In this document: piece by piece, positions 1 to 64,000 of the stretch
Layout: each line of letters opens with the position of its first letter
Position numbering within the stretch: the stretch's first letter is position 1
Assembly: GCA_003342815.1 (NCBI GenBank)
Contig: PTEX01000119.1
Location: 2,354,275 to 2,418,274, forward strand
Reading direction: 5' to 3'
From: Eudromia elegans
Taxonomy: Eukaryota > Chordata > Aves > Tinamiformes > Tinamidae
Length of the DNA: 64,000 bases
Made by a program: the position numbers and the translations under genes
Notes under the pieces: model-generated
Seen by the model: the letters and a program-made list of their open reading frames with translations, nothing else
Told to the model about the DNA's origin: nothing
Database searches by the model: none

Positions 1-240
1 TGTGTGATCGGCCCAGCAGACATCAGGGTGGTTAAAGTCCCCCACAAGCACCAGGGCCTGTGATCGCGAGGCTTCTTGTAGCTGCCTGTAGAAGGCCTCA
101 TCCACCTCCTCATCCTGGTCGGGAGGCCTGTAATAAACTCCCACGACCGTGTCGCCCCTGTTGCCCTGCCCTTTGATCCTCACCCACAGGCTCTCGACTT
201 GCGCTCCACCCTCCCCTACGCCAAGCTCCATACACTCCAA
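1..240 (-). mobile_element. CR1 LINE fragment, ORF2 endonuclease domain, cut by window edge
   Basis: Read on the minus strand, the frame is open throughout and gives the CR1 apurinic-like endonuclease: SLWVRIKG, then GVYYRPPDQDEEVDEAF, then LVLVGDFNHPDVCWADHT. The GDFNHPD block is the conserved catalytic core of non-LTR element endonucleases. Similarity to CR1 stops near 240, just upstream of the codons for LECMEL, so this is the 5'-truncation point; DNA to the right is unrelated. The RT domain and 3' tail should lie to the left, outside the window. The absence of stops over about 80 codons suggests a fairly young copy. Identification is by motif; the subfamily is not determined. Confidence 0.9.
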
Positions 241-3103
241 ACCAATATTTGGTTTGTGTCTATTTTGTTGATAGGCATTCTTACAATCTGGGGAGTCAAT
301 ATCACTTCAATGAAAACACCAGAGAAGAAAGGTCCAGAACACTCTCTAAGAGAGGTTGTTTCCACTGACACATTTTATTCTCAAATTAGAAATATCTTAA
401 TTAAAAAAAATAGGTTAACTTTTATCATTAATATTTTATATGCCTTGGTAAAACTCAAAATCCTGTGCTTTAACAGATGTATGAGACCTAAAAAATAATA
501 TTTCTGATATCAGTGGTTCAGCAGGGAAGAAAAAGTAAAAATGGCTAAGCATTTGAGGTTATAACAGCACTCTAAAATTGCTTTGGTTATCTGCTTTTCT
601 ACTTGTTCAGCATTTGAAATGTTATCATATCAGAGCTTCATTTTCTAAAATCACAGTATGATGTAGTAGTACTGTAGAATACATTTTATAGCATAGTTAC
701 ATGACAATACTCTAAAATAATATTTAATTTAAAGTTTTAAGTAAGAATTGTACAATTCCTATATAATTTCTAAAGTGTCTTAGTTCTTTCATTTTCATTT
801 TATTTTCAACTAGTGATTCTTTGTTTACTCTGCAAGCTTCCCTTTTCAGTGTATTTCGGAAGAGGATTGTTGCTGTATAGCTAAAAGAGAATACTTGGGA
901 AAATCTACCTTCCTTAAGTCATGTGGAATATCAAAGCAAATTGCCATATGCACATTTCTGGTCAGCCAAACACTCCAAATTTAATTAAAACTTTAAGATT
1001 CCCTACACTCAGTATTGACAAGAGAATTTAAAGGAAAGTCTGAAATTAGATACTGTCTTTTATTTCTCAGGCAGCCTTGTGAATTGAAATTCTGAGTGTA
1101 CAGTGAGACATTAGAATATGTTGCTGATGATTGCTGGAAATGAGACTACTCAATATTGCTAGACATTTACCTTAGGTACAGGGAAACAGTGTTCTCCTTA
1201 TTTCTATTCTACAAAACTAATGTAGAATGAGTTGCCTAGCTAGAGGATCTCTTCTTTTTGTTTACAGTTTAGTTCAGTTGAATCTTTCACAATAATTGTA
1301 ATGATTTCTTTTACTATGCTGGTACAACGAAGAAAACAGAACAGAATAGAAAATTTTATTTCTCCCCCTCCTCACACACCTTTTTATGAAGGATCAAAGG
1401 AAAATACTTTGATCTATAAAGATTCAATGTATTAATCTGCTTATTTGCTTGTTTATTGTAAAACTTGCCGTGGTAGAAAGGTCTGTAATCTGTTTTACCA
1501 AACAGCTGAAGACACTGTGTGTTGCCAGCAGCTGAACTTAACAGATGACATCTGAGATGAACCAGCTGCCTCTCGTATAGGAGGTGCATGTTTTGACTTT
1601 TGCACTGGTGTAGCCAGTTGGATCCAACATTGCTGGTTTCTGTTTCTACCTGATGCTGATAATTTCAGGAGTTGCAATGCTGTCGTGTGATCCAGGAGCA
1701 GATATGAACACACAGGCAAGTCTTCCAATCCTATTTTATGATACTGTGTAATGAAAGAAGCATTTTTTGATTTGCCTGAGCACTGATAAGGTCTAAAGTA
1801 AAGCCGACATCCCTGTCTGAGGGATCTTTCAGTCTAACAGGCTTGAGCCAATTATTTTTCAAACTATTTTCAATCACCTTCTACGACATGTGAATTTTCT
1901 ATGCTTCAAGAACTGTCCAGACTTCCAATAAATAAAGTATCAATTGCATTTGTTTATAAATAAGAAACTACAGGACTCAAAACAAATTATCTGTTAGAGG
2001 AATTTTTTTAAAAGGGCTTAAGTATCTTGGAACCAACCCTTCTTCATTTCCCAAGAGTAATTATTTCATAATAGACCCTAGGCTTAACTCCAAGAATGAC
2101 TCAAATGTTTTAATATGAAAAGCATTAAAAGAATCTTGTACAGCAGAACAGGGCCACCTGGGGATATCTTCTAAATGAGATCTTATTAAACAGTTTGTTA
2201 TATGAAGAGTAAGGCAATAGTTTTGATACAGAAGCCTTGAGAATATTCTGGATTTAATTCATAAAACTATTGTGCCTTCATTAAAATAATTTTCCTATTG
2301 CACTTATGAAGTAAAACCTTCAGTCTATATATGTGATTTTTTTATGACTGTATCTTTCACTGTAAGGCATTAAATGTAGCACAGCTTTAATTGTGGGAAG
2401 TAAGAGTGGCAAAACAACATATTTATCTGTGTGCTGCTCATAAAGTATGCCTCTATGCCTAGCTGTTTTTTCCATATGCACTTGAAGTGACTGTAAAAGA
2501 TCAAGGGGCAATATAATCTGGAGAGCTCATGGAAATAGAGGAAAAAGTCTCTGAAAAGGGCAAATACAATCTCCTTAATAGGATACATCACTTTCCATTT
2601 CTATGTAGATTGATCCAGTAAAAGAAAAAAGGAAAAAGAAATCAGGAGAAGAATTTAGCCAGCAATGAATGAAAGGAACAGAAAGAGAAATCTCTTTAGT
2701 GAGTGAATCCCTGTGCAACACATGGAAAAAGTATTAAGAATTTTAAAAGGCAGAAGCAGAGAGCATTAAATTCTAATCTTAATTATACTGGTGTGAAATG
2801 AGGGTAACTTTGCTGACTGTAATGGCTTTGTATTTGTGGAACAAAGGTGAGGGTGAGGTCTGCAATACTCCTTAAAATCTGCCATGTTATAAAACATTAA
2901 GAAATACATTTCATGATCCTTAAAAGTACAGACAAGATGTCACTAGGAAAATCATTCTAGTTCGTGCTGTTAAACCAAACTAGAATCAAAATTTTGTTGA
3001 TTTATTAGCAACATATAATTAGCCAACTATCAGTGGATTGTATATTCAAGATCAGCCTCAGAAATGCAACAGATAAATTGCCACAGTGGAAGTGTCTTAG
3101 GCT

Positions 3104-3330
3104 GTGTTAGTGAAGATGTGTGCATTTCTAAGCACCCCTCTACAATGTGTGGTGCCCTGTGTGCTTGCACTCGTCTCCTGGGTATGTGGGATCCTGGCTG
3201 CCCCATTCTGGGGAGATGGGATGCTCTACCTTTGGGAATATCAACCAGGCTGCCCACCACCTGCAGAGCCACAGGCTGGTGCTTGCCCTCCAGGGCCACT
3301 TCTCACTGTTACAAGATTGGTTACACTGCT
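3104..3330. other. GC-richer patch of unknown origin
   Basis: Base composition is visibly higher in G and C than in the flanking kilobases, and all three plus-strand frames stay open for 80-100 codons, which is what low stop density in a GC-rich patch produces by itself. The translations are Cys/Trp/Pro-rich and match no domain I know. It could be a decayed repeat, a retrocopy or simply a compositional fluctuation. I do not call a gene. Confidence 0.3.
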
Positions 3331-5473
3331 TTTGTCAACTGCTTATTTTGTTTTCAGACATAGATTTTTACCTTCCTTTTGGTGCGAGCCAATAGTGGTC
3401 TGACGCCATTCAGTACAACTGGGTACAAAAGGAAAGGCTCTCTGCTAAGAGCCCTCATACTTAGCCTTACCCTATGATACAGAAATAAAAAGATTTTGTC
3501 AATCAGTTGTATTGTGCATGGATATAGTTTGGGGTTGTGAATGGATACAGCTTGGGTTCCTCTTGAAATAGATGGGTTTTCCCCATGGCTGATTTCAAAA
3601 TATGTTAAACCATTGGACTGCTCTTTTACCCAACAGTGCATTTCTGATTTTCCAGGCAGGAAAATGTGCTTGCTTGTGCATACATTCTTTTTTTTATGAT
3701 TTTTTTCTTTTATTTGAACATTTAAGAAAGGCTATTTTTTTTGCTTTTTAATGAAAATGAATAATTTGTAAAGACATAAGACATCATTCTCTGATGTCAG
3801 GAGGTAACATCTGGAGTGCAGAAGGAGCAAAAATATTTTCTTATTTTACTACTTTATCAATATGTATGCAGCAACTATTTGGGGTTAATTAGTCTATATA
3901 AATCAATTTGATAATTTTTATTCTAATTCAAGGAATTCAAGGAAAAATATTTTTATGCACAGAAAATAGTAGTGCTGAATTCTTTCACTGCTTGTGATGT
4001 TTAGGGGTACATCACTGATCAAAATGACTTTGGGTAATTTTTTTGGGTAATGTTACTTTTTAAGACTAATCAGAATTCCTTTCTTACTTTCTTTAAGCCT
4101 TAGGTTTGCAAAAAAAGAGTGTTTACAAAGAAATACAGATAAAAATTCACAGCAGTGTAAAGAAAAAAAATAAAAGACTCTAAGTAACAAGTTTATACAT
4201 GGCTTATGTTACAAGCTTACAAGACAGGTGTAAATGAAAATGAAACTCACTTAACACGGAGTTACTGAATTTCCCTCAACGTGTCACAGCTGCAAAACAA
4301 GTTTTTGCTATGTGAATCTGATCTACTGTGAAAATGTACAAATTATTCAGTTGCTCTAGAAATGCCTCATTTGCTACCTATAGTGAGAAGCCCTAATGAA
4401 TGAATCACAAGTTTTACTTCACTACTTTCTCCCTGAATCTGATTACATGTCCCTTAGTGTCCTATTTCCACATAGCTTAAAAAGGCAAAAGATACATTTT
4501 ATTCAGAAGTAATTCTAATTCTGACCAGGTTCTTTCATTTATGCCACAAGAAACTGGGGAGGCCAGCAGTATTTTTGGCATACACATGAAGAAATCCAAT
4601 GAGCTGGAAGGGAGCCTGCTCTGGATCAATAGCTCACCACTTTGGAGAGTGCAGAGTGGTCCTTGGTGCTCACCCAGGCAGCTGTGCTGAGCAGCACAGA
4701 AAGGGATCATCAAACTGCCATCACTTGGCTGCTTTTCAAAGAGAGAGGCACTACTGACAAAGAGCTATGTTGTTGGGGAACATATCACGTTAAGCTACAC
4801 ATATAAGGGCTAGTCAAAATATTTCCTGAAATGACTACTGGCTATTTGGCTTTTGTTCTGCTTATTTAAGAAAGGAAACTACTGCTGAGCTGAAAGTGGA
4901 ATCTTGCTTAGCAGGATGCAATATTAAAAAAATAAATAAATGAATGCAAAATAAATGTACCAGAATTCTTCATATTTTAAAAAGCTTGGCAAAAATAAAT
5001 ATATCAATATTCTAATATGTTAATACTGTTTTTAAATATTTCAGGTTCTGAAATATTTCTGGTACTTCTATGCCAGCTTTTTTTTTTTTTTCTGTAGATA
5101 GGGATTTGCAGAGTATTTAGCAGCTGTGATCAATTTTGTATATCAGAATGGATGCATGTGACATAATCACAGCAAAACAGAAATTGAAAATCTTGCTTGC
5201 TTTCTGCCATGCGTGATATTTTTGAATAGACGTTACCTACACTCCTTTACCTATAGATATGAAGACGTCTTGAAGAGCAGAAAATAGTGTGGTTAAATTG
5301 TACAGAATTCTCTCCGGCTCAGATCTGCACAAATTTGCAAAAATGATTCCTTCAGTTTCCAGCCTACACAGAATTTTAGGTCTTTGTTTGTTAGAAGAGA
5401 GGTCAGAACTAGTAGGAAACTACTTGGAATATCTTGCTTCATTAAGAGAAAAATAGTTTGAGAGTGTTTGTTT

Positions 5474-5512
5474 GGTTTTTTTTCTTTTCTTTTTTTTTTT
5501 TTTTTTTTTTTT
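5474..5512 (+). repeat. T-rich low-complexity tract
   Basis: An interrupted T tract ending in an uninterrupted run of 23 T (5490-5512). On the minus strand it reads as poly-A, but no retrocopy body is seen upstream of it, so I treat it as simple sequence. Confidence 0.9.
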
Positions 5513-8422
5513 CCTGAAGCACAGATGAAGAGAAATTAGAGATATAAATAAAATCAAATAAACAATTTCTATGTTTCATCACTTTTGTTTTCATTATAAA
5601 TCAGGTCATAAGCTGGACCAAAACAGCTCAACTACAGAATAGGAGTTCAGGAAAAAATTATGTATTCCCTGCAACTGCAAATTGACTGTGACTACCTGAA
5701 CTTAACATCTCTGGGATTCTGTTTATATTGTAAACTCCTCTTTAGCGAAGAAGAGGATAAGCAAAGCATGAGAACTCACTCCTTTCCTGTTAAACCTGGG
5801 GTGAAACTTCTGCAGAGTTGCCCCTGAGAAGACTTTAGGTAGAACAAGACAGACTAGGAGAGTGGGAAAACTTGTGATATACATACATACTTTGAAGTAG
5901 GGACAGTAATCTGGTATTTTATGGAGGTATTTTATGGATGAATAGGTGGAATTTAAATAAAATGGAAAATACTGAAGCCTAATCTTCTTGGAACTCTGCA
6001 ATTCATGTTTTTGTCAAATTTGAGTTAGGAAATTAGTTGGGAAGTTAGTTATCTGTTATGAAAGTCACGCTGGCCAACAGAGAAGAAAGGATCATGGCAG
6101 AAAGAAAATGATGCAACAGATACCCTTAGTCGGGAGGATTTGTTTACTGCATTCCATTCGTTTAGCATTTTTGATCAAGCACAACATGAAAGATTAAAGT
6201 ACCGCAGATTGTTGCTATGCTATATGTTTAGGAAATGCTTTGGACTACACCAGCCTTCTTGGAGAGATATTTAGAGAGCTCGTGCTCCTATATTTCCTGT
6301 GTCCTCAGACCACTGACAGGATTTTTATCTCCTGCAATTCGTTGCACTGTGCTCAGTGAGGCAAGAGGCTGCTATAAACTCACATCGCTGCCATTTAGAA
6401 AGACGCTTTTCACAAAGGAGAGTGGAGGTAGATTGTGCAATTTTGGTAACGCCTATAAAGTAGTGTAGCATTTCAGGAAAAGGCATATAAACGATGAAAC
6501 TGGTCTGTCAGACAGTGCTTCATCAGGAAATCTGCATGGTCTCAAAGCTGACAAGGGTTTTTAGCAGATCAGCCTTTCTCTGTTCTTTTGTACTCTACAG
6601 ACGTTCATAATAAAATTTCAATATTTATGGAGCTGATCCAAAGCACTTTAAAGCTGGACAGGCTTTAGTAGGCTTCAGTAAACTATGGATCAAGCTTTAC
6701 ATGCAAGTGTTTAAACAGTCCTTTTTGGACTCATGGAAATTAAATCCCTAATTAATCTGTATTTTTCTTATCCCAATTATTTTATTGACCTCTCACATTC
6801 TTGTCCTTTCTTCTCTCTTTCCCCTTGCTATTTGGATAATTAATGTTCTACTGTGGCATTAATATGAAATTTAGAATTATAAATTCCCCATAGTCAAGAT
6901 ATAAGTTGGCAGATAGGCCAATACACTCTTAAAAGATTTTATGGTTCATTTGGTGTAAGATCATGGTGGTTTAGAAAAGGCTGTGCCCTAATTTGCAGAG
7001 ATTTGATAATTTTCTAAACAATATTTTAAAATAAGAGCTAAATTTCCACAGGTGGATTTCTCAGTGTCATAATCCTGTCAGATGTTGAAAAATATTATAT
7101 AGCTTACTTTAATTAACAGATTATCTTATTTCATTTAATGGAAATGTTCCTGTGTCTGAAATCCCTTGTAACTGCTTCTCTTCTTGTCCTCTAAGTTTTC
7201 AGCTGAAGAGTTCTAAGTAGAAAAGCTGTCTTGCTAGGTAAAGATTTAACGTCATTTGGTTTATGAGTAGGTCACAGCAAATACAGTACAGGGAACTGCA
7301 GCTAAGTGATATTTATGATTGTCTACACAGCAGGATAATGCTAAAAACCCAAGGCAGGAGGGAAAAGTCAGGAACAGAGAAGCTAGCTGATATATTTTAA
7401 ATGTTAGCTGTTGGTATAATGTACTGAGGGTCACTTGAAAATATGTTATGCTGGACAAAATCTTTTAGGGTTAGTTACTGAGGGCAGATGTAGATGTGTC
7501 GAAGCATGAACAATTTACCTTCAATAAAAAGAATTAATTTAAGTTAACTTCTCCTTGGCATTTTGCCCCAAATCTATGAAATGACATGTCAGCATGCAGG
7601 AGATTTCTGTCTAGAAAATAACATACACGTTGTCTTAAAGAACTCAGCATAGAGGAATATTGCAAGAAAGCTGTGCCTGTGAATGGCCGGATCGGAGAGT
7701 GCTGCTAAATGACATATTAGGAGGTAAAATCAATTTAGCAAGGCAAGGTGGAGAGCATCTAGTAATGGAGGTAATGAAGTCAAAAGAATGTTCCCTCACT
7801 CCTTTCCTTGATACCCTATTCCTCTGCAATGTTCTCTTGAGCATCTGATCCCACGTTTGTTTTTCATTTATCTTTTAAAGAGAAAAAAAGCAAACATTGT
7901 ATGAGTTTGCTCTATCTTCTTTATTACTTTGTTTGAAGCCAGGTAAATAGTCGGGGGAAAAACAGTAGATTTCTTCTTGTCAATATACGTAACAATATAT
8001 CTTGTTGGTATCTTTGATTATTTTTTCTTTAGAAGTTCTCTTTTACCTTGATAGTTTCTGGATTGTATCTCGCTGCGCCATCTCAAGTCTGATAAACTCT
8101 TGAAGAGCACATACCTAAACAAGCATGGCACAGTTTCATTAGCGGAGATAGAGCAGGCTGTCTAATCCTTGACTGTACTTATATTGCCTGCAACATTGCA
8201 AGGGGGCTGCAGGCTGTAGCTATACTAGATTTAAATTACAAAGCGTATCCTGTGTTTTCCTGCTTAATTTACTTGGACTGAATTTATACAGTTTAAAATA
8301 TATTTCTTGGGTTGAATTCATTTAGGTACTTTCTCCTAAAAATAATTAGGACATTTCTAAAGTATAGAAGTGATACTTTTTTAAATTAAAAAGTTAAGAA
8401 ACAAGAAAGTGGTATTTTTAAA

Positions 8423-8457
8423 GGAGCTACACCAAAAGAAAAAGTTGGTGTAGCTCC
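8423..8457. repeat. perfect 13-bp inverted repeat (hairpin)
   Basis: The arm GGAGCTACACCAA (8423-8435) is followed by a 9-nt purine loop AAGAAAAAG and the exact reverse complement TTGGTGTAGCTCC (8445-8457). The arms are GC-balanced in otherwise AT-rich DNA. Pairing stops at once on the outer side (A opposite A). There is no T run after the stem, so it is not a bacterial-type terminator. The stem is shorter than a normal pre-miRNA. Confidence 0.85.
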
Positions 8458-10617
8458 AATGCAAGGCCATTTAAGAAGGATCTGTGCTATGAGTTTCTCT
8501 TTCCTGTGTAGATAAATCAGTACATCACTTTATATCCTCAGGAGCAACCTGGTGAATAAACTGCAACACCAAAACCTATGCAGGAGACATATGAAGCTTG
8601 TTTCTTCCCTCATCTTTTTCTGATATTTTTAAGTCAGAGAGAGAAAGAGAAATGCATGTTCCTGTTTCTTTACTATCTGAAACATAGCTCTTGAGCTGTT
8701 CTACCTTAGTGCCTCTATTAAGCGTGCTGGGGGTATTGTTAAAGTTTGTCAGTACTTAAGTCACCATGACTTCTTGCTTGCAAACTTGGGAGGGGAGGAG
8801 CATTACACAAGGGAAGGACAGGCAGGTTTCTTTCTGGTAATCTAAGGCTAGTAAAAAGCCTTGATTTTCTGTCTTGTTGCCATCACAGCAATAGAGCATA
8901 GTGCTACTCTGATATCTTTGTGGAGTGGATTGTGCTCAGTGCTGTCACACAGGATTCAGAAATAGTCCAAAACTGTCAATATTTCCTTGGCCTAAAACCA
9001 TTGTTATCTCTCAGTAGATGCCCCTTGAACTTACTTATCGTTCCACAGGAATTGCCAAGAGCATTCTGACTTCCAATACAAGTCTGTTTCAGGGCTATAT
9101 ATGGCCTTCCTGTAGCCTATACTCACACTGTGCACAAGCAGTAAGGGCAGGGGAAGGATCAGGGACAGAGCAGAGTTTTGCTCTCTCCTGGGCAGTTGAA
9201 TTTTTACACTCAAGTTTTGTTGGATATTCTCAGCTAATGCCAAAGAGTTGAGGAGATATTCTGTACAAAGCTTTAAGGAACACATTAAAAGCTAACATCA
9301 ACAGTGCAAGCAGTACTAGAAAAAGATTTTAAGAAAATTAAAAAGAAATTCTCTTAATTTCTGATTTATCTTTGTCAGTTTTTGTTTCTATTCTTACCAG
9401 TATCTGCTCCCATCCTGAAGTTCATACTTAGGAAAAGCATATCTCTGCTAGGGTGCTGGAAGAAACCTTTCCAGGATGGCTGAAGAGGCTATGCAAGGTT
9501 GAGCTCACTGCAAAATCAAGGAGGATCAGCTCGTCCTCTTGTGCTCTGATCTATGCAGGTGCTTTCTATATGTCTGTGTCCAAGTTACAGTGGATTCCAA
9601 GACATTTAACATGGGTTTCCTTGATAATAAGGCCACAAAATTCTTAACCAAGGTATCCAAGGCCAAACTGACATATCCAGCAGAATCTGGTTTTGAATGC
9701 TCAAAGTATTGATAGAATAATGGTATTAGGCCTTGAAACTGCCAGGACTTTATCTTAGGGAAAAAAAGGCCACTATGTGGAATAAAGAGGGAGTGAGTGG
9801 GTAAAATCTGGTTATTCTGTGCAGCATGAGAATGTCAAAGCAAGACAATGTATGTCAAATAATGTTAACATCATTTGGATCTGTGGAACGCAGTTCCAAC
9901 AAAGTATGAATATGGAGTGCTTATCACTGTAGTTCATAACTTGAAAAATATAATCAAATAGAAGTACTAATACAGCTGACAATTGTGAATCAATAGTTCT
10001 TTATACAAATGGTAACTTCTGGTGCTACTTTATCTGCTAGGATAGAATCAAAGGATTGCCAAGAGAATCAAACAGAAGATGACATTACTATAAAAAATAA
10101 ACTCCCCAAACTGTAAATGCAACAATAATAGAATTCTCGTTAAATGCTAACAGCAGCAAAATATCTACTTGCCTTTTGTTCTACATATGTAACTTGTCAG
10201 TTCGTTAAAGATTTCTTGGGCATGTATTCCTATCCATATTTGTACTTGTTTACTATACCACTTGCAGACTATACCACTAGCATATAGATGGTGCACAATA
10301 AAGTGAATAAAAATTAATAGATTCCTATTAGTGTATTGTCTTTAATTACACTTTTATTACAAAATCCATTCTGTTTCTGTCTAGAAACAGTTTAGACAGC
10401 AGAAGAATGCTTAGCAGCTATTAAATGTAGATTGCAATCCAAGTGCTGAAGCGAAGTAATCATGTATAATTTAATAGCCACTCAATTTGACAAAGATTGG
10501 TTGCCTGATTGTTTAATCAAAAATTTGTCATTGTTTGTGCAAGGCATTTCATTTTAAAATATCAATAGTCTCTCCTGTTTTGCTTTAAAGAAATCCTGAA
10601 GAAAAGCTTCAATAAAA

Positions 10618-10641
10618 TACAACCATTGTAGTATGGTTGTA
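10618..10641. repeat. 9-bp inverted repeat, 6-nt loop
   Basis: TACAACCAT (10618-10626) and ATGGTTGTA (10633-10641) are exact reverse complements around TGTAGT. A stem this short is expected occasionally by chance in 64 kb; recorded for completeness. Confidence 0.6.
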
Positions 10642-11066
10642 GTTCATTGCAGAACACTGCTAGCTCATCCCACTTAATATGGATTGTTACATCTCAGGTG
10701 AAGTTAATGGTACATGTGGCAGAAACATTCTGCAAGAATTAAGAATATCTGACAGAAAATACAAATGCATTTTGAAGCTTATTGAGAAACTGTTTGCAAC
10801 TGTGAGCTCTTTACAAAGGGCGATATTCCTGAATAATTTTATTGATACCATTAAGATGTCCATCAATGCTGTGAAGCAGAAAACTAGCAAATGTTTAAAT
10901 TACAGGCCTTTAGTAATTTATTCTGACCTCCAATTCGTGATGTGAATTATCATGGAAAATCCACAGATTATAGCACCCACAAAAACTTTGATGGCCAGGC
11001 TGGATAAAGAGGAGTTCTCAGAGAATTTTTGTTCAGTTGCATTCAATGCGAAACACAAAACTTGCC

Positions 11067-11085
11067 TTTTTTAAAAAAAAAAAAA
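11067..11085. repeat. T6-A13 homopolymer junction
   Basis: Six T followed directly by thirteen A. Simple sequence about 120 bp before the CR1 tail that begins at 11202. Confidence 0.8.
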
Positions 11086-11201
11086 TCAAAACAATAATGT
11101 CAATCCAAACCTAAACTTATTTCTCTGACTTTACAAGCAGATAGTTATATATTGAAGAATCTTTAAACATTGCCAAGATGTTATAAAAATGTATGAAAAT
11201 G

Positions 11202-11280
11202 ACAGAATCACAGAATGGTTGAGGTTGGAAGAGACCTCTAGAGATCATCTAGTCCAAACCCCCTGCTCCAGAAGGGACTC
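11202..11280 (-). mobile_element. CR1 LINE 3' end, severely 5'-truncated
   Basis: The order ACAGAATCACAGAATGG, GTTGGAAGAGACCTCTAGA, ATCATCTAGTCC, CCCCCTGCTC is the reverse complement of the CR1 3' terminus (consensus order: GAGCAGGGGG, GGACTAGATGATCTC, CCTTCCAACC, ATTCTGTGATTCTGT). The element's 3' end is on the left. Only the last 80 or so bases are present, typical of aborted target-primed reverse transcription. No target duplication is evident. Confidence 0.9.
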
Positions 11281-12730
11281 CTAAAATGTACTACTGGCAA
11301 TTCCAGAAAACTATTCTGTAGCCAAATAAAGATATTCAAACAGAATTGTTTAAAATAAAGATCTAGTTGGAAGCTTTGTTTTGGCAGAGGGCCTGGAGAC
11401 AAAACGGTAACAGTTCAGGAACTTCAGACAAATCCTGCATAGATCAAAGGCAATAAATTTTGCATAACAATAAGGAGGAGGATCAATGCTCTTTAGAAGG
11501 ATGAAACCATCTCTCAACTAATTCATTTGGAATGCTCCTATAAGTTGTAAGGAAATCTGGGTGAAATAATTGGGCCCTCCTTCAGGAATCTACATTCTTA
11601 TCTAACTTTAAGGATATAAAAGAATGATCTCACTAAATTAGTAAAATGAACAATATTTTGGGGGAAGAACTGAAACTTGAGTGACTTTTATGAAATATCT
11701 CGCTACTGTCTTGGTGCCAGCTTACCAGGTACACAGGGATATGTTTATAGGAGTAGAGAAAACAACCATGTCCGTAACAACAGTATTCCTAAATATTGAA
11801 GACTCATCTCATTTTTTTGAGAAAAAAGAAAAGAAATATAAAAGCATACAGAAATAAAGGTGGTTGTCACACGGCAAAAATTTTTTGGATTTGTTTTTTT
11901 CTACCAAATTTCCTAAATATTCCATTCCCCCCCCCCAAATTTAACATCTTTCAAAACAAACATTTTTCTATGTAAATAAATACTCACTCACAAAGTAAAT
12001 ATTCCTGAAAGACCAGAAATAATTTCAAAGGAAATTACTGCTAATACGTATAACTTTCTATATGGCTGCAAAATTCATTAATAAATCCCTTTTTTTAGAG
12101 GTATGAATTTTTGCTGGGTTTTTTTCTAGCTCCTGAGTGGGATGTGACTCTATCATGGCACTGAGAAAAAACAAGCAGAAATGAAATGGACTTTGGGTCT
12201 CATTTTAAAGGAGGAAGTTGCTATAAAAAAGGGGATGTGCACTGATAGTCAAACAAATTGTAGCATAAGAATACTGGAATAATATATAGGTGGACTGAAT
12301 TAGTCGGTTGAACTTAAGCTACTGTGTATTCATTGCAAGAGAGATTGGCACTGCTAAGGAGCGGGTTTGCTGTTTGACATTTAGTTTGGATGCTATACTG
12401 GGTGGCTCGTTTTCAGGTGCTATGGGCAGTCTGCCTCTATGGGGCTTCTGTTGATGATCCATCTGTCATTGATGGTACTGTGAGTCTTGCCATGGACTTC
12501 CAGAAGAGTTCAGCTGAGTTGTCAAACTACAGCATTTTCTTTCATGAATATCAATAGAAATGGCATGTAAATGCCAGATTTCATTTTATTCATAATGCAT
12601 CCTACTGGATAGGGTGCATGTTTTGATCATTCAATGGTTATGAAATACCGCGACCTGTCAGAGAGATATCAGATGCAATTATAGCACATTTAGAGTGCTA
12701 TGCTAAGAGAAAATGGTTTCAGAATAACTA

Positions 12731-12753
12731 GCAATTTATTCTATGCAAATTGC
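12731..12753. promoter_or_regulatory. inverted repeat containing a POU octamer (candidate site only)
   Basis: GCAATTT (12731-12737) and AAATTGC (12747-12753) are exact reverse complements, and the right arm overlaps ATGCAAAT (12743-12750), the perfect octamer bound by POU-domain factors. Within the next 80 bp follow TAATTGACA and AACAATG, words resembling homeodomain and SOX sites. Such words are common in AT-rich DNA, so function is inference only. Confidence 0.2.
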
Positions 12754-13789
12754 TTCAACTAAACAGTGCAGAATGTGTAATTGACAGCAATGGATATTGT
12801 AACAATGTTAGCTAAATTATGCTAAATGAAAAATAAATCAGGGTCTCCCTTATTTCTTTGAGATGATATGTGGTATATTTTGTTAAATTAAAAAAAAAAA
12901 ATCCCTTGCACATAAGATGGAAGGAATAGTACAGTCAGTAAAAGGATGCAGGGGCAATTTCTGATTATGCTTTTAATTATATGAATATTTTTTTCATTGG
13001 GGGTTTTCCTCAGCAAGAATAATCAGTTTGTCCCCCATAAAAATTCTTAAGGTCCTATTCTTACATTCAATGAGGGTATTTTGGGTCATAGTTGTGAAGA
13101 TTCAGTTTAGAGCACAATTTCAGTGAACATTAAATTATTGTAAAGAAAGACTCACTACAATATGAACTCTAAAGCTGCTATAGCAAAGAATCAGTACATG
13201 TTAAGCAGTTTCCAGAGATCATAGTTGTATGTTTTATCTAAATCTCTCTTTGGCCCTGATCTTTGTCCTTGTGATGTGTGTATAAATAGAGATGAAGTTG
13301 GAAAAGAGCTATGATGGCTTCTTTGAGCACAACAGAGACATTATCAAAGACAGAATGCTTTTTACAGATCACAGATTGCGTTTTACAAATCAACTTAAGG
13401 AATTACACAAGGTGCAAAAAGAATCACCAAATGATTCAAGGAGCAGGAGTAAATGTTTTTAGTGAGATGTATAAAGAGTTTTTACACTTTAGAGAAATGC
13501 CTGAGAAGTGACTTGATTACAGTTTATAAGTATTATCAAAGGGAGAAAATGCCAGTTGCTGAAGAACTTTGTAATTTTACAGACAGAAAAAGACTTAATA
13601 AAATCTAGAGACAGAAATCAAAATCAAAATAATGCATGCATTTTTTAACAGTGAGAGTGATTAAGCCCTGCAATAAGCATTAGCAGATTCTTCTTTTCTT
13701 CAAATAAACACTGTCTACATTCTGGGAAGCATGAATACAAAAAAGTTACCAAATTTTATATGTCTGTAATTGGATGACATATAATATTT

Positions 13790-13810
13790 TATGATTCTAT
13801 GATTCTATTT
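13790..13810 (+). repeat. possible CR1 3'-terminal 8-mer remnant
   Basis: TTTTATGATTCTATGATTC resembles the (ATTCTATG)n terminus of CR1 in plus orientation, but the conserved tail upstream (CCTTCCAACC) is not readable. It may be a decayed tail or chance. Confidence 0.3.
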
Positions 13811-15349
13811 GATCTAGGATATTTTTGACTGGAATAGGCAGGGAAAAGGAAGAGCTGAATTAATTGATTTAGTCAACTTAGCTTTTCTTTTACTTCTATT
13901 TAACATCCTTTATAGGCTACAAGAAAAGAGTGAGCACCTCTAAAGTGCAATTTACAGCAAGAGCTTAACAGAGATGCTATGTATTATCCTTTGGTAATTG
14001 AATCTCTCTGTATTCACTACAGTAGGAGGGTAGATAAAGTTGGTCTGATAATTCTGCAAGTTACTATTTTGCTAAATGAGAATTTTGGGCAAGAACTCTG
14101 TTTTGTAGGGAAGATACAACTCATCTACTGCTATGACAATATTTCTTAACTGGTTAAGAGAGAGCTCCCTGAATTGGCACGAGTAACATAAGATGAATCT
14201 TAAGTTAGAAGACACACAGTATTAACTGATCATTTTTTCAGAGACATTTTGTAGTATAATTCAGTATCCAATATAAATCAAATGCTTTCTTAGTTTTGGA
14301 AAACCTATTTAGAAAGAATTTTGGGAGTGTCTAGACACTTTCTTCCAAAGCTACACCCACAAAGAAGTCTGATAGCTCACCCTATTACCCTTTAGTTCCA
14401 TAATAATGGGTTGTAAGAAAAAAAAATTCAAGGAAAACAATCAACTTTAGCATTCAGGAGCAGTTAGAAAAGATACTGAATGAGAGAAGAGTATGATTCT
14501 TCAGAGAATGTTTGCTAGAGTAAGTTTGCTAGCTATGAATTTCAGTGCTGAGATTAGGTGTGTTATTCAGAGTTAGTGACTGACTAAGGATTTCAACAGA
14601 CTAGGTGTTTCTAGATATACAGAGCTAAGGGCAGAAGAACTGTTATTAGACACAGAGCCCAGACAATTTAAGGTTTCTGTGATACTAATCTAAGTTTTTC
14701 TTTAAAGATAAGAATGACATGGGACCATCTGAATTTTGCAAAACTTGAACGAAAATAAATGAACACTTAAAATTAATTTTATAATATTCAAAAGTTTTTA
14801 GTCACTTTTCTGAACGTGACTGTTGTGGAGGGGATAAACATCCTGGTTTTGCTTCTTGTTGGCTTCAGTGTGCAGAACTTAATTTTGTTCTTGTAATGTC
14901 ATGGAATGAACCAAGTTCTTACTGTGGAGCTCAAAAACTTTAGAAGCTTATACAGATTAACTAAACGATGAATTTAAGTGGAATAATAGAAAAACTTTAC
15001 AAGCTTAGACAGACAAGATTATCCAGGTTGAAAATGTATCCAGTTCCATGCTTTGATTGCAAAGTAGTGTAATTTCTTAATTATTATTTTGTACAATATC
15101 TACATGAACAGCTATTTTATTATTGATGCTCTGATCAAACTTTCATTGAAAAGCACTTCTATATAAAGTTCCTCATAAACTAGGGACTAAATTGTGTTTT
15201 ATAGACAATAATTTTCATTATTTCTGTTGGGTGGACTCTTTACTTCTTTTAAGCTTTGCATTGTATTGGCTTTGCATTTAAAGGAACTTCCAACCTTGGA
15301 TAAAGAAACAGTTTACAATTTGTCTACAAGTGAGGTGATCAGTTTCCAA

Positions 15350-15537
15350 GTATGAGAGAGCACTGGAACACAGGATGTCAAGAGTAGTTGCGGAGTCTCC
15401 TTCTCTGGAGATCTTCAAAACCCACTTGAATGCTACCCTGTGCCATGTGCTCTAGGTGTTCCTGTTTGAGTAAGGGGGTTGGACTAGACGATCTCTTGAG
15501 GTACCTTCCAACCTCCACCATTCTGTGATTGTGTGAT
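15350..15537 (+). mobile_element. CR1 LINE 3' end
   Basis: Plus-strand CR1 tail: AGAGCACTGGAACA, then GAGTCTCCTTCTCTGGAGAT, CTTCAAAACCCACTTG, CCTGTGCCATGTGCTCTAG (end of ORF2 with its TAG stop), then TTGGACTAGACGATCTC, CCTTCCAACC and the terminal ATTCTGTGATTGTGTGAT. It covers the last ORF2 codons (the LEIFKTHL region) plus the short 3'UTR. The moderate divergence points to an older insertion than the 20.5-22.2 kb copy. Confidence 0.92.
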
Positions 15538-15768
15538 GACATGCACGAGAGATTTCTACATGTAGCTTAGGGACCCTTCCTGGAATAGTATTATAAACGT
15601 GTATGCTTATTACCAATATCCCTAGCCATAAAAGAAGGCAGTATTAAAATTCCAGTGAGTCTCCTAGTTAATTTTTCATTTATGTTCTTTCTGCCTTTCT
15701 TAAACATGTATGTGATACTAGTCACCAGACAAATAAACACTGATTGAAAAACCAGGACAGAACAAATA

Positions 15769-15810
15769 ATATATATACATATACATATATACATATATAT
15801 TGCATATATA
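15769..15810. repeat. (TA)/(ATAC) microsatellite
   Basis: Alternating TA and ATACAT units (ATATATACATATACATATAT and similar). Likely length-polymorphic. Confidence 0.85.
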
Positions 15811-17826
15811 GCAATGATGAATGATGACAATCTCTGGTTTTCTGAGTAGATAACAAATAAGTTTACATTCCTGTTTTACTGTCTTTTTACATTACAGGTT
15901 ATATTACGTTAAATAAGACATAAGCTAAAAGCAATGAAATATTCTAATGCTTTCTGACATGAAAAAGAATTTGAAACAGAGCCAATATTAAATATGAAGA
16001 TTACCCCCATGGTCTTTTATCAGACCAAAAATCTAGCAGAAGAATAATTCTAATATCCCTCCCTCACACCTTGCTTTCTTGTAAAGTTGACACTTTATTC
16101 AGGCTTTAAAATGTTTGAACAATGATGAGAATATGCTCAAGATACAACAGTTGATATTAAAGGTATGGTTGAATACTGTATTGAATTAACACTTTTTTTT
16201 TCTTGAGTTCACTCACAAGAGAAGATATAAGTGAAGAAAAATATGTCCATTTAGAAAAAGAATTACTCTTCTCTTCAGAACACTGTAGGAGAATTTAGTA
16301 ATTTACTTTATCTTGTCTTTACCAGAAAAGTGGAAAATAATGACAAAACACTCAGCGTAGCTATTGACTTCTGATACTGAAATTTACTTCAAGGTAATCT
16401 CCACACTAATGAAATCCTCTTGATGTAATTATTCCTCTTCAGGAATTTTTTAAGCTTTTCTGCTTTTATTGACTTGTTCAAATGGACAACTATTTTGTCT
16501 TTCTTTTTTCTTCAACAACAACATCGATTTTTCTAAAATAAAACAGTCAATCAGTGTTCTCTGAATTTTAAGTGCAAAACAGTTACCACCTCAAAGCAAT
16601 CTCTGGTTCTGAACACTGTTCCCAGTTTCTCTTCTGGTAAAAGTTTTCACCTGGAATGGTTTCTATTTTCATACTTACAGATCTATTCACCATTGAAACA
16701 TAGAATAGATTCTGATTGTTTCACTTGTGTTTCCTATGAAGATTTCATAAATCAATGTTATTTACATTCAAGTTACTTGCACCTGCACAATGAATAATAT
16801 TCTTGGATTGAAGGTTGCCAAGCAGCAAACTTCGAATATGAAAGAGAGTCAGGAGGTTTTGAAATGGGCTTTTCAGAAATCTGGAAGAAATTTCCAATGC
16901 TAAGATCAGCATTAAAAGTCTAAATAAAGGCATTAAATAGTACTATTTCATTAAGTAATCAAATTTAATTATTTCATGAGACAGCTTGCGGTAATGAGTT
17001 ACACTCTAGTCACAGGCCTGAGCATTTCATATTGTTTAACCATATATAACCATAATGAGTTTATGAATATATACCTGTTGCCACATGAAAAAGGACTAAT
17101 GGTTAAGTCACAGTTACCTGATGGGTCCACTGTATCTATGCATGTCTCTTAAAGAATAGCTGTTAAAGGATGAGTGCAATCAGAATTGATAACATAAGAC
17201 AATATTGCAGAGAGTTGGTTCCATGTAAGTAAACAGCGGAGAAATATTCAGACAACATTACAAAACAGTATTCACAATAAGCATTTATTTTTGCCCAATC
17301 TCTTTTTTTTTTTTTTTTTGATAGATTTATCCATTAATATAAAGTTGCGAGAAATTCTAGAGGTTGCTAATTTAATACATGAGTTGCCCTGCTTTAATTA
17401 TACTTTTCTTCCTTGGGATATCAAAGTAGGACTGAATGAAAAGTATGTTGAAAGTAGTGGAATGAAAAGAAAAAGACCAGTTAAATGTTCTAAAAGGCAT
17501 GAACATCAACTTTTGGAATCTGATTTTAATGTTTCTTAACCTGCTAGAAAATAGCATGTGAGATGGGTGTGTCAAAATGGACAGCAGATTAGAGTCAACC
17601 ATAGTCAAAGTAGTTAATTCTTTCTCAAAATAAGTGGAATGATTGTTAAATGGGCATCTGGGAATGCATAGGATAGGTCTATACTGTGGATAATTTATTT
17701 TCTGGATTTTTTTTTCCTTAGGATGTCCCTAATGTCCATTAGGATATCACTATGATTATTAACATTTATGGCATTTTGATTTTGAGATCTTGCATCATAG
17801 TTATGATATATTCGATTCTGATTTGC

Positions 17827-17860
17827 AATATCTATACTGAAGGAATATCTATACTGAAGA
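17827..17860 (+). repeat. 17-bp tandem duplication, two copies
   Basis: AATATCTATACTGAAGG is followed directly by AATATCTATACTGAAGA, 16 of 17 bases identical. A local slippage duplication. Confidence 0.85.
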
Positions 17861-18379
17861 ATGACTGAGGTACAGCATATTATTAAATGTTGTCATCTGT
17901 GCTTTCACTGACTAATGTTTTCATTTCTCAATTTTAACTTTTTTTTTTTTTTTAACCATCATTTTTGGAAAAACAGTCAGCAAAATAATCTTGTTTTTCA
18001 AATTGTCCATTGTTCCACCCCAGTGAATATATGACTTAGATATCATGTGATCAAGAGTAGTCTGCATGGGTTCACAATCAGAAAACTGTGTTTAACAAAC
18101 CTGAGAACTTTCTATGATATAAGGCTTGGCTGCACATATTAGTAGGGGGCAATGTATTTTGTCTACCTTGAATTCAGTGTGACACTGTCTCCTACAACAT
18201 CTTCATAAGCAAAATCTAGATGAACACAAAATGAGGTAGACTGAGATTTGGCTGAAAAACAGAGCGATGAGGGTTGTGATCAGTGGTGCAAAATCCAGTT
18301 GGAGGCCTGTAGCTAGTAGTGTTTCCCAGGGTCAATGGCTGGTCCAATATTGTTCAACTTATCTATAATATGGATGAAG

Positions 18380-18608
18380 AGACAGATTGAAACACAAGAA
18401 GTTCCATCTATATGTGAGAAAGAACTTCTCCCCTTTGAGGGTGACCTGGACAGGCTACCTAGAAAGGTTGTGAAGTCTCTGGAGATCTTTAAAATCCACC
18501 TAGACATGACCCTGTGCCCATGCTCCGGGTGTCCCTGCTTGAGCAGGGGGGTTTGAGCTAGATGATCTCTAGAGGTCCCTTCCAATCTGATCCATTCTGT
18601 GATTCTGT
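18380..18608 (+). mobile_element. CR1 LINE 3' end nested in the old CR1
   Basis: The host CR1 reads to AATATGGATGAAG, equivalent to the NDLDEG codons, and resumes at TTCACCCTCAGAAAGTTTG, equivalent to CSLSKF. Between them lies a second CR1 end in the same orientation: GAAACACAAGAAGTTCCATC, GAGGGTGACC, GTGAAGTCTCTGGAGATC, then TTTGAGCTAGATGATCTC, CCCTTCCAATC and the tail ATTCTGTGATTCTGTG. Nesting shows the relative age of the two insertions. The left boundary is by eye. Confidence 0.8.
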
Positions 18609-18857
18609 GTCAGAATTCACCCTCAGAAAGTTTGTTGATGATACAAAATAGGGAGGAATGGCTGATACAGCAGCTCTGCTCCATTTCAGAGGGACCTGGA
18701 CAGGGTCCTACAAATGCAGGGCTCTGCACCTTGGGAGGAAGAACCTCATGCACCAGGACAGGCTGTGATTTGACCTGTGAAGAGAAGGATCTGAGAGTCT
18801 GGTGGACAATCAGACCGTGAGTCAGCAATGTGCTGCTGTGGACAAGAAGACCAGTTG

Positions 18858-18904
18858 TATTAGGGTACTAATGCAGTTATTATTAGGGTACTAATGCAAT
18901 GTTA
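18858..18904 (+). repeat. 23-bp tandem duplication inside the old CR1
   Basis: TATTAGGGTACTAATGCA occurs at 18858-18875 and again at 18881-18898. In the other CR1 copies the corresponding place has one unit (codons for GILGCIK), so the second is a slippage duplication that arose within this copy. It lies 20-odd bases before the 110-bp insert. Confidence 0.85.
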
Positions 18905-18921
18905 TAAGTAGGTCCAGTGAG

Positions 18922-19031
18922 GATTAAGTAACTAGTTTAGGATTAAACAACAGCAAGCTTGGGCAAGTCCCAGAGCAAGCAGGTGCTTCACATGTATCTC
19001 TGACACATCTCTGGCAATATACTTCAACACT
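18922..19031 (+). repeat. 110-bp duplicated unit, copy A (uninterrupted; inserted in old CR1)
   Basis: Starts GATTAAGTAACTAGTTTAGG and ends ATATACTTCAACACT. It matches, without a mismatch, 20512-20520 joined to 22181-22281. The surrounding old CR1 aligns on both sides (left TAGGTCCAGTGAGGATT against CAGGTCAAGGGAGGTGATT; right CTCTCCATAACC against CTCTCTACTCAG), so these bases are an insertion relative to CR1. It has no terminal inverted repeats, no TG..CA ends and no poly-A. A weak internal stem (GCTTGGG against CCC..AAGC around 18957-18982) is visible. Its origin is open: a short-range templated copy, or a very short mobile unit. Confidence 0.85.
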
Positions 19032-19343
19032 CTCCATAACCGTTCTTGATGAGGCCACTTCTAGAGTACTCTGTCCAGTTCTGGATCACCCAGTGCAAGA
19101 GAGACATAGAGCTACTGCAGCAAGTTCAGTGAAGGACTGCTAAAATGACTGAGGGATTGGAGCATCTCTCATAGAGGACAGATAGAGAGAGATGGAACAA
19201 TTTAGTTCTCTTTCAGAAAAAAGAAAATTGAGGTGAGATAGCTGAAAGTATCAGTTGGTGCAAGTATCTGAACGGAAGGTGTATAGAAGATGGATCCAGA
19301 CTGAAACACAAGTTTCATCTGAACATGAGGAAAAACTTCTACA

Positions 19344-20511
19344 AAAAAGTATTAGTAATCAGTTTTCTAGTTCAGTATTTATCCTTTTACATGTTTATTA
19401 ATACTTTTAATCTTTGACATATTTTTAGGCTAGAGCTTGGTTTGAACTGAGTTCAAATGGTGTTAAAACTTTCAGATTGCTTTAACTATAATGGAAGCCT
19501 TAGGAAAAATCTTAAATGAGAGTATTTCGAAATGAATTGTCACTAGTTTATGCGTGCCCTTGAGCAGGATTAGCATTTCTGTCAGTTACCTCTATCTTCA
19601 TGATATGGCACATTCAGCTTTACTGTTAGTATGGAAGTAAGCAGAGAAGCAATTTGTTAAATGATGAAGTCTTGAGCAGATCCAAATACTTGCTTCCATG
19701 CTGAAGCTATATGATTTTGTATGGATATCTATGGAATTAAAATTATTATTTTTTATTGTTGCCAGTACTGTGTTTGCTTCATATCATATTTCAGTTGTTT
19801 CTGCCTCTGCAAAGTCATGAGTAATACACTCATGCAGTTACATTTTAATTAGTTTCTACCATTCTACTAATTTGCAATGTTCAAAGCCAATGAGTTTTGA
19901 GAAGATTCTTATTTTCTTCAAGTGGGCTTTGACTGGTACTCTAGTGAGGGTTCTCTCTGTAAGTCCTCAGCAGACTTTTCCAAAGTTAGAAAGTTCTGCC
20001 TTATTGATGGTTACACATATGTGCAGTCCAGGCACAACTCTCCACCATCACTTAACAGCAATGCAAAGTGGTCAAGAACTGAGAAAAACCTCACTAGCAG
20101 AGGTAGGATTCATTTACTTAAGTGGAGATGCCTGGGGCCATTTTAGATCCCCCCCCTGTTCCCACCACAGCTGAAGTACCACAAGGCTTTTTTTTTTTGC
20201 CTTTTTTTTTTCCTGGGAAAATGAGCTTTAGGAGTGACAGAGGGCACCCACATGCTAAGGCATGCAACTCCCACGAATAATATATAGTAACAATGGAAGA
20301 ATTCTTTAATCCAAATGTGCGTTGTAAAGTGCCTGTTTGTTTGTATAGTTCCTTTTTCTTTGGCATCTTTATGAACATTGTGAATTTTTGTTTCATAGTA
20401 TGTAAAAAATGCCTCATTCATAGTTGCTGGCTGCAAATTGTACATTATTTGGTAATTAATTTGCGGATCGATCTCAGTTTCCTTCCTTTCCTGCTCCTAG
20501 TGTTGTGCAAA
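19344..20511. other. AT-rich non-coding DNA between the old and young CR1
   Basis: No gene or repeat family recognised. T-rich runs at about 20188-20212. The 100-codon frame at 19872-20174 shows no domain and overlaps others in a second plus frame, so I do not call it. Confidence 0.55.
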
Positions 20512-20520
20512 GATTAAGTA
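20512..20520 (+). repeat. 110-bp duplicated unit, copy B, left 9 bases
   Basis: GATTAAGTA directly precedes the 3' end of the minus-strand CR1. The same nine bases open copy A, followed there at once by ACTAGTTT. So this is the left end of copy B, cut off by the CR1 insertion. The last three bases, GTA, are one side of the CR1 target duplication. Confidence 0.85.
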
Positions 20521-22177
20521 GAATCATAGAATGGCTAGGGTTGGAAGGGACCTGTAGAGGTCATCTAGTCCAACCCCCCTGCACACGCAGGGTCCCCTAG
20601 AGCATGTGGCACAGGGTGATGTCCAGGTGGGTTTTGAAGATCTCCAGAGAAGGAGACTCCACCACCTCTCTGGGCAGCCTGTTCCAGTGCTCTGTCACCC
20701 TCACCGTTAAGAAATTCTTCCTCAAGTTCCTGTGGAACTTTTGGTGCCTCAATTTTTGGCCATTTCCCCTAGTTCTATCACTAGCCACCACTGAGAAGAG
20801 GCCAGCTCCCTCCTCCTCACTCCCTTCCTTGAGATATTTATATACATTGATCAGATCCCCTCTCAGTCTTCTCTTCTCCAGGCTGAAGAGGCCCAGCTCT
20901 CTCAGCCTTTCCTCACAGGGCAGATGTTCCAGACCCCTAATCATCTTTGTGGCCCTGTGCTGGACTCTCTCTAGCAGCTCCACATCCCTCCTGCACTGGG
21001 GAGCCCAGAACTGCACACAGGACTCGAGGTGCGGCCTCACCAGGGCTGAGTAGAGAGGCAGAATCACCTCCCTTGACCTGCTGGAGATGCTCTGCTTAAT
21101 GCACCCCAAGATCCCATTGGCCTTCTTGGCCACGAGGGCACACTGCTGCCTCATGGTCAACTTGTCGTCCACCATGACACCGAGGTCCCTCTCTGCGGGG
21201 CTGCTCTCCAGGAGGTCGGTCCCCAGCCTGTAGGCATGTCTAGGGTTATTCCTCCCCAGGTGCAGGACCCTACACTTGCCCTTGTTGAACTTCATGAGGT
21301 TACTCGCCGCCCAGCTGTCCAGTCTGTCCAGGTCCCTCTGGATGGCAGCACAGCCCTCAGGGCTGTCAGCTATTCCTCCCAGCTTAGTATCATCAGCAAA
21401 CTTGCTGAGGGAGCACTCCATCCCTTCATCTAGGTCGTTAATGAATAAATTGAACAGGACCGGACCGAGGACTGACCCCTGGGGGACACCACTATCCACA
21501 GGCCTCCAGCTGGACTCAGCACCGCCGATTACTACTCTCTGGGCCCTGTCATTTAGCCAGTTCCTAATCCACCTCACTGTCCACTCATCTAACCCACTCT
21601 TCTGGAGCTTGCCCAGGAGGATGCCGTGAGGGACGGTGTCAAAAGCCTTACTGAAGTCCAGATAGATGACATCCACCGCTCTGCCCTCATCTATCCATCT
21701 AGTCACCCCATCATAGAAGGCTATCAGGTTAGTCAAGCATGATCTCCCCTTGGTGAACGCATGCTGGCTACTCCTGAGCACCTTCTTCTCCTTCATGTGC
21801 CTGGAAACAGCAGTCAGGATGACCTGCTCCATTACTTTCCCAGGGACAGAGGTCAGGCTCACCGGCCTGTAGTTGCCCGGCTCCTCCTTCTTGCCTTTTT
21901 TGAAGACCGGGGTGACATTGGCTTTCCTCCAGTCCTCTGGCACCTCCCCCGTTCTCCAGGACCTTTCAAAGATGATGGAGAGCGGCTCGGCTAAGACGTC
22001 CGCCAGCTCACGTAGCACTCTGGGGTGCATCCCATCGGGGCCCATGGATTTGTGGGTGTTGAGTTTCCTCAGGTGCTCTCTAACCAAATCTTCCTCTACT
22101 CTGAGCAAGTCTTCCTCTCTCCAGTCCCTTCTCATTTCCCTAGTGTCAGGGACACTTAGGGGCTGCCCTTGAGAGTT
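20521..22177 (-). mobile_element. Young CR1 LINE, 5'-truncated, RT frame intact
   Basis: The 3' end is on the left: GAATCATAGAATGGCTAGGG is the reverse complement of the CR1 terminus. The 5' truncation is on the right at 22177. The element is about 1657 bp and holds the last 526 codons of ORF2 without a stop, then a 3'UTR of roughly 75 bp. Comparison with the uninterrupted 110-bp copy A gives exact borders: the empty site GATTAAGTAACTAG became GATTAAGTA, CR1, GTAACTAG, so there is a 3-bp duplication GTA (20518-20520 and 22178-22180). The endonuclease domain is absent, so it is immobile on its own. The open frame and clean match to the CR1 pattern mark it as the youngest CR1 fully inside the window. 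Confidence 0.95.
20597..22135 (-). CDS. CR1 ORF2 fragment: non-LTR reverse transcriptase (512 codons from first Met)
   Basis: This is the C-terminal part of the CR1 ORF2 polyprotein, the enzyme that primes reverse transcription of element RNA from nicked chromosomal DNA. Landmarks by residue: [10 protein letters not shown] 29-38, [13 protein letters not shown] 88-100, FTKGRS 127-132, motif [12 protein letters not shown] 158-168 (catalytic D160), motif [11 protein letters not shown] 216-225, motif C FADDT 246-250 (catalytic D248 and D249), [11 protein letters not shown] 321-331, then the conserved CR1 C-terminal region to [16 protein letters not shown] and a TAG stop. All three catalytic aspartates are present. 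The frame stays open 14 codons upstream of this Met to the truncation point at 22177, so the Met is internal, not the true ORF2 start. The endonuclease is missing and no promoter is present, so expression is unlikely. Plus-strand open frames across the same span are antisense shadows. Confidence 0.9.
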
Positions 22178-22281
22178 GTAACTAGTTTAGGATTAAACAA
22201 CAGCAAGCTTGGGCAAGTCCCAGAGCAAGCAGGTGCTTCACATGTATCTCTGACACATCTCTGGCAATATACTTCAACACT
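22178..22281 (+). repeat. 110-bp duplicated unit, copy B, right part (with CR1 target duplication GTA)
   Basis: From 22181 to 22281 the sequence equals copy A 18931-19031 base for base. The preceding GTA (22178-22180) is the second copy of the CR1 target duplication. Right of 22281 (GTTCTGTAATATC) the two loci are unrelated. Unlike copy A, copy B sits in sequence I do not recognise as repetitive, so it is the better candidate for the donor. Confidence 0.85.
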
Positions 22282-25200
22282 GTTCTGTAATATCAACATT
22301 CCACTTTATTTCTAGGATGCTCTTGAGATAAAATGACTGCTAGACAGCCAAAATTTTACAGAATTGTGGTTTTATGCTGCAGAAAATGAGAATTCTGTTG
22401 ATACTGCCAAATGCATTTTCAGTTTCTTAATTTGTTCTACTTTGCACATATAGAGTGTTGCTAGACACTGCGCTCTTATAGTCAAGAGACTGCTTTACTT
22501 TTCAGAAGCTTTTTTTGCTTTTATTTTATTTTTATGTTTCTTTTCACATCAGTTGCAACTGTTGTTGGTCTCTAGAATGTCATTCATTTCTTTCCTCTCT
22601 AATCATCCAAGGTGGAAGGCTTTGCTAGTTCTAGGCAACTGTTAACAGCTAAGATGTTTCTCAGCTTTGTGAGAAAATCCAAGAAGAAAAATTTATGCTG
22701 ATAGCTTTATGCAGTCTCTTTTAAACATTCTCCACTGTGTACAGTGCTCCTTCTAGAACAAGCTTACTGTTATGTCTTAGTGGTTTCCTGGGGCAGTCCT
22801 CAAGCATACATCATATTCAAATGACAATATCCCTTATTAGAGCAGTATTGAACTAATAATGAAACCAAAATGGCTCAGATATCTCAAAATACGTTAATGT
22901 GGTAGAAAAGCTATTTCCATCTCCTGCAATATCTATAGGTATTGTATATCCTCTTGACTATTAGAGATAGTCAATAAATGGAAAGCAGGAAGAACACGGT
23001 GGTGCTTAGATTTTAGCTTTCAGCTATGTATTGCATGTGATACACTGTCACTGAGCAGGCCAGGACAACCTGAAAAAAGAAAACCTATCAGGTTGTCTGC
23101 AGTAGAGCATTTGCTTACTGTTTTTGTCCAGATGAGAACAGGACTGGTATCTGCAGCAATTGAATGGTTCTTGCTATGATGTTTCTCCCTCCCTAAGAAC
23201 AGTATGTAACACAAAAAAGCAAGGTCCGTATTTATTTTAAAACTCTTTCAAGACAGTCTTCAGTCATTGTATACGTAAACTGACAAAAAAAAAAGTCTTT
23301 TAATAAAAAAAAAAATAGTAGAGGCTAATGGGCTGTTTAATTCCTATACTCCGGCAGGCTCTGAAGTCTCAGCCTCTGCATCATTGTTATTTCTCAAGAT
23401 GGTATCTTCATGTCTTGCAGAGCATCCTTTCCTTGCTACATGGTGAGTGAAGTCTGCAGAGAAATACAATGTAGAGATGCCAGGCAGAGTTAGGTCTGCC
23501 AGACTGCATGTTAGTTAAATTAGCAAACTGTAGCTTGTTACAACTTGAAATCCAGTCTGAGCCACAGCTGCAGCCCTGGACTAACACAGACTAATGATAT
23601 AGCTTTCCTGCAGCCTGGGCAAACAGGACAGTACATACTTAGTGAAGCAGCCTGAAAAACTGCTTTTCATATAGATTAAGAACAATACTAAAATTAGAAA
23701 CTCTGTTTATGGATGAGTCCACCTTCTGCTGTCTCCACAAAGTGAAAGAGGCTGGCTTTGGCATTTCTTCCAGAAGGGTAGCTTTCAATTTGAAACAGGT
23801 CGTGTAGATCCTGGACACTGAACCTGCAATATAGAACTTTATTTGAAGGGCAAAGATATGGCTGGCAATGGTAGGAAATTATAAACATGGCATGGTAACT
23901 CCAGGAAAAATATTTCTACATTTGTAATAACGTAGTGCTCATTAAATATCGATTTCACATTATAAAGCAGTTTGTATCATGCTGCCTCATGATTATATAA
24001 AAATAGATGTAATTAATTTCCGTAGCAATTAAAATAATTATCAACAGAAATAAGATGACATTTATAATCTAAATAGAAAAAAATCTTCTCATTAGTGTTC
24101 TTTACTGTAGCCAGTTTGGATGTGAGAATGTTAAATCCTTCCTTAAACAACTCTAACGTTTTACTGGTCTTGTTTAAATCCTTCTTTTTATGTTATGTGT
24201 ATATTGCTTGAGGTCCTTAGGGTCTCTAGCAGCCCACATAGAATAAGATTGGCTATTACAGCTATATAGAAATGTGGTTATCCTCACCTGCTTAATAGCA
24301 ATTATCTTGAGAAACAACCAACCAAAACCTAAATGAATGAAGTGTGGAGGTTAAAGGGAAATAATAGAAGTTGCAGCACTACATGCTGTAATTTCAAATA
24401 TCCTTCAGATCTAATTTGTATTAGATTCTTCAGACAGACAACTAAACAGATTTTTTTTTTGCACTCTTTTCAAACTCAGAGGTCTTCAAGGTTGTATAGG
24501 GAACTTCTAAGGATAAAAAATACAATGATTGTTTTTCACACAGGCTTGGCTGCTTACCAGGCTCTTATGCTGTCACATGTGAGATCTGTAGGAAAAGTCA
24601 ATGTTATATTTTACACTAATTTTATCCTTTTGTCTATCTATATTTGTATTTATAAATATGAGTATCATTTAATGTCTTGATATTTCATCTGACCAGGCAA
24701 TAAGAAAGTAAATAAAAACATAACTTAGGCTCATTAACAATGTGATGTTTCATGTTATATGAATTTCTGGCCTTTGGGTGGATTTTTTTTTTTTTTTTTA
24801 ACAATGTTATCTCTCAAATCTCTTCCACCTTTTTTATTTTTATTTTTTTTAGGAGGGAGAATAATGTGAACCAGTTTGAAAGAAAGGAAGAATTCCTCCA
24901 GCACCCAATCACCTATGCTGCTCACAGACATCATTCCGTCTTCTCTTTAGAGTAGCTGCCTAGTTAAGGTGAGCATCATTTTTGGGGTATAAAAAACTAT
25001 CTTACAATGAACTGTGGCAGAAGCAGGAACACCACTGATCTTCCTGGGCAGCAGTTCCTGTGTGATGCTAAGAATGCTGCTGAAGCCATCTACTTTTTTA
25101 ATTTTCAACTGAATTTGTTAATCTGTTTGTCATTTTTGACAATACTCAGAAGAGTAATATGCAGTTGCAACTGAAGTCAATAGAAATTTTGGCTGATATT

Positions 25201-27244
25201 TTATTGAAAAGTCACACAGAAAATCACATGAGGAAATTAATAGCTTTGTCATCAGAACAGCATTTGAATAATATGGAATGTCTAAGGCCTAGGGCTATCC
25301 AATTAATGATGAAGAAAGAACAGCATACCAAATAACCTTTTCCTAAATGAGCACCATCCATTTCGCGTACTAAATGAGGCAAAGACCTATCAGGAGGGAA
25401 AAATACCAGTCTGTTAATATGAGTGTACCGTAATGTAGATTCACAAAGATTTTGAATTATGTTGATAATATTCAACAGTTACTATTAGGACAAAAAGTTA
25501 TTATTAAGATTTTTTTTTTTAATTCTGATGTAGAGCAAGCATATTTTTTGTTTGTTTTAAATGTCTGTCGTGAAAATCATGGTGGCTAAAATTTCAGTTA
25601 TTTGATTTTTGAGATTGCTTACTTTTCTAATTTCTGGTTTACAGAAGAAATGTGAAGAGAAGTATGGGCAGTGAGTCTGTGGGAGCTATGCTTGTTTCCC
25701 TTTTGACTGTCCCTTGTAGTATGTTAGTTGGACTGTCAGAGAATTAGCTTCAATTGTCAGTGAAAGCACATCATTATGCCTGGCCTGATATGACAAGACA
25801 GTAAGAAGAAATGCAAAGAATATCAAAATAATACACCTAAATATTCCTGCATACTGATTTCTGATCATTTCAAGGCACAAAGGTCTTTAAATATAACAGC
25901 ATATTTGATCTGTTTGTGGGAGACTCTGACTCTTCTTAGAGTTCCCTGTATTACAAATCTGTAGTAGTACACCACATTATTATTTTTTCTTGAGAATTTC
26001 ATTTTAGAATATAGTACTTCTAGAAGATGTAAATACTAAAACTATATGGAGATATAACATATATTTAGAATAGGTTTGATTTAAATTACACCAATTTGGA
26101 ATTTTTATTTAATAAGAATAAAAAGTGCAAAACTTAGAATATTTTTAAGCATCTAAAAAAAATTAAAGTGGTTCCACAAGTTTATGCATTGTTTTAAGGA
26201 ATTTATGGTCACATATCTTAAATCTGTTGAAATAAGTAGGAATTGCAGATGATATTTTATCCATTAAGAATCCATATATCAAACATCAAACATCAAACAA
26301 TACCAGCTCAGGTGTTGCAAACAGTTTCAACAGTTTAGATGACCTGAAGTCTTAAAGGATCTTTATTTAATATAGTTTAGCACCCTGAAGCTACTTAAAG
26401 GCTTACTGTGATAAATCTTTAAGTTTTAAATTTTAAATCAGGTTATAGTTCTTAAATCTGGCTACCATTTTTCCACCTGCATTCAAAATAGACTCTTTTT
26501 TTTCCATCTACTTATGAATTCAATAGTTTCCAGGATAGTTGAAAGATCACAATTGTAACTAGCATGCAGGTCTCGAGGAAGAATCTGTTTCTAGTCTTGT
26601 ATTTGCAAACTTGCATTTGCAGGTCTAAGCACTGAATTGTTCTTATGAATTTTATTTTATGCTTCTCTCTGAAGATATTTTTTATTTTGTCTAAGCTGTT
26701 TGTTTCAAATAGTTCAAATAGCTCTCTCATTGCATCTCTGGATCTGTAATGAATTTAGCCTCACACTCTTTGTTTAAAGAACAGAATTACACACTACGTG
26801 CTAGTGGATTTTTTTCTCCATCTCTGAGGGTAAGCTATTTGTATTACTCTCTAGTTACTTTTAAAGATTTTTTTTTCTTTACTTTTGATAATGTATATGC
26901 TGTCTAAAGGAATTCCAACATATTGCATCTTTTTGTGGTTGCTATCAGCGAGTAAAGGATTTCTTTCTGTCTTCTATTTTTTTTCTAGTGATCAAAAGAT
27001 CTCACTTGTCTAGACCTCGTTGCCCTTTATGCCATCAAACCTTATTTTTTTTTATAACTACTTTATGGTGTGGGCTGTTAAATGTCATTGAAATGGCATT
27101 CTGTGGAAACAGTATACAACAAATACATATACATTTTTTTTTTTTCCCTAGGATTCTCATAAGTACCCATGTCCATACTTAAAAATATAGAAAAATGTAC
27201 TACCTCACATATTATGTATGGCTTTTGAGAAGGCTTTAAATTAG
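22282..27244. other. AT-rich non-coding DNA, no gene recognised
   Basis: No exon, RNA gene or transposon recognised. T-rich runs near 24450, 24785-24799 and 24827-24850. A 115-codon frame (24333-24680) is Phe/Ile/Tyr-rich with no domain, as AT-rich DNA produces by chance. The stretch 23935-24075 is dense in AATTA-type words and is a weak candidate for a conserved non-coding element. Confidence 0.55.
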
Positions 27245-29851
27245 ATTAGAGTGGGGAGGGAGGCATCATCAGGGAAGCGGGTGATAAGATAAGCGATGGC
27301 CTGCAATACCACTGACATGAACCTAACTCCATTCCAGCGAAGGATGCACAAAACCTGGAGAAGGAAAATAGCAAAATATGAGAATTACTCAAGGCCTACA
27401 TAGCCAAGTTACAGATGCCCTAACTAGAGAGAGGGGCACACTGGGTGCCCAACTCAAATGCCTCTATTTAAACACATGTAGGATGGAGAATAAACAAGGG
27501 AAACTGGACATGCGTGTGTGATTGCAGGGCCATGATATCATTTCAATTACTAAGACATAGTGGGACAGCTCTCAGAACATGAATATGGCCATGGACGGCT
27601 TTGGACTTCTTAGGAAAGACAGGCCAAGAAGGCAAGGTGGCAGAGTTCTTCTTTACGTGACAGAGCAACTGGAATGTGTGGAGCTCTGTGCATGGGAGGA
27701 GGAAGTGTGAATTGAGAGCCTGTGGGTAAGGATCAAAGGGCGGGCCAGCAGGTGTGCCACTGTGGTAGGTGTTTACTGCAGGCTGCCTAACCAGTAAGAA
27801 GTGGAGGAGGTCTTGTAAAGGAAGCTGCAAGAAGCCTCACAATCACAGGCCCTGATCTTTATGATGGAATTCTATCATCCTAATGTCTGCTGAGATAACC
27901 ACATAGTTAGGAGCTGACAGTGCAGAAAACTTCTTAATGCAGGTGGTAGACAAGGCAACGGTGGGAGGGGCATTGCTACATCTGATACTGACAGAGATGG
28001 TCTAGTGGGAAATATGAGGGTTGGGGTCAGTCTTGGCTGCAGTGATCGCTAGGTTTTGGAATTCATGATCCTGTAAGGGGGAAGCTGGGCAAGAAGCACG
28101 ATTGCAAGCCTGTACTTCAAGAAAGACAACTTTGACTGCTTCAGGAAGCTCCTTGAAGAAATCTCCTGGGTCAGAGTCCTAGAAGTACAGCGGGTCCAGG
28201 AGAGTTGGCTAATATTCTAACACCACTTTCTCCAAGTGCAGGATTGGTGCATTACTACATGAAAGAAGTTGAGCAAGTGGGGCAGGAGACCTGTGTGGTT
28301 TGGCAAGGAGCTCCTGGGAAACCTTAATGAGATAAAGAGAGCATATGTAATGTGGAAGAAAGGCCTGACCACATGGGAAGAATATAGGAACACTGTGAAG
28401 GAATGCAAGTATGCAATGAGGAAAACAAAGGCCTTTTGGAATTAGAGTTAGCAAGTGAGGTCAAGGACAACGGGAAGGTCTTCTATAAATAGATCAGCAG
28501 CAAGAGGAAGACTAGGGAAAATGTTAGTCTGCTGCTGAATGGAAGGGTGCCTTGATGACGGAGGATGCAGAGAAGGCAGAGTTCCTAAATGCTGCCTTTG
28601 CGGCAAATGACACTGCTAAGGCTGGTCCCCATGAACTACAGAGGCTGGATATACGAGAGAGAACCGTTGACAGAGTAAGACTTTCTGCTGATCAAGGAAG
28701 ATTGACTTAGGGACTATTTTGGCAAACTGGACATGCATGAATCTATAGGCCCAGATGGGATGCATCTGTGCTGAGGAAGCTGGCCAGAGTTATTGTTAAG
28801 CCACTGACTATCCTCTTTGAGGGGTCATGGAGAGTGAAGGAGGTACCAGAGGATTGGAAAAAACCAACATCACTCTGGTCTTCAAAAAGGACATCAGAGA
28901 GGAGCTGGGAAACTATATGCTGGTCAGCCTTACTTCTGTGCCTGGAAAGGTGATGAAATAGCGCATCCTAGAGACCATCACCAGGTAGTGGAGGAAAAGA
29001 AGTTGATCAGGAGTAGTTAGCATGCATTCACCAAGTTGTGTTTGACAAATGATAGCCTTCTACAATGGAATGACTGGCTGCATGGAGAAACTCAGGAAGT
29101 GTGGGTGCGATGAGTGCACAGTGGCGTGGGTTGAGAACTGGATGGATGGCAGAGTTCAGAGGACCGTCATAAATGCGACCAAATCTAGTTGAAGCCCTGC
29201 TGCCAGTGCTGTCCTCCAGGGGTCAGTACTGGGGCCATGGCTGTTCAATGTGTTCACCAAGAACAGAGTGCACCCTCAGCAAGTTTGCAGATGACACTCC
29301 AGAAGGCTGTACAGCCATTCAGAGAGACCTTTGCAACTTACAGATATGGGCAGAGAGGAACCTTATGATGTCCAACAAAGATGAGTGCGGGATCCTGGCA
29401 CCTAAGGAGGAATAACCCCAGACACCAGTACAGATTAGTGTCTGACCTGCTGGAAAACAGCTTGGTTAAAGAGGGACTTGGGAGTCCTGGTTGACAAGAA
29501 GTTAACCATGAGGCAGCAGTGTATCCTCATGGCCAAGAAGGCCAATGGGATCCTGGCTGCATCAGGAGTAGCGTTGCCAGCAGGTTGAGGGAGAGGATTC
29601 TGCCCCTCTGCTCAGCTCTGATGAGGCCACACCTAGAGTACTGGGTGCAGTTCTGGAGTCCCCCGTACAAGAAGGACATGGAGCTTCTAGACAGGGTCCA
29701 GCATAAACCAACAAAGATGATTAAGAGACCGGAACATCTGTCTTATGAGGAAAGACTAAACGAGCTGGCCCCCATGTAGCCTGGAGAAGAGTGAGAGGAG
29801 ATCTGATCAATATGTACCAATAACTGAGGGGACAATGTAGGGAGGATGGGA
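27245..29851 (+). mobile_element. Long decayed CR1 LINE, endonuclease through RT, 3' tail missing
   Basis: The sequence follows CR1 ORF2 order for about 2.6 kb. Near 27440-27520: TGCCTCTATTTAAACAC and AATAAACAAGGGAAACTGGA (the start of ORF2). 27560-27800: endonuclease (GTGGGACAGCTC, GAGAGCCTGTGGGTAAGGAT, then a degraded GVYYRPP region). 28735-28990: the GPDGM, EVPEDWKK and PGKVM blocks. 29265-29300: [10 protein letters not shown] (catalytic DD kept but the following KLGG block deleted). 29500-29780: [40 protein letters not shown]. Frames are broken many times; the longest pieces are 28768-28953, 29173-29415 and 29519-29779. Similarity ends at GGACAATGTAGGGAGGATGG, before the C-terminal region and 3'UTR, so the 3' part was lost after insertion. 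The left border is approximate. Confidence 0.88.
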
Positions 29852-32191
29852 TAAAACATAATAACAGTTGTATACTTAAATAGAAACTTTTGAACATTTT
29901 TATATAGTTAATTGGCTTCTGTACATTAATAAAGGATTCTGTGGATTTTCCCCCCCCCCTTTTTTTTTCTGTTTTACTTCTTCCTTTAACACTCCATTCT
30001 TATTTGGTGTATAGAAAGAAGCTGCAGAAATGTTCTTGCCATTTGTCTTTGAATTATTTACATAATTCCTTTGAGTAAATTGCAAAGGGTTTGTTTTTTT
30101 TTTCTTCTTCTTTTTTTCCCCAGCTTTGTTGCAGTGTGAAGGTGGGGGCTAATTTGATTACAGATGAATCCTCTTGCATTCCACATGATCCTCAGAGATT
30201 AGAGGGACTGAAGGTGGAGGGACTCTTAATATCAAATACTGTGGCAGCTGTAGGCCTGATTCTGGCAGTATTGGATTCACAAACCGTTAACTGTAGGTCC
30301 AGTCACCTTCAAAATAAGTGTTTGAGTTCATATATAGTATGATTTATTCAAATGCAAGATTTACAAAGCAGATTTGAAATGCAACATTATGAAGCAGGTT
30401 TGGGATGTCAGTACAGGAAATTCTTTACCACACTGTGGGGTTGCTAGCTAGCTGTAATGTACAAATGCGCAATAATCACTTACTTAAGAAGGTGGGAGAG
30501 GGATGTTGACCTGGAAGAGTCTCCTCAGGTAGCATCATGACCCAAGTGGAGAAAAGAAGTTCAGCACATTGACTGAGAGCAGAAGTTGCAATGGATTCTT
30601 CCCACTATCTTCTTCCCTCCTTAGTTCACCTTTCTATATATATAGATAAATTTTCATTTAGGTGGAGCTTGCGTGACTCTAGTCATACTTATTTTTGTTA
30701 TAGTTAGTTTGGTGAAAAAAGTCTCTCGCTTTCATTTAATGGTAGAGTCAACTGAAAATCTAGAGCGCATGCACAGTAAGGAGTAGTCTTACCTTGGAGG
30801 CTGGTAACTTTTGGGATGGAGATGTGTTTTGGCATTATAATGAGCTTATAATGAGCAAAGTTCAACCAAAGTTCCTCCAAAAGGAGTGACTTGCATCCTC
30901 TCTGGCTCAGCACCGGACATCTTATCATATATCTTCCGTTGGACATCTACTATGTGGCTTATGAGCGGCCCAGCACAAGCAGTACAAGAGTTTGTCTGCA
31001 GTGTCTTCACTTCGCTTCATCCTCCATTACTCCTCTTTGCAGCTGTAAGGAGGCCAGATTGTGCTGCCTAGGGTGTTGCAGTCCTAATATTCCAATACTT
31101 ACGTTCTTTTCCTTGCCAGTGATTTCCCTTTAGACTATTGAAAATAGTGTTTTAGAAAAAGTAGTTTGTAGGTATCTTCTTTTGCTTTCCTCTATAATCC
31201 TGATGCTTCAGGTGACCAAATATTTGAAATGTAAAATACTGATATATTTTATTCCACTATTATCCTGTATTGATTTCTTGGCTCATAATTTTGTTTTGAT
31301 AGGAAGAAAGACAGATGAGATATGATCCATAGAAGCACTATGAGGCTTTATCTTGGGTAAATACAGGAAGCAAAATGCCTGTATTTCAGGTTTTTTTCTG
31401 CCCTTAAAAGTTATTAATTGCAGACCAAAAAATGGGGTGGAATAATCCTGAATGTGATCAAGAGCTGGGCTGGGTGGGACCCATATGTACAAGTCAATCA
31501 GAGTTTAGAGTAAGAGCCAAATGCTAAATGCAGGATTTGACCTCAAGTGAAGAATAATCAACATGTGAAATACAACTCATCCTGTTATTTTCCTTAGTGA
31601 GGTTTTGATTGTGGGATCAAAAAACTGGGTGTTTTAATTTAGGGCTTTTTTTTAGGCATCAGTGATTCTGTTTGTTGCACATTATTTTGCTTTTGTTTAC
31701 AAAAAAATGTATACGATATATAATGTATGTTTGTCTTGCATTGTCAGTTTTGTTTTGCTCATTGTCACTTGTACTTGAAGATAAATTATGTGTTTGATCA
31801 TTGAAGTATTTTTTGTGGGTTAGCAGTCTGCTATGATGCAACTTATTTAAATTTTTATATTTATACATTAAATTATGAGCTTTGTTCAGACAACTTAAAA
31901 TTGACTAAATGTATAACCATATAAAACTAAAGGTCTTTATGAACTCTTCTAGAGACTAATGCAGAAATAAAGATTTAATTTATTATATAAAGTGGCAAAG
32001 GAATGCATAGGAAAATTCAGTATTTTAGATAGGAAAATGTATGACAAAAGAAAAAATAGGCATGAGTTGTGTTTGTTACCATACACTGTGCATACAGAAG
32101 ATTTATCTCTATTTGACTAAGACTTGGACTTGGACTTACTGAAATTCAACAATGACAAGTTTGGTAACACTTGTGGTCCTCTCGTGTTATC
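29852..32191. other. AT-rich non-coding DNA, no gene recognised
   Basis: Pyrimidine tracts at 29949-29970 (C run then T run) and 30091-30121. No exon recognised; frames around 30886-31133 overlap on one strand without a domain. Confidence 0.55.
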
Positions 32192-32995
32192 ACAGAATCA
32201 TAGAATGCTTAAAGTTGGAAGGGACCTCTAGAGGTCATTTAGTCCAATCCCCCTGCACACGCAGGGTAACCTAGAGCACATGGCACAGGATTGTGTCCAA
32301 GCGGGTTTTGAAGTTCTCCAGAGAAGGAGACTCCACCACCTCCCTGGGCAACCAGTTCCAGTGCTCTGTCACCTTCACTGTTATGAATTTTTTCCTTAAG
32401 TTCCTGTAAAACTTTTGGTGCTTCAGTTTGTGGCCATTTCCTCTAGTCCTATCGCTGGCCACCACTGAAAAGAGGCTGGCCCCATCCCCCTGGCTCCCTC
32501 CCTTCAGATACTTATAGACATTGATCAAGTCCCCTCTCAGACTTCTCTTCTTCAGGCTGAACAGGCTTTTTTTTCTCTCAGCTTTTGCTCATAGATCTTC
32601 CAGGCCCCTAATCATCTTTGTAGCCCTGTGCTGGACTCTCTCCAGCAGCTCCACATCCCTCTTGTACTGCAGAGCCCAGAACTGCACACAGTAACTCCAA
32701 GTGTAGGCTCACCAGGGCTGAGTAGAAGCACAGAACCTCCCTCAACCTACTGGAGACACTCTTCTTAATGCACCCCAGGATCCCATTGGCCTTTTTGGCC
32801 ATGAGGGCATACTGCTGCCTCATGGTCAATCTGTCGTCCACCATGACACCCAGGTCCCTCTCTGCAGAGCTGCTCCCCAGGAGGTCATTCCCCAGCTTGT
32901 ATTGGTATCTGGGATTATTCCTCCCCAAGTGCAGGACCCGGCACTTGCCCTTGTTGAACTTCATGCGCTTTCTCACCGCACAGTTGTCCAGTCTG
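32192..32995 (-). mobile_element. CR1 LINE, 3' part (left of the solo LTR)
   Basis: The 3' terminus is on the left (CACAGAATCATAGAATGC, AGTTGGAAGGGACCTCTAGA, CCCCCTGCACACGCAGGGT), followed on the minus strand by the ORF2 C-terminus. The minus-strand frame 32271-32528 gives the last codons ([20 protein letters not shown] through [14 protein letters not shown]) and the frame 32608-32976 gives [35 protein letters not shown] and [16 protein letters not shown] frameshift separates the two. The shared CACACGCAGGG word places it in the same CR1 group as the 20.5-22.2 kb copy but older. It continues at 33733 after the LTR. Confidence 0.93.
32990..32995 (+). repeat. Target-site duplication AGTCTG, left of solo LTR
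   Basis: AGTCTG directly before the LTR's first TG. The intact CR1 at 21317-21340 has a single CCAGTCTGTCCAG at this place, confirming that one copy was made by the insertion. Confidence 0.9.
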
Positions 32996-33726
32996 TGCTG
33001 CGGGATGCAGTCCTGCCCCCTTGATTTAATGCATAAGAGAGGATCGAGTCAGGCAGTCTGCATTTGTATATATGTATATATTGTATTATAGTTCATTGGG
33101 ACCTTAAGGATGTATAGGGGCAGCAGCCGCTTGACCCCTAGGTGAAGCCGGCGAGGAGGGGGCTGAGTGCTCCTAGGGCTGACTAGCGTTGTTGGGCAGT
33201 CCAGGAGCCCTTAGCCAATAGCAACCCAAGGATCTCCCACCGCTGGCAGGAACCATTGAGGAGAAGGATCCTAGATTGACCAATCCAAGCTAGCTGAGCC
33301 ATCATCTGAGTGACTGCGTCCAATCGTAGAGGACAGGGCGGACCTTCGCTGACCAACCAAAAAGTTCGCAGTGGCTACACCACCCTATGTATATCCCAGA
33401 GGGTCCCAGAATAAAGTTGGACACTGTTGCTGACAGCTCCCGTGTGTGTGACTCTCTGTTGTGTGCATGTGAAGGTGCCGCTGTATGGTGTGTGCGTGCG
33501 TCTGGGGTTGGTCAGCGGGTGTCCCCCACTTTCGCTCTTGTGCTCCTCAGCGTGGGGCCCCAGGTGCCCGTCGTGCCACCCCACCTTGATCCTCCTCCGA
33601 TCTGAGGAGGACCAGCATTGACGGGCCGGTAGACGTCGATGGCTGCGGACCACCGGGGAGCCGTTGCAAGGCGGCAGCCTCGGGAGTTCCCCAGCATCCA
33701 GCCTTCGGGAGGGACGCTACCCGTCA
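32996..33726 (+). mobile_element. Solo LTR of an endogenous retrovirus (fossil), inserted in CR1
   Basis: A 731-bp block of clearly higher GC splits the CR1. It begins TGCTGCGGGA, ends GCTACCCGTCA (TG..CA ends), and is flanked by the 6-bp duplication AGTCTG. Parts visible: several CCAAT boxes (33215, 33280, 33320), a TATA-like TATGTATA (33386-33393) and the poly-A signal AATAAA (33410-33415), so U3 is roughly the first 400 bp and the element reads on the plus strand. No internal retroviral genes remain, as expected after recombination between two LTRs. Six-bp duplications fit the avian ERVK/alpha-beta type group; the exact family is not determined. It is younger than the CR1 it interrupts. 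Open frames inside it are not genes. Confidence 0.9.
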
Positions 33727-33732
33727 AGTCTG
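33727..33732 (+). repeat. Target-site duplication AGTCTG, right of solo LTR
   Basis: The second AGTCTG, directly after the LTR's final CA; the CR1 resumes with TCCAGCTCCCTC. Confidence 0.9.
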
Positions 33733-34309
33733 TCCAGCTCCCTCTCGATGGCAGCGCAGCCCTCAGAGCTATCAGCTATTTCTCCCAGTTTGGTACCTTT
33801 AGCAGACTTGCTGAGGGAGCACTCCATCTCTTCATCCAGGTCGTTAATGAATAAATTGAACAGGACTGGACCAAGGACTGACCCCTGCGGGACACTGCTA
33901 ACCACAGGCCTCCAGCTGGACTCTGTGCCACTGATCACCACCCTGTGAGCCCTGCCATCCAGCCAGTTCCTAATCCACCTCACCGTCCACTCATCTATCC
34001 CACACTTCCAAAGCTTGTCCAGGAGAATGTTGTGAAGGACAGTGTCAAAAGCCTTGCTGAAGTCCAGGTAGATGACATCCACTGCTCTCCCCTCATCTAT
34101 CCAGCTAGTCATTCCATCATAGAAGTCTATCAGATTATTAAAGCATGATTTCCCCTTGGTGAATCCCTGCTGGCTACTCCTGAGCACCTTCTTCCCCTCC
34201 ATGTACCCGGAGACAACAGCCAGTATGAGCTGCTCCATCACTTTTCCAGGGATGGAGGTGAGGCTCACTGGCCTGTAGTTGCCTGGGTCCTCCTTCTTGC
34301 CTTTTTTGA
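33727..34309 (-). mobile_element. CR1 LINE, 5' part (right of the solo LTR)
   Basis: The minus-strand frame from 34268 leftward gives [22 protein letters not shown] motif [12 protein letters not shown], then [10 protein letters not shown] (first Gly of motif B changed to Ser). The position of motif C reads SKSAKGTKL where the intact copy has SKFADDTKL, so both catalytic aspartates are lost and the copy is dead. 5' truncation is near 34309 (CTTGCCTTTTTTGA, then unrelated DNA). Together with 32192-32995 the CR1 was about 1.4 kb before the LTR arrived. Confidence 0.93.
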
Positions 34310-36279
34310 CAATACTTTTTCTGAAGCACTCTGGGATTTGCCAAAATATGAAACAGGAAATGAAACGACTTGATGATTTGGGTATTCTTAGGATAGCATA
34401 CAGAATCTTCTCAGGTGTTTTTCCTCAGGTATTTAGGGTCATAATGATCATGAAATTTTATGTCAGGAAATGATATTCAACCAGGCCGATGGGGGACAAT
34501 CAGGTTTTCTAACTCATTTTGTAGAACCAAGATTGTCTGAGCACTTCTCAGCTAGCCAGTTTCTGACAACAGATAGCATATTCGCCTCCCCTTTTTTATT
34601 CCTCTGGCAAATAATAAATTATCTTCAGAGGACCTGTTTCATCTTAATAAAGAATGGAGTGTAATAAAGAGGGAGTGGGGTGAATGAAGTGTAATGGCTT
34701 GTGATATACGGGAGATTAAATAAGATTTTATGGCCCTTTCTGAACTTAATGTTTATGAAACATATGTGAAATATGCCTTTTTGAACTTTTCATTAATACA
34801 GCTTTTGGGTAAGGATGTCAGTGAATCAAAAGCAGGCAGAGCTTGTTGAATGAAGCTAAGTGGGATGCTGATACCTGAATATTGTTGAGTGAGATTCTAA
34901 TAGAGCTTCATTTTCAAAGTATTTGGACATTAACGCATCATTTCAGAACTCAGTTGAACATATACCAAAGGCATTCTAACTAATTTTAAGTAGGTAGAAC
35001 TAAAGTAGCCATCATTTTACAGTAGCTCTTTCGATTTTTTTCTTTTTTTTTTCTTTCTTCTTTTTTTTTAAAGGAATAACTGGCATTCTCTGAAGCTTTC
35101 ATAATTACTTAATTGCATAGAAACAGGAGGTTGCTTGACAGTTCATATTTAGGTGAGCTGAGTGACCTCAGTTGAAGTCAGTGAAGTCATCTCAGGAATA
35201 AATTGACCTTTACTGAGTGACTGACAGGAGGCATTCTTGGATGTATGAATTTAGGTTTCTATCCAAGTGAGTGGTTAAGTATTGTTCCAGTAAGGTTCTG
35301 AATTTGAGAAACACTTCTCTTAACTCATATAGCGAGGTTACAATGGTGGAAATAAGAATTCAGTGTGCTGTGTTGTGTTTCATTTTTGTAATTATTTAAA
35401 TCTGCTCTCCTACTTGAGTATAAGAAATAGGCAATATCATGACCCAACTGCTCATGGTTTGTAACTATTAATTTCTGCCCTTGCATCTTATGTAAAATGA
35501 CATTTAAAAAAAAAATTTAAGTACTGCCTGTCTGTTAAACATCAAGAACTCATTAGTGATAGCAAGCAGAACTTTCTGTTAATCTAAGTATACCCATCTA
35601 GTGCACAAATAGGTTTATGGATTTACCTATTGCTGAGACAAGGATGAAACTGTGCTTCTTTCAAGCTTGCATTAGGGATATTATTTCCATATCTGCAGTC
35701 CACGTGAACCATTTTGGTCATCTGCATAGCATTCTACATGTGGGACAATTCCGTTCAGAAATTTTATTTTTGAATACTTATCAACTTATGTATCAAAAAC
35801 ACAGTTCTTGAAAGGGAAATACATTCTCTTTTCAAATATGACAAAGGTCATCATTTGTATTTTAACTGAGGAATTAAACTTCTGTACAAAGCCTTTTTTT
35901 AAGAATGGAAGATTGCTGTTTTTTCATTTTTCTCTTTTGTAGGATAAGCAACTTTTGTAGGATAGCAACTAAGCTTAACAGATATTTTGCGATCACTAAT
36001 GAGCTGAAAGGTTCCACTTTTTAATGAGTGTTGAGGTTTATCACATTGACTTCAATATGAGTTAGAATTTTAGCTGGTCTTATGAAATTAAAAGTGAGGC
36101 AATTATAGATTTTTTTTTCAAAGTAGATACTTAGCAAAATATTTTCTGAATGAACGAATTGTGTGGAAAGAGTACTCCCACAGAGAGTGTAGGATGCTGC
36201 TAGAGTATGTACAGAGAAAATTAGAAAGACGAAAACTTGGCTGTAACTTAATTTGGCCACCGTTGTAAAAGACAGTAGA
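34310..36279. other. AT-rich non-coding DNA, no gene recognised
   Basis: A T-rich tract at about 35033-35070 is the only named content. No exon or transposon recognised. Confidence 0.55.
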
Positions 36280-38018
36280 ATATTTCTACAAATACATTAA
36301 GAAGAGGGAGGAGGGCCGAGGAGAATCTCCATCTTTTACTGGATATGTCGGAGAACATTGCCACCAAGGATAAGGATAAAGCTGAGGTACTTAATATCTT
36401 CTTTGCCTCAGTCACTAACATCCAGATCAGTTATCCTCAAGGTATACTTGGCCCTCTGAACTGGAAGACATCTGTGGAGACCAGAAGAACCCTCCTTATA
36501 ATTCAGGAGGAAAGAGTCAGTGACCAGCTACTCCATTTGAACACTTGCAAGTCTATGGAACCAGATGGGATCCACTTGAGCATTATGAGGGAGCTGGCAG
36601 AAGTGTTTGCCCAGCTAATCTCCATCATCTGCTAAAGTCCTGGTCAACAGAGGATGTCCCAGATGACTGGAGACTTGCCAATGTGATGCCCATCTAAAAG
36701 AAGATTCGCAAGGAGGATCTAGCAAACTACCAACCTGTCAGCCTGCAGGCCTCGGTACCAAGGAAAGTTATAGAGCAGATCACCTTGAGGGTGATCACAA
36801 AGCATGTGAGTGACAACCAGGAGATCAGGCCCAGCCAACATGGGTTCATGAAAGGCAGGTTCTGCCTCACCAACCTGATCTCCTTCTATGACCAGGTGAC
36901 ATACCTAGGAGATAAGAGAAAGGCTGTGGTCATACATGGTCCCCTGAGACTTCAGTAAGGCCTCTGACACAGACTCCTACTGCTTTCTCCTGGAAAAGTA
37001 GGCAGCTTATGCCTTGGGCAGGTGGACTCTTCACTGGGTGAAAAACTGTCTGTATGGCCAGACCCAGAGAGTGGTGGTGAATGGCATTAAATCCAGCTGG
37101 TGACTGATTGTGAGCAGTGTTCCCAAGGGGTCAATGCTGGGGCCAGTCCTCTTTAATATATTTTTCAACAAAATTTCAACAATTTTGCAGATGACACCAA
37201 GCTGGGAGGAAGAGTAGACCTGCTTGAGGATAGAAAAGCTTTGCAGAAGAATCTGGAAAGGCTGGATTGATGGGCACAGGCCAACCATATGAGGTTCAAT
37301 ACAGGTTGAGCCCTGTATTTCGGTCACAACAACCCCAAGCAATGCTACAGCCTTGGGGCAGAGTGGCTGGAGAGCTACATGGCAGAAAAGGACCTGGGGA
37401 TGCTGGTCAACAGCTGGTGCACATGAGGCAGAAAGGTGCCCAGGTGGCCAAGAAGGCCAAGGGCTCCTGGCTGGGATTATGAACAATGTAGCCAACAGGA
37501 GGAGGGAAGGGATTGTCCCCCTGTACTCAGGGCTGGTGAGGCCGCACCTTGAACGCCGTGTTCAGTTTGGGGCCCCTCCCTACAAAGGAGTGTGGAGCGT
37601 GTTCAAAGAAGGACAATAAAGCTGCTGGAGGGTTTGGAGCTCAGACCTCAAGAAGGGTGGTTGAAGGAGCAGGGGTTATTTAGTCTGGAGAAGAAGAGGC
37701 TCTGGGGAGACCTTATTACTCTCTACAACTATAGAACGAAGTTGTAATGAGGTGAGGGTCCATCTCTTTTCCACAATAACTACCAAAAGGACAAGAAGAC
37801 ATGGCCTAAAGTTGTGCCAGAGGATGTTCAGATTAGACATTAGGAAGAATTTTTGCATGGAAAGAGTGATGAAACTTTGTAAGAGGCTGCCCAGGGAAGT
37901 GGTGGAGTCACTGTTAAGGAAAGGTGCAGACGAGACGTTCAGGGACATGTTTTAACAGTCATGGTAGTGATGATGATCAATAGAACTTGATGATCCAACC
38001 ATTATGATTCTATGAAAG
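36280..38018 (+). mobile_element. Older CR1 LINE of a different subfamily, ORF2 RT to 3' end
   Basis: It starts at TTTCTACAAATACATTAAGA (the region before RT). The frame 36345-36635 gives AEVLNIFFASVT, MEPDGIHLSIMRELAEVFA. Further blocks follow: CCCAGATGACTGGAGACTTG, GCCAACATGGGTTCATGAAA, TTTGCAGATGACACCAAGCT (FADDTKLGG), GCCAAGAAGGCCAAGGG, GTGAGGCCGCACCTTGAA and AGGCTGCCCAGGGAAGTGG. The last part, GATGATCCAACCATTATGATTCTATGA, is a 3' end differing from the GGACTAGATGATCTC type of the other copies, so this is another CR1 subfamily. Many stops and frameshifts. Of the copies with a 3' end it is the longest in the window. Confidence 0.9.
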
Positions 38019-39830
38019 CTATCCAACATTTAACTAGTACCTCTGTCAATGATAAAAAAAAAAATGAAGATCATCTTGCAGGTTTAACATATCATTTATC
38101 TCCACACACTTTTTCTTGGGCCTGTACCTTTCCAGTGTGAAAGCACTTTGCCAATTTCTTTGTGCTATATTATTAAAAACCCTTTTTCACCAACATGAAC
38201 AAAAAGGCATATATTTAAGAATCCTTTAAATCTTTATTCTCAATATGAAATACAGAGAAGTATAAACTAAGCATTAGTTTATCTCCTCACACTGGCCGCT
38301 CACAATCTTCCCAGAGATTGATTATCTTAGACTTCAGAGTTCAGGGAGCACCTGAAGATGTAAGTATGAAATATGTCTCATAGTCTTGGGAAAAAAAAAA
38401 GTTTAAATCAAGACTTCTTTTGAGGAAGCTCTGAAATGACCAAACATTTATTTTACTTGGATGCAGTTTGAATATTTTGGGTTTGCTTTGGGCTTCCTTC
38501 AATATTCTCCAGGATTTTTCATGGTTCTTTGTAGTTCTGCTCCATATGAAATGTTTGAAACCTTATGTGAAAAAAAGACGAAAAATATGACTGAGTACCT
38601 GTTAAGCGGAAGATTTTTTCATGAGTTGCAAGGCTTTCACACAGAGAACAAGTAGATGATAACATTAGCTAGAAATTTATTTTATGATATGGCAAGAGGG
38701 CATTTTGCATTTGGTTAAATACTTGGATTGTAATGTTATTTTCCTATTAAAAAAAGAACTTCAGTATGAGGCCTATAAAGCTTCTCCTGATGCCACCTAC
38801 AAAGGTTTGCACAGATTGCCTTCCTCACAGTAAGTTCCAGGAATGAAAATTTTTCTCTGTTCCTATGTGACATGTAAAGCTGATGGTTTAGCCTTATCAG
38901 CCTAAAAGAAATCTCTGCATTTCTCTCCTCAAGGTAGATTTTCAGTGCACACTCTATACTCATTTTCCTTTAAACTTCTGATGTCATCAATTTCTTGTAT
39001 TACAGAATAAATAGAGAAGATCCAACTGGGAAGCATTAAGAGATGAAGGATACATTTCCCTGAGCTTTTTTATCATTTTGAAATCCTAAAACATAAGTCT
39101 GAACAGTGCTTTATGCAAAACAGATCTGATAACCCTACCGAAGATACAAACTTTATTTTTTGAAGAACAAAGCAGGAAGTATGCTAACTTATCTGGTGTG
39201 GCTCAGACAAAACTAACTTTTTATAAAAAAAATCTGAGCCATTGCAGTTCTTCAGTTCATAAAGGTGTACTTTGTGATATTTTAAACTGTAATATCTCTT
39301 ACAACTGACTGCTTGAATAAAAGATTAAGGAAAAAAAGATTTTTTTTTTAATGGGTGTGCGTGGGAGGAACAAAGAAGACAAAGATTCATTCTGCTCGTA
39401 TGGAATAATAGCTGTTGTCAATTCTGTAAACTTAGTGATGGCTGAATAGACTCTGCTCAGTTACTCCTTTGAAGTTAGAGTATGAATGAACCAGAATATC
39501 ATAGGGAGGGATTTTTTAATCTTAAAGAAAAATTAATGTATACTAATGTTACTAATGGAAGGACTTTTATTTTGATTGAAGAAATGCATATGCTGGAAAT
39601 TTACTGCTATTGAAATTCAATTATGTTTTCAGTTGTGGCATCACTACTAAATTATCAAGCTATTACTGATCTCTGTAATAAAGTGGCTTAATAGTTTTAT
39701 CTAAATTATGTGGAATAGAAAGAATGTATTTCAGATAAAAACTAGTTCACTGACTGATCTTAAAATAAAGTTGGTTTGGTAGTACTGCTTAATGGAGCTG
39801 TTTCCAATTAAGTTCCTGATTTTTTTAAAA

Positions 39831-39857
39831 ATTATTATTATTATTATTATTATTTTT
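39831..39857 (+). repeat. (ATT)n microsatellite, about 9 units
   Basis: Uninterrupted ATTATT followed by a T run. Confidence 0.95.
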
Positions 39858-41613
39858 TGCCCAATGATATTTAGCCAGTACAGATGCAATAGAAATTCTT
39901 GCCTTTACAGATGACACAAATATGGAACAGTAACAAGTAAAGACTAAGATTGGGCAAGTAACTGCAGTACAACAGGTGCTTTTTAATGTTAAATATACGC
40001 TAGGAGCAAAGATGACCAGATGAATGGAAAATTATATTGGTGATCATGATTTTCAGTTCATTGTGTTCAACTCTTGCTCTTCATGTTCTTCTTAAGATCA
40101 ATATATAAACTGTAGAAAGAATCAAATATCTGCAGATGCAAAATAAGACTTAAAATGAAAAGTTTTAATGAGCTGAGTACATCTTGTATCTTTATCTTAT
40201 GCCAAAGGCTGAGGGGATGTTTTTGTTTTCTGATGCAATGAGAGAAGGTGTGATATCTTAGGGTTAACTTGAATAATATTGTTGCCACAAGTTACAAAGT
40301 CTTAGGGAGAAATCCAGTTTCAATTCCAGATTTCTAGGTAGAGGAATCCAGTTTTGAAATCCAGAAATTCTGCTTTTGAAATCCACCATTGAATTGTCAG
40401 GGAAGGATATGTATATATCTTTACCATTAAATATAAAGCCTTTAAATTGACCATGGAAATATGTTCAAAGCATGGTTTGCAAAACTTAGAGTGTTAATTG
40501 TCATGGAATTAATTTGCTTTCTTTATCCTTTCTTTCATGCTCCCTCTGATGTCTGCTAATGCTTGTACGGAAGAAATGGTAGAATGACCACAAATTCATT
40601 ATAGGTCAAGTCCATATACTCGGAGTTGAGTCAACTTGGTTGACAGGTGTGTGCAAGAATTTCTTAATAACCTATCCTTGAAACAATTTCTTCCTAACTT
40701 TTTGTGTGGAAATATATATATCCTTGGTTTATCTTCCAGTAAGCCATCTCCTTTTCAATTCTCAGACTTATTAAATGTCCTGTAATAAAGAACACTTATT
40801 TAGAGATATATATGTTTAGGTAAACATGTAATTTATGCACTGTATGACCCTCCAAAAGAGTAGTATAAATATACTTTTACACCTTTCCACAAATAATAAC
40901 ATGAATGGGAGTTGAGATTGTATTGAAACTTGTAAAAGAGCGAACTTTCATGTTATTCATCCACCATGGCAATATCAAAGGTAGAAAATTAAAATAAAAG
41001 CATTGGGTTTGGGTGGTCCTCTGGTTGGTCCTGGATTTTCTGAATGTTTCCTTTCCATGTTATTAGAGTAGATTATTTTATTACCGTTGTAATGATTTTG
41101 CATTTGTTCACAATATTCCCAGACTGACTGAAATGTACTTTCAACCTGTAGCTGTCTTATATTGACAACACTTTTTAGTGCTGGTCCAATGGTCTGTTTT
41201 ATCTATACTTATGACAGAAAAGATATTCACTTTTTGAAAGATTCCTTTAGTGGGGTGTTCTTAGGACAAAGTCTAGTTTTGGAGCTCTTTCTTGCAGCTG
41301 CTTAGCCTGATAGGCTAATGCCATCCAGATCAGAGAACCTGTCCCATCAGCGCTCTTTCCTTTTCATCACCAATAACCCATACAGCACTTGATTCTCCAG
41401 CAAAAAGGAGATATCTTTACAATATAGTCTATCTCTTAGGGAAGGTTTAAAGAAAAAGCAAAAGAGATTTCCCTGCTGAATAGGTGTATAGACTATCTTG
41501 CTGTGGATCTTTTAGCAGAGAAGCATGGAGATTCAAACAGGGGTGGAGTTCTTAATCTGACATATGTGCTTTGATTTTGTGTTTTTTAATTTACTATCTC
41601 CAGCTCCCTTTTA

Positions 41614-41638
41614 TAAAAAAAAAAAAACTTTTTTTTTT
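41614..41638. repeat. A-run / T-run near-palindrome
   Basis: An A run, one C, then a T run. It can form an A:T snapback. Simple sequence. Confidence 0.8.
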
Positions 41639-41711
41639 GTTTGTGGAAGAGAACAGAACTGTAGTTTTAAGCTCTTCAATGCATAGGAGCATATAAATTG
41701 TTATGCCAGCA

Positions 41712-41960
41712 CAAGAATCACAGTTTTAGTTTCAGGTTAGTACAGACTTCCAGAAGTCATCCACTCCAGCCCGCTTAAAACAGGGTCTATGCTGAATTTA
41801 GAACAGCTTGTTCAGAGGTTTTGAGAACCTGCAGACACTGCAAGTCTCTCTAGGCAACATTGTCTAATAATTATATTCATTTTGTTTTCCTTATATCCAG
41901 CTGGACTGTTCCTTGTTTCACTTCATGAATGTTGTCCTAACCAGGATTAACTGACTGGCG
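41712..41960 (-). mobile_element. Ancient CR1 LINE 3' end
   Basis: A degraded minus-strand CR1 tail. AAGAATCACAGTTTTAG corresponds to AGAATCATAGAATGG; CTTCCAGAAGTCATCCACTC to the GATCATCTAGTCC block; AAACAGGGTCTATGCTGAA to GCAGGGTCA; CTCTCTAGGCAACATTGTCT to CTCTCTGGGCAACCTGTTCC; TTGTTTTCCTTATATCCAGC to the FFLNVQL-like block; and TGTCC near the end. Divergence is much higher than in the 32 kb or 52 kb copies. Confidence 0.7.
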
Positions 41961-44900
41961 AACAACCTTTTTGGAGGTGGGTAGGTTTGAATGAAATAGT
42001 ACTGTTGTGAGTTTTTTTAGACCTAATGTGTCTTTATAAAGATGGGCATGGTGAAGAAGCTGGGGAGGAGTGAGCTGAGATTATCCAGGCATTAAAAGAG
42101 TGGGAGGTCCTGCAGGTGACTGAAAGCCTGTATTAATTTAACACAGGATGCGCAAACACAGTGAAAAAGCCCAGATTTTGGGAAGTCTGTGATTTTGAGG
42201 CTTTGTCTATACATTATTCCTCTGTTCTAGTAGCTGAGGAAAATCAATAACAGGAAAATCAGCCATTCACACATCCAGTGGTTTGACAGTTCAGATTGCT
42301 TGCTTAAATACTGCCACAAGACTTGCAATCAACTTTGTAGTTAGGCTTCGATTGCAAGCCTGGAAAGGTGATCATTTTTTCATAACACATGGTTTCTTGT
42401 TCTCTGTAAACATTCTGAAAAGACAGCATGCTTCTGGATCAGACTGTGCCTAGCCTTTGTGTATGTGGACAATGAAAAGAACAAAGAACAACTTCACCTT
42501 TGTGCATTCTCTTCTCTTTAATTTTGCTTCCAGAAACTGAGATGGTTTGCGATATCCTCCTGAATGCCCTGGTCAAGCCACCTCACAGGGCCTGGCCAAC
42601 TTTTTACTATAAATCTCTGAAGGAACTGCTTGTTTTTATGTTTTAAAATTGTGACTGGCTGACAGCAGAGGAATTTGCACCAGGCTTTGTTCATAATACA
42701 TATAACCATTTAATTAGATATATTTTAAAGAAGAAAGAAGTTACACTTACCTGTAAACTGCATAGTTGATATGTGCATTGACATTGTAAAGATCTGGTTT
42801 GGAATAGAGAAATCATATTTCAATGTTGTTTCAATCGTGTATGTGAAAGCAGAGCCCATTTCACTGAAAAGTGCTGGGGTATCAGGAGAGGATGAAAATG
42901 ACAGATCTGTAACTCTTCACGTCATTCACGAACCTTTCACCAATTACTTCTTGACATAAAGTTGCTAAAGTAAATGGTAGCATTCACAGTTATCATTAAT
43001 GAAATCTCCTTAAGAAGTGTCTGAAGAGCTCAGAAACAGTAAGCTGCATTAGTTACAAACAAACAAACTAACCAACTAACTAACTAACTAACTAAAGCAT
43101 TAAAATAAGCTTGTCTTGACTTGCATCTAGAGAAATGGAGACCTCTCAGTCATGTCATGCTTGACTTCTACAGTTAGGACCTGATTCGAAGCAAGACTCT
43201 GGTAACAGGACTTTATTTGCAGAAGGTTTTAGCTCAGGCTTTTTCAACTCTTATTTAAGAACTAGAGAAAAGCTTTGATTTTAAACTGCTGAAGCTTGAG
43301 TAAATAAATTATTAGAATTATTTTAAACATTGTAACTATTTGGAGAATATCTTTAACTATTAAGAAAGACTTTCCCTATTTTTTTTCCTTAATTTTACAA
43401 ATACTTTACTTACTGGCTGTAGTGATATTGATAATGGTTGTTACTTTTAATTTCTTACACTAAGCTTCATTCTCTCTACCTATTTCTTACCATATATGAA
43501 AATGTATAGCTTTCTGAGGATGAGCTGGACTTGTGTTTTGTTCAGTAACACTTAGAAAATGTATTTCTCATTGCTTGCAATTTATATTTAAATGCATTGC
43601 TGTAGTCATGTTATTACTGTTACAAGACAACCAAATCAAAAACAGATGATCCAGTATTACACCAAAAAGAAAATAGATTAAAGTTTTGTCCCAATTACCC
43701 TTCTCACTATAGCCTAATGATGAACGAATCCACTCATCTGTGAGCAAGCCCTATTAGTATAGGAAGCAGACCTAAATGAATCCCAGCCAAGCACTCCTAT
43801 CTTATTTTAATCAAAAAATGTTCAGTGCAATATTTGAAATTTTTTTCATTTTATACAGAATAGTAATCATGAATGAAGTAATGATGAAAAGCTCATACAC
43901 TAAGGAACATTAATTGGTTTAGACCTCAGAGGAAAATTCAATATTTCATTTAGATATCCAGAGTGGTAAAAATTCCATTAGTACTTTCAGCAACTTCCTC
44001 TTCAAGACCAAAAGTCAGAGAAGACATTCTTTGCGTTATAAGATGAAAAAAAGACACTGGATGGACTTTTGAAAGTTGAGGGAGGTTGAGGTATCTAGGT
44101 CTAGTAACTTTTACCTCTACAAAATGATGCCTCATAAGACATTAAAATCTCAATGAGTGTCCCCATGTAGTTGTGTCTTTACTGTATAGTTTTTTACCAG
44201 GAAATAACTGGGAGTACAATAGTCAAGTCTGAAATGAAGTATAATATCTTGAAATTAGGGAATCTATTTCTTAAGTAACGCCTGGCTTTTCCTATCTTCC
44301 GTAGGCTGAATTTTTTTTTTTTTAAATATATATATATTTTAAAAATTCATTTGATTAAAAAAGTACTCTTGATGCTTGATGATTACTCTTGTAGTTTTAC
44401 TATAAATATTAATAGATTCTAATAGATTCTAAATAAAGAGGGACTTTATGTATGGAGATGTGAAGACTTTATTCTCCTTTTCTTCTAGTGGCATAACTTC
44501 CTTTTGTATAATTTCAGTGGTTGGAATTAGAATCTGTCCCCACAATTGTAGAAAGTCAAAGACTGATTCATATTATTCTACTGTAGAATTGGAGTAAATG
44601 TAAACAAAAAGCTTTCTTTATTTTGCTTTTCTTTTGGTCTCCTTTTCTGAAGGGTTTTCTTTTCTGCGGCCATGAATCTCCCATGCACTAGTGTATAATC
44701 ACAGTAAGCAGTCCTACAGAAAAAAAAAAAAAAAGACAAATATATGAAGGATAGATAACATTATGTTTTGCAATTTTTCTATGTGAACAAGAGTCATTAA
44801 AGGGACAGGTCAATTTGCATTGCTATGAGAGATTAAATAATCAAAATGACTTAGTATTTTACTATATGAATTAGAATGTTATGAGATTAAAATATTTATT

Positions 44901-45837
44901 CATTTCTTATAGTGTATTTGCCTCCTAGGCACATCAGGGTTACTGGTGTGTGTGTCCTATTTTCATATTCCCAAGAGCAATTCTTTTCTCACCCCTAAGA
45001 GTTTTGACCCAGTATTGACAATGTCATGCAAGCATCTCAACATGAGGCTTCCAGTTAATGCTTTAATTACTTTGGAAAGTGACATTACTCTGTAAACAAA
45101 ATGTTAGTTTAGAAGATAAGAAGATAAAAACATTTCCATGTTTTGTGGGCCTAAAACTATGTTAAGGTTTAAACTTAAAAGATCACAGCTTGTCATGTTA
45201 AAAAAAAATGTTTATTTATAGATGCATTTTTTTTCCTCTCATTTAAAAAGATTTTAGATTTGCTTCATTTTACTGCTCTCTAATTTTTAACTAGAATAGT
45301 AAAAAAAGCATCATGGAGAACTATCAGCTCTTGAGTGTGAAGTTGGAAATGTGAGAACCAATGTCAGTTGTAAATGTGCCTATTTACAGCTGTGTAAGAG
45401 TCAGTGAAAGTGTTTGACTGTAGCCTGCATTAAAAGAGAATGGCGTAGTTGTTGACTGGGACAAAGAAACCGTGAGGGTGAAACTTGTCCCTGGGCGTTT
45501 TCATGACTGAGTGGATCTTGGTGACTATACAAGTGAATGGGCTAATGCCTGAAGTAGTTTATCTCAGATATGATCTGTATCAAAAATATTTGATTCCCAT
45601 TTTGATAGTGCACAATTCAGTTAAATTAAATTACATTTTTTTGTCATTTTGAAGCGTAGTGCAAGCAAGCAGCCAGTGTAAGACATGAAACAAAAGAGGT
45701 GATGCAGATGGCCAAAAAACGCATAGCGTTTACTGTCTTCATAGAGTCCTGCAAACTCTTTTACTTTCCGAGAATTAAAATTATAGGTCAGTGTCACGGA
45801 ATGAGTGTTTGAGGGGATCAGTGGTACAATGCACTTC
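41961..45837. other. AT-rich non-coding DNA, no gene recognised
   Basis: Contains the (AACA)/(AACT)n microsatellite at 43055-43094, a TA tract at 44321-44340 and an A run at 44718-44734. Two 10-bp direct copies of AATAGATTCT stand near 44409. No exon recognised. Confidence 0.55.
43055..43094 (+). repeat. (AACA)n then (AACT)n microsatellite
   Basis: AAACAAACAAACTAACC changes to ACTAACTAACTAACTAA, a compound tetranucleotide repeat. Confidence 0.95.
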
Positions 45838-46060
45838 ACTCTTATAAAAGAAATAGTTATATGTTTTATTGATACGGACAGTGGGTTTAATGAGATTCTA
45901 TGGCAAAATCCCTGTTATTTACTGCATAGAGGACCAGTTTATACAGAACTAACATAAAGATCCACCTGTTGAGTCTCAAGGTTCAAACTGGACCCCCTTG
46001 CTTTCCAAACCTCCTCAGAGAAGCCTGGATGTATCTGGATCCCATCTTAGTCCCAGAGTT
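45838..46060 (-). mobile_element. Possible degraded retroviral-LTR-like fossil
   Basis: The stretch has the look of a decayed avian ERVL-type LTR read on the minus strand: a reversed AATAAA (TTTATT, 45865-45870) preceded on its own strand by words such as GTTATTTACTGCATAGAGGA and CCCTTGCTTTCC, and base composition above its flanks. I cannot see clear TG..CA ends or target duplications. The call rests on general resemblance only. Confidence 0.25.
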
Positions 46061-46299
46061 GGTCAGCGATTCTGATTTTTTTTAGTGTCTAAATCCTTTA
46101 AGATCTGCACAGAGTCCTTTCCTTTTCAAATGATTTTTATTTTGTTCTAATTTCTGTGTTTACTGTAAGTTATGTGGAGTAGTTTTATAACAATTTGTTA
46201 CTCTTAATACATGAAAAGTCTCTGAGAAGCTGCAAACAACTGGAAAGTGTTAGTAGTTACTGAACATTTTATATGGTCTGAAATAGGTTGAAATTACTT

Positions 46300-46425
46300 T
46301 TGAGATTTTTATTTTATATAAATTCTATATAAAAATGTATATTTTTATTGTTTTATAAAATATTTTATAATAATACAATGCATTATATTATTATATTATT
46401 TTTATTTTTTATATTTACTTATTTT
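46300..46425. repeat. AT-only low-complexity block
   Basis: Nearly pure A and T with TATAAA, TTTTATAA and TATTATAT words; several can self-pair. Low complexity, not a defined family. Confidence 0.8.
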
Positions 46426-49381
46426 TGTGATCAAAAGTTTCTGATTAAAAAGTTTAACCAATACCTGAGGGAATAATTTGACCATGGAATGATCTATTCA
46501 GAAAATGTGGGGGTTTTTTCCCCACTATTGTGTGATTGCTGCTTTTCCAAGTTGCAGGCACTTAAAGGGTAGATATTAGCTGTTACTAAGCCTCATAAGG
46601 CTTATAAAACTGATTAGGACAGTCATTAATAACTGATCTGTGGAGGAAATTTGTATCTAACAACTAGGAAACAAAATGTGGACTTACTTATTCTCTGACC
46701 TTTCCAGAGTTTTCTTTCTGATATGGTGTTGTCTCCTATGGGATAGATGGCTAAAGCCTTAAAGGCACTGAATTTGTACTCTAGATCTTCATTCACTGTA
46801 AATTAGAATAACTAGGTTGACTTTGCTGAGATTATGCTGACCTATTTAGCTGAAGAACTGGACCATATTCCCAGAAAAATAAATCATTCTTTTTTACAGA
46901 AGAATTATATTTTTTTATTAAAAATTCAAATCATGTGCTGTGAAGTAAATAAAATCGATGAAGTCAGGTATACATTTTTGTCCTATGAGTGTCACCTTAT
47001 GACCTAACAGGCTTAATCACTCCTTTTTCATACAGCTTTTCATCCCATTTTCATTAATCTTTTTTTCAGTAACACTTGCCTATTTTCATTTCATGTTTTC
47101 TCAACCCACTTAAATATTCTGTGCCCTTCCAGACTCCTGTGCAGATTCATTTCAGGCTTGGGGTTAAGAGATAAATCCTCCCAGGCCAATTTCCTATTTA
47201 TCTATGTTCCTTATTACTTCCTACTCATGTTCTCCAGAATAGTTTTCTTGAGGGCTAGCTGGCATAATTCCCACTGGGTCAGTTCTAGAATATGACCAAG
47301 GCAGTATGTTTCTGGAAGGAGCTAAAAAAGTTGCACTCTTATGTAACTGTGTATGTGACACATATAATGTATGTGGGACACATACAATGAGAAAAATCGG
47401 AGTGAATACTTTGTAAGCTCAGAGTTAACATAATTTTCTGTTATCAGTTTGGAATATGCCCCCTGGAAAGGAGATTCCTCTAGCTTAATTTTGCTCTGAT
47501 ATTGCATACTTCTGCAAAATTCTTGAAATCTGAGGCATAGTGAAAGGAACCTATAAGCCTCTTCCGCTCTTACGTAAGCTGTCAGCAGAGTTTTCTGTCT
47601 TTGTAGCATATCTTTGGTGCAATATTAAAGATCTAATGGGAATGGTATTCTGTGCTTTTGTAAATCTTTGTCTTCGTATGATGGGAAATGGAGAAATGAA
47701 ATTACTTTTACTTTCTGGCTAAATAAATGTCCCTTTTTCTATGGGGATTTTTTGATTGTATAAAATACTGTAGTGGAAAATGGGAGACCTGGCATTATAT
47801 GTTTTGAGTTTTACTTTTAAATATGACAATAAGAGTACAATGTTTTCCCGTGTGAAAGCCTATTTCTGGCTTTTTTTTTTTTTAATATAAAATTTGGATA
47901 ATATTCATCTGGTTTTAAGAAACCTATTTTTCAACTTATCTATTCTATTGGCATTCATGTGCAGCTAGACCACACTCAAAGTATTGATTTTGGCTACAGA
48001 TTTGTAATTTGTTTAATTTTTGTCTCCCAGAAGTCGTATTTTGACTTATGTCTGTTAAACATGCACCGATATTTCCAATTGAACTATGGGAAGAATAATA
48101 ATCCTGGATGGATAGTTCTGTAAGTCAGAACTTACAAGAGAACTATGAAGAAGATGTTATAGGAAAATGGACTGCTTTCCTTCTGACTTTTATACTGTAG
48201 TAGCAAATAAAAATTGTACTGTTATAGAACTATCAATCAATATCTTTTATAATGCATCAAGTTAAGATCATTTTCCCCCCCCATTGTTTTGATATTCCAC
48301 TCTTCAGAGAGATGCAGAACTTGTAAAAATGATAGCCTTAGTGTGTGAAAATACACCAAATAGGAGAGCTACTCTAGGATACAGCCATGTTTATGGCAAT
48401 ATTTGCCTTCTGCATAACTTACTTTGTGTCTCCATTCATGCCACCAAAGCCCGTGGTAATAGAACTAATTGAAAAATCAGCCAACGATCAGAACTCAACT
48501 GAATGGCATTACAGAAATACTATAAAGCACTTTAATTAACCCCTTGTACACCAGGGAAATATGTAAATTAATTTGCTTATTTCCCCAAGCTTTTTTAGGG
48601 AGGCTGTTTAATTAACATGTGTTTGTAAATTCTGTGCTTTACTAGTAGCCTTACAGTTACAGTATATAGGGAATTAGCACTGAGCGGGAGAAAAAAATAC
48701 TCTGTTTTTTACTTTTACTGATTAAGTTTAATCTTCAAATTTGGCACAATATATCTCTAGAGGTAAATTAAGTTCCCTGTGTAACTTTTCTGGGACAGTG
48801 CTTAGGAGTATTTGCAAAGGGAACATGCCAAAGTAGTTTTGCTGTTTTATTTAAAAAAAAAGAAACAAAAACAAGCAAACAAAAAAACATCTCCTGATAC
48901 AGTCATGGTTATTGGCTGTTCTTGTGGAGAAATTTGTGTTCATGGAGACTGTGGTCTTCAGAAAATCTGGTAGAAACATTGCGTAAAATAACACAACAGT
49001 TTGTTTCCCAGATATTGAACACTTTCCAATTTAGGCATTATAAACAAGCAAGTGCAGAAGAATGTCTGAAAAGAAGAGCTGGCTGAATACCAGAGATGTA
49101 TTCTTCCATAAATAAATCACTTGACAAGTATTGCTGGTGTTCACCAAATAATTTATGTGACAAATAGGAGATGGTATGCCATACAGCAACCTGAATACAA
49201 AAACATCCCTGTTAATTGAAAAAAAAAAAGAAGAAAAACAGTAGTATTTGCTGGCTTTTAAATGCAGCAGGCGTTACTCAATCAGGCTTACTAAATAGAA
49301 GTCAGAAAGCTGCACTGTGCTGGTGAAAGGGCATGCTGACATTTTAAGAACTGTGGAAGATTTAAACTTCCTTGTTGGTGT

Positions 49382-49411
49382 TCTTTCCCTAATGGCTCTT
49401 TCCCTAATGGC
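49382..49411 (+). repeat. 15-bp exact tandem duplication
   Basis: TCTTTCCCTAATGGC occurs twice head to tail with no mismatch, suggesting a recent slippage event. Confidence 0.9.
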
Positions 49412-49438
49412 TGGAGAAGGAACTTCTTCTGCTCCCGA

Positions 49439-49454
49439 GCACACTGTAGTGTGC
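49439..49454. repeat. 16-bp palindrome with 7-bp arms
   Basis: GCACACT, GT, AGTGTGC. The arms are exact reverse complements around two bases. Confidence 0.7.
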
Positions 49455-52084
49455 AGGGGTCTTCTCTGTCCCTGCACTGCGGTTATTATTGAAGAACGTG
49501 GCCGCAGCAATTCTCGCCCCTACAGGCTGTTGGCAAAATTTCTGCCTCATATGTCCATCAATTGATACATACTCACAACTTGGCAGGAAACAGCCAATTT
49601 GCAAACAGAAACCTGAATCCATTTGTTCAGGTCAACAGGAGATAAATTACCACAGGAGCTATGAGCTGCCTCTGTATATCTACCACTCTTGTGAATTAAA
49701 AATATGTTTCATGATCCTCAAAATTCTTTATACCTAATTCTGAGCATATGAATTCAACTTGATAATTACTGCAGAAAAATAAAGAAGTATTAGGGGAATG
49801 AGCATGAAGGAAACCCTATACTCTGGGTTTTGGTTTTGGCAGGCTATTTGGCCAGGTAAGATGTATTTTCCCCTACTTAAAAACCTAGGTGGCAAAAACT
49901 TCAGGTAAAGCAATATAGTTAATTTGAAGAGATGTTTAAGGAAGATAAATTTAGGGCTTGTCAATGTGTCTAGTGACTGCTAAAATGTACTGGGATATCT
50001 TTAATTAGAACTATGTCACACATGTATTGTTCCAGTTTAGCTCTGTAATTTAGATCAAGGTCTAACATCTTCCTCACAGTCAGTGAAAATGAAGAGATAA
50101 TTGAATTATCAGAGATCTGGAAAAAAACAGATTGAGTCTTCTGATTTTATTTACTGAATATTCAATAAAATTGCTTGATGATTCCCAAAATGTTTCTGTA
50201 CAAATTAACTATTTAGGAGTTTATGGAATAGCTATGGGTGCTAGCATTCATCTAAAAGTGAATACTAGGTAGTTTGTTTCTATTCAGGCATTTTAAATAA
50301 AAATTCAATTTCCTAGGGAGATAGTTATTGAAAAGTATCCAATAGTATGAAATCTTACCATAACTAAGAAAATATTTACAGAAGTTAATTTATGATTACT
50401 GTCAGCAGTTTGGCAGCTCACTGGAGGGCATAAAGCTCCTGTGATGAGTACACATTTAGGCCTCTCTCCTTTATCATGTGAGAGGGCACAGGATTAGTCA
50501 TGTGATCCTGAACTGTAAAACTGAGGAGGCAGGTTATTAAATGTTATGTGTCTTGAAATAAACATGTTTCTTTAAGATAAGTTTACATAAAATATCATTC
50601 AGATATTTTAGATATAGCAGTTGCACTTGAACTATTTGCAAAGGATTGTGTCAGTTTTAAAAAGGAAATGTGTGTCATATTTAGGAGAGGAGATAGATTT
50701 ATAAAATTAATATGACTGCTCCATTCATCTAATCAGATCTTCAAAAGAACAAACTATTTCTCAGTTTATAGCTAGTAGCTTTGATTGAACAGCAACGCTT
50801 CTTTATAGAAAGCTTCCATCTTGAATTAAGAGCTGTAAAGGAGGAGAAGTGAGCCTTCTCATATTCTTCTGGAAATCTTACTATATTTTTTGGATGTGTA
50901 ACATAGGAGGCAACTGTCACCACTATCCACAGCTTCTTGCTTCTGAGTCTGTTATATTCAGACCTAATAATCTGCATGAACATAAGCCAAAGATGAAAAT
51001 CACAACACAGGAGGGGTTGCTACATGAAATCAGGAAATCTCTTATGGGTTGCTTATGCACTTATTTGACAGCATTCTTAGAATTTGCCATATGGCTGTCA
51101 GACATTTTCTAACATTAATGTTATTTTTAGTGTAGGTTCTGGAAAGTAAGTCCTCCGAAAGGGAAGACTTATTCTATTAGGAAAACTGGAAGGACTCAAG
51201 GTGCCATCTCTAAATACTTAATGTTTACTAACTATATTTACTGGGAAGCTGTTGAAATACTGTGCTTCCTCAATCAGCTCTGGTTTTCATATCAAAGAAA
51301 CAACTCATGAATGTTTCTTTCTAGAGAGATCATCTTATTTACAGTTCTAAGACCATGATGTTAAGAAATGTGCCCCTTTGATGGAACTTACATCTGTCCA
51401 GCATCAACTTACAGCTATTGGATAATGCTCAAATTTTGTCTTCCCTTCCAAAATCTTCCACTGAATTCCCCAAAATACTTATATGTTTGTCCTTGAACAC
51501 CAACTGAATGCACGTTAATAGACTGCATAAATTGAGCTGGGACTTTGTTGGTAAGGTTTGTTTCCCAAACTATTGATTATTTTTGTGACTCTTCATTGGA
51601 TCCTTTATCATTTTCAAGAATTTTGAACTGCAGCTGCTTCTGGAATATGTTTTCCACTTCCAGTGAGTTCACTGTGTTTCTGTGTATTACAATATGCATT
51701 TGCCGTATGTATCATGTGACATATTATTTTCTTCATTGTCTTAAATTATGCACTGAAGTTTATGATAATCTGCTCTGAAACAAGTTTGCATTGTTGACTT
51801 GATCATGTTCAATGCTACTGTTTAATGTGACCCTTGCTTAGCTAGGCTCTGTTTTCTTAGACACTTGATTGTCTCCTTTTGCATAGTAAGGCATTGTTTA
51901 CTCATATCTTGTTTACTAAATCTTGTTTACTACTTCATTATCAACCAATTTTTCCATCATCTGCAAATTCATGCACTCTTCCTGATCATCAGTTACAGCA
52001 GGTCTCCCTTGTACAGGTATTTATTCTATGACAACTTTTCATCTACTTAGATTTCAATCACCTTTTATATGTCATGCTGAATTT

Positions 52085-52317
52085 CATAGAATCATGGAAT
52101 GCTTAAGGCTGGGAGGGTCCTTTAGAGATAATCCAGTCCAACCCCCCTGCACACAGAGGGTCGCCTAGAGCATGTGGCACAGGATTGTGTCCAAGCAGTT
52201 TGGAAGATCCCCAGAGAAGGAGACTCCACAACCTCTCTGTGAAATCTGCTCCAGTGCTCTGTCACCCTCACTGTTTTCTTTAAGCTCCTGTGGAACGTTT
52301 GGTGCTTCAGTTTGTAT
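52085..52317 (-). mobile_element. CR1 LINE 3' end
   Basis: Minus-strand CR1 tail: CATAGAATCATGGAATGC, GGGTCCTTTAGAGATAATCC, CCCCCTGCACACAGAGGGT, GCCTAGAGCATGTGGCACAG (stop and last ORF2 codons reversed), then AGAGAAGGAGACTCCACAAC, CTCCAGTGCTCTGTCACCC and GTGGAACGTTTGGTGCTTCA. It is 5'-truncated near 52317, within the codons for [10 protein letters not shown]. The CACACAGAGGG word groups it with the 20.5 and 32 kb copies. Confidence 0.93.
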
Positions 52318-53860
52318 CAGTCTTACTCTTCAATCCTTGTTTTATGGCAAAATATGGCAAAGTCTGACATACCTGGCTGAACTACTTATATCGCAACCAC
52401 CATCTTTATGTAACAAACACAACCTAAGCTAAGCATGATTGAATCAAGAATTAATAATTGTAGTTTAGAGAAAAGGCTCTTATACAACTTTCCTGGGACC
52501 ATAAAACAATTTAAAGGTTACAAAATTAATATTCTAGGACTTTTCTGGAAGTAAAAGCATGCAGGAAATCTTTATCAAAAGGAGATGTTTCTAGTGGCAT
52601 TCCAAAAGAATGCCAAAAAAAAATTTTGTCCCAAATACTTGAATGAAAATAGAAACATGTGTTTAATCAAATGTGTAAGTGATTCCAAATTCGATGCAGT
52701 GTTTAAAGAGAAGTACAAAGAGATTATACACTGCTTTCTAAGTTGCACAGCTGTGTATATCTAAGAATAAAAACATGGAGATTATGCTAATAATACAGAA
52801 GATAAAATTCTGAAAAGCAGATGCTTAAGAGAGAGTTTGAGTGTTGGTTTGGAAACCAATTCAGTATAATTTAGATGAATTGGTGACCTGGATTATGCTG
52901 GGCTCGGGCAGCTGCTTAAATAGGAAAATATCACTAGAAGCAGGAGGCAACAATTATTACTGAGGAGGAATTTATCGCAGACTCCTCTGTGAATAGAGAG
53001 GTGGCTATTGAAGTCTATCCTGAGCAGTGTCATTTCTAGTGTATGATCCCTCCTACTCCCTGCTGCTCCTCAGCTCCTATGCTGGACTGTGGATTGTCTC
53101 AAAAGGATGATAGCATCTGCAAATTCTATTTTTTTTTCTTACTTGATTTATCTAAGCTTGACTATACACAGCTATAGAACTTTAGATCCAGGATAAAATG
53201 TGGATAAAATGTTCCTAAATTTAAGAGAATTTTAATTTTCACAAAGGGAAAATTGAGAGAACAGATGACTGACAGCCTCCTTACAAGTAACTAAAGCTGT
53301 TTCGCAGTGAATGACTTGAAGAACATAATCTGTTCTGTTATCTGAAAAAAAGATTACATGATCTGACTCTGATCTCTGAGTACCTAATCGGGGAGAAGAT
53401 TTCTGATAGTACGCTCTAGCAGTCATTCACAAGACTAAGACACAAAGACTGAAAGGTAAAACTAAGTATTTATGCTGTAAATAAGACACTTTTTGGGTGG
53501 TTGTACCTAGCCAGTAGAAGTAGTTGCTCAGGGATTGGAGGGAGTCTCTTACTTTCTCCCAGATTTAGATCTTTGTTAAGCATTTACAATCTTGTGGAGT
53601 TATTAAACATATAGATGAAGAAATAGCTCTGTATCCTTTAATAAAATTACAGGTTACTTATGAGATTTTAATTTAAGCTCATTTTTTTCACTTTATTTCG
53701 TAATATAATTCTCATTATCAATCAAACAATGAAGTCAAGAAGATACTGATCACTCAGACTCTTCAAAATATCTTTTAGCTTATCCATACTACTGGAAAAT
53801 ATTGATATTCAAGTCTTCATTTCAGAATTAAATTTTTGGCTCCATTCTCCTTCGGGCTTC

Positions 53861-53900
53861 TAATGCATATATAATAATAATAATATATAATTTAATGCAT
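53861..53900. repeat. (ATA)n tract between direct repeats TAATGCAT
   Basis: TAATGCAT stands at 53861-53868 and again at 53893-53900, bracketing 24 bases of ATA/TA repeat. Confidence 0.7.
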
Positions 53901-54805
53901 TTTACATCTTATTCCTCATCCAGATAATTCCACTGGGATACTGCTTTTCAGGCAGTAGGACATAGGAGGAAACTGGAATAACTCTGATCTCCATTGGTAA
54001 TTTGCCCTCTGCTATGATTGGCCTCAGGAGATTAGTCTGTGGAAATGATGGTGCATGAAGGTGTTAGAAACTGACATAATTATATTAAGCTATGTCACAT
54101 ATAATTTTGAGCCTTTTTTCTTCATCGTTCCTGAATAATATCTTCTTCTAAGGAATATTTCAAATTACTATTTTGAAATAGACTTGAGAAACAAGTGAGC
54201 TGTAAAATTTGCAAGAATTACATTTTAGTTAAACAGAGCCTTTTTTTTTTTTTCATGTTAGCTTTTTAATGCAGTTTAGATTTTAAACTCTTCAAAATGA
54301 GATCTTAGTGGATTGTCAGTAACAGCATTCAAGTCACCATAAAGGAAAATGACAAAATTACTTCATAAAAATCCTAACAAATGCAAGCTAAAGGCATTTT
54401 CAATTTATATGCCAAGGCTTTAAGCAATCACTGAAAATAGCTTTATGATTTGACTTTCAAAGCTATTACCCTGAACCTAAATAAGTATCTGTCAATAACT
54501 ACTAGCCAGGATGTTGACCTTTTTCTGTCTGAAGAAAATCAGTGCAGGTCTGTGGAAAGATATGCCTGAGATGCTTACTTCCAGCATGTGAGATGCCATT
54601 AGCTTGCACTTTTTGACTTAGCTCTGAGGTCAGCATTCCTGTCATTGCCTTTACGACAGTTCTGCAGAGCTTTAGTGATGATATGCTTGACTGCTAATTG
54701 CTGCCTACTTCTAGCCACATTTAGAGGAAATTAACTAAGAAAAGATGGATTATTTTAATTCAAAACATATTTTTTTTTGTTTAAAGGTCCCTATTTTATC
54801 TTGAA

Positions 54806-54876
54806 AATACTAATACTAATACTAATACTAATACTAATACTAATACTAATACTAATACTAATACTAATAATAATAA
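54806..54876 (+). repeat. (AATACT)n hexanucleotide microsatellite, about 10 units
   Basis: Pure AATACT units, ending in AATAATAATAA. The array is perfect and so probably still variable in length. Confidence 0.95.
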
Positions 54877-57800
54877 ATCTGTCACATGTCCATCATTAAA
54901 AATACCATAGATCTGAGAATATTTCTGCTAATATTCCAGCAGGTATATAATGAGTCACATTATATTATGTCACTCATACCACATTGTCATGTCCCATTAT
55001 GCAATGTGAAGAGGCTTGCAAAATTTGCTCAACTTTGCTAAACTGGAAAATAAGATTGACAGTATTGGTGCAGGTTGGATTTCTCAGGAGAGGAAATGTT
55101 CTTTTCAAAGCAATGAGTACTGCTTACCGTAATGTTCATTTCAAAGCTATAAGCACTGCTTTGATTACTAAATAAGCACCTATTAAATATAACCAAATTT
55201 ATTTTAGCTTCCCTTAGATTTCCAGTTTGGCTTTATGGATTCAACTTTTTGAAAGTGTGAAAAACAAATTTTTGAAGTTTCTCACTTCTCATTTAATTAT
55301 GTACCACTTAGTTTGAATTAAAAAAAAAAAAGGCAAAAAAAAAAAGCATTTTTCCCCCTATATTGTACCTCAGAAACTACAGCTGCTTGACTTTCATTCA
55401 AGCTGAAATTGCCACTCCTGGTATTACAGTCCCTTATGCAGTCCAGTGATTTATTTATGCTTTTCTCTTAACCTGTCTTTACTCTCTGACAGATGAGCGT
55501 GGGAGAGATGCCTCTCACAGTTGAATTTTCATTCCGGGAGACTATAATGTCTCAAAGTCAAGTTTATTGTTCTTTTTATTCCTATTAACTCACTTCTTAT
55601 TTCCCTATGCAAATGTATTCCTATTTCTTATGCTATATCCAACTGCAAACCAGATCTTCGAAGTTTTTTGGTCAACTGGACTACTAATAGGAACCTTTAT
55701 GAACCAGTATTATTATGTACTAGGTTTCCATCCATCTTCAGCGTTTTGTTAAAATCTTCTCTTCTTAGCTCTCTACTAGTCTTGATTCAGCATCCATCTA
55801 GCTAGGAGTAGACACGGTGTCTATCGATCTATTATATTGTCTCCTGACTTTTCTTCTTTCTTAATTTGTTTGCCAAAAGATGGCATGCTCCAGGTTGTAA
55901 GGAGTCCTGGTAAGTGACTTATGAAAGAGTCAGAAGGATAGAACCCCTACTTTTCCTACTTTCCATCTGTAATCATATAAAATATGCTGTAGCCGCATCT
56001 GGGACTTCTGTTCAATAAAACTTGAAGGTTTTAGTGGCATGGATTGTTAAGTCTAGTTAAGAAAAAGCAAAAATGTTCTGTTCAATAGCAATAAAAAACA
56101 TGCCAAAAGTGCCCTGAAAAGATTGTAAGCTTGCTATAGCACAAGTGACCCTTTGGCACTGTTTATTTTTTTCAGGTTTGTTTTCTCAATAAAACTGAGA
56201 TAAATAAGTCTGCTAACTTTTAGTTTTGCCTCATCAGTTGTGACTGTATGGACAGAGGACTTTTAAAAAAATAATTTCTCTGTCAAAAATAAATTTTTGA
56301 AGTAGTATAACCAGGCATTCATGCACTATTTTTTTTTTTTTAGCTAAGATTTGCAAAAGAGAAGGTTATTTTAATGTAGCCTGTGACACCTATGGACTTA
56401 TATATATTTGTGCATATAAATTTTAAGTTTTAGAATGGATAAAATCTCAATCATATGGGTTTCTCAGGGCAGGTAAAGAAAACTGTATAGCCCAGGATAA
56501 TGCCAATACTTTGACAAAGTTTTGCTTTCTTACAAAAAAATGGTCATTGATAATGTAAATGACTCCTTGTTTTCATTTTATAATAGGTGCTTGGAATTTT
56601 TAAAGCCACCTATCTGTCCTGATTTAGAGGAATTACATTAAACAAATGCTGCTAATTTTTGATAACAGTTGCTGTTTTAACAAATATTTTGGTTATCAGA
56701 ACAAAGATGTTTAAGATCCAAGAAATGCAACTTTTTGCTTAAATGCAGGAGGGTGTCAAGAAAGCAATCAATTTTAATATATCATTTAAAATTTTCTGTT
56801 GGTTGCAAGCATCTTGACAATGGCTTATGAAGTTATCTAATGTCATGAATAATTTGCAAAAATTTGTGCTACAGTATACAAGTAGTTTTCCATATTTCTT
56901 GCTGTGATTTCTTTTCTTCTGACTCTTATCCGTCAGAGCGCTTATTGCCAAAGCCTAATTATATGAATTACTAACTGAAAAGTTGAAAAGTTTCAAGTAC
57001 CCTTATCAAACGAAGATGTTTCTAGAGATAATTGGCTGGCTACAAGCATTTAAAAAAAAAAAAAGGACAAAATAAATAAATTAAGCTGTTCTATTTTGTT
57101 TGGTGTCAGATCAGAAATAATAAATGCAACCGTGGCTTACACTGTCTTGAAAAACTATTAGAATGGTGTATGCTACATTTAGTCTTTCTGTGATTTTTTC
57201 CTTACTACTAATAGCAGGCTATGGCAGGTGTTTGTTTGGCAGAAAAATGTGGAATCCAACCCTACTCAGATCAGAGAAATGTTGTCACGTACTCACTAGT
57301 CTAAAGGCTTTTGTGCAGTGGTGTGGGAAAGATTTGTTATGGTCTGTGGTGAGCCAGCTGATAATTTATTTCGACTCTTTTTCTCATACCAGATAGACTG
57401 CATTTTTAAAAGGCAGAAAATATCCATTAAATACTTTCCTTGTTATTTTTCTTTCTAAGTAATTTCTGCAATGAGCACAGGGACCATTAGTACAATGCAT
57501 TAGTGTCATGAATAGTAGAGGAAGTGGTCTAGGAAGTGTTATTGTTTCAGACTGTGGTCTACAGTATAAAAAAAAGTTTTCAAATTGCTATGCTAGACAG
57601 TTAATTACAATGTGTGAAATCTAAGCTCTGAAACATAAATATAGCATATGTTTAGGAGCTGTAAAAAATAATTAATAATAGTGATCATTAGTTTCACAGA
57701 AGTGAAATAATAAGGTGATTTAAACCTTTTTATCAACCCCTTCTCCTCTATGATAGCAATTTCAGGATCAAGATATTAATTTATTGAAGATTTACTTGTA

Positions 57801-60800
57801 ATAGAACATCTGGTTTCATAGCAAATTTCCCTAAGTAGCCATGCTCAAGGCATATGCTGCTGGGAAGCCTGCATTTTCTGATGGATGAGCAGTGGGTTGA
57901 CTACTCTCCTTCTGGTTTTACAAAACATTTTACCACACTTTCTACCATTACATAAAATATACATTAGAAATACAGCTATATCATTATTTTTTAGGGTAAC
58001 TGGGTTGATGTAATCATATATAAGGAATGGGTAGGGATTGAAAGAGCAATAAATTTTAAGCAGTTAATGTATGACAAAGCTTCATAAAATGTTTTGTAAT
58101 GGAAGAATACGACATTACCCACAGTGATAATTACCATACAGTGGCGAAATACTAATATTTATACACTCATTCATGGTTGGTGAGACAATTATTATAAAGC
58201 ATGGTCGTTAAATCCTTACATATATTTTATATTCAAAGGATGGAAGAATAGACTCAAGCAAAAAAATAGTAAAGGATTGAGAATCGAGAAAATGTAATCA
58301 TACTCAAAACAATCCAGTAATTCTTAAATAAATGAAAATATTTTTTACAATGCATTTCATTTTTTTTATTCCAGATAATGTTGTATAAAGAGCTCAGCTT
58401 TAATTATTATACTTGCATTTTTCACAGTTCAGAGCCCATACACCCAACTTTTTGTGATGAAGAACAGAACTTTCATTGACTGAATATTGACTGATTTTCC
58501 CCAAGAGGTTTTAAAACAAAATTTACAGCAGTATTTGCATTAAAAATAATCCTTAGGCTTTTGCAAGTGCTAATGCACATGGATAGATAATCAAAGTGAA
58601 GCTTCCTTATTTCAGGAAATCAGTTAATGAAACAAACAAACAAAATATCTACACCACATACTATATTCAAATAGTAACAGTTTTTGGATGTTTTGCTAAT
58701 GGCTCAGTTATTGGCTTTTCTTTGTTTTCTTCTTCTTCTTTTCCCTTTTTTTTTCATAGTTATTAAGCCATGCAGTATATGTTCTTGCATCCTCTTCTCC
58801 TTCTCAGATAACTGGTGTAAAGAATTGATCTCTGGAAGAAAACAAATAATCAATAACCATTATCAACAGACTCATGCTTGCCTTTTTCTGTAAATCAGGG
58901 GATCTGATAGCGAAACAGAAAGCAGAGATAAAAACTGTCATCTTGATCAGTGGCATCCCGCATTTGTGCTCTGTTTACTACACTGCCATACAGTGGTACT
59001 CTTGCCTTTATAACACTATGGGTACTGCTGTCACACAGTAAACAGTCTGATTTGAAATCTGTGTTTTTATTGTTATTATGAATTATAATAATTATTTAAA
59101 ATGCACCCATTGATTTAAGTCTGAAAATTTAGAGGAAAGTTGCCCAGCTTTATATTAATTTCATGACAGAATTATATTTTATCAAGAGTTGAACTGTTTT
59201 CCCCCCTGTATTAAACAGTCTGTTATCAGAAGAAACATAGACTGTAGCCAGTCTCATGTTACTGTTAGTGTCAAATATAGCTAGTTTCTTTTGTTCTTGC
59301 AAAAAACCAAGATGGATATAATGAAATGACCCAAGTTCCCTCTGGAAAAGACAGACAGTAAAGGAATTATATCACTTCAACAGTGATATATTTAGACTCG
59401 AATTCAGCATAGTTAGTTCAGCAGATAATCTGAAGCACATCTGGTAAAATAATTAAGTTTATTCCCACTCAAGGAAGCATAAATTCAATTTATAGGCCAT
59501 TGTTTAACTTATGATTTAATGAACTTAGTGGACACCCCACTCTCATATCCTCTGACACTGCCAAAAAGTTCAACAGAGTTGTGTAAACTTACATATGTGA
59601 TCATATGAGACTTGTTCAGTAGGAAGTTGTACTATAAATATCACAGTAATTGTAGCATTTACATAGGTGCTTTCACTCATGTTTTTGCTTACTATGGTTT
59701 TAATAACAGCAAAAAAAAAGATATAAGTAAGTATTAGTTCAAGTATAACCAAAATATTCATATGCTAGCCTTGATAGTATTGTGAATCTCCAAAGTCCTT
59801 TTTTAATTTTAACAGTGTCAAATATAATGAATGGCTTTGGCATTTGTCCTGGTGAGTGTGTGCATGTGAGCATGCATAAGCTCGTTATATAGAATGTATA
59901 ATTTCCTCAATGGTACTTCTCTCTGAAAATATCTGTATAAAATAAGCTATTTGCATGGTCAGCATTTCTCCCTATTTAGAAAACATATAGCTTTGAAAAA
60001 CATCTTGCACACTTGTGTTTTTATCTCTGCTTTTCCTTTTATGAAATACCTTAGACGAGGGTAGACATTTCTTTTTGCATTTAGTTTTATGGGATTGTAT
60101 TTAGGGCTTTTTTAAGTTTTCTATTTATGACCATGTTTTTTCTTAAAGCAAAAATATAAATGACTGCCTTCTTTTATGGTTAGTGCAAATTGCAAACATA
60201 AATCAGTGTGCAGTGGTTCATGGTGCATACATGCATAAAACAATGTGCACTGGGGAAATGATGAGTAAATACAAATGTTGTGCTTGTACATTTGAAGTAT
60301 TTCTAGCTGATATTTTTTATACTAGGAACCATCTCCCCTCCCTCCTCCCCCGCCAAGATTTGGTAGAAATAGTAAATATAAGTAAATGATAAGCATACTC
60401 CAGAAGTCCAAATGAGTGTTCTGAAGGCAGAATGCTGTGGTCATTAATGTACATACAGTGAATCAGTACAGGGACAACTACTAGCACCATTACTGAAGTG
60501 TAAGGAGAAGACTCATCAGTAAACAGTGCTATGTGATGCGGGTAGAGCTGTACCACTCACATACTTTTCTTGACCATATCAAGCAGATCAAGTTCAGTGT
60601 TCTGGAATGCTGATCTGAAACATGGAGGAAGAAAAGGATAAAGAGAGGATATCTTTCACATATCTTTCTTGATAAAGTAGGAGTATGGCTGCACAAAGAG
60701 CAAACATATTGCACATTTTAGGACAGAGCTCTTTCTCATCTTTTCTGTCATGATGAACCAGCACTATGTGTTTCTAGGCAGTTACTTGTAAAGTATTTTG

Positions 60801-60839
60801 AGCAGAGCAGCCTGACTGAGGGCAGCCTACAAACCAGCT

Positions 60840-61190
60840 ATGGCTTGCATGACACCGTTTTCCATGTCTCCTCTTCAGGCAAAGACTCAGCCTGCATCTA
60901 CTCTATTGGCAAGCAATTTTACAACAACCCAGTTGCCCCATTGTTTGCCCATAATTAATGACAGAGCTGAGGCTGCTGGGGAGTCAGAAGGTGTCAGTTT
61001 CTGTCCATATGCAGTGTTGGATGCTTGCCCCACAGCAACAGTTTGCAATGTCTCCAAGCATGCCAAGAACTCAGCGCATGCCATGTCCACCCTCACAGCC
61101 TACGGCAACACTGCAGTCTGCTTTTTCCAGGCAGAGACAATTGCTATGCATAGCAGTAATGGGGGCATATGTTCAGCAGGTAGCTGAACC
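60840..61190. other. GC-richer patch with a 115-codon open frame, origin unknown
   Basis: The longest non-CR1 frame of the window together with 24333-24680 (plus strand, 60840-61187, from ATG to TGA), Ala/Ser/Thr/Cys-rich (for example STLTAYGNTAVCFFQAE). A second plus frame and a minus frame are open across the same bases, which points to composition, not selection. No signal peptide, domain or splice context is convincing. It may be a retrocopy remnant or a conserved non-coding patch. Confidence 0.25.
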
Positions 61191-61982
61191 TTGGAAGAAA
61201 TACAGAGAGAGAAGTTCAGAGGGATTTTAATGCACCTTCAAGAGACTCATGTTGCAAACTATTCTCTAGAGAGTCATCTCTTCCTTGACTGCTTGTAGCC
61301 GGATCTTAGTGAGTGCACCCTCTCACGAAGCATCAAAATGAAACTAGAAACCATATTTCCTCTTTCTGCTCAAAATTCTCTTGTGTGTTGTTGTGTGTTC
61401 TCTTGCTTTCTGTGTACAAATCCTTCTGCTAATCAGTTACATCTTGGTCAATAAATAGCAGTTCTAGTGTTCTTCAGCAGAATTTTCCTTGAGGGATGTT
61501 TGGGCTATTAACTGAAGTGATTACTTCAGGTAACTCATACATATCAAATATATTTTTAAATGCCTCAATAGCTGTAACAGAAAACGATTTGTCATATATG
61601 ATACTTATGAGTACCATCAATAAATATTAGCTTTACAGAAGTACCTTCACTTTTTCTTTCTTCTTTTTTGCAAAATCCATATATAGAACTTGTTCATATT
61701 TAATGGTTCACTTCCATGAACAATACAGAATACTTTTTAGTAGGTTTAGGTGATTCACTTGATTTCTCAAGCTGTCTACTTTTCATTTCTGTATTCTGTA
61801 AGAAGTATCTTTCCATTTCTATTGTTCTACAAAGATGTTTGAGTAATGCAGTTGGCTGCTGTTGGAGATGGACACATTCTTCTGACGTGTTGACGTAAGA
61901 CTAAAGCAAGTTCCGCATGCAAGAAATGGTATATCTGCTAGTTTTCTGCTAGATCTTATATCTTTTAGAGCTGTGTTTCTCT

Positions 61983-62004
61983 TTTATTATTATTATTATT
62001 ATTT
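61983..62004 (+). repeat. (ATT)n microsatellite
   Basis: TTTATTATTATTATTATTATT, about 6-7 units. Confidence 0.9.
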
Positions 62005-62589
62005 CTTGTTTACTAATTAACTGAAATCACCTGGAAACAAAAAAATCTCCAGAGAAAAGACAGCGTGTATTTTCTTTGTAAATGAGCTAATTGCTTTCAG
62101 GTCTTCATGATGGAGTCTGTGTGAACATTCTTAGTGCTAAAAGGCTCCATGTTCTTGGTGTCCTATAATTTCTTGCTATTTATTCTGTGATGTTTCTTAG
62201 GATTATAATGTCTTGCAAAGTTCATTTTAATGATGGCCAACGTCTTGATATTGTCTTTGGATAGGTGTATTTTCTTATTGGTGACAATAGCAACTGAGCA
62301 CTGAAGAGCTCTACATGTTTAAAGAGAGCTGTTTTGTAGATCTTAGCTCCCAAAATACACTTTGAAATACAAATGTGATAAAGAAATCCAATCATTCATT
62401 TCACTATTTCAGTGATTCTTTTAATTTTTTGCTTCTAAGATAACCTCTTTAATGATACAACAAATTGAAACTTAAACAGGGAGAACAACTCAGATCAGAT
62501 AAACTTTCCTTTATGAGAGGCATCATTTAAGTCAGGTATTTCTTGTGACTTTACAGATATGAAACTACCTTATAATTCTGAAAGATGTA

Positions 62590-62603
62590 TTCTCTCTCTC
62601 TCT
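62590..62603 (+). repeat. (CT)n microsatellite
   Basis: TTCTCTCTCTCTCT, seven units. Confidence 0.85.
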
Positions 62604-64000
62604 GCCCCCATGGCAGCTATGAAGTGCAACTATAAGGTTAATCTTAGGTAAACAGAATCTTCTTCTCTGATAACTTTTCATGTAGACTTTGGTTGCTTTG
62701 GTTGCTTATTTTCAGCTTCTCTACTAGCTGGCAGAAGGCTTTGCTTACCCCAGAGATGGTGATAATACCTTCTGAAATGCCCATGCATTTTTACATACCA
62801 TGGAGGACTGGTATAGATACTCTGTAGATAATGATTTTATTCAAAGTATTGGATTCTCAGCTCCCTGTACCACCTTCAGGTAAACATCGTCGCCTTCAGG
62901 TACCTACCAGCCCTTGATTTCCTCTAACTCATTGCTTATGCATAGCAGTACTATATATTGTAGAGTTCACTTTAGAATCAACGAGATTTGCTTATAATGA
63001 GGCTTCTACAAACTATACAAATAACTGCAACTGAATTTGATACCATACACAAACCATACACAGTTCTAGCCTTTATTGCAGTGGTAAATATTTTTTTCCA
63101 GATTGATGTGTTAAATAATTAACATGTGGCTGATATTAACTCAGTTTTTGGTGGCAATTGCACAGCCAAAATCTTGTCTGTCAGTTTGCTTGTTTCTAGT
63201 CACTTTCTACATCTGATCACATCTATTTGGCACTTTCAAATAGAGAAGGCAGATTTTTTTAGTAACCTCTTGTCAGATCATGACATATTTAACAGCTATT
63301 TTAAAGCAGTGCAGTATTAATATTAAAAGTCAAAATTCGTAAATACTGCATCTCATTGCAATATGTATTGACATGTCAGATTTCAAGTCCCATAGTTAGG
63401 CTAAGTACAAATTTGAAATACTCTTGCTTCCTGTACCCAACACCAACAATTTATTTGGTAATATTTCTGGAACAGAACATCTTTAGCTCTTCCAGAGTGA
63501 GAATTTTTCTATCACAAGGTTTAATCTCTAGTGTTATAAGAATCAGTATAAAACCAACCCATCGAGGAAGGGACACAGTATTTCAGATTAAATCTCTTGG
63601 GAACTCCTCTTGTTTATTTCTGATCACATCAAAGATAAGGCCACTTTGTGTCCTTTGTGTGTGAACTTGTGTGTGTGTCCAAAGTTGTGTGAACTTTGGA
63701 AATGTACTTTTAGAAGAGGGCTAGCTAATTTTGGGAAAGCATTGTGTGTCCATTGTTGTAATCAATCTAGTTCTTGGATTTTCATATTAATGACTTGCTT
63801 TCATATTGTTAACTGTCTTCCCATTCCTTTGTAGAATAATACTTCTGTTATAGCAGAAAACAGAATGTTTTATTTTTTTCAGTGAGTTGTGAATTCCTCA
63901 AGGAATGTATCTCTCAAATGAAAAATGTTTTAGCCTTTTGTTTTTTTTTTCCTTCCAAGTGCACAAGGTATGGCATATGCCTTATTCTAATGAAAGCATT

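What the first reader, a model, noticed from the sequence alone, without database searches (positions are those of the whole stretch)
18922..22281. Identical 110-bp sequence present twice, one copy inserted in an old CR1 and the other split by a young CR1
Copy A (18922-19031) is contiguous and lies where the old CR1 should continue uninterrupted. Copy B is GATTAAGTA (20512-20520) plus 22181-22281. They agree at every base while the old CR1 around copy A is heavily diverged, so the duplication is much younger than that CR1 (or has been homogenised). Both copies are in the same orientation, about 1.5 kb apart before the CR1 arrived, and have no transposon-like ends. The left junction shares GATT with the CR1 sequence it interrupts. 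This fits a short-range templated insertion made during break repair or fork template switching; a very short unknown mobile unit is the alternative.
Basis: partly seen in the sequence, partly recalled or inferred. Interest (0 to 1): 0.75.

Follow-up and report, generated by a model that had tools for sequence, protein, structure and literature searches.

The report
Neighbour DNA pasted into old transposon
A 110-base stretch of DNA occurs twice, letter for letter, in this likely avian genome: once in unique sequence (later split by a young CR1) and once inside a decayed CR1 transposon about 1.5 kb away, where it was likely copied in during faulty DNA repair, a known kind of scar.

Summary
A 110-bp unit at 18922-19031 (copy A) recurs letter for letter 1.5 kb downstream (copy B, 20512-20519 plus 22180-22281), where a later 5'-truncated CR1 splits it. 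The search of the held 944-Mb genome finds just these two places, and copy B's right flank at one, so a dispersed mobile unit is not supported. Eleven of 11 other CR1 copies that span the site lack the insert, and no other CR1 match in 264 kb breaks there. Copy A is a 106-bp insertion, B the likely donor. The left junction shares GATT with the donor; no poly-A/T tail, target-site duplication or terminal repeat was seen. These are features of the 'repair-mediated duplications' of Pace et al. 2009 (PMC2671141), with six in chicken. New details: a young CR1 in the donor (5 private changes in 677 bp) suggests the copying shortly preceded that insertion, and a 23-25-bp tandem duplication 16 bp from the insertion may be a second step of the same event. 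A datable new example of a known kind, not a new system.

The parts
18047..19294 (+). old, decayed CR1 (sense on + strand) that received copy A; also interrupted by a second CR1 3' fragment at 18386-18605
   Evidence: blastn to the young CR1: 18232-18362 71%, 18620-18703 77%, 19047-19195 69%; with looser scoring 18047-18389, 18613-18876 and 19047-19294 at 61-63%; alignment
18858..18905 (+). 23-25-bp tandem duplication inside the old CR1, 16 bp before copy A; the units differ by a 2-bp indel only
   Evidence: TRF array 18861-18912; unit positions; not seen in the 11 other CR1 copies aligned
18922..18925 (+). GATT microhomology shared by the old CR1 and the left end of the donor
   Evidence: GATT at this place in 5 of 11 other CR1 copies, GATC in 5, deleted in 1; donor reads AAAGATTAAGT
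18926..19031 (+). 106-bp inserted sequence (copy A, acceptor)
   Evidence: identical to copy B; absent from the 11 other CR1 copies
20512..20519 (+). left 8 bp of copy B (donor), GATTAAGT
20520..22179 (-). young 5'-truncated CR1 that landed in copy B; base 20520 (A) may be CR1 end or target
   Evidence: 40 scored genome matches to its 5' 680 bp at 96-100%, itself included; open frame with RVT_1; truncation point from 9 copies
22180..22281 (+). right 102 bp of copy B (donor), followed by unique DNA
   Evidence: flank 22282-22800 found once in the genome

Best explanation
The 106 bases at 18926-19031 interrupt an old CR1 retrotransposon and are identical to unique DNA about 1.5 kb downstream, and they were likely copied from there when an end broken within the CR1 annealed through GATT to the neighbouring donor, was extended by a polymerase and then rejoined (synthesis-dependent strand annealing or a close relative). 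Shown: two identical copies and no third detected in this genome, same orientation, the CR1 continuing on both sides, GATT shared at the left junction, no tail, no target-site duplication. Inferred: the direction (B to A), the break and the polymerase step. A young CR1 inserted eight bases into the donor; since copy A is uninterrupted, the copying likely preceded that insertion.
For: Only two places found in 944 Mb; donor's right flank found once; 11 of 11 other spanning CR1 copies lack the insert and no other CR1 match in 264 kb is split there; 3-4-bp microhomology at the left, with a chance of 4 bp at one given junction of 0.005 and at either of 0.010; no other low-copy pair (28 bp or more, 80% or more, within 20 kb) found in 264 kb, two self-paired 28-nt palindromes aside. 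Size (106 bp), distance (1.5 kb) and place in a TE match the proximal repair-mediated duplications of PMC2671141: within 5 kb, mean 162 bp, microhomology 2-9 nt where present, no poly-A/T tract in 39 of 39 inspected. Young CR1 with 5 private changes in 677 bp; 0 changes in 110 bp is compatible with that age, P = 0.19.
Against: No sister species or reads could be examined, so the empty site is inferred from paralogous CR1 copies, not from orthologues. The first ~15 bases right of copy A align poorly with CR1, so the right breakpoint (small deletion or filler) is not fixed. The microhomology is short, and in 5 of 11 CR1 copies the site reads GATC rather than GATT (3 bp shared). The genome search can miss heavily diverged copies, and its own notice says that no match does not show rarity. 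At the upper limit of the young CR1's age the full identity of A and B has P = 0.02, which would then ask for homogenisation.
Confidence: 0.88

Rival explanations
1. Replication-fork template switching (FoSTeS/MMBIR): a stalled fork in the old CR1 would first have slipped back, giving the 23-25-bp tandem duplication, then jumped to the donor by GATT, copied 106 bp and jumped back. Same product, but replicative and in several steps; a variant of the best explanation, so the two confidences overlap.
For: A tandem duplication, likely younger than the CR1, lies 16 bp from the insertion (9 bp in TRF coordinates); a random base of the surveyed 258 kb lies in or within 15 bp of an array as strong in 0.4% of cases, of any in 1.9%; within 50 bp 0.8% and 3.8%. 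It is not seen in the 11 CR1 relatives aligned. FoSTeS/MMBIR with 2-4-bp microhomologies has been proposed for a complex 7-kb pigeon allele (PMC9599118, passages).
Against: The association was noticed afterwards, the two changes are separated by 16 bp of CR1-like sequence, and independent events cannot be excluded. Sequence alone rarely separates MMBIR from strand annealing (established knowledge).
Confidence: 0.3
2. The unit is a very short unknown mobile element that inserted twice.
For: Two identical copies; one sits in a transposon.
Against: No third place found in the genome; no inverted or direct ends, no target-site duplication, no A or T run of 5; the copies are 1.5 kb apart in the same orientation.
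Confidence: 0.03
3. RNA-templated patch: a transcript of the donor was reverse-transcribed into a break, as proposed for class 2 templated sequence insertions.
For: Class 2 insertions show microhomology and no tail (PMC5110952, passages).
Against: Those come from distant regions; here the donor is 1.5 kb away, where 39 of 39 inspected human cases lacked tails and were read as DNA repair (PMC2671141). No transcript of the donor was tested.
Confidence: 0.05
4. Assembly error: only one copy exists.
For: No reads were available.
Against: The copies have different flanks (old CR1 versus unique DNA), B is split by a 1.66-kb CR1 while A is not, and the unit ends where the CR1 alignment resumes.
Confidence: 0.03

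Closest known systems
Repair-mediated duplications (RDs), Pace, Sen, Batzer and Feschotte 2009, PMC2671141 (abstract, sections 6, 7, 14, 17, 21 read; passages of others, with Table 3)
   Same: Insertion of at least 50 bp interrupting a TE; a single other copy in the genome as donor, within 5 kb; length near 100-160 bp; junction microhomology; no poly-A. Chicken, the one bird screened there, has 6 counted.
   Different: The donor was later split by a young CR1, which gives a likely lower age bound; a tandem duplication lies beside the acceptor. No orthologous empty site was examined here.
Doublets / short paired duplications (Thomas et al. 2004; not held; known from its mention in PMC2671141 and from recall)
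   Same: Short identical pair, same strand, about 1 kb apart (strand and spacing are recalled).
   Different: Described as 25-100-bp exact matches in mammals, worm and plant (recalled); here 110 bp and likely avian.
Templated sequence insertions, class 2 (PMC5110952; passages seen)
   Same: Templated patch with microhomology, no tail or target-site duplication.
   Different: Class 2 patches come from distant regions and are thought to be mostly RNA-derived; here a local DNA donor is likely.
FoSTeS/MMBIR rearrangement at the pigeon recessive red locus (PMC9599118; passages seen)
   Same: A bird; short junction microhomologies (CA, CTGA); local template jumps proposed; a 56-bp duplication.
   Different: 7-kb rearrangement with inversions and deletions; here one direct 106-bp copy and perhaps a tandem duplication.

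Membership tests
Repair-mediated duplication (PMC2671141) | TE interrupted by at least 50 bp, with the TE resuming within 30 bp of the consensus position | tested here: met
   106-bp insert; old CR1 continues on both sides with only a few bases missing in the alignment to 11 CR1 copies; no curated CR1 consensus was available
[quoted passage not shown]
   2 places in all, 2 of 2 candidates scored
Repair-mediated duplication (PMC2671141) | Acceptor together with its flanks not found again (not a segmental duplication) | tested here: inconclusive
   The flanks of A are repeat and their own genome searches did not complete; the unit itself has one place with A's flanks, and identity between A and B ends at the unit's ends
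Repair-mediated duplication (PMC2671141) | Donor more than 50 bp and less than 5 kb away | tested here: met
   1480 bp between the copies without the young CR1
Repair-mediated duplication (PMC2671141) | Breakpoint with microhomology, small deletion or filler, and no poly-A/T tail | tested here: met
   GATT at left (3-4 bp by CR1 copy); no A or T run of 5 in the unit; right side possibly a ~4-bp deletion or filler, not fixed
Repair-mediated duplication (PMC2671141) | Orthologous empty site in a relative | not testable with these tools
   The genome search states that this genome has no relatives here
Non-autonomous transposon | Dispersed copies with constant ends | tested here: not met
   Two places only
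Non-autonomous transposon | Target-site duplication or terminal repeats | tested here: not met
   Flanks printed and compared by eye; none of 4 bp or more seen

The most novel reading that the evidence does not exclude
One germline replication accident with serial template switches wrote both the 23-25-bp tandem duplication and the 106-bp local copy into the old CR1, and the donor end that was used lay within 5 bases of the point where a CR1 soon afterwards integrated. The same fragile or nick-prone spot would then have served both as template and as retrotransposon target.
Probability: 0.12. Interest if true: 0.45.

Novelty: new member of a known kind. Interest (0 to 1): 0.25.

Why it matters
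Such scars show how germline break repair adds short duplications to genomes. Few were counted in a bird (6 in chicken in PMC2671141, where TE content was 8%). This one carries its own clock: a CR1 with few private changes sits in the donor, so the copying is likely bracketed between old and young CR1 activity. Nested cases of this kind could date repair duplications without a sister genome.

Tried and rejected
Mobile unit: disfavoured, two genome places only. Copy B as a templated patch made at the 5' junction of the young CR1, with A as source: rejected because GATTAAGT on the other side of the CR1 also belongs to the unit and because A, not B, interrupts a repeat. A 2-3-bp target-site duplication (GTA) around the young CR1: rejected because GT is CR1 sequence in 9 of 9 other copies. 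Homogenisation by gene conversion: not needed at the central estimate, since 0 changes in 110 bp is compatible with the young CR1's age (P = 0.19; 0.59 and 0.02 at the limits), but not excluded. Rfam: no match in the window. Search for diverged copies of the unit inside the window: best other match E = 0.11. A selection effect (a copy with an insert would be split and not counted as spanning) was checked: of 33 matches only the two halves of the old CR1 and one copy truncated 69 bases further on end near the site. The genome search for relatives of the left half of the old CR1 did not complete, so whether the tandem duplication is unique to this locus rests on 11 CR1 copies in 264 kb. The first writing-out of copy B was one base too long (111 against 110); settled.

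Full report
Observation. The unit is real. Copy A spans 18922-19031 and copy B is split by a CR1; the two agree at all 110 positions (with the split settled). In the right half the match starts at 22178, but GT at 22178-22179 is CR1 sequence: 9 of 9 fetched CR1 relatives carry GT there (GAGAGTTGT in 8, GAGAGCTGT in 1) and go on with C; 8 of 9 continue CAGC, while the window copy breaks off into the unit. The young CR1 thus ends at 22179 and went in at GATTAAGT/(A)ACTAG with no target-site duplication to be seen.

How rare. A 25-base piece had no match in 100 shuffled windows. In the held genome (944 Mb, 723 contigs) the search found the unit at two places, both here, and the 519 bases right of copy B at one; the tool warns that its search is not proof of rarity. 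In 264 kb (200 kb upstream plus the window, 5,837 N included) a self-comparison gave four pairs of 36 bp or more at 92% identity or more within 20 kb; three look like CR1 by my reading of the printed 51 bases, and the fourth is this pair. With a looser search (28 bp, 80%) and a copy-depth limit, three rows remained: two 28-nt palindromes matched to themselves, and this pair.

Which copy is new. The old CR1 around copy A is 69-77% identical to the young CR1 in three stretches, and with looser scoring runs from 18047 to 19294 at 61-63%; these figures compare different subfamilies and are not pure age. Removing 106 bases gives a continuous CR1; the alignment score rises only slightly, 425 to 431, because with the insert left in, the aligner matches parts of it to CR1 at random. 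The stronger evidence is comparative: of 33 CR1 matches in the 264 kb, 13 span the site; one is the young CR1 itself and one has a gap there, and all 11 others lack an insert. No other match is split at the site except the old CR1. So A is the acceptor. B lies in unique DNA and is taken as the donor by inference.

Junctions. Left: the CR1 reads GATT here in 5 of the 11 copies, GATC in 5, and one has a deletion; the donor reads GATTAAGT, so 3-4 bases were shared. Four shared bases at one given junction have a chance of 0.005, at either 0.010. Right: no more than one base shared by eye; the next ~15 bases fit CR1 poorly, so a small deletion (about 4 bp) or filler is possible. There is no A or T run of 5 in the unit and no target-site duplication by eye.

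Neighbouring tandem duplication. At 18858-18905 two units of 23 and 25 bp follow each other and differ by a 2-bp indel only. By eye they share changes that the other CR1 copies lack, and none of those 11 shows the extra unit, so this duplication too is likely younger than the CR1. The gap to copy A is 16 bp. A random base lies in or within 15 bp of so strong an array in 0.4% of cases (13 arrays), of any of the 75 in 1.9%; within 50 bp 0.8% and 3.8%. This hints at one complex event but was found after the fact.

Age. The young CR1 has an open frame with a reverse transcriptase domain (RVT_1, E 7e-32; the frame includes seven bases of copy B). The 40 genome matches that were scored, of 3,450 candidates, are 96-100% identical, the window copy included. 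Against the 9 closest of the 39 others it differs at 7-11 of 677 positions and has 5 private changes; the 9 others have 1-4 private ones each under a similar rule. Five in 677 is 0.74%, 95% range 0.24-1.7%; zero differences in 110 bp bound the depth of the duplication at 1.3% per copy. As copy A has no CR1, the copying likely preceded the insertion, and by these bounds not by much. At a recalled avian rate near 2e-9 per site and year this means a few million years; the rate comes from no call.

Known kind. PMC2671141 (Pace et al. 2009) found 824 such closely linked duplications in human TEs by the same logic, and 6 in chicken; none of 39 inspected proximal cases had a poly-A/T tract, and the authors read all 39 as imperfect break repair. 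This locus meets four of the six features listed under membership, one is inconclusive and one could not be tested. The paper's reading is synthesis-dependent strand annealing; template switching, proposed for a pigeon allele (PMC9599118, passages), would leave a similar scar. Four literature searches (15 of 79 listed, 24 of 24, 15 of 17, 10 of 540) showed no later bird survey of this class among the listed titles, which does not prove that none exists.

Limits. No sister species, no reads, no named species; that the genome is a bird's rests on CR1 content and genome size and is inference.

Noticed in passing
window 18386-18605: A CR1 3' end (about 220 bp, 76% to the young CR1) lies inside the old CR1, whose body continues on both sides: an older nested CR1 insertion.
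   Followed up: partly
window 20597-22186, minus strand: The young CR1 keeps a 529-codon open frame with RVT_1 (its first seven bases lie in copy B), and the first look of the genome search had 3,450 candidates, which suggests a recently active CR1 lineage in this species.
   Followed up: partly
L029, near base 680, and window 22179: One of the 9 fetched CR1 relatives departs from the family one base after the point where the window's young CR1 is truncated: perhaps a shared 5' truncation point.
   Followed up: no
window 54806-54875: Near-perfect (AATACT) array, 11.7 copies.
   Followed up: no
window 22078-22118: A 21-bp imperfect tandem pair inside the young CR1.
   Followed up: no
window 19042-19046 and 22282-22286: GTTCT follows copy B directly and recurs 10 bases to the right of copy A; it may mark a return microhomology with filler, or be chance.
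   Followed up: no
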